From Flavobacteriales bacterium (GTDB lineage: Bacteria; Bacteroidota; Bacteroidia; Flavobacteriales_D; Sanyastnellaceae): 34,910 nucleotides of DNA. The position numbers were made by a program, and so were the translations under genes. The stretch lies in assembly GCA_002683345.1 (NCBI GenBank), contig NYSX01000061.1, positions 1-34,910 on the forward strand, read 5' to 3'. The first letter of the stretch is position 1. Each line of letters begins with the position of its first letter. Below are positions 1 to 34,910 of the stretch, in pieces. Under the pieces are notes generated by a model. That model was given only the letters and a program-made list of their open reading frames with translations, had not been told where the DNA came from and searched no databases.

Positions 1-1
1 C

Positions 2-931
2 GCGGTATCCCACGTCATCCTGGACATTCCGGGCTTTGCACTGAAACACACCCTCGTGTTGTTTGTCGTTTCGTTGTTTGGCAACGTCCTGGGCTTGGTC
101 ATTTCTGCCACGTTCCGCACTGCCAAGGTCATCTACATCGTGATTCCCTTGTTGGTCATTCCACAAATCATCTTCGGCGGGGCCATCATTCGATTTGAGC
201 GCTTCAACCAAGCGTTCACACAGGAAGATGCCGTGCCTTGGTTTGGAAACATCATGGCATCACGCTGGGGCTTCGAGGCGCTTGCGGTGGATCTCGCCAG
301 GAACAATCCCTACGACGCATCCTTGGCCATGTGGGAGGATCGCATTTACCAGGCCGCGTGGCGACGGGACTTTTGGCTTGCGGAACTCAAGAGGACAGAC
401 GATGCCGACAAGCTGATGGCCGAATTGAACCGAAGTGCACACGAACTGCGAGTGTGGGAGGGGAGGGAATTCTCTTGGCCTTGGGGAGCCAAAGAGGACA
501 TCGAGTGGCAAGTGATCAAGGATCGCTACAATGCCCACTACAAGGATGCCTTTGCCGCGCGAACCCAGTTGCGTCAATCCATGGCCTCAACCCAAGATCT
601 CGTCATGCTGAAGAACGACAGCCACAACGACGAGCTGTGGGAGTGGGTGCTTCAAGATGACAGAAAGAAACGGGCACTTTGGGTTGACGGACACCTCGTC
701 CAAAAGTCCGGCCCGATCCACCGGCCGAGCATGACCGCTGCCGGGTTGTCTTCCACCATGTACGCGCCCTACAAGTCTGTGGCCGGCGGCGTCATGCAGA
801 CCCTAGGGTACAACGTAATGGTCCTTTTGGCCATGAGCACGTTGGTGTGGCTGTTGCTCTTGGCACAGCCTTGGATCGCCCGCAAGCCCTGGAATTCAAT
901 CAGTCTTCGGAAGACGTCTCCACAAGCTTGA
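2..931 (+). CDS. ABC-2 type (ABCG-like) transporter permease, C-terminal part; 5' end lies outside the window
   Basis: Frame is open to the left edge (AVSHVILDIPGFALKHTLVLFVVSLFGNVLGLVISATFRTAKVIYIVIPLLVIPQIIFGGAI...). Hydrophobic TM segments, then a long hydrophilic insertion, then a last TM segment (YNVMVLLAMSTLVWLLLLAQPW). Confidence 0.7.
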   Translation, partial: AVSHVILDIPGFALKHTLVLFVVSLFGNVLGLVISATFRTAKVIYIVIPLLVIPQIIFGGAIIRFERFNQAFTQEDAVPWFGNIMASRWGFEALAVDLARNNPYDASLAMWEDRIYQAAWRRDFWLAELKRTDDADKLMAELNRSAHELRVWEGREFSWPWGAKEDIEWQVIKDRYNAHYKDAFAARTQLRQSMASTQDLVMLKNDSHNDELWEWVLQDDRKKRALWVDGHLVQKSGPIHRPSMTAAGLSSTMYAPYKSVAGGVMQTLGYNVMVLLAMSTLVWLLLLAQPWIARKPWNSISLRKTSPQA

Positions 932-1286
932 AAGGCAACTGGATGATGGCGGCGTAGTCCTCGCCGGCTTCTTGCATGTCCTCATCCTCCTCCTCGTAGT
1001 ACCAGTACACCTCTGCAGCGCAACTGCACTGCTCGAGCTTTTTCAGCAAGTCCATGAGGCATTTGGACGAACTCGTGTTGAAGTACTCCAGCTTGACATG
1101 CACCTCGACCTGACCTTCACACGACTTGCAGAAGGACTCCGTCCAGGCGAGAAGAGGCTCGAAGAACTGAATGGAGTTCTCAGGAATGCTTCTCCCGGAG
1201 AGGGTCATGGTCTTGTCCAATGCCAAGAAGCCCACTTCTGGGGTCTTCGCGGTGCGCGCAATGATCAAATCTTCCATGGCATTCAT
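900..1286 (-). CDS. SiaC-family regulatory phosphoprotein (DUF1987-like)
   Basis: 128 aa with LSGRSIPENSIQFFEPLLAW and the EYFNTSSSKCLMDLLKKLE motif typical of SiaC/DUF1987. Adjacent to a SiaB-like kinase with overlapping ORF ends (1283-1286). Confidence 0.8.
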   Translation of the reverse strand: MNAMEDLIIARTAKTPEVGFLALDKTMTLSGRSIPENSIQFFEPLLAWTESFCKSCEGQVEVHVKLEYFNTSSSKCLMDLLKKLEQCSCAAEVYWYYEEEDEDMQEAGEDYAAIIQLPFKLVETSSED

Positions 1287-1849
1287 GTGGTTAGAGGCAC
1301 TTCAACGGTCAAGACAAACCACTGAAGTTCGTTGCTGCAAGGTATAAATTCTGTGTAAACCCTGTCTTCTGAGCATGCACGGAGGTCCAAAAGACCGAGA
1401 CCGGCGCCGCCCTTGTCGGTCCTGGAGCCATGTGCCAGTTTTTTCAGACGCTGTTCCCTGAGCTCTTTCAAGGGCAAGCGATTGGCTTCTTCCAAGGCCA
1501 CGTTCAAATCATCTCTTTGCAAATCGTCCACGGCATTGACACTCGAAAACTGCATGCTGCCATCGCCGTGAATGGCGAATGAGAAACTCCCTCGTCGTCC
1601 GTGTTTGGACAGGTTTTGAATCACTTCAACGGCGCATCGAAACGCCCGCTTTTTGGTGGGTTTGGCCACCTCTGCATCGTCCAAAGCATGCTCCACCCAA
1701 CGCAAGATCGTATCCATCACTTGGCCTTCGAAGGTGCCCTCAAAACAGCACCCCACCTCGACATTCTCGAGGGCGAGGCGACAGGGAGGGTGGAGGAGCT
1801 GATTGTGCAAGGGCATGGTCTTTGTCAAAGAACGCAGGATATGCCGCAC
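1283..1849 (-). CDS. SiaB-family protein kinase (GHKL/HATPase-like; DUF6272-like)
   Basis: 188 aa; N-box-like RAFRCAVEVIQNLSKHGRRGSFSF and G-box-like DKGGAGLGLLDLRAC. Start could also be the internal ATG at 1816. Confidence 0.75.
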   Translation of the reverse strand: MRHILRSLTKTMPLHNQLLHPPCRLALENVEVGCCFEGTFEGQVMDTILRWVEHALDDAEVAKPTKKRAFRCAVEVIQNLSKHGRRGSFSFAIHGDGSMQFSSVNAVDDLQRDDLNVALEEANRLPLKELREQRLKKLAHGSRTDKGGAGLGLLDLRACSEDRVYTEFIPCSNELQWFVLTVEVPLTT

Positions 1850-1873
1850 TTTTGCGACGCGAAGTCAGAGGAA

Positions 1874-2647
1874 ATGCAAGAAGACGTGTGGAAAACAGAC
1901 CCCGAATGGTTCAGGCCATGGTTCAACACCGAGGCATACCACGTGCTGTACGGCCACCGCAGTGAATCCGAGGCAACCCATGCAGTGTCAACGCTCAGCG
2001 CTCGAGGTGTGTTGGGTCAACCCGCGCGGGTGTTGGATGCGGGATGTGGAGCTGGGCGACACGCCAGGGCTTTGGCCAAGGAGGGGTGGACCGTCGAAGC
2101 CTTTGACTTGAGCGAGGCCAGCATCCATGAAGCGCGCGCGATGGAAACGCCCAACATTGCCTACCACTGTCTTGACTTGCGCGACCTGCTGTCTCAAACC
2201 AAGTGGCATGCCTCCTTCGACCTGGTGACAAACTTCTTCACCAGCTTGGGCTACTTTGACGACGAGGCCGAGCACGAAGCTGTGGTGAATGGCTTCGTCA
2301 ACGCATTGAAGCCAAGGGGCAAATTGCTTGTGGACTTTCTCAACGTCCCCCAAGTGGAAGCCAACCTCATCGCATCAGAAACGGTGTCCAAACAAGGGAC
2401 GATGTTTCACATTCACCGCCGCATCCACGAAGGATGGATTGAGAAAAGCATTCAATTTGAATGGGAGGGAAGCCCTCAGCACCACGTCGAACGTGTGAGG
2501 GCGCTTGACCGTTCGCATTTGACAGCGCTTTTGATGAAGCTTGGGCTTGAGGTGCGCCACATTTGGGGAGACTACGACCTGAATGAATGGACGCCGTCTT
2601 CGCCTAGATGCATGATCTTGGCTGAACTACCTACAACGTCGACATGA
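1874..2647 (+). CDS. class I SAM-dependent methyltransferase
   Basis: Motif I VLDAGCGAGRHARALAKEGWTVEAFDLS; SFDLVTNFFTSLGYF...LKPRGKLLVDFLNV. The listed ORF begins upstream (1601), but that part is antisense to siaB; in-frame ATGs at 1841 or 1874. Confidence 0.85.
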   Translation: MQEDVWKTDPEWFRPWFNTEAYHVLYGHRSESEATHAVSTLSARGVLGQPARVLDAGCGAGRHARALAKEGWTVEAFDLSEASIHEARAMETPNIAYHCLDLRDLLSQTKWHASFDLVTNFFTSLGYFDDEAEHEAVVNGFVNALKPRGKLLVDFLNVPQVEANLIASETVSKQGTMFHIHRRIHEGWIEKSIQFEWEGSPQHHVERVRALDRSHLTALLMKLGLEVRHIWGDYDLNEWTPSSPRCMILAELPTTST

Positions 2648-3423
2648 TTCTGACGGCATTGATCTTCTTGGCCACCGCGTTGCTTGGCGGATGGGCCTTT
2701 GTGCTTCTCGGACAGCGGGGCATGGACAATTTGCCAATCATCCTCTCCTTTGGCGGGTCCTTCATCATTGGCATGTGCTTCTTGCACCTTGTGCCTGAGG
2801 CGTATGACGTGACCCACTTGGCAGGCCTCTTCGTGTTGGTCGGATTCCTGCTTCAAGGACTCCTCGAATTTCTGTCGAAGGGCATCGAACATGGCCATTA
2901 CCACACCCATGAACATGGAAGTCACTGTGACCAGCCCTTCACACTGGGTCGACTTCCATGGGCCGCCTTGATCAGTTTGGGATTGCATGCCGCGCTGGAA
3001 AGCATGCCAGTCATGGACCACGACCACCATCACCACGACGGCCATGTTCATGGGCCGCTGGCACTCGACATGATTGATTGGGGCCTCGTCATGGCCCTTG
3101 TCTTGCACAAGGTACCGGTGGCCATGGTGCTGATGGCCATGATGCAGGAACAACATGTTCCCCGCCGTGTGGCATGGTGGGTCTTGGTGGGGTTTGGGTT
3201 GTCTCCACTTGTGGGCATGTTGGCCTTTGATGGGATTGTTCACGGCCTCACCCAAGAGTGGGTGGCCCTGTTTCCTGCATGTGCACAAGCATTCGTCGTG
3301 GGCATCCTGCTTCACATCGGAACCACCGTGCTGTTTGAAGCTGGAGATGGGCACGCATTCAACCGGGAGAAGCTCGTGGCCACCTGCATCGGCATCGCCA
3401 CGAGTTTGCTTGCCTTCTTGTGA
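2644..3423 (+). CDS. ZIP family metal transporter
   Basis: 259 aa polytopic protein with His-rich loops (HGHYHTHEHGSHCD, MDHDHHHHDGHVHG) and ZIP-like TM motifs (LISLGLHAALESMPV, MALVLHKVPVAMVLMAMM). 4-bp overlap with the methyltransferase gene. Confidence 0.85.
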   Translation: MILTALIFLATALLGGWAFVLLGQRGMDNLPIILSFGGSFIIGMCFLHLVPEAYDVTHLAGLFVLVGFLLQGLLEFLSKGIEHGHYHTHEHGSHCDQPFTLGRLPWAALISLGLHAALESMPVMDHDHHHHDGHVHGPLALDMIDWGLVMALVLHKVPVAMVLMAMMQEQHVPRRVAWWVLVGFGLSPLVGMLAFDGIVHGLTQEWVALFPACAQAFVVGILLHIGTTVLFEAGDGHAFNREKLVATCIGIATSLLAFL

Positions 3424-3611
3424 GTCCTGCAGGCCAAATTTTCGACAAACGAAACTTTTTCATCGACCAAGCCGTATCCGCTTGCGACATGAGACACTAC
3501 CGCATTCACATCAGCACATCCAAAGTCGAGACCATCGAACTTTCTACCTCAACCTACTGCATCAGCTTGATGTCCTACGGGTTGAACTGACAGGCCCTGC
3601 GAGGGGCACAA

Positions 3612-4490
3612 TCAAGCAAACAGATCGGCCGCCAAAGACAAGGCCTGATCCAATGCTTGAGGCTGGACAGGCTGCCAAAGCCCAGATTTCCCAGCCCACT
3701 CCACAATCCATTCGGTCGGCGCATTGCCCACCAAATCATCTTGAGCCATGGGGCAACCACCCACGCCCCGAAGCGCTCCATCCATGCGAAAGCAGCCACC
3801 TCGGTGCGCTGCTTTGATTTTTTCCAGCCCTTCCATCGGATGAATGTGAAGGTGGGCACCGACAATCTCGTGACCCACTTCAGTCACGACCCGCGAAAAC
3901 ACGCGCTCCACAAGTTCAGGATCCGCTGCTCCAATGGTGTCTGCGACCGAAATCACAGAAGGGGAGAGGCGCTTTTGAAGCTCACTTGCCCACATTGCCG
4001 GCATGTCTTCATTCCAATCGTCCCCATAGGGATTGCCGAATCCCATGCTGAGATAAACCACAAGCTCCTTGCCCGACTTCGCACAGAGGTTGGACACAAT
4101 GTCCAAGCGACGCCAGGCTTCATCGAGGCTTGCACGTGTGTTGCGTTCCTGAAAGGTGGGGGAGATGCTCAAAGGGAAGCCGAGGTCTGACACCGATTCA
4201 AATTGCACGGCATCGCGGGCACCCCGTTCATTGGCCACAATCACCAAGGCCCGGGTGTCCGTTTGGTCCCAGATTCCTTCTTCTTCCAGTTGCGCAAGGA
4301 CCTTTCCCGTGTCGGCCATGGCGGGCATCGCTTTGGGCGACACGAAGCTCCCCATGTCCAAGGTGTCAAACCCCACGCGCAACAAGGTCCGGAAGTATGC
4401 GAGTTTGTCCTCGGTGGTGATGGGATGCGGCCATCCTTGAATGGCATCCCTGGGACATTCTACGAGATGCAAGCGGTGATCCGGAGTCAT
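3612..4490 (-). CDS. hydroxymethylglutaryl-CoA lyase-like protein
   Basis: MTPDHRLHLVECPRDAIQGW...GFDTLDMGSFVSPKAMPAMADT...VSVADTIGAADPELV...HLHIHPMEG...GVGGCPMAQDDLVGN. The ORF-track N-terminus (to 4853) is antisense to another gene; start set at the ATG at 4490. Confidence 0.85.
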   Translation of the reverse strand: MTPDHRLHLVECPRDAIQGWPHPITTEDKLAYFRTLLRVGFDTLDMGSFVSPKAMPAMADTGKVLAQLEEEGIWDQTDTRALVIVANERGARDAVQFESVSDLGFPLSISPTFQERNTRASLDEAWRRLDIVSNLCAKSGKELVVYLSMGFGNPYGDDWNEDMPAMWASELQKRLSPSVISVADTIGAADPELVERVFSRVVTEVGHEIVGAHLHIHPMEGLEKIKAAHRGGCFRMDGALRGVGGCPMAQDDLVGNAPTEWIVEWAGKSGLWQPVQPQALDQALSLAADLFA

Positions 4491-4586
4491 GACGACAAAA
4501 TACACGTGAATGTGCCTTCGATTGAAACCTTGGGCGATGCCATTGCGTAGGGGAAAGAGACATTGAACCACCACATCCTTTCCGCT

Positions 4587-4841
4587 ATGAAACTCGATAC
4601 TTTCAATCGGCTGCCCCTCGATCAAAAGACGTCCTACATGTGGGACCACGGCGTTTGCCTCGCGCAGCGCATCATCGAAAACCGATACATCCTCTGCATT
4701 TTTGAGGTCAACGGCTTTTTTGTCGAAGCCATCTACTCCCGCCGCAACAACCGCGTCAATGCCATTCTCCCCATTGCCGACATTCCTGAATGGGAAGGCT
4801 ATGTGGATCAGGTGCTCACCAACCTGTTGAAACTGAACTGA
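4587..4841 (+). CDS. small conserved Bacteroidota-type hypothetical protein (84 aa)
   Basis: MKLDTFNRLPLDQKTSYMWDHGVCLAQRIIENRYILCIFEVNGFFVEAIYSRRNNRVNAILPI... Balanced globular composition; divergent from the HMG-CoA lyase gene. Confidence 0.65.
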   Translation: MKLDTFNRLPLDQKTSYMWDHGVCLAQRIIENRYILCIFEVNGFFVEAIYSRRNNRVNAILPIADIPEWEGYVDQVLTNLLKLN

Positions 4842-6558
4842 GCTCAGCGTCAAGGACGGGGTGGCTCGTCGCGTTGAACGTTTCCCTTTGGATCCACACC
4901 TTCATCGGAGGTGGGATCCATTTTTTTTGCCCAAAGTTTGCCTCAAAGGCGGCATTTGCATGCCAAAAGTCACGCCCACCCTCCACGCCAAGCCGCCTTG
5001 CCGCATGGCGAACCTTGTCATCCTCTGGCGCGCTAGACCAACTTCGCCAACCATATCCATCGGTCACCACCCAAGCTCCAGGATGTCCCCGAAGATGCAA
5101 CCAAGACATTCTTTCGACGTGAACTTGCCGATGGGTCAATGCCGCACCCTGCAGCATGCACGCGAGGCACATCACGCGCCAAAACAACGCCCTTCGTCCT
5201 TTCGAAAGGAGGCCAACCATCCACCTCAAGGCGAAGGGAAGCATGAAAAGGAATCCCACCTCGCCGCCCATCCAATGCGTGGCCACCGTGGAACATGGCA
5301 TGTTGGCCAACCTCACAGCCCACCTTGACGCAGCCGCCATGCATTGGGTGGCTAGCACATCGACACCAGGAAGCTCAAGCAAGGATGCTGCGACCAGAAC
5401 GCCCAACCCCATCATGAACACCCCTGCCATCAGATTCAGAGGGTAAAACCACAGAGGAAACGTGGGGAAGGTGGGGATGGTCAACAGAGACGTGGCCCAT
5501 TGGGCACGCCATGGCACGCGCCAAGCCGCACGGGGCTCATGGGCCAAGGCCAACAGGCTGGCCGTGGCCAGAAAACTCAATTGCGTGCCCAATTGCCTCG
5601 GAAGAGACACATCCGACGCACACGCCAGCACCGCGGCCACCCCAAACGCTTCCCATGTCAGGGACCGCTTGCCGCGCACCAACATGGCCCAAACCAAGGA
5701 CAGCATGACCCAAGAACGGAGTCCAGAAACAGGCGTTCCGCAGGCATGGACAAAGCCCAAGGACACCACCACACTCACGACGCTGCAGCGCTTGGCCCAA
5801 CGGTTTTGGGCACGCAGCAAGACCAAGAACAGCCCCGCCACGAGCCCCACGTGATACCCACTGACCGCCAACAGGTGTGCCAAGCCCAACTTTTGGAAGG
5901 CTTCTTTGGTGTCACGTGAGACAGCTTTTTTGTCCCCGCCAAAAATGCCCAGCAACAACCCGGTTTCATCCTGTTCAAAGCGTTGGGCCAGGTGTTTGCG
6001 CCATCGCCATCCCAAGCGCTCCACCGTCGCCTCGATGGGCGACAATCTCACAGCGTCTCCCCAAGCTACAACGTCCCCCTTGGCTGTCACGTCCGCATGT
6101 CGGAGGTACGCACCAAAATCAAAGGCAGCGGTCCAATCTGACGCTTCGATGCCGCGAAGTTGCACCAAGCCCCAACGCCACCTTCCTCGTGCCTCATGGA
6201 TGTCTGCGTTCAACCAAAGGCGAAGGTGTTTTCCTTGGGCATCGATCCCAGACCACAATCCGCTTTGGGTCGACGCGCCTGACATGGTCAGGTGGCTGGG
6301 GAGAAACACCGGACGAATCAAGGCCCATTCGGCCACAGGACTGCCGATGGGTGCGCGTCGTTCTCTGTGCTGCACTCCGACGCAGAGCTGAGCCAACCCC
6401 CATCCTGACAAGAGCCAAGGCAGCACAGACTTCCATTGGGCATGGGGGAAGACAAGTGCGCTCCCCACGCTTAGGACAGCCGCAGAGACCGCCGCTTTAG
6501 GCACCAATACGGCCACCCACATGCCCAGCCCCAAACCACACGACCAAACCACATGCAA
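4816..6558 (-). CDS. comEC: ComEC/Rec2-family competence protein
   Basis: 580 aa polytopic protein with FGAYLRHADVTAKG...LGIFGGDKKAVSRDTKEAFQKLGLAHLLAVSGYHVGLVAGLF...ACGTPVSGLRSWVM (ComEC core). Overlaps the 84-aa gene tail to tail by 26 bp. Start codon uncertain (TTG at 6558). Confidence 0.85.
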   Translation of the reverse strand: MHVVWSCGLGLGMWVAVLVPKAAVSAAVLSVGSALVFPHAQWKSVLPWLLSGWGLAQLCVGVQHRERRAPIGSPVAEWALIRPVFLPSHLTMSGASTQSGLWSGIDAQGKHLRLWLNADIHEARGRWRWGLVQLRGIEASDWTAAFDFGAYLRHADVTAKGDVVAWGDAVRLSPIEATVERLGWRWRKHLAQRFEQDETGLLLGIFGGDKKAVSRDTKEAFQKLGLAHLLAVSGYHVGLVAGLFLVLLRAQNRWAKRCSVVSVVVSLGFVHACGTPVSGLRSWVMLSLVWAMLVRGKRSLTWEAFGVAAVLACASDVSLPRQLGTQLSFLATASLLALAHEPRAAWRVPWRAQWATSLLTIPTFPTFPLWFYPLNLMAGVFMMGLGVLVAASLLELPGVDVLATQCMAAASRWAVRLANMPCSTVATHWMGGEVGFLFMLPFALRWMVGLLSKGRRALFWRVMCLACMLQGAALTHRQVHVERMSWLHLRGHPGAWVVTDGYGWRSWSSAPEDDKVRHAARRLGVEGGRDFWHANAAFEANFGQKKWIPPPMKVWIQRETFNATSHPVLDAELSSVSTGW

Positions 6559-6630
6559 ACTTGGGACATCAATGCAGACGCATTGCGTAACAGTTTGTGC
6601 GTGACGTGTTGCGCACGAGGAACGGCGAGA

Positions 6631-7680
6631 TCAGTGGACGCCGGGCAACTTCAAGTCGCGAGCACGGGCGTGACCCTGAAGGAAGTATGCGACGATGACG
6701 CTCTTGCGCCACCATCCTTTCATGTTGGGGTTTCGCGTGGGCGAACGACGCAGCTTTCTTCTCTTGCGCAGGGTGGAGGCCAAACGCAGGTAAAACGCCC
6801 CATGGGCTTGACCCACCGCCAAGAATTGACGCCATTGTCCTCCTGCAAGCATTTTCCATGCCGCAATCCCATCCAAGGTCATGCGTCTGAACATGAAGGC
6901 AGGCCAAAATCCGTCGCGGTTTTTCAGCATCACCACGAGGTTGTTTCTGAAGTTCAAGTAGGTCTTGAAAGGGCTGGTCGTCTGCAACGTGCCGCCGCCA
7001 AGATGGCGCACCCTCACCGTGCCCACACACCCCACGCGCTTGCCTTCGTTCTTCAGCCTCCAGCAAAGGTCAATTTCCTCCATGTGGGCAAACAGTGAAC
7101 CGTCGAAGCCCTTGGCGTGCAGCCACGCCTCCTTGCGAATGAAAAAGCATGCTCCGGAAGCCCAGAACACCTCACGGTTTTGGGCCAACCACACGTCCAC
7201 CGGTTCCACGCTTTCAAACAGCCGTCCCAAACAAAAAGGATAGCCATCCTTGTCCATCCATCCTCCTGCTGCACCTGCATGCTCGCACATGCTCGGCCGA
7301 ACATCCTGGACCAGGAGCGGACTCGCCACATCCCAGCCGTGTTCGTCCATCGCCGCCAACACGGGTTCCACCCAAGGACCGTCCATGCGGACATCGGAGT
7401 TCAGCAACACATACACTTCGGCATCGATGTGCTTCAACCCCTCGTTGTAGCCCGCTGCGAACCCGAAGTTTTGATCCAGTTCCACAAGCTGTACCCTTGG
7501 GGAGTGGTTCGCGCGAAGCCACGCCACGCTGTCGTCCGTGCTGCCGTTGTCCACAACCCACACCCGCGTGTCGGCGGGGGTGTGCTTCAACACGCTTGGC
7601 AGGTAGGTCTCGAGGTGATGTTGGCCATTCCAGTTGAGAATGACCACTGCCACGTCTGCAGGTTGAACCGTTCCCATCAT
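6631..7680 (-). CDS. glycosyltransferase family 2 protein
   Basis: VAVVILNWNGQHHLETYLPSVL...VWVVDNGSTDDSVAWL...NFGFAAGYNEGL...VYVLLNSDVRM: canonical GT2. Confidence 0.9.
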   Translation of the reverse strand: MMGTVQPADVAVVILNWNGQHHLETYLPSVLKHTPADTRVWVVDNGSTDDSVAWLRANHSPRVQLVELDQNFGFAAGYNEGLKHIDAEVYVLLNSDVRMDGPWVEPVLAAMDEHGWDVASPLLVQDVRPSMCEHAGAAGGWMDKDGYPFCLGRLFESVEPVDVWLAQNREVFWASGACFFIRKEAWLHAKGFDGSLFAHMEEIDLCWRLKNEGKRVGCVGTVRVRHLGGGTLQTTSPFKTYLNFRNNLVVMLKNRDGFWPAFMFRRMTLDGIAAWKMLAGGQWRQFLAVGQAHGAFYLRLASTLRKRRKLRRSPTRNPNMKGWWRKSVIVAYFLQGHARARDLKLPGVH

Positions 7681-9191
7681 CGTGGATTGAAGAACAAATC
7701 CTCCGGCTCTTCCCCGGAAAAGGTGTCACGGGGATTCAAGCGGTTTTCCATGGACTTCGACACCTGCACGGTGTTTTCGCGAGAACGCAGTTGGGACAAC
7801 CAGTCCTCGTTTTGGCGTTCACCCAACATGTCGCTGTGCAGCAATTCAAAACACTCGCCCACGACATGAGGCGCAAAGAAGAGGAAGCGCTTGTTGTTGA
7901 ACCGTCCCGCCTTGTGGTAGTGCCAAATCTCATAGGGGTAGTAGTCCGTTTCGTGGTGGCGCTTGACGACGGTGTTGGGCTTGCCAAACCGCAGGTAAAT
8001 GTTCCCCATCTCCGTCAAGCTGCCTTGACCGTACTTGCATTGACCGTATTTCTCATCCACGTAGGCAATGCGCTCGAGGTACTGCGCGAGCCTCGCTTCA
8101 GCTTCAGGGACAGAGGTGCTTCGATCCATCCAAAAGCCAGAGATGTAGCGCTTCATCAGTTCCACGTTGCCACCGGGAATCAACACCTGCTGGATGGTGC
8201 TTTGCTCGTTGGTTGTGGCCATGGGCAGGTGGTCTTCGAGGAGCTTGACCACCACATCAAGCGTGTCATGGCCGTCCAAGGAGGGCAGAAAAACATCGTC
8301 CGGAGCTGAGGGCTTGGTTTGTGGTTGTCCCTCGGGCCATTCACGGTCGCCAAGGGTGACGTCCCGAGACACCACAACATGGCCATCTCTGGTTTGTGCT
8401 TCCAGCTTCATCACGGGCTTTTGAAGGGTGGGGGAGGTTGGGGTGCACGGAAGCACCTCAAACACGGGCACAATGGAGGCCGAGGCCTTTCTGAGGTACC
8501 TCGTCGCAGCGGGGTTCCATTGGCCCTTTTCGTCAGCCCAGCCAAACTTCAAGAGGAACAAGGAATCGGTGGGAACGACCTCGTTCAACCCGTGTAATTC
8601 CACGTAAAGGCGCGCCGATGTGGCTTCCACGGGGATGGCGTTGCCCACCTTGGGGATCAGATCCAATCCGCTGTGCACCATGTTGGGCTGACTCCATGCC
8701 GTGGCAGGCGCATGCGTGTTGACAACCATCACATCGGTGAATTCCGGCATGCCGCCCATGGGAACACGCACGCTTGCATTATGTTGCCAAAGAGGCGTGT
8801 CATTTTGGGCCACAAGCCACTCTACACGAAGCCCACCATGAGGCACCGCCAAACGCGCCACATGCACGTGACGCAGTGCGGAGGAATCTTGGACGTCGGG
8901 GCGCGCAAGGACCTTGTTTTTTTGGAACGACACAATGTCGTCGCCTTGAAAGGCGATCATGGTCAACGTCAAGCTGTCCGACGCCGTTCCGGCTGTGGAT
9001 GTCCAGGCTGTTTGGACTTCAGCGTACGCTTGGCCGTCTGGCAACCGCTGGATCAACACGTCGCCAATCCACGACGTTTGCGCATGCATGGTGGCGCTCA
9101 AGCCAAATACAGCGCACACAGCGAGCCCACGTCCAACCATTCGCCAAAAGTCGTCGCGTGAGAATCGCACAGAAGAGAAAGAACTGGCCAT
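7677..9191 (-). CDS. GWxTD domain-containing protein
   Basis: C-terminal MKRYISGFWMDRST...YVDEKYGQ...GNIYLRFGKPNTVVKRHHETDYYPYEIWHYH; signal-like N-terminus. ATGA overlap with the GT2 gene. Start placed at 9191 (MASSFSS); the ORF extends to 9278. Confidence 0.75.
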   Translation of the reverse strand: MASSFSSVRFSRDDFWRMVGRGLAVCAVFGLSATMHAQTSWIGDVLIQRLPDGQAYAEVQTAWTSTAGTASDSLTLTMIAFQGDDIVSFQKNKVLARPDVQDSSALRHVHVARLAVPHGGLRVEWLVAQNDTPLWQHNASVRVPMGGMPEFTDVMVVNTHAPATAWSQPNMVHSGLDLIPKVGNAIPVEATSARLYVELHGLNEVVPTDSLFLLKFGWADEKGQWNPAATRYLRKASASIVPVFEVLPCTPTSPTLQKPVMKLEAQTRDGHVVVSRDVTLGDREWPEGQPQTKPSAPDDVFLPSLDGHDTLDVVVKLLEDHLPMATTNEQSTIQQVLIPGGNVELMKRYISGFWMDRSTSVPEAEARLAQYLERIAYVDEKYGQCKYGQGSLTEMGNIYLRFGKPNTVVKRHHETDYYPYEIWHYHKAGRFNNKRFLFFAPHVVGECFELLHSDMLGERQNEDWLSQLRSRENTVQVSKSMENRLNPRDTFSGEEPEDLFFNPR

Positions 9192-9296
9192 GGATGCGTT
9201 TGAGAGAACTTGAGCGAATTCTAATTTGCGTCCCAAATTAGCGCGCAGGCGTCGAACAACGGATTGCATGGTTGCCAAGGACGTTCAGCGATGGAC

Positions 9297-9326
9297 AAAA
9301 AAACGCCCGCATGACTGCGAGCGTTT
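9297..9326 (-). terminator. intrinsic terminator downstream of tRNA-Ser
   Basis: Minus strand AAACGCTCGCAGTCATGCGGGCGTTTTTTT: stem AAACGC...GCGTTT followed by a T run. Confidence 0.7.
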
Positions 9327-9330
9327 CATT

Positions 9331-9419
<89 letters not shown>

Positions 9420-9426
9420 GGGATGC

Positions 9427-9434
9427 CAAAAATA
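9427..9434 (-). promoter_or_regulatory. candidate -7 element (TATTTTTG) of the tRNA-Ser promoter
   Basis: Exact match to Bacteroidota TAnnTTTG, ending 7 nt before the mature tRNA 5' end. Confidence 0.5.
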
Positions 9435-9547
9435 CAGCACACCTTGTAAAAACATACGAATCCACGTGTTTTCTCGGAAATGCATTGATTTCAGTGATTC
9501 ACCCCTTTTGAATGATAATATACATTATGGTAAGTGCCAATTGGAAA

Positions 9548-9572
9548 GAGAAAGGGACCGAAGCCCCTTCTC
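9548..9572 (-). terminator. hairpin terminator with UUCG-type loop, downstream of the TPR gene
   Basis: Minus strand GAGAAGGGGCTTCGGTCCCTTTCTC: about 9-bp stem around C(UUCG)G, just past the stop at 9581. Confidence 0.55.
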
Positions 9573-9580
9573 ATTCTGAA

Positions 9581-10732
9581 TCAGTTTGATGCAGCCTTGA
9601 TCTTGGCTGTCAACTCGAGCATCTTGTCGTCGTCCCCAGTGCGCGCGTAGATGTCACGCAGTGAACGCATCGTCTCCAAATCATCGGCATCTGTCGCATG
9701 CGCAGCCTCCAAGAACGGCTTGGCTGTCTCGAAAAGAGCTTTGGCATCGTCCTCCAATTGCTTCTGAGCATCAGACTCTGTCTTGGTCATGCGTGGCTTC
9801 CACATGTCGTTGGCCGCATTGATGCCCTGAACGGCTTGGTTGAAGTACAGTGCACCCAGGTTGTAGTTGGCATCAAAGTAATCCGCCTTGACCTCAAGGG
9901 CCTTTTTGTAGGCCTCAATGGCCTCATCCGCATTGCCCAAGTTGTCCAAGACACTGCCCAAGCTGAACCACAAAATCTCATTGGTCGGATCTTGCTCGGC
10001 AGCCAATGCAAGGTTTTCCTTGGCTTTGTCGAATTCCTCGTTCGTCAGGTAAATGTTCAACTCCTCAATAATGAGGCTCTGCTCACGCGGGTACAACCCA
10101 CGCGCTTCAGCCAACGTCTCCAAGGCTTCCGCTTCACGTCCGTTTGTACGGTACAGGTTGCTGATGAACAAAAATACATTGGGCACCTGGTACTCGATGT
10201 CTGCACAAGCGCGGTAGCGAGCCACAGCGAGGTCCACCTCCCCTGCCTTTTCGTAACACAGGGCCGAATTGTAAATCGCCATGGTGTCTGTGATCTCGAA
10301 GGCGCTGGCGATTTCAGCACCCAAATCGAAGAACGCACCCGCTGCACCGAAGTTGCCGGTGTTGTAGTTGCCAATGCCCGTATTGCTCGCCGCCATTTGA
10401 ACTTGGTCCAACCCGATTCGAATTTCTGAAGCATACGACCCTTTCGCATCGAGTTCTTGAGCCTTGAAATAGCTGTCCTTGGCCCGCACGAGTGCATCAG
10501 GGTAAGCCGCAAACAATGCACTGTCCTTGCTGATGTTCAAGTAGATCTCTCCGCGGTAGCGCCACGTCTTGTTCTTGACGTTCGCCTTGGGGTTTTGGAT
10601 GGCCTGCTCGATGTACGTGGCCGCCGTCGCGAAATCGCCTTCTTTGTTGGCGTTGTACGCGGACACAACTTCTTTTTGTCCAAATCCTTGGACACAAATG
10701 GCCAACGCCATCAGGGTGAGTGTTTTCTGCAT
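9581..10732 (-). CDS. tetratricopeptide repeat protein with signal peptide
   Basis: MQKTLTLMALAICVQGFGQKEVVSAYNANKEGDFATAATYIEQAI...; TPR units (NEILWFSLGSVLDNLGNADEAIEAYKKALEVKADYFDANYNLGALYFNQA). Confidence 0.85.
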   Translation of the reverse strand: MQKTLTLMALAICVQGFGQKEVVSAYNANKEGDFATAATYIEQAIQNPKANVKNKTWRYRGEIYLNISKDSALFAAYPDALVRAKDSYFKAQELDAKGSYASEIRIGLDQVQMAASNTGIGNYNTGNFGAAGAFFDLGAEIASAFEITDTMAIYNSALCYEKAGEVDLAVARYRACADIEYQVPNVFLFISNLYRTNGREAEALETLAEARGLYPREQSLIIEELNIYLTNEEFDKAKENLALAAEQDPTNEILWFSLGSVLDNLGNADEAIEAYKKALEVKADYFDANYNLGALYFNQAVQGINAANDMWKPRMTKTESDAQKQLEDDAKALFETAKPFLEAAHATDADDLETMRSLRDIYARTGDDDKMLELTAKIKAASN

Positions 10733-10773
10733 GGGATGTGTTTCGTTTTCTACAGGTCTCAGGTTGTTGAGGT

Positions 10774-10781
10774 CAAAAGTA
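10774..10781 (-). promoter_or_regulatory. candidate -7 element (TACTTTTG) of the TPR gene
   Basis: Exact TAnnTTTG on the minus strand, 41 nt upstream of the ATG at 10732. Confidence 0.4.
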
Positions 10782-10817
10782 CATCGTGCTTTCGTCAAAC
10801 CTCATGCCAACCTCCGA

Positions 10818-13352
10818 TTAGGCTTCCGGCTGTTCTGGAGAATCTGACGCCGCTGCGCCTTCCGCCCCTTCCACGTTTCCTTCCGCACCTTCGGCCAGCT
10901 CGTCCTCTTCGTCCGATTTGGGCACCTTGCATACTGCAGCGATGGCGTCTTTGCCGCGCAAGCTGATCAAGCGAACGCCCTGCGTGGCGCGCCCCATGAC
11001 GCGGAGCTGCTCCACGGCCATGCGGATGGTGATGCCCGACTTGTTGATGATCATCAAGTCGTTCTCGTCGGTCACGTTCAAGATGGAAATCAACTCCCCT
11101 GTTTTATCTGTGATCTGGAGGGTTTTCACCCCCTTTCCGCCCCGGTTGGTGATGCGATAGTCGTCCACCGCGGAACGCTTTCCGTACCCGTTTTCAGAGA
11201 CGACGAGAATGTCGCTAGACGCATCGTTGATGCACACCATGCCAATGACTTCGTCGTCCGGTCCACCGAGGGTCACCCCTTTCACGCCCATGGCGGTCCG
11301 GCCCACGGCACGTGCTGTGGATTCGTGGAAACGAATGGCCTTGCCTGAACGCAGGCCCATCAAGATTTCAGAATCCCCGTTGGTGAGGCGTGCCGACAGC
11401 AACTCGTCGCCTTCGCGAATGGTCACGGCATTGATGCCATTGGTGCGCGGACGGCTGTACGCCTCAAGGCTTGTCTTCTTGATGAGGCCTTTCTTGGTGC
11501 ACAGGATGACGTAATTGCCATTGACGTACTCCTCGTCCTTCAAGTCTTTCACAGGGATGTACGCCAACACCTTATCGTCCCCTTCGAGGTTGATGAGGTT
11601 GACAATGGCCCTTCCCTTGCTCTGCTTGCTTCCTTCTGGCACTTCAAAAATGCGCATCCAGAAGCACCTGCCCTTGGCCGTGAAGATCAACAGCCAGTTG
11701 TGGTTGGTCGCCGTGAAAATGCTTTCCAAAAAGTCCTCTTGACGCGTGGTGCTTCCCTTGGATCCCACGCCTCCGCGGCTCTGGGCACGGTATTCATTGA
11801 GACGCGTGCGCTTGATGTACCCGGCATGGCTGATGGTCACCACCACCTGCTCGTCGGGAATCATGTCTTCAATGCTGAGGTCGGCGCTGCTGTATTCGAT
11901 GGTGGAACGACGCTCGTCCCCGAAGCGCTCCTTGACATCGATCAATTCGGTCTTGATGATTTCCATCCGGCGCTCCACACGGTCGAGGATGTCCTTCAGA
12001 TCGGCAATGAGTTCCATGAGCTCATCGTACTCCGCGCGCAATTTGTCGCGCTCGAGGCCGGTCAACTTTTGGAGACGCATGTCCAAGATTGCGCGGGCTT
12101 GAATCTCACTGAGTTCAAACTTCTCCATCAAGCCATTTCTGGCCTCTTCAGGCGTCTTGCTCGCCCGAATCAGTGCGATGACATCGTCGATGTTGTCCAG
12201 AGCGATGATGAGCCCTTGCAGAATGTGGGCACGTTCCTCGGCTTTGCCAAGGTCGTATTGTGTGCGCCTCACCACCACATCGTGACGGTGCTCGATGTAG
12301 TGCGACATCATTTGCTTCAGGTTCAACAACTCCGGACGCCCCTTCACAAGGGCAATGTTGTTGACTGAGAATGAAGTTTGTAGCTGCGTGTACTTGTACA
12401 GCTTGTTGAGCACAACGTTTGGAATGGCGTCGCGCTTCAATTCGTACACGATGCGCATGCCGTTGCGGTCGCTCTCGTCACGAATCTCGGAGATGCCTTC
12501 AATCTTCTTGTCGTTGACGAGGTCTGCGGTCTTCCGCACCATGTCCGCTTTGTTCACCTGGTAGGGAATTTCCTCCACGATGATCATTTCGCGGCCTGTC
12601 TTGGTCTCTTCGAACTTGGCCCGGCCCCGCATCACAATGCGGCCACGGCCCGTTTGGAAGGCGTCACGAACGCCTTCGATGCCGTGAATCACCCCTCCCG
12701 TCGGGAAGTCCGGTGCCTTCACGAACGTCATGAGGTCTTCAACGGTGCAATCGGGATTGTCGACGAGGTGCACCATGCCTTCCACCACTTCAGTCAAGTT
12801 GTGGGGAGGCATGTTGGTGGCCATACCAACCGCAATTCCTGCTGCGCCGTTGACAAGCAAGTTTGGAATCTTGGCAGGCAAAACAGTGGGTTCCTTCAGG
12901 CTCTCGTCAAAGTTGGGCCTGAAGTCCACAGTCTCTTTGTCCAAATCAGATAGCATGTCCTCCGCCACTTTGCGCAAACGGGCTTCCGTGTAACGCATGG
13001 CCGCGGGGTTGTCGCCGTCGATGGATCCAAAGTTTCCTTGTCCATCCACCATCGGGTAGCGCAGGGACCAATGCTGGGCCATCCGCACCATGGTGTCGTA
13101 CACCGAGCTGTCGCCGTGCGGGTGATACTTTCCAAGCACCTCCCCCACAATCCTTGCGGACTTCTTGTAGGGACGGTTGGACAACACGCCCAAATCCAAC
13201 ATCCCGTACAACACACGACGGTGGACGGGCTTCAAGCCGTCGCGCACATCGGGAAGTGCACGACTTACAATCACGGACATCGAGTAGTCGATGTACGCCG
13301 ATTTCATCTCGTCTGAGATGTTGATTTGGATGATTTTTTCTCCTTCTGCCAT
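10818..13352 (-). CDS. gyrA: DNA gyrase subunit A
   Basis: 844 aa; [36 protein letters not shown]...[22 protein letters not shown]...[10 protein letters not shown]; GyrA-box-like [10 protein letters not shown]. Confidence 0.98.
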
Positions 13353-13653
13353 GGGGTCCGTTCATGGACTTGCAATCAAGTCCGTTTGTTGCTCTTCAGT
13401 CCCGTCGTCTCATGTGCTTTCACAGCCCGATGACGACGGGCATTTCACCATCCTCAAAAATACCACGAGCCCCGCCCTGACTGAGGATGAGACGCGTTCC
13501 ACTTACTCACAAATGAGGTGAATGACATGTGAATAACATTGGACCTGCCCCCCACCTGACCCGACGGTGAATCCTAGTTTTGAAGAGGCCTTGGCTGCAT
13601 GTTGAATCAAGAAGGATTCGACGCTCGTGTTGCAGGCCACAACAACACAAGAC

Positions 13654-16344
13654 ATGGACGCAAAATTTTCTCCTCGGGTTCGCGAGGTCATCTCACTCAG
13701 TCGCGAAGAAGCGCTTCGTTTGGGACACAATTACATCGGTGTGGAACACCTCCTTTTGGGCATCATCAAAGAGGGTGAAGGCACGGCTGTCCGCATCCTT
13801 GAGGGGCTCAATTGCGACCTTCAGAAGCTGCGCAAACTGGTGGAAGGTTCAGTGCGTCCGAGTGCGGCCAAACCCGGTGGATCGGGGAACATTCCCCTGG
13901 TAAAGCAAGCCGAAAAGATTCTGAAGATCACCTACCTCGAGGCGAAGATTTTCAAGAGCGGCATCATCGGCACTGAGCACCTGCTGCTCAGCATCCTGAA
14001 AGACGAAGACAACGTAGCAACAAAAAGCATTCACGCATTCAACATCGATTACGACGTGGCGAAAGAAGAATTTGAAAACCTCCTGTCAGAAAATGGCGGT
14101 GCCCGGGCACCCCGCGCTGACCACTCCTTGTCCGACGATGACGCCCCCACCGAGGGTGGCGGTGATTTTGGTGGCTCCGGAGGTTCCGGCGGCCCTGCGT
14201 CGCGTAAAGGCGACCCCAAATCCAAGACACCCGTCTTGGACAACTTTGGACGAGACCTCACGCGAATGGCGGAGGAAGGCCGTTTGGACCCCATTGTGGG
14301 ACGCGCCAAAGAAATTGAGCGTGTCAGTCAAATCCTAAGTCGCCGCAAAAAGAACAATCCCATCCTGATGGGCGAACCCGGCGTGGGAAAAAGTGCGATT
14401 GCGGAAGGTTTGGCCCTTCGCATCGTGGAGAAAAAGGTCAGCCGCGTGCTCTTCAACAAGCGCATTGTTACGTTGGACGTTGCATCCTTGGTGGCAGGCA
14501 CCAAGTACCGAGGCCAATTTGAGGAACGCATGAAGGCGGTGATGAACGAGCTGGAGAAGTCTCCGGACGTCATTTTGTTCATCGACGAAATCCACACCAT
14601 TGTTGGTGCAGGCGGTGCCAGCGGTTCGTTGGACGCTTCCAACATGTTCAAGCCGGCGCTTGCGCGTGGCGAGATTCAATGCATCGGCGCCACGACCTTG
14701 GATGAATACCGTCAATACATTGAAAAGGATGGCGCCTTGGAACGCCGCTTCCAAAAGGTCATGGTCGAACCGACCAGCATCGAAGAGACCGTACAAATCC
14801 TCAACAACATCAAAGAAAAGTACGAGGAACACCACAGCGTCAAGTACACCGATGAAGCCATTGCGGCGTGTGTAACACTCACGAGCCGGTACATCACCGA
14901 CCGTCACCTTCCAGACAAGGCCATCGACGCGTTGGACGAGGTGGGCAGCCGCGTTCACCTGACCAACATCAACGTGCCTGAGGAAATCGTCAAGATTGAG
15001 GAAGAAATCGAAAACGTCAAGGACGAGAAGAGCCTTGTGGTTCGCTCCCAGCGTTACGAGGAGGCCGCTCGGTTGCGCGACCAGGAGCGCATCCTGAACG
15101 AGAAGCTCGAGAAGGCCAAACGCGCGTGGGAAGAAGATTCAAAGAACCACCGGGTCACAGTCACTGAAGACCATGTTGGCGATGTCGTGGCCATGATGAC
15201 GGGCATTCCTGTCCAGCGCATTGCAGAGAAGGAAAGCGGCAAGCTCGCCCGCATGAACACCGACCTCGAAGGCAAAGTCATCGGTCAAGACGAAGCAATC
15301 AAGAAAGTGGTCAAGGCCATCAAGCGCAACCGCGCGGGCCTCAAGGACCCCAACAAACCCATTGGTTCCTTCATCTTCCTGGGCCCTACCGGCGTCGGAA
15401 AGACGCAACTGGCCAAGGTCCTTTCGAAGTTCATGTTCGATTCCGAAGAAGCCTTGATTCGCATCGACATGTCCGAGTACATGGAGAAGTTTGCCGTCAC
15501 TCGCTTGATCGGGGCACCTCCGGGCTACGTCGGATACGAGGAAGGTGGCCAGTTGACGGAAAAGGTCCGTCGTCGCCCCTACTCCATCGTGTTGCTCGAC
15601 GAAATTGAGAAGGCGCACCCTGACGTCTTCAACCTCTTGCTCCAAGCCCTGGACGATGGGCAACTGACGGACAGCTTGGGCCGCAAGGTGGATTTCCGCA
15701 ACACCATCATCATCATGACGTCCAACATCGGAGCGCGCCAGCTGGCGGAGTTCGGCACGGGTGTGGGCTTCGGCACCGCGGCGAAACAAGCAAATGTCGC
15801 CGCGGACCGCGACAGCGTGATTCAAACCGCACTGAAGCGCGCCTTTGCCCCAGAATTCCTGAACCGCATCGACGACGTCATCTTGTTCCAGAGCCTGAAG
15901 CGTGAGCACATCCACAGCATCATCAACATCGAACTTGACGCGTTGAAGAAGCGCGTTGTGGATTTGGGCTATGACTTGGAAATCACGGATTCTGCCGCGG
16001 ACTTCATTGCAGACAAAGGTTACGATGAGAAGTACGGTGCCCGTCCGCTCAAGCGCGCCATTCAGAAGTACTTGGAAGACCCCTTCGCCGAGGAAATCAT
16101 CAACAGCGATGTTTCGGAAGGCGACTTGCTCCGTGCAGACCTCGAGATAGACGCGACTGAATTGACCATTGAGGTCATCAAAGGAGGTTTGCTCCAGATG
16201 CCCGAAGGAGCGGAAGAAGCGTTGAAGGGCGGCGAAGCGGAGCCTGCCGGAGACGCCCCCAAGGCATCTCGCAAGAAGGCGCCTAAGAAGTCGACCAAAA
16301 AGAAGGACGAGGACAAAGACGACCAGCCTGACACCAACGCGTGA
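13654..16344 (+). CDS. clpC: ATP-dependent Clp protease ATP-binding subunit ClpC
   Basis: MDAKFSPRVREVISLSREEALRLGHNYIGVEHLLLGI (Clp-N), two AAA+ modules (GEPGVGKSAIAEGLA, GPTGVGKTQLAKVL) and a UVR-like segment between them. Confidence 0.95.
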   Translation: MDAKFSPRVREVISLSREEALRLGHNYIGVEHLLLGIIKEGEGTAVRILEGLNCDLQKLRKLVEGSVRPSAAKPGGSGNIPLVKQAEKILKITYLEAKIFKSGIIGTEHLLLSILKDEDNVATKSIHAFNIDYDVAKEEFENLLSENGGARAPRADHSLSDDDAPTEGGGDFGGSGGSGGPASRKGDPKSKTPVLDNFGRDLTRMAEEGRLDPIVGRAKEIERVSQILSRRKKNNPILMGEPGVGKSAIAEGLALRIVEKKVSRVLFNKRIVTLDVASLVAGTKYRGQFEERMKAVMNELEKSPDVILFIDEIHTIVGAGGASGSLDASNMFKPALARGEIQCIGATTLDEYRQYIEKDGALERRFQKVMVEPTSIEETVQILNNIKEKYEEHHSVKYTDEAIAACVTLTSRYITDRHLPDKAIDALDEVGSRVHLTNINVPEEIVKIEEEIENVKDEKSLVVRSQRYEEAARLRDQERILNEKLEKAKRAWEEDSKNHRVTVTEDHVGDVVAMMTGIPVQRIAEKESGKLARMNTDLEGKVIGQDEAIKKVVKAIKRNRAGLKDPNKPIGSFIFLGPTGVGKTQLAKVLSKFMFDSEEALIRIDMSEYMEKFAVTRLIGAPPGYVGYEEGGQLTEKVRRRPYSIVLLDEIEKAHPDVFNLLLQALDDGQLTDSLGRKVDFRNTIIIMTSNIGARQLAEFGTGVGFGTAAKQANVAADRDSVIQTALKRAFAPEFLNRIDDVILFQSLKREHIHSIINIELDALKKRVVDLGYDLEITDSAADFIADKGYDEKYGARPLKRAIQKYLEDPFAEEIINSDVSEGDLLRADLEIDATELTIEVIKGGLLQMPEGAEEALKGGEAEPAGDAPKASRKKAPKKSTKKKDEDKDDQPDTNA

Positions 16345-16637
16345 TGCACATCCCTCCTGCTGTCCGAGAGGCGCTCCAGAACAAATACATCGCTGCCACG
16401 TTGGTGGCGCTGATTTGGTCTACGTTCATCCACGACTTGGGCCTTCCCTTCGTGGTGCGTGAGGCACGAGAACTGTCCAAGGCGAAGCAGGAACTTGCTG
16501 AAGTGGAACGCCGCATCGAAGACTTGCGTCAAACACAGGCCACCTTGCTGAATGACCCACAGGCCCTCGAACGTTTTGCGCGTGAGCGCTATTTCATGCG
16601 CCGCGCCAACGAGGAGGTGTATCGGATTGTCGACTGA
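16341..16637 (+). CDS. septum formation initiator family protein (DivIC/FtsB-like)
   Basis: 98 aa with one TM and a coiled coil (LSKAKQELAEVERRIEDLRQTQATLLNDPQALERFARERYFMRRANEEVYRI). 4-bp overlap with clpC. Confidence 0.85.
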   Translation: MMHIPPAVREALQNKYIAATLVALIWSTFIHDLGLPFVVREARELSKAKQELAEVERRIEDLRQTQATLLNDPQALERFARERYFMRRANEEVYRIVD

Positions 16638-16649
16638 TCCTTCGAAGGA

Positions 16650-17252
16650 TCATGACAACAGCCCTTGCAGGGCCTGAATGAATCGTGGAACGGCGCTTGG
16701 GACAAAAAGAACGACCCAAGCCACACCCACGAGTGCGCCGCCAAGGTGCGCATCGTGTGCAATGCGTGTGCGACCGCGTTGTTGCATTCGGCTTTCGTAC
16801 CAAAAGAAGAGCATCCCTGCCAACACCGCCGGCATGGGGATGACAAAAAACAGCAGCAACGTGTGCGTGGGATGGAGCACAATGAACGCAAGCAGCACAG
16901 CACTGACCGCACCTGACGCTCCCAGACTGGCATAGGATGGATTGTGCTTGTGCTTTTGCAAAGCGGGGATGGCACCGGCCACAATGCCTGCAACGTAGAG
17001 CGCAGGAAAGCCCATCCACCCCAACCCGGCCAACTCGGTGTTCACCACGCGCCCAAACTCGTAGAGCACGAACATGTTGAACGCCAAGTGCATCCAATCG
17101 GCATGCACAAAAGCATGGGTGATCACCCGGTGCCACTCCTTGTGGGTGTGGCAACGAAATGGAACAAGCATCCACTTCGATTTGTCAGGGCGCTCCATGA
17201 GCTGCCACGAGACGAGCACAGTCCCCAACACGACCAAGGTCACCACATTCAT
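16650..17252 (-). CDS. rhomboid family intramembrane serine protease
   Basis: EWHRVITHAFVHADWMHLAFNMFVLYEFG...SYASLGASGAVSAVLLAF...HDAHLGGALVGVAW: catalytic GASG Ser and His motifs. Confidence 0.9.
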   Translation of the reverse strand: MNVVTLVVLGTVLVSWQLMERPDKSKWMLVPFRCHTHKEWHRVITHAFVHADWMHLAFNMFVLYEFGRVVNTELAGLGWMGFPALYVAGIVAGAIPALQKHKHNPSYASLGASGAVSAVLLAFIVLHPTHTLLLFFVIPMPAVLAGMLFFWYESRMQQRGRTRIAHDAHLGGALVGVAWVVLFVPSAVPRFIQALQGLLS

Positions 17253-17255
17253 GAC

Positions 17256-17711
17256 TCAAGAACTGTGGTCCGCCACGATGAGCCACGTGCCATCCAACTT
17301 CCGCCAGAGCAGCGTGTACATGCCCTCTGCATCCTCCTGCGCCTCTTTCTTCAGCGCCCACTTCCCCATCAACCAACCGGCATGGTCTCCAAGCGAAATC
17401 CATTGGAGGTTTTGGAAGGTCAATGTGCCCATCGCAGATGCGTCAGGATATCCCGTCATGTAACGCTTCAGCGTGGCCTCATGGCCGTACGTCACACCCG
17501 ACTTGCCAATGAACATCAGAGAATCGCTGGGCAAGTAGCCCTCCATGAAGCCCACAAGGTCCGCGTGGTTCCAAGCGTCTTGCTGCCGCTGCATGGTGGC
17601 AGCGACCGCCTCTGGCATGCCGGGCACACGCAAGGAGGATAGATCCTCACTTTGCCCGAAACCGGCGAACACGACCGCCCAGGCCAACGTGACGTAAAAC
17701 ACCTTACACAT
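17256..17711 (-). CDS. secreted SnoaL/DUF4440 (NTF2-like) protein
   Basis: MCKVFYVTLAWAVVFAGFGQSEDLSS... signal peptide; QRQQDAWNHADLVGFMEGYLPSDSLMFIGKSGVTYGHEATLKRYMTGYPD. 8-bp overlap with ychF (ATGTGTAA). Confidence 0.75.
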   Translation of the reverse strand: MCKVFYVTLAWAVVFAGFGQSEDLSSLRVPGMPEAVAATMQRQQDAWNHADLVGFMEGYLPSDSLMFIGKSGVTYGHEATLKRYMTGYPDASAMGTLTFQNLQWISLGDHAGWLMGKWALKKEAQEDAEGMYTLLWRKLDGTWLIVADHSS

Positions 17712-18801
17712 TGAAACGGAAGTGCATGATGTCTCCGTCCTCCACCACGTACTCCTTCCCTTCCACGCTGAGCTTGCCCGCTTCCTTGACAGCCAATTCT
17801 GAGCCCAACGCCACGTAGTCGTTGTATTTGGCAACTTCGGCGCGAATGAATCCCTTTTGAAAGTCGGTGTGGATCACGCCCGCGGCTTGAGGGGCTGTGT
17901 AACCGCGACGAATGGTCCAAGCGCGCACTTCCTTCTCTCCAGCAGTGAAGTAGGTCTGCAAGTCGAGCAACGCATAGGCTTCGCGAATCAATTTCGCCAC
18001 ACCAGGCTCATCCAAGCCGAGGTCTGTGAGGAACATGTCGCGCTCCTCCGGATCTTCGAGTTCGGCAATGTCCGCTTCAATGGCTGCACCAAGAACGAGC
18101 ACGCCGGCACCCTCTTCCTGCGCCACGGCACGTACGCGCTCCACGTGGGCATTCCCATTGACCACAGAACCTTCGTCCACGTTGCACACGTACAGAATGG
18201 GCTTGGCGGTCAGCAATTGCATTTCGCTCATCAATGGCGCTTCGAATTCTTCGAGCTCGAGGCCGCGTGCGCTCTTTCCTTGTTCCAGGTGTTCCACGAG
18301 ACGGGTGTAAAACGTCATCTGCTTCACCGCCTCTTTGTCACCGGTTTGGGCGGCTTTCTTCACTTTCGACATCCGTGATTCCACCGTCTCCAAGTCTTTG
18401 AGCTGCAACTCAATGTCGATGACCTCCTTGTCGCGGATCGGATCAATGCTTCCGTCGACGTGCACAATGTTGTCGTCTTCAAAACAACGCAGCACGTGAA
18501 GGATGGCATCCGTTGTGCGGATGTTGCCCAAAAACTTGTTCCCAAGCCCCTCTCCCTTGCTCGCGCCCTTCACGAGCCCCGCAATGTCGACGATTTCTAC
18601 AGTGGTGGGAATGACGTTTTGAGGTTGCACCAGTTCCGCGAGTTTGTTCAATCGAGGGTCCGGCACCGTGATCACCCCAAGGTTGGGCTCAATCGTGCAA
18701 AAAGGGAAGTTTGCACTTTGGGCCTTGGCGTTAGAAAGACAGTTGAAGAGGGTTGATTTGCCGACATTGGGAAGGCCGACGATGCCACATTGCAGAGCCA
18801 T
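17704..18801 (-). CDS. ychF: redox-regulated / ribosome-binding ATPase YchF
   Basis: MALQCGIVGLPNVGKSTLFNCLSNAKAQSANFPFCTIEPNLGVITVPDPRL...; TGS-like C-terminus GVIHTDFQKGFIRAEVAKYNDYVALGS...VEDGDIMHFRFNV. Confidence 0.95.
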   Translation of the reverse strand: MALQCGIVGLPNVGKSTLFNCLSNAKAQSANFPFCTIEPNLGVITVPDPRLNKLAELVQPQNVIPTTVEIVDIAGLVKGASKGEGLGNKFLGNIRTTDAILHVLRCFEDDNIVHVDGSIDPIRDKEVIDIELQLKDLETVESRMSKVKKAAQTGDKEAVKQMTFYTRLVEHLEQGKSARGLELEEFEAPLMSEMQLLTAKPILYVCNVDEGSVVNGNAHVERVRAVAQEEGAGVLVLGAAIEADIAELEDPEERDMFLTDLGLDEPGVAKLIREAYALLDLQTYFTAGEKEVRAWTIRRGYTAPQAAGVIHTDFQKGFIRAEVAKYNDYVALGSELAVKEAGKLSVEGKEYVVEDGDIMHFRFNV

Positions 18802-18826
18802 GAGATGAGTGGGGTGAGATGAGCTG

Positions 18827-18834
18827 CAAAGGTA
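18827..18834 (-). promoter_or_regulatory. candidate -7 element (TACCTTTG) for ychF
   Basis: Exact TAnnTTTG on the minus strand, 25 nt upstream of the ATG at 18801. Confidence 0.45.
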
Positions 18835-18914
18835 CGGCGTGCACCCCCTCCGCAAAGCCATCCTCGTTTTCCAATGTTTTTTCACAACGGGCCATCCTCC
18901 CCCCGCACTTCAGG

Positions 18915-18922
18915 TACTTTTG
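18915..18922 (+). promoter_or_regulatory. candidate -7 element (TACTTTTG) for the transketolase N-terminal subunit
   Basis: TACTTTTG-CCCC-ATG: the element ends 4 nt before the start codon at 18927. Confidence 0.5.
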
Positions 18923-18926
18923 CCCC

Positions 18927-19769
18927 ATGAATTCCACAGAATTGACAGCGCTTGCGACGCAGGTTCGCCGCGACATCGTCCGCATGGTCCACGCAGTGCA
19001 AAGTGGCCACCCCGGTGGCTCCTTGGGGTGCACCGATTTGTTGGTGCAATTGTACTTCGACACGATGAACATCAGCCCTGATGCGTTCGACATGGACGGC
19101 CACGGTGAGGATGTCTTTTTCTTGTCCAACGGGCACATCAGTCCCGTGTGGTACAGCGTGCTCGCCCGACGCGGGTACTTCCCTGTGGAAGAACTCAGCA
19201 CCTTTCGAAAGCTCAACAGCCGCCTCCAAGGCCACCCCGCCACGGAAGAAGGCCTCCCAGGCATCCGCGTGGCCTCGGGCTCCTTGGGCCAAGGGTTGTC
19301 CGTCGCACTCGGTGCTGCCCAAGTCAAGTCATTGAATGGCGAGGACACCTGGGTGTACTCCCTCCACGGCGACGGCGAATTGCAAGAGGGCCAAATCTGG
19401 GAAGCTGCCATGTACGCCGCCCACCACAAAGTCGACAACATCTTGTCGTTCATCGATTGCAATGGACAGCAAATCGACGGAAGCACCGAGGACGTGATGT
19501 CTCTCGGCGATTTGGCGGGCAAGTGGAAGGCCTTTGGCTGGCGCGTCTTGACGTGCGATGGCCACGATTTTGCCGACCTGCAGCGCGTCATCAAAGAGGC
19601 CCACGGCCAACGTGGCTCGGGGATTCCCACAGTGGTCTTGATGAAAACCGACATGGGCAAGGGTGTGGACTTCATGGAAGGCACGCACAAGTGGCACGGC
19701 ATAGCGCCAAGTGACGATCAGCTGGCCGACGCACTGAACCAGCTTGAATCGACGTTGGAGGATTATTGA
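18927..19769 (+). CDS. transketolase, N-terminal subunit (TPP-binding half)
   Basis: MNSTELTALATQVRRDIVRMVHAVQSGHPGGSLGCTDLLVQLYF...SLGQGLSVALGAA...YSLHGDGELQEGQIWEAAMYAAHHKVDNILSFIDCNGQQIDG. Confidence 0.95.
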   Translation: MNSTELTALATQVRRDIVRMVHAVQSGHPGGSLGCTDLLVQLYFDTMNISPDAFDMDGHGEDVFFLSNGHISPVWYSVLARRGYFPVEELSTFRKLNSRLQGHPATEEGLPGIRVASGSLGQGLSVALGAAQVKSLNGEDTWVYSLHGDGELQEGQIWEAAMYAAHHKVDNILSFIDCNGQQIDGSTEDVMSLGDLAGKWKAFGWRVLTCDGHDFADLQRVIKEAHGQRGSGIPTVVLMKTDMGKGVDFMEGTHKWHGIAPSDDQLADALNQLESTLEDY

Positions 19770-19782
19770 TCCTTTGCCGCAC

Positions 19783-21198
19783 ATGATTTCCCTTCAAGCC
19801 ACACTCCCCTCGTCGTGGGGTCAACTCCTTCTGGGTTGCCTCTTGACGTTGTGCACGCTTGAAGGCCAAAGCCAGGTCCAAGTCGAGGGCGAAGCGCTTC
19901 CCACACGCATCCTCTTCGTCTTTGATGCCTCCAACAGCATGAATGCGTTTTGGGGTGGGCATCGAAAAATTGAAACCGCGTCCAACCTCCTCAGCGAAAC
20001 ACTCAAGGAACTCCACCAGGGGAACCAACTCGAATTGGGGCTTCGCGTCTATGGGCACGGAACGAAGCACGTTCCCGGTAATCAGGATTGCGACGACACC
20101 GAGCTCGTGGTGCCCTTCGGAAGGGCGAACAACCTCATCATCAAACAAACACTCGGGCGCATCCGTGCACAAGGCACCACACCGATTGCCCGCTCGCTCG
20201 AACAAGCCGCGTACGATTTTCCTGACGCGCCGGGTCGCAACGTGATCATCCTCATCACGGACGGCATCGAAGCTTGCGACGAAGACCCCTGTGCCGTGAG
20301 CCGCGCCTTGCAGGCCAAAGGAATCGTGGTGAAGCCCTTTGTCATTGGCATGGGCATTGAGGAAGACATGGCCAAAGGACTTCGGTGCATCGGCAATTTC
20401 TACGATGCGGCGGACCCCGTAGCGTTTGAGCACGTGCTGCAGCTTGTGTTGGAGCAAGCATTGCACAACACCACCCTGCACATTGAGTTGCTCGATGACG
20501 CGGGAGAACCCGTGGTCAGTGATTTGGCCTATTCGTTCACGGACATGCGCACGGAAGTGCACGACCCACAATGGGTGCACACCATGCGTTGGGGCCACGC
20601 GCCTGACACCGTCTACGTCGACCCCCTCCCGACATACGCGTTCACGGTGCACAGCACCCCTCCACGCAAGCTGGATTCGATTGTTCTGAACCCCGGCGTG
20701 CACAATGTTTTGACCGTGCCAAACATGGGACAAGGACACCTCACGCCTCAGTTTGCCCGCGGCGTCCGCACGGATTACGGTTCGTTTGATGTAGAGTGGC
20801 GGATGTCCGACAGCTGCGCGTCGTTCTTCGCGAGTCCCATCGGACAGGAATTGAGGCTGTGCACGGGCACGTACGACGTGCTCTTCCCCACGCACCCTCC
20901 CACCCTTGTGCGGAACGTGGAAGTCCAAGAAAACAAGCGAAGCGCTGTGGAAATCCCGGCGCCGGGTTCCTTGGTCGTTCAAACCGCAACATCTGGCCAT
21001 GCCGTGGTGGTGGATGCCCAAACCTTGCAACCTGTGTTCCAATTTGAACCCGGGCAGCTCGTCGGCAAACACACCTTGCAACCGGGTGACTACACCCTCA
21101 TCTTCCGCGCGAGAAACGCGCGCGGCACCTTGTACAGCATTCGAGAATCATTCACCATCGCCTCAGGCAACACCACCAACCTCAACATCCATGGTTGA
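19783..21198 (+). CDS. secreted von Willebrand factor type A domain protein
   Basis: Signal-like N-terminus; MIDAS FDASNSMNAFWGG, GTTPIARSLEQAAYDFP, VIILITDGIEACDEDPC; LRVYGHGTKHVPGNQDCDDTELVVPF. Confidence 0.85.
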   Translation: MISLQATLPSSWGQLLLGCLLTLCTLEGQSQVQVEGEALPTRILFVFDASNSMNAFWGGHRKIETASNLLSETLKELHQGNQLELGLRVYGHGTKHVPGNQDCDDTELVVPFGRANNLIIKQTLGRIRAQGTTPIARSLEQAAYDFPDAPGRNVIILITDGIEACDEDPCAVSRALQAKGIVVKPFVIGMGIEEDMAKGLRCIGNFYDAADPVAFEHVLQLVLEQALHNTTLHIELLDDAGEPVVSDLAYSFTDMRTEVHDPQWVHTMRWGHAPDTVYVDPLPTYAFTVHSTPPRKLDSIVLNPGVHNVLTVPNMGQGHLTPQFARGVRTDYGSFDVEWRMSDSCASFFASPIGQELRLCTGTYDVLFPTHPPTLVRNVEVQENKRSAVEIPAPGSLVVQTATSGHAVVVDAQTLQPVFQFEPGQLVGKHTLQPGDYTLIFRARNARGTLYSIRESFTIASGNTTNLNIHG

Positions 21199-22156
21199 CA
21201 CCCACCACATCACTCTCTCGCCCACGGAATCCAAAGACACGCGCTCGGGATTTGGGCAAGGTTTGCTCGAAGCCGGGCAGCAAAACGACAACGTCCTCGG
21301 ACTGTGTGCTGACTTGACGGGCTCGCTCAAAATGAACGCCTTCAAAGACGCCTTCCCTGAGCGCTTTTTTCAAGTCGGCATTGCGGAAGCCAACATGATG
21401 GGCGTGGCCGCAGGAATGACCATCGGAGGCAAGATTCCCTTCACCGGGACCTTCGCCAACTTCTCAACGGGACGCGTGTACGACCAAATTCGCCAAAGCA
21501 TTGCCTACTCCGAGAAGAACGTCAAAATCTGCGCGTCACACGCGGGGTTGACCTTGGGTGAAGATGGTGCGACCCACCAGATTTTGGAAGACATCGGCAT
21601 GATGAAGATGCTTCCCAATATGACGGTGGTGGTTCCTGCAGACTACGAACAAACCCGCCAAGCCACATTGGCCATCGCGAAGCATCACGGTCCCGTGTAC
21701 CTCCGGTTCGGGCGTCCGAAGGTGCCGGTGTTCATTGACGCCGAGGCCCCCTTCGAGTTGGGCAAAATCCAAAAGGTGATTTCAGGCGCGGACCTCACCA
21801 TTGCCGCGTGTGGTCACCTCGTGTGGGAGGCGATTCAGGCTGCTGTCGAACTCGCCAAAGACGGCATTCACGCAGAGGTCCTCAACGTGCACACGATCAA
21901 GCCGCTTGACGAAAAGACGTTGATTGAGTCCGCTCAAAAAACAGGACATGTCCTCGTCGCCGAGGAGCACCAACGTCTCGGTGGTCTCGGCAGCAGTGTG
22001 GCGCAATGTCTGGGCGCAAACCACCCCACCGCGATGGATTTTGTGGCCGTGGAAGACCAATTTGGGGAAAGCGGCAAACCCGCGCAATTGATGCAGAAAT
22101 ACGGCTTGGATGCCGCTTCGATTGTACGCAAGTCCAAGGCTTTGCTCGGCAAATAA
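21191..22156 (+). CDS. transketolase, C-terminal subunit
   Basis: TRSGFGQGLLEAGQQNDNVLGLCADLTGSLKMNAFKDAFPERFFQVGIAEANMMGVAAGMTIGGKIPFTGTFANFSTGRVYDQIRQSIAYSEKNVKICASHAGLTLGEDGATHQ... Confidence 0.95.
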   Translation: MVDTHHITLSPTESKDTRSGFGQGLLEAGQQNDNVLGLCADLTGSLKMNAFKDAFPERFFQVGIAEANMMGVAAGMTIGGKIPFTGTFANFSTGRVYDQIRQSIAYSEKNVKICASHAGLTLGEDGATHQILEDIGMMKMLPNMTVVVPADYEQTRQATLAIAKHHGPVYLRFGRPKVPVFIDAEAPFELGKIQKVISGADLTIAACGHLVWEAIQAAVELAKDGIHAEVLNVHTIKPLDEKTLIESAQKTGHVLVAEEHQRLGGLGSSVAQCLGANHPTAMDFVAVEDQFGESGKPAQLMQKYGLDAASIVRKSKALLGK

Positions 22157-22175
22157 AGCTTCGAATGGAGCCACG

Positions 22176-22204
22176 AAAAAGGGCAGCTTCTGGCTGCCCT
22201 TTTT
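22176..22204 (+). terminator. intrinsic terminator, probably bidirectional between convergent transketolase and dapA
   Basis: AAAAAGGGCAGC-TTCTG-GCTGCCCTTTTT: 7-bp GC stem flanked by A5/T5. Confidence 0.85.
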
Positions 22205-22237
22205 CATGGTCGCGATTTCACAACATCCATGGTGGTG

Positions 22238-23137
22238 TCAATGCGCTGACACCTCCAATGCGGCAATCGCCGCGTACAATTTGTCCTTCAGCGCAGCAGA
22301 TGCCTTCGTCAACGGCAAGCGCACATCCCCTTCACACAAGCCAAGATGATTCATCGCAGCTTTGATGCCTGCCGGATTGCCCTCTTCAAACATGAGCGCC
22401 ATCAAAGGCTTCAATGTGGCGTGGGTGCTTCTCGCCTCGTGGGTTTGTCCAAAAGACGCTTGTTCCACCATGGCGGCCATGGGCTTCGGAAACGCGTTGC
22501 CCAGGACAGAAATCAATCCGTCCGCCCCCATGGCCACCGTGGGCATGGCGAGGGCATCGTCGCCTGACCACACTGCAAAATGGGCCGGCCGGCTTGCGAG
22601 GATGTCGCCGATTTGTTCCAAATCACCGCTCGCCTCCTTGATGCCAATCACGTTGGGATGCTCGGCCAAGGCCAAGGTGGTCGCTGCCGACATGTTGCAT
22701 GAGGTCCGACCAGGAACGTTGTACAAGATGACAGGACGTTGGGCGGCATCCGCGACCGCAGTGTAATGCGCCTTCAATCCCTCTTGGCCGGGCTTGTTGT
22801 ACGCGGGGGTGGCCACCAAAAATGCGGCCACGCCATTCACGTCCCAGCCATGAATCCGTTCACACAATTCCGCCGTGTTGTTTCCCGTGACTCCGACCAC
22901 CACAGGCAGCCTTCCCGCATTGACCTCCAAGACGAAGTCCACCACGCGACGTTGCTCAGCGGCACTCAACGTAGGCGTCTCTCCTGTGGTGCCCAGCACC
23001 ACGAGGAAGGCTGTGCCGCCTTCGATTTGGTGCTCCACCATGCGCTGCAGCGCCGGAAAGTCCACGTTTCCTTGTTCGTTGAAAGGCGTCACCATCGCGA
23101 CACCCAAACCGTGAAGTGAAGACAGAACTTGGGTCAT
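22238..23137 (-). CDS. dapA: 4-hydroxy-tetrahydrodipicolinate synthase
   Basis: GLGVAMVTPFNEQGNVDFPALQRMVEHQIEGGTAFLVVLGTTGETPTLSAAEQRRVV...LYNVPGRTSCNMS...VIGIKEASGDLEQI. Confidence 0.95.
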   Translation of the reverse strand: MTQVLSSLHGLGVAMVTPFNEQGNVDFPALQRMVEHQIEGGTAFLVVLGTTGETPTLSAAEQRRVVDFVLEVNAGRLPVVVGVTGNNTAELCERIHGWDVNGVAAFLVATPAYNKPGQEGLKAHYTAVADAAQRPVILYNVPGRTSCNMSAATTLALAEHPNVIGIKEASGDLEQIGDILASRPAHFAVWSGDDALAMPTVAMGADGLISVLGNAFPKPMAAMVEQASFGQTHEARSTHATLKPLMALMFEEGNPAGIKAAMNHLGLCEGDVRLPLTKASAALKDKLYAAIAALEVSAH

Positions 23138-23727
23138 TGCAAGTCGATTTTGTTCAAGAAGACAATGGTGCGTTCGGTATGTTCACGCCACTCGTCCATG
23201 GGGTCCTGAAGGATCACGTCAACCTCTTCAAGTTCCTCTGGATCCTCCGAGGGTTCGCGCACGAGCTGCAAATCCAAATCCTTGTTCCAATCCACGTTCT
23301 CCACCCCCACCTTCATTCCGGCGGCACTCGCGCGAACAATGAACTTCAAGGGAAGGACAGGATCGAGTTCCAGATCAATCAAAATGTCGAATGGCGTGTC
23401 TACGAAGGCCTCAAATTCCTTGACAGGCCAACCGTACCAATTCAAGTCGCCCTTGCAGAAGTAGCCTGAATCCAATTTTTTGACCAACCATGTGGGCGTA
23501 TCCTTCGTGTCCTCATGGACATAGCTCATCATGCCCACGCGCTTGACGCCAAATTCGTCCTTGAGCCTTTTGGCCAAAGCCTTGACTTCCCTGAAATGTG
23601 CGTGATCGCGTTCGAGATAGACGAGGCCCACGCTGCTGGCGCGACTCAAGGAACAGCCCTTGCGTTCGCGTTCCCCACTGCCCATCCGATTCAGGCGCCA
23701 AAGAAATATGCGTTCCTTCCAAGTCAC
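23134..23727 (-). CDS. DUF6913-like hypothetical protein (Bacteroidota)
   Basis: LKDEFGVKRVGMMSYV...GYFCKGDLNWYGWPVKEFEAFVDTPFDILIDLELDPVLPLKFIVRASAAGMKVG. ATGA overlap with dapA. The ORF runs to 23841, but GTG at 23727 sits 6 nt after a TAnnTTTG element and is proposed as the start. Confidence 0.65.
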   Translation of the reverse strand: MTWKERIFLWRLNRMGSGERERKGCSLSRASSVGLVYLERDHAHFREVKALAKRLKDEFGVKRVGMMSYVHEDTKDTPTWLVKKLDSGYFCKGDLNWYGWPVKEFEAFVDTPFDILIDLELDPVLPLKFIVRASAAGMKVGVENVDWNKDLDLQLVREPSEDPEELEEVDVILQDPMDEWREHTERTIVFLNKIDLQ

Positions 23728-23733
23728 GATTCC

Positions 23734-23741
23734 CAAAAATA
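23734..23741 (-). promoter_or_regulatory. candidate -7 element (TATTTTTG) for the DUF6913-dapA pair
   Basis: Exact TAnnTTTG on the minus strand, 6 nt upstream of an in-frame GTG (23727). Confidence 0.4.
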
Positions 23742-23874
23742 CTCGCGACCAGCCTCGTTTGCACGGCAAGAGACGCCGCAAAGCCGCCAAAGTTTCCCAC
23801 AGCACGAGAGAAAGTCGTGGGTTTTGGCACAATTCATGCATTCTTGATGGAAATTACCCTTCAAATCCAATCCA

Positions 23875-24429
23875 ATGAACCTCCGCATCTCCTCCCTCGC
23901 CATGGCTGCTGTCTTGGTCTTTGCTTCGCTCAGTTCTTGCTCCAACATGGAAGGAAACCAAGTCAAAACGCCGTTCTCAGGGAAGAAGTATTTGTCTGAT
24001 GCCCGGCATTTCCGCGCGGTGGGGATGGGACAAAGTGCCAACCTCAGCATTGCCAAGAGCAAAGCAGATCTCGAGTCGAAAAAGGCCCTGGCCCAACAAG
24101 TGCAAACCAACCTCAAGGTGGTGTCGGACAACTACGCGCAAGAACTGGTGGGCAACCAGGCTTCTGAGGCCATTGAGCGGTTTGAGACCCTGGCACGCGA
24201 GGTCACCAACACCACCATTGGAGACATTCGCACGTTGGGTGAAGACATCCGTCAGCTCGACGACAACACCTATCGCGTACATGTGGCCATTGAGGTGAAG
24301 AAAAAAGCCATGCTCCGTTTTTTGAAGGACAAAGCCCGGAACGACGCCAAAATCTCAGAGCTCGTCCGCTCTCAGATGGTCATGCTCCTCGACAAGGAAA
24401 TCGAGCGCCTCGACAGCGAGGAAAAGTAA
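23875..24429 (+). CDS. LPP20-like lipoprotein
   Basis: MNLRISSLAMAAVLVFASLSSCSNMEG: lipobox LSSC; then AVGMGQSANLSIAKSKADLESKKALAQQVQTNLKVVSDNY. Confidence 0.7.
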   Translation: MNLRISSLAMAAVLVFASLSSCSNMEGNQVKTPFSGKKYLSDARHFRAVGMGQSANLSIAKSKADLESKKALAQQVQTNLKVVSDNYAQELVGNQASEAIERFETLAREVTNTTIGDIRTLGEDIRQLDDNTYRVHVAIEVKKKAMLRFLKDKARNDAKISELVRSQMVMLLDKEIERLDSEEK

Positions 24430-24450
24430 TCGCCTCTCGGAGTCCAACGT

Positions 24451-25062
24451 TCAGTCCAACTCGAAGCGTGCGCCAAACTCCTTTTGGAATTTGGCCATCT
24501 TAGGCGCAATCACCGCGCGGCAATACGGCGCTTCCTTGTTGAGTTCGTAGTACGCTTGGTGGTAATCCTCTGCGGGATAGAACGCCTCGAACGCTTTCAC
24601 CTCGGTCACGATGGGGTTGGGCCAATTCGCCTGAGCCTGTTCCACGGCTTGTTCAATGTCCTCCACTTGCGAGGGGTCGTGCCAATAGATTGCGCTGCGG
24701 TATTGGGTTCCAACATCTGCGCCTTGGCGATTGAGTGTGGTGGGATCGTGCGTCGCAAAAAAGACTTCCAAGATGTCTGCCAAACTCACCTTCGAGACAT
24801 CGTAGGTCAGTTGAACCACTTCTGCATGGCCAGTTCTTCCCGTGCACACTTCCCTATATCCAGGATTTTTGATGTGTCCTCCTGAGTATCCAGACTCTCC
24901 GGACAGCACACCGGGAATGGCTTCAAAAACCGCTTCGACACACCAAAAACAACCCGCACCCAAGGTAATGGTCGCGTGATCAGAAGAAGAAAGGTTGGAC
25001 GTGCTTTGGGCCATGGCAGAAGTTCCGATTGCAAGGAGAATTGGGAAAAACAACTTGTTCAT
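24451..25062 (-). CDS. msrA: peptide-methionine (S)-S-oxide reductase MsrA
   Basis: ATITLGAGCFWCVEAVFEAIPGVLSGESGYSGGHIKNPGYREVCTGRTGHAEVVQLTYD: GCFWC motif; signal-like N-terminus. Confidence 0.95.
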   Translation of the reverse strand: MNKLFFPILLAIGTSAMAQSTSNLSSSDHATITLGAGCFWCVEAVFEAIPGVLSGESGYSGGHIKNPGYREVCTGRTGHAEVVQLTYDVSKVSLADILEVFFATHDPTTLNRQGADVGTQYRSAIYWHDPSQVEDIEQAVEQAQANWPNPIVTEVKAFEAFYPAEDYHQAYYELNKEAPYCRAVIAPKMAKFQKEFGARFELD

Positions 25063-25118
25063 GCTGCAAGAAAATCTGCAGTCCCTACATCTTCCAACAT
25101 CTTGGGACAAGTTGGCAA

Positions 25119-26588
25119 TCAAATGCCACCAACACGGTATCTCAGGAAGCAAGTCTGGAGCGAAAGCTCAGGCTGCGAGCCTTCCCACAAGGCTGACACG
25201 TCACCCGTCCTGAAGCCGATTTCCCACCCGTTCTCGAGGCTCACGCGCATAGATGCGGGGAAACGCCACACATCGGAACTGCCTCGCTGGATGCCTGACT
25301 CGACAATCCACGCATTGGTGATGCGTATCCCTCCGGACACACCCCCTGTCCAGCCTCCATTGGCAAGGGCTTCGCGACTGCGCGCCGTAAGGTTCGCCGC
25401 GACCACCACCGGGCCTGCAGGGCGGAAACCCGCGCCCACCGAAACCAACGGACGGTTCGACACCCTGCGTGTAGCAGCTTCGCTCGTTTGGAACCACGTG
25501 TCGGCATCCAACACATCAATGGCTCCAGAAAGCCAATTGTCAGGGTCGATGGCACCGTCTGAAGACCCAAACGAAGACACGTCCAAATCGATGTCATTGA
25601 CGCTGTAGGTTTCGCCTTCCCACGTCATGCGTCCGATGTCGACCAAAGAGACAGAGAGCCATGCACCATCTGCACGAGACAACACACCTCCAAAATCCAG
25701 CCCCCAACCGTATCCTGACGGACTGACGAGCCCAAGCCAATCCGCAGAGGGCCCGCCGCCCAGAAGAGAATCCAGGCTTTGCAAATTCGAAATCCTGAAG
25801 CCGTCAGAGCGCGCTCCAAAAGCCACCACTTCATCATCCTCCGTGTGGATGTCGAAGTATGCCGAGCCCAAAAGCGCACGAACTCCGACTCCTGTATGCA
25901 GGGACCAACCTTCTACCGCATTTCCCCAAACCCTGGAGATGCCCACTTCATGGGTGCGAATGGACTGAAAAGAGAGAGAAGTCTCTTTGAGCAAATTGGC
26001 CATGGTGGCGTTTCCGGCAATGGTGATACCCTCCCACAAATCTCCGAGTTCGAAATCGTAGTCGTCCACCGAAACCACCTCCCCTGTCTCCACCAACTCT
26101 ATTTCCGAGAACAAATCCAGTCCTCCGTCAGTGAACAGCTTGGCCGTCTCTGAACTCAAAGTAATGTTCGCCGACACTCCTCTGCGATTCGCATAGGCAA
26201 TGCCCCAGTTCCCCACGCGACGCGCAAAGGCCGCGGACAGAAAGGACACGTTGAAGAAGAGCTGTTCATCCGTGAGCGCGTTGAGCCACTCGTCGGACGT
26301 CCACGGCTCGCTGTTTTCGCCAGCACGACCGAGTACTTGATCCCACATTGCGCTCCGATCGAGCAAATTGGATTTCAAGGACAGACCACCTTCGAATCCG
26401 CCTGTGACTTTTTGGAAATCACCCGCCCAACCCGCATGGGTAAGCAAGGCCGGATTGTACCCCAGGGCTCTGTAATCAGAACTCAACGCGTATGGGCTTG
26501 CAGCGCCTTGGACGTGGGTTCGATCCAATTGACCGAAGACCATTGTGGAGGTGAAGCATCCCAAAAAACCAAGGACAACTCGATTCAT
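25119..26588 (-). CDS. DUF5723-like outer-membrane/secreted beta-rich protein
   Basis: 489 aa; signal peptide MNRVVLGFLGCFTSTMVFGQ; ALGYNPALLTHAGW...; alternating beta-barrel-like pattern with an aromatic-containing C-terminus. Confidence 0.6.
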   Translation of the reverse strand: MNRVVLGFLGCFTSTMVFGQLDRTHVQGAASPYALSSDYRALGYNPALLTHAGWAGDFQKVTGGFEGGLSLKSNLLDRSAMWDQVLGRAGENSEPWTSDEWLNALTDEQLFFNVSFLSAAFARRVGNWGIAYANRRGVSANITLSSETAKLFTDGGLDLFSEIELVETGEVVSVDDYDFELGDLWEGITIAGNATMANLLKETSLSFQSIRTHEVGISRVWGNAVEGWSLHTGVGVRALLGSAYFDIHTEDDEVVAFGARSDGFRISNLQSLDSLLGGGPSADWLGLVSPSGYGWGLDFGGVLSRADGAWLSVSLVDIGRMTWEGETYSVNDIDLDVSSFGSSDGAIDPDNWLSGAIDVLDADTWFQTSEAATRRVSNRPLVSVGAGFRPAGPVVVAANLTARSREALANGGWTGGVSGGIRITNAWIVESGIQRGSSDVWRFPASMRVSLENGWEIGFRTGDVSALWEGSQPELSLQTCFLRYRVGGI

Positions 26589-26607
26589 GTCCTATAGATA
26601 CGAAAAA

Positions 26608-27684
26608 TCAGACAGGAATGTTCCAGCCGAAAGAGTCCTCAGCTGTTCCATAACGCACGCCATCCAACAGTGCTTTGACTTTGGGAGCCACCTCCCATGT
26701 CGACATCTCAGGCAAATCCCAATCGCCGTTGGGCAACCCCAACGTGCAAATTGGCGACACCGTCGCAGCAGTCCCGAGGCCAAACGCTTCAGTCAAACGT
26801 CCCTCTGCAGACGCATCAATCAATTCTTGCACGGTGACTTTGCGTTCTTCCACCTCTACCCCGTGATGCCTCATCAATTGGACTGCACTGGCCCGGGTGA
26901 TGCCCGCGAGCACAGTGTCGCTGGTTTGGGGCACCACCATCTTGCCGTTCAACACGAAGGCCACATTCATGGTGCCGCATTCCTCCACAGCAGTGTGTGT
27001 GGCTGCGTCGGTCCACAAAATTTGGTCGTACCCTTCGGATTTGGCAAGTTCTGTAGGGAACAACGAACCTGCGTAGTTCCCAGCCGCCTTGGCTGCGCCT
27101 GTGCCGCCCATGGCGGCGCGGGTGTAATGCAACTCCACCTTGACCTTCACGGCCTTGGTGTAGTAAGCTCCTACTGGGCAAGTAAAAATGCAGAATCGGT
27201 ATTCCTGGCTTGGACGCACCCCGACATGAGATTCGGTGGCAAACATGAAAGGCCGGATGTACAGGGCACTGTCTGGGGCATTGGGCACCCAACCTGAATC
27301 CAGTTTGAGCATCTCCACCAAAGCCTGGAAGAAAATGTCCTCAGGAACCTCTGGCATGCCCATGCGCTTCGCAGAGAAATTGAAGCGCTTGATGTTCTCA
27401 CCTGGACGGAACATGGCCACGCCACCGTCTTGTTGACGGAAGGCCTTCATGCCTTCAAAAATGGCTTGGCCATAGTGCAAGGACATCATGGCCGGAGAAA
27501 AAGTCATGGGACCATAAGAAGAAATTTCACCTCGCTTCCATTCTCCATCTGCGTAATCCATCACAAACATGTGATCTGAAAACACCTTGCCGAACGCCAA
27601 ATTGGAAAAGTCCACGCCCTCAAGCCTGCTCATCCCTACTGGGGAAATGTCAAAATCCAACGTCTTGTAGTCCTCCATCAGCAT
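26608..27684 (-). CDS. ilvE: branched-chain amino acid aminotransferase
   Basis: MSLHYGQAIFEGMKAFRQQDGGVAMFRPGENIKRFNFSAKRMGMPEVPEDIF...LYIRPFMFATESHVGVRPS...VLAGITRASAVQLM. Confidence 0.93.
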   Translation of the reverse strand: MLMEDYKTLDFDISPVGMSRLEGVDFSNLAFGKVFSDHMFVMDYADGEWKRGEISSYGPMTFSPAMMSLHYGQAIFEGMKAFRQQDGGVAMFRPGENIKRFNFSAKRMGMPEVPEDIFFQALVEMLKLDSGWVPNAPDSALYIRPFMFATESHVGVRPSQEYRFCIFTCPVGAYYTKAVKVKVELHYTRAAMGGTGAAKAAGNYAGSLFPTELAKSEGYDQILWTDAATHTAVEECGTMNVAFVLNGKMVVPQTSDTVLAGITRASAVQLMRHHGVEVEERKVTVQELIDASAEGRLTEAFGLGTAATVSPICTLGLPNGDWDLPEMSTWEVAPKVKALLDGVRYGTAEDSFGWNIPV

Positions 27685-27704
27685 AACCTTTCATTTAGGT
27701 GCTG

Positions 27705-27736
27705 CAAAAATCGCACATCTGGGGCCCCGATGCAAA
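27705..27736 (-). promoter_or_regulatory. candidate ilvE promoter (TTTG...GATTTTTG)
   Basis: Minus strand TTTG-about 20 nt-GATTTTTG (one mismatch to TAnnTTTG), about 20 nt upstream of the ATG at 27684. Confidence 0.35.
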
Positions 27737-27770
27737 TGCCACACCCGCCAACAAATGTTGCACTTGCGCG

Positions 27771-28463
27771 TTATGAATCCGCTTGGAAGAGGAATTTGTT
27801 GGGACTGACAAGCCCGGTCTTCACTGCATACATCACCATGGCCGCAGTGTTGTTGACCCCCAGCTTAGACATGATGTTCTTCCGGTGGGTGGTGATGGTG
27901 TGGGTGCTGAGAAAGAGTTTGTCTGCTACTTGGGTGTTGGTCAACCCCTCTGCAATCAACTCGAGCACTTCGGTCTCACGCCCGCTGAGGTGAATGGGGT
28001 CGCATGACAAAGGCAACGTTTCCAAATCGTCCACATCGATGGATTCCTGCCGTATGCGATCCAGGATTTGGCCGCAAAAAAACGTTCCGCCTTTCGACGT
28101 CTCCCGAATGGCCTCTTCCACCTCACCCAAATCGCAATCTTTCTTGATGTAGCTGTCCACACCCGCCTTCAACGCATTCACCAAGGTGTGGCCGCTTTGT
28201 TGCGTTGTGATGGCCAAAATCCGGGTGGCAGGCCGATTCGCCTTGATGGCCCGAACCACATCAATGTCAAACCCTTCCGACAAAAAATCGACCACCACCA
28301 CATCGGGCGCGAAGGATTGCACCAATCCCGTCAAGTCCACCCCATTCGCCGCTTCTCCGATCACCTCCACCCCGTCGATCTGACGCACCATGTTTCGCAC
28401 ACCCAGCCGGAACAGGGCACTGCTGTCGCCAATGGCGAGGTTGGTCTTGGAGAGCGGAGACAT
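27771..28463 (-). CDS. NarL/FixJ-type response regulator with LuxR HTH
   Basis: REC domain (DVVVVDFLSEGFDIDVVRAIKANRPATRILAITTQQ...VDSYIKKD) and HTH (LSGRETEVLELIAEGLTNTQVADKLFLSTHTITTHRKNIMSKLGVNNTAAMVMYAVKTGLV). Confidence 0.92.
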   Translation of the reverse strand: MSPLSKTNLAIGDSSALFRLGVRNMVRQIDGVEVIGEAANGVDLTGLVQSFAPDVVVVDFLSEGFDIDVVRAIKANRPATRILAITTQQSGHTLVNALKAGVDSYIKKDCDLGEVEEAIRETSKGGTFFCGQILDRIRQESIDVDDLETLPLSCDPIHLSGRETEVLELIAEGLTNTQVADKLFLSTHTITTHRKNIMSKLGVNNTAAMVMYAVKTGLVSPNKFLFQADS

Positions 28464-28482
28464 TGCTTAGAATGATTCTAGA

Positions 28483-28490
28483 CAAAGATA
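28483..28490 (-). promoter_or_regulatory. candidate -7 element (TATCTTTG) of the response-regulator gene
   Basis: Exact TAnnTTTG with an upstream TTG at 18-nt spacing; 19 nt before the ATG at 28463. Confidence 0.5.
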
Positions 28491-28513
28491 GATGTTGACT
28501 TGTCAATGCAATG

Positions 28514-29422
28514 TCAAAGTCTCCACAGGAGACCGTCCTTTGCCAACACCACATTCGGGTGCTCCTGCAGCGCTTCTTCACGCAACGCATCGAGGTCTTT
28601 GTACCTCAAACTCACATGTCCAAGCATGAGCGTTTCCACCTCCGCTTGGCGCGCCAACCTCGCCGCCTCGGTGGTCGTGCTGTGATGGGTCGACTTGGCC
28701 CGATCGGCATCCGCATTGTTGAAGGTGGCATCGTGATAAAGCAGCGTCGCACCTTGGGCTGCGATGCGCAGGCTTTCACATGGCCTCGTGTCCGCAGAGT
28801 AGACGTAGCTCCGTGCCTTTCTCGGCGGTGTGCACCACAACTCCGGCTTCAACGCTCGGCCCTCGAAGCCAATGGCCTCACCGCGCTTGAGCGCCTGACG
28901 GACATGAAAAGGAAGCCGGGCCTCGCGGGCCTTCTGGCCACTCAATTTCCACGGCAAGGAATGTTCTTCCACACGCAAGCCACAGCAAGGGATGCGGTGC
29001 TTGACGGGAATGCTGCGCAACCGATAATGGCCCGCTTCGTGAAGGGTTTGGACTTCGTGTGGAGACCACTCATGCACCTTCACTTCAAAAGACATGTGCG
29101 CTTGAATGCTGCCCCATGTGTGACGCAACCACGCGTCCAATTCTGGAGGACCCCAAATGTCAATTGCTTCTTGCCGCCCGAGCAGGGACATGGTGCTTAA
29201 AAGGCCGGGCAGCCCGAGCACATGGTCGCCGTGCATGTGGCTGATGAAGATGCCCTTGAGCTTCTGAAAGCGCCTCTTGTTGTTGCGGAGCGCGAGCTGA
29301 ACGCCCTCCCCAGCATCGATCAGGAACGTGTGTCCGTGAATGTCCAAAAACTGAGACGTGGTGCCTCTCGAAGGAACCGGCACCGCCGCTCCTGTTCCGA
29401 GAAACACCACGTCAAACGTCAT
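28514..29422 (-). CDS. rnz: ribonuclease Z
   Basis: VVFLGTGAAVPVPSRGTTSQFLDIHGHTFLIDAGEGVQLALRNN...IFISHMHGDHVLGLPGLLSTMSL: HxHGDH metallo-beta-lactamase motif. ATG at 29422 (the ORF also has GTG at 29425). Confidence 0.95.
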   Translation of the reverse strand: MTFDVVFLGTGAAVPVPSRGTTSQFLDIHGHTFLIDAGEGVQLALRNNKRRFQKLKGIFISHMHGDHVLGLPGLLSTMSLLGRQEAIDIWGPPELDAWLRHTWGSIQAHMSFEVKVHEWSPHEVQTLHEAGHYRLRSIPVKHRIPCCGLRVEEHSLPWKLSGQKAREARLPFHVRQALKRGEAIGFEGRALKPELWCTPPRKARSYVYSADTRPCESLRIAAQGATLLYHDATFNNADADRAKSTHHSTTTEAARLARQAEVETLMLGHVSLRYKDLDALREEALQEHPNVVLAKDGLLWRL

Positions 29423-29444
29423 CACGTGGAAGCGCGCTGCGCGC

Positions 29445-30728
29445 TTAGTGTTGGATGAGTACCTGCTTGAAAGTCAAGCCTTGGTTGTTGGCGACGCGCA
29501 GCACGTACACGCCGTTGGCGAAATTGCCCGTCCGAACCACCTCACGCTGCTGGCCACGGCCTTCTGCGACAACCTGTCCTTGAAGGCCAACCAGCGACCA
29601 AGCGCTGCCCAGAGGCAATCCCTGAATGACCAAGACGTCATGGGCAGGGTTTGGGTATGTACTCCACGCGCCTTGCATGTCCTCCAACCCTGTGATGACT
29701 TCAATGTCCTCGACTTCCGCGGAACAACCGATGCTATCCACCACGAGGACGCTGAAGTCCCCTGCATCCAACCCTTCGAGTGTCTCTCCTGTGCCCTGGA
29801 TGAATCCTTCACCATCGTACCACGTCGCGGTCCAAGGTCCTTGAGCATTTTCGACGTTCACCGCCAACGCGCCATTGGATTCACCTTCGTCGGCGTTCGT
29901 GACATCCACCGTGGCCGTCATCGTGCAATCCAAGCCTTGGTCAATGACCACCCAACCACCAAACTCACTCTGGCAATCCTCGGTTGTCACCATCACACTG
30001 AACGTGCCTGGGTTCACAACCGTGACCGATTCTCCGGTTCCGATTTGGAGCCCTGAGGAATTGAACCACGCGATTTCCGTGGCGACCACTCCTTCCGCCA
30101 GGGAAACGGTCAGGGTGCCCTGGGTGCCGTCGAGGCTGTTGGCATTGACCACATCTACCCCATCAATCAAAGGACAGTTGACACGCAAACTGAAGTTTTC
30201 GAACGTGAACGGGGCGTTGAAAGGAGTGAAAATGGTGGCCCAAGCCTCAATGTCGATCGACATGCTGTACAAACCCGCACGATCCGGTGTACCCTGAATG
30301 GCTGCACAGTATTGCATGCCGCCCAAGAACGTGTTTTCGTTGGGCGAATCGCCGTTGTTGTTCAGCACAATCTCCAAGCCGATGTCACCGGCATGGAACA
30401 CCTCATCGGTGTCCACATCGCGAAAGACGACGCCGGAGTACACCCCGTTGCCGTCAATGGCGTCCTGCAGCACAATGACGCTGTCCACAGGAAGTGTGGG
30501 AGGATAGGTGGAATCGATGCCTGCCGCCGTGGCCGGAATCAAAATGTGAAGCACATCGAAATAAGGTTCGTCCAACATGCCATCGAGGAAAGACTCGCCG
30601 ACAATGGGGTCGGGAGACACGCCAAATTCAGCGTCGCCAAAATCGTAATCGATGTCACATTGTGAGAAGCCTGTAGCCATGGCGAGCGCGCCAAGGCACG
30701 TCAGGAGAGTCTGAGCGTACTTATTCAT
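29445..30728 (-). CDS. secreted protein with SprB-like repeats and a T9SS type A C-terminal sorting domain
   Basis: Signal peptide; two related segments (VDVVNANS...GTFSVMVTTEDC and VDVTNADEGESNGALAV...DAGDFSVLVVDSIGCSAEV); C-terminus WSTYPNPAHDVLVIQG...NFANGVYVLRVANNQGLTFKQVLIQH. Confidence 0.9.
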   Translation of the reverse strand: MNKYAQTLLTCLGALAMATGFSQCDIDYDFGDAEFGVSPDPIVGESFLDGMLDEPYFDVLHILIPATAAGIDSTYPPTLPVDSVIVLQDAIDGNGVYSGVVFRDVDTDEVFHAGDIGLEIVLNNNGDSPNENTFLGGMQYCAAIQGTPDRAGLYSMSIDIEAWATIFTPFNAPFTFENFSLRVNCPLIDGVDVVNANSLDGTQGTLTVSLAEGVVATEIAWFNSSGLQIGTGESVTVVNPGTFSVMVTTEDCQSEFGGWVVIDQGLDCTMTATVDVTNADEGESNGALAVNVENAQGPWTATWYDGEGFIQGTGETLEGLDAGDFSVLVVDSIGCSAEVEDIEVITGLEDMQGAWSTYPNPAHDVLVIQGLPLGSAWSLVGLQGQVVAEGRGQQREVVRTGNFANGVYVLRVANNQGLTFKQVLIQH

Positions 30729-30743
30729 GAGAAAGGGTTTTGG

Positions 30744-31133
30744 TTATCCGTTGGTTGCCCCATCCGAAGCGCCAAGCTCCTTCTCGGTGGCCTCCATGTA
30801 CACGAAGTCCACAGCCTCGTTGACCGTGGGTGTGATGTTCAATACGCGGTCGAGCTGGGAGATTTGCACCAGCTTCTCCACCGTAGGCTGCAAGCCGCAG
30901 AGCACAAACGTGCCTTGCTCGTCGCGGCACAAACGGTTGCCAACCAGCACCGCGCTCAACCCGCTGGAGTCGCAGTAGCGAGACTCGGTGAGGTCCAACA
31001 CGATGTTGAGGTGACCTGATTTGGCCAACTGCACCAATTCAGCTTTCAAATCGGGGGCGTGCAAAGCGTCGAGCTTTTCGACAGTGCTTGTCACAATGGC
31101 GACGCGGTCGCGGTGTTCAATGGTAAACTTCAT
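30744..31133 (-). CDS. STAS domain protein (anti-sigma factor antagonist-like)
   Basis: MKFTIEHRDRVAIVTSTVEKLDALHAPDLKAELVQLAKSGHLNIVLDLTESRYCDSSGLSAVLVGNRLC: the DSSGL motif. Confidence 0.88.
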   Translation of the reverse strand: MKFTIEHRDRVAIVTSTVEKLDALHAPDLKAELVQLAKSGHLNIVLDLTESRYCDSSGLSAVLVGNRLCRDEQGTFVLCGLQPTVEKLVQISQLDRVLNITPTVNEAVDFVYMEATEKELGASDGATNG

Positions 31134-31148
31134 GAGGAATCGTTCGGT

Positions 31149-31156
31149 CAAATATA
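31149..31156 (-). promoter_or_regulatory. candidate -7 element (TATATTTG) for the STAS gene
   Basis: Exact TAnnTTTG between pyrB and the STAS gene, 15 nt upstream of the ATG at 31133. Confidence 0.4.
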
Positions 31157-31176
31157 GGTCGGACGGGCGTGCGGTC

Positions 31177-32127
31177 TCACCCTCTGCCCTGCGCAAGCAA
31201 ATAAAGCACCGCCATGCGCACGGCCACGCCGTTTTCCACCTGCTCCAAAATGATGGCGTGCTCGCTGTCCGCCACCTCACTGCTGATCTCCACTCCACGG
31301 TTGATGGGGCCAGGGTGCATGATGGTCAGCGGCTTGTCCGCTTGGGCCAATCGGTCCAACGTCAACCCGTAGTTCATGGTGTACTCACGCAGAGATGGGA
31401 AGAAGCGCACTGCATCGGCTGGACCTTGACGCTCCAATTGGATGCGCAGCATGTTGAGCGCGTCTGCCCAACGAATGGTCTCGTCCAAATCGTGACTTAC
31501 TTCGACGCCCATCTCATGCAGGTGACGAGGAATCAACGTGTGCGGTCCACACACGCGGACATTGGCCCCAAGGGTTTGCAGCGCCAGGATGTTGGACAAG
31601 GCCACGCGAGAATGCTGGATGTCCCCGACGATGGCAATGTTCTTTCCTGTCAAGTCGTCGCCCAGGCTCTGACGCAGGCTGAACGTGTCCAACAGGGCTT
31701 GGGTGGGGTGTTCGTGCGTCCCATCTCCGGCATTGACAATGGGCACGTCGATTTTGGAAGCCAGAAACTGATGCGCCCCGGGATGCGGGTGACGCATCAC
31801 CACCATGTCCACCTTCATGGCCAAGATGTTGTTGACGGTGTCGACAAGGGTCTCCCCTTTCTTCACCGATGAACCTGCGGCAGAGAAGTTGACCACATCC
31901 GCAGACAAACGCTTTTCCGCAAGCTCAAAGGACAGCCTCGTCCGCGTGGAATTCTCAAAAAAGAGGTTGGCCACAGTGAGGTCCCGGAGCGAAGGTACTT
32001 TTTTGATGGGGCGGTTCAGGACGTCCTTGAATTCTTTGGCCGTGGCGTGGATCAAATCGATGTCTGCCCGAGTCAGGCCCCGGATTCCGAGCAAGCTGCG
32101 CGTGGACAAGGTGTGGTTCTCACTCAT
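31177..32127 (-). CDS. pyrB: aspartate carbamoyltransferase catalytic subunit
   Basis: NLFFENSTRTRLSFELAEKRLSADVVNFSAAGSSVKKGETLVDTVNNI...MRHPHPGAHQF...HEHPTQALLDTFSL. Confidence 0.96.
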   Translation of the reverse strand: MSENHTLSTRSLLGIRGLTRADIDLIHATAKEFKDVLNRPIKKVPSLRDLTVANLFFENSTRTRLSFELAEKRLSADVVNFSAAGSSVKKGETLVDTVNNILAMKVDMVVMRHPHPGAHQFLASKIDVPIVNAGDGTHEHPTQALLDTFSLRQSLGDDLTGKNIAIVGDIQHSRVALSNILALQTLGANVRVCGPHTLIPRHLHEMGVEVSHDLDETIRWADALNMLRIQLERQGPADAVRFFPSLREYTMNYGLTLDRLAQADKPLTIMHPGPINRGVEISSEVADSEHAIILEQVENGVAVRMAVLYLLAQGRG

Positions 32128-32669
32128 GACGGCTTCTCATTGAGGAGAATCACACGGTCCGCGCCGTGTTCCTCACTCCATTCAACTTTGACGTGTTGGG
32201 CGCCGATGCTGTCCACGTACCTCCCAATGTAGTTGGGCTCAATGGGCAGTTCCCTCGAAAAGCGGCGGTCAATCAGCACGGCAAGCGCCACAGACTGAGG
32301 ACGGCCATGGGCAAGCAGGGCATCCAAGCCTGCGCGGATGGTTCGGCCCGTGAACAACACATCGTCCACAAGCACGACGTGCCTGGACTCGACCGTGAAG
32401 CCCATGTCATTGACATTGGGAGACAACGGCTTCTCATGCGTCCGAAAATCGTCTCTGAAAAACGTCACATCGAGCTTGCCGCAATGGATGTCCGTGCCGG
32501 GCAACAATTCTTCCAAGCGTGCCTTCAAGCGCGCAGCAAGCCTTGAGCCTCGGGGCTGAAGGCCGACCAAGTCGGTTTGGGAAAAATCGTGGTGCTCGAT
32601 CAGCTGGTGGGCGAGCCGGTCGAGGATGAGCGCAAATTGCGCGGGAGGAATCAGAACCTGGTCCTGCAT
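32124..32669 (-). CDS. pyrR: PyrR-type phosphoribosyltransferase
   Basis: HDFSQTDLVGLQPRGSRLAARL...VVLVDDVLFTGRTIRAGLDALLAHGRPQSVALAVLIDRRFSRELPIEPNYIGRYV; ATGA overlap with pyrB. Confidence 0.92.
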   Translation of the reverse strand: MQDQVLIPPAQFALILDRLAHQLIEHHDFSQTDLVGLQPRGSRLAARLKARLEELLPGTDIHCGKLDVTFFRDDFRTHEKPLSPNVNDMGFTVESRHVVLVDDVLFTGRTIRAGLDALLAHGRPQSVALAVLIDRRFSRELPIEPNYIGRYVDSIGAQHVKVEWSEEHGADRVILLNEKPS

Positions 32670-32678
32670 CTTTCACCG

Positions 32679-32708
32679 CAAAGATACGGGCAAAAAAAAG
32701 GAGGCCAA
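32679..32708 (-). promoter_or_regulatory. candidate pyrRB promoter (TTG-N19-TATCTTTG)
   Basis: Minus strand TTG (32708-32706), 19-nt spacer, TATCTTTG (32686-32679), then 9 nt to the pyrR ATG at 32669. Confidence 0.55.
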
Positions 32709-32721
32709 CCGGCCTCCTTTT
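32692..32721 (-). terminator. intrinsic terminator of rpsA
   Basis: Minus strand AAAA-GGAGGCC-GGTT-GGCCTCC-TTTTTTTT: perfect 7-bp GC-rich stem, 4-nt loop, T8 tract. Confidence 0.9.
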
Positions 32722-32742
32722 CTTTCAGTTCGCTTTTTGAAA

Positions 32743-34910
32743 TCAAGCGTTGTCGTCCTTCTTGTCGTCCTCTGCAGGCGCATCGTCCGCAGCAGGAGCG
32801 TCTTCAGCCTTGGGTGCTTCTTCCGCAGGAGCTTCCTCCTTCTTCTCAGCAGCCTTCTTCTTGGGTGCAGCCTTCTTCTTGGGTGCAGCCTTCTTCTTGG
32901 GCGCAGCCTTCTTGGCTTCCTTGGCTTCCTCTTCAGGACCACCTTCCATTTGCTCCTTGAGTGCCGTCAAGACATCCAAGTCACCGAAGGTGCTCTTTTC
33001 GACGCTGGCATTGACTTCGTCCATCATGCGCGTGGATCCGCCGCCACCGCCGCCACCAGAAGTGCGAGGCTTCTTGGGCGTGTCAGACTTGGCAGGTCCT
33101 TCTTCGTAGGTGCGCAAGTGGCTCACCGTGATGCGCTTGGCATTGCGGTTGAACTCCAACACCACAAACTCGTCTTGGCTGTCCACGCCGAGCGTGCTGC
33201 CGTCTTGCTTCACCAAGTGCTTGGAGTGGCATGTGCCTTCCAAACCGTAAGGAAGCGCGATGGTGGCGTGACCGCCCTCCACCTTGACCACAGTTGCTTG
33301 GTGCTTGCTGCCCACAGCGAACACGCTTTCGAAGACCTCCCATGGGTTTTCTTCGAGCTGCTTGTGACCGAGGCTCATGCGGCGGTTCTCCTTGTCGAGT
33401 TCGAGCACGACGACTTCGATTTCGTCACCCACGTTGCAGAACTCAGAGGGGTGCTTGATTTTCTTGGACCAGCTGAGGTCAGAGATGTGCACCAAGCCAT
33501 CGATGCCTTCTTCCAACTCGACGAAGAGGCCGAAGTTGGTGAAGTTGCGCACCGTGCCTTTCTGCTTGGACTCCACAGGGTAACGGACTTCGATGTCCGC
33601 CCATGGGTCTTGCGTGAGTTGCTTGAGGCCGAGAGACATCTTGCGCTCTTCGCGGTCGATGCCCAAAATCATGCATTCGATTTCGTCGTTGACCTTCAGG
33701 AAGTCCTGCGCGCTGCGCAAGTGCTGAGACCAAGAGATCTCGCTGACGTGGAGAAGACCCTCCACACCTGGCGCGATTTCCACAAAGGCTCCGTAGTCGG
33801 CCATGACCACCACGCGGCCCTTGATCTTGGTGCCTTCGACCAAGTCCTCGGAGAGGGCGTCCCATGGGTGCGGCGTGAGCTGCTTCATGCCCAAAGCGAT
33901 GCGCTTCTTCTCGTCGTCGAAGTTCAAAATCACCACGTTGATCTTCTGGTCCACTTCCACCATCTCTTCTGGATGGCCCACACGGCCGTAGCTCATGTCG
34001 GTGATGTGCACCAAGCCGTCGACGCCGCCCAAGTCCACGAACACCCCGTAGGAGGTGATGTTCTTGACCGTGCCCTCGAGCACCTGACCCACTTCGAGGC
34101 CCTGGATGATGAGGCGCTTCTGCTCCTCGAGCTCAGCTTCGATGAGTGCCTTGTGCGACACGACCACGTTCTTGAACTCTTGATTGATTTTCACAACCTT
34201 GAATTCCATCTGCTTTCCGACGTATTCGTCGAAGTCACGGATGGGCTTCACGTCCACTTGTGAACCGGGCAAGAACGCCTCGAGTCCAAACACGTCGACA
34301 ATCAAGCCACCCTTGGTGCGGCACTTCACCGTACCCTGAATGATCATGTCTTCGTCCTTGGCTTGGTTCACCTTGTCCCAAGCGTGGTAGATGCGCGCAG
34401 TCTTGTGGCTGACCACAAGCTGACCGTTGGCGTCCTCCTGCTTTTCAATGAACACGGGAACCTTGTCCCCTGCCTTGAGCTCGGGATTGTATCGGAATTC
34501 AGATGCGCCGATGACGCCTTCTGATTTGTAACCAATGTTGACAACCACTTCCTTCTTTCCGATGGAAATGACTGTGCCCTCAATCACTTCTTTCTCCTTG
34601 ATGAGGGTCAAGCTTGACTCGTACAAGTCCTCCAAGCGCTTGCGCTCCTCAGGGGTGTAGTCGTCCTGCTCGCTCTCGAACGCGTCCCAGTCGAATTCAC
34701 CAGTGGGCTTGGCCAGCTCACGGGGCTCAGTGGGGGTGGGTTCAGGTTCAACTTCGGCAGCAGGCGCTTCAGCAGCGGGCTCTTCGGCAGCAGGCGCTTC
34801 GGCAGCAGGCGCTTCAGCAGCGGGCTCTTCGGCAGCAGGCGCTTCAGCAGCAGGCGCTTCAGCAGCGGGCGCTTCGGCAGCAGGCGCTTCAGCAGCGGGC
34901 GCTTCGGCAG
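32743..34910 (-). CDS. rpsA: 30S ribosomal protein S1 (N-terminus beyond the window)
   Basis: Multiple S1 repeats (VGQVLEGTVKNITSYGVFVDLGGVDGLVHITDMSYGRVGHPEEMV...). The frame stays open beyond the TTG start listed by the ORF track (34635) through EFDWDAFESEQDDYTPEERKRLEDLYESS and EAPAA repeats to the window edge. Confidence 0.95.
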   Translation of the reverse strand, partial: AEAPAAEAPAAEAPAAEAPAAEAPAAEEPAAEAPAAEAPAAEEPAAEAPAAEVEPEPTPTEPRELAKPTGEFDWDAFESEQDDYTPEERKRLEDLYESSLTLIKEKEVIEGTVISIGKKEVVVNIGYKSEGVIGASEFRYNPELKAGDKVPVFIEKQEDANGQLVVSHKTARIYHAWDKVNQAKDEDMIIQGTVKCRTKGGLIVDVFGLEAFLPGSQVDVKPIRDFDEYVGKQMEFKVVKINQEFKNVVVSHKALIEAELEEQKRLIIQGLEVGQVLEGTVKNITSYGVFVDLGGVDGLVHITDMSYGRVGHPEEMVEVDQKINVVILNFDDEKKRIALGMKQLTPHPWDALSEDLVEGTKIKGRVVVMADYGAFVEIAPGVEGLLHVSEISWSQHLRSAQDFLKVNDEIECMILGIDREERKMSLGLKQLTQDPWADIEVRYPVESKQKGTVRNFTNFGLFVELEEGIDGLVHISDLSWSKKIKHPSEFCNVGDEIEVVVLELDKENRRMSLGHKQLEENPWEVFESVFAVGSKHQATVVKVEGGHATIALPYGLEGTCHSKHLVKQDGSTLGVDSQDEFVVLEFNRNAKRITVSHLRTYEEGPAKSDTPKKPRTSGGGGGGGSTRMMDEVNASVEKSTFGDLDVLTALKEQMEGGPEEEAKEAKKAAPKKKAAPKKKAAPKKKAAEKKEEAPAEEAPKAEDAPAADDAPAEDDKKDDNA
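32849..32902 (-). repeat. 3 x 18-bp tandem repeat encoding KAAPKK-type units in the S1 C-terminal tail
   Basis: gcagccttcttcttgggt x3 on the plus strand (third copy gggc at the end). Confidence 0.9.
34756..34910 (-). repeat. 15-bp tandem repeat (10 full units, runs off the window) encoding EAPAA/EEPAA in the S1 N-terminal region
   Basis: Units ggcagcaggcgcttc / agcagcgggcgcttc / agcagcgggctcttc, all codon-aligned with rpsA. Confidence 0.92.

Follow-up and report, generated by a model that had tools for sequence, protein, structure and literature searches.

A conserved ABC exporter as the candidate output of a SiaB/SiaC-type partner switch in Bacteroidia without detectable GGDEF proteins

So far, the SiaABC switch has been known for regulating a diguanylate cyclase: SiaB of Pseudomonas aeruginosa phosphorylates SiaC on T68, and phosphorylated SiaC cannot bind SiaD (PMC8457831). 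What would such a switch control in a bacterium with no detectable diguanylate cyclase? The question is raised by two genes near the start of a 34,910-nucleotide stretch of DNA (the window) from an uncultured member of the Flavobacteriales, represented by a metagenome-assembled genome of 1.85 Mb that is 73% complete. A profile search of this assembly returned no GGDEF protein, and GGDEF matches are equally absent from all 101 genomes sampled from the host family, 48 of which are at least 90% complete; incompleteness of the assembly was therefore rejected as the reason for the absence. SiaC is present in 90 of these 101 genomes and DUF6272, the family of the kinase, in 98. SiaC is thus retained without any detectable diguanylate cyclase and its output must differ from SiaD, as the first-pass annotation of the sequence had anticipated should GGDEF proteins be lacking.

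The substrate gene, siaC (900-1286, minus strand), encodes a STAS-like phosphoprotein of 128 residues, of which residues 9-123 match the PF09345 profile with 127.8 bits (gathering score 24.5). The only relative found by a sequence search of the PDB was P. aeruginosa SiaC (entries 6k4f and 6kko; E 3e-14), itself described as STAS-like (PMC7647112). Thr71 (codon 1074-1076) aligns with T68 of the P. aeruginosa protein. Across 154 homologues this position is occupied by Thr (135) or Ser (19) and by no other residue, which bears out the earlier proposal that the phosphosite is kept. Thr71 sits in an N-T-S motif that opens helix 2, between Asn70, invariant in the same homologues, and Ser72. Some Bacteroidia are rich in such proteins; five genomes (G398, G416, G553, G587 and G618) encode at least 12 SiaC-family members each.

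Upstream of siaC on the same strand, and overlapping it by four nucleotides, lies siaB (1283-1849, minus strand), encoding a GHKL/SpoIIAB-fold protein kinase of 188 residues. Its product matches PF19788 (DUF6272) with 49.0 bits (gathering score 26.6), and a profile built from 19 SiaB relatives has P. aeruginosa SiaB as its sole PDB match (6kko_A, 1e-27). The same chain is the best fold match of the predicted structure (pLDDT 83; E 1e-8, TM 0.69-0.76), followed by SpoIIAB and RsbW. The ATP site has an intact N-box (E75-x2-Q78-N79) and an intact glycine lid (GGAGLG), with Glu75 aligned with the predicted catalytic glutamate of P. aeruginosa SiaB. The identity of the two proteins as kinase and substrate is therefore well supported by both profiles and folds, and the open reading frames lie where the first-pass annotation had placed them (900-1849). 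Neither protein reaches the corresponding NCBIfam cut-off: SiaB scores 59.7 bits against the SiaB family kinase model NF038262 (cut-off 85) and SiaC 74.7 bits against the biofilm SiaC equivalog NF038265 (cut-off 150). They are thus members of the families rather than equivalogs of the Pseudomonas proteins.

The kinase appears to evolve much faster than its substrate, SiaB being 37% identical to that of a genus mate (L118:9464-9997) and SiaC 74%. A second, solo DUF6272 kinase of 226 residues (L035:3013-3693; 78.5 bits) is encoded on contig C65 of the same genome, in the vicinity of dnaB and a gene for a WYL regulator. Such solo kinases, about 200 residues long, are found repeatedly across the family. 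Against a single detected SiaC, the genome thus has two kinases of the SiaB type.

The pair had been described as standing alone, without SiaA or SiaD neighbours. For the neighbourhood this is correct: a profile scan of the 16 kb at the start of the window found neither PP2C nor GGDEF domains, and the genes on contig C48, where the 5' part of the neighbouring exporter gene is located, include none either, so that a siaA or siaD gene hidden just beyond the window was rejected. For the genome as a whole it is not, as three SpoIIE-type PP2C phosphatases are encoded, none linked to siaBC and two of them of the SiaA type. The first of these (contig C74, 612 residues) contains HAMP and SpoIIE domains and has SiaA as its sole PDB match (1e-34). 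Its layout is TM-extracytoplasmic-TM-HAMP-PP2C, the hydrophobic segments ahead of the HAMP domain being judged by eye; SiaA has two membrane spans, a HAMP and a PP2C domain (PMC7647112). The second (contig C80, 286 residues) is soluble, with SiaA as its closest PDB match (8e-26). The third (contig C70) was rejected as a SiaA, its best structure match being the RsbU-type Rv1364c. In the host family, the three genomes without any PP2C also lack SiaC (p ~0.001), but all three belong to one genus and may represent a single event.

A SiaA-type PP2C gene does adjoin siaBC in other Bacteroidota and at second loci of the host family. These second loci, found in larger genomes (L048, L056, L061, L068, L098, L103, L112 and L114), encode a tandem double-DUF6272 kinase of about 370-400 residues and a SiaC with Ser replacing the phospho-threonine, mostly with a SiaA-type PP2C of about 655 residues (TPR plus PP2C in L056). 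Two open reading frames, L074:5298-8282 and L082:7162-9039, match both the SiaB and PP2C profiles and are apparent phosphatase-kinase fusions directly beside SiaC. A different family of the phylum has canonical PP2C-siaB-siaC-GGDEF clusters (L079 and L080), the SiaA-like protein of L079 carrying Reg_prop/Y_Y_Y sensor domains.

On its 3' side, siaC faces an exporter gene. Of this gene the window contains the C-terminal 309 codons (2-931, plus strand), with an ABC2_membrane match; the encoded exporter has the apparent domain order TerB, FHA-fold, ABC and ABC2-membrane. The contig ends within the gene. The N-terminal 466 residues are encoded on the terminal part of contig C48 (L195:5467-6864), and both halves match one protein of 986 residues from a close relative (L115), in which the gene is intact across the gap of about 636 nucleotides. 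Upstream of the exporter gene, C48 encodes pnp, an rpoD-like sigma factor, an HhH-GPD protein and a protein of 526 residues. Pfam finds TerB in 12 of 28 exporter sequences at E values up to 1 (best 7e-8), over the cut-off in L075, and the ABC ATPase and ABC2 membrane domains are present in relatives (L047 and L075). The beta domain N-terminal to the ATPase is modelled with a pLDDT of 88, and nearly all of the 50 fold matches listed for it are FHA domains, at E values of at least 0.012; Pfam gives no FHA match in the exporter sequences. Canonical FHA domains bind phospho-threonine through Arg, Ser, His and Asn ligands. Comparison by eye with the FHA consensus reveals no conserved Arg, Ser or His in this region of the exporter alignment. 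Recognition of phospho-threonine by a canonical FHA domain is thus unsupported by residue conservation, and we do not claim phospho-recognition by the FHA-fold domain.

The exporter and siaC genes overlap tail to tail by 32 nucleotides (900-931), an overlap kept in the genus mates checked (L115 and L118), so that the 3' ends of the two mRNAs would be mutually antisense. Of 69 evaluable named loci, 48, from Flavobacteriales and Bacteroidales metagenome-assembled genomes, have the exporter gene immediately 3' of siaC and convergent with it, the other 21 lacking an adjoining exporter. The same convergent arrangement is present in 27 genomes whose best listed SiaC and exporter matches share a contig and are no more than about 2 kb apart. 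The outer flanks differ between the orders, with pnp, rpoD-like, methyltransferase and ZIP genes in Flavobacteriales and guaA, clpB-like and other genes in Bacteroidales (names assigned by sequence reading). In the window, a SAM methyltransferase gene (1873-2647, plus strand; Methyltransf_25) is divergent from siaB and is followed by a ZIP-family metal transporter gene (2644-3423, plus strand; PF02535). They adjoin siaBC in Flavobacteriales (including Crocinitomix) and not in Bacteroidales, so they are probably not part of the system and were rejected as partners.

In family f8 (L075-L077) the genes are arranged in one direction, in the order CheR, CheB, membrane protein, PP2C (PAS/GAF/HAMP), siaB, siaC, exporter, lipoprotein and secreted protein; the stretch from PP2C to the secreted protein is a predicted operon. 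The lipoprotein and small secreted protein are homologous to exporter-adjacent genes of the family of the window (31% identity, 2e-43, and 27%, 2e-5, respectively), where their order is different.

The association extends beyond gene order. Of 340 Bacteroidia genomes, 192 have SiaC and 178 have the exporter N-terminus; both occur in 171, SiaC only in 21, the exporter only in 7 and neither in 141 (Fisher 2e-62, from genome counts uncorrected for phylogeny). Counted by family, both are present in 42, SiaC only in 4, the exporter only in 1 and neither in at least 14. Three genomes of family f2 (G509, G562 and G665) retain both, the best matches lying on separate contigs. In genus g22 of this family the exporter is lost in all four genomes, while SiaC is lost in two and matched with E 9.6e-4 in the third and 1.7e-27 in the fourth. 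The pair is thus not stand-alone, with SiaA-type phosphatases elsewhere in the genome and an adjoining exporter kept as a partner across the class, and the earlier dismissal of this transporter as an unrelated neighbour is not upheld.

These comparisons suggest that the locus encodes a SiaABC-type partner switch with a rewired output, the adjoining exporter instead of a diguanylate cyclase, a reading to which we give slightly better than even chances; on comparative genomics, the exporter is probably the target of the SiaBC switch. In the proposed mechanism, SiaB would phosphorylate SiaC on Thr71, and the unlinked membrane SiaA-type phosphatase (C74), the soluble one (C80) or both would dephosphorylate it when a signal arrives. 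Binding of SiaC to the N-terminal, cytoplasmic portion of the exporter, containing TerB and the FHA-fold domain, would depend on whether SiaC is phosphorylated; in one of its two states SiaC would bind and set exporter activity, with no diguanylate cyclase involved. SiaC acting on an adjoining exporter fits the proposal that DUF1987 proteins modulate adjacent proteins in general (PMC8457831). More tentatively, and with somewhat less than even confidence, SiaC may be a cytoplasmic on/off effector of the TerB-FHA-ABC exporter throughout the class. SiaABC would then control export directly in c-di-GMP-free Bacteroidia, and the c-di-GMP output of Pseudomonas would be one of several of an older module. 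As 21 of 69 loci lack an adjoining exporter and many Bacteroidia have several SiaC paralogues, SiaC must have other partners too.

SiaBC might instead work as an anti-sigma-like partner switch that captures a sigma factor or another regulator, its linkage to the exporter being merely an old neighbourhood. The resemblance of SiaB to SpoIIAB and RsbW, its next best folds after P. aeruginosa SiaB, and the STAS-like nature of SiaC (PMC7647112) are in keeping with this, as are a sigma-factor-like gene about 6 kb from siaBC in the host family and, in some genomes, an ECF sigma gene close to the second siaBC locus. However, it is the exporter and not a sigma factor gene that lies beside siaBC in Bacteroidales and in the f8 loci, and the co-occurrence of SiaC with the exporter is very strong; we consider this explanation unlikely.

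The two could also be independent, vertically inherited core-gene neighbours, the true output of SiaC being some unlinked protein. In family f1 the whole block from rpoD through the ABC exporter, siaCB and methyltransferase to ZIP is indeed syntenic, and siaBC and the exporter gene are convergent there, in no common operon and not co-transcribed. The linkage survives in Bacteroidales despite different outer genes, however, f8 has both in one predicted operon with a rearranged order, f2 keeps the two even where they are unlinked, and genus g22 shows a joint reduction of both, making coincidental inheritance about equally improbable. A canonical SiaABCD c-di-GMP system with siaD hidden in the 27% of the genome that is missing from the assembly, conceivable given 73% completeness and the canonical loci elsewhere in the phylum, is nearly refuted by the family-wide absence of GGDEF matches.

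The component families are known. A literature search that covered few subscription journals gave no report of their pairing with this exporter in genomes free of c-di-GMP, and no paper dealing with DUF6272, with TerB-ABC exporters or with SiaBC of Bacteroidota. The exporter offers a concrete, testable candidate output of the SiaC family outside c-di-GMP signalling, and the switch in turn provides a regulatory context for a widespread and apparently unstudied exporter of the Bacteroidia.

Compared with SiaABCD of P. aeruginosa (PMC7647112, PMC8457831), the host shares the SiaB-fold kinase, the phospho-threonine motif of SiaC (YFNTSS here, YLNTSS in P. aeruginosa) and a genome-encoded membrane HAMP-PP2C phosphatase of the SiaA type. 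Unlike that system, it has no SiaD or other GGDEF protein, its siaA is unlinked, siaB-siaC faces an ABC exporter gene, and SiaB and SiaC score below the biofilm equivalog cut-offs. The partner switches SpoIIAB/SpoIIAA and RsbW/RsbV have the same combination of GHKL kinase, STAS-like substrate and SpoIIE-type phosphatase, but the host pair is nearer to SiaB/SiaC in both sequence and fold, and no sigma factor is consistently linked to it. A precedent exists in Mycobacterium tuberculosis, where the FHA-bearing ABC exporter Rv1747 is modulated by PknF, a Ser/Thr kinase encoded alongside (PMC3908365, PMC5549992). The exporter described here differs in having TerB followed by a single, apparently degenerate FHA-fold domain, and its putative regulator would be a SiaB/SiaC switch rather than a kinase of the PknF type.
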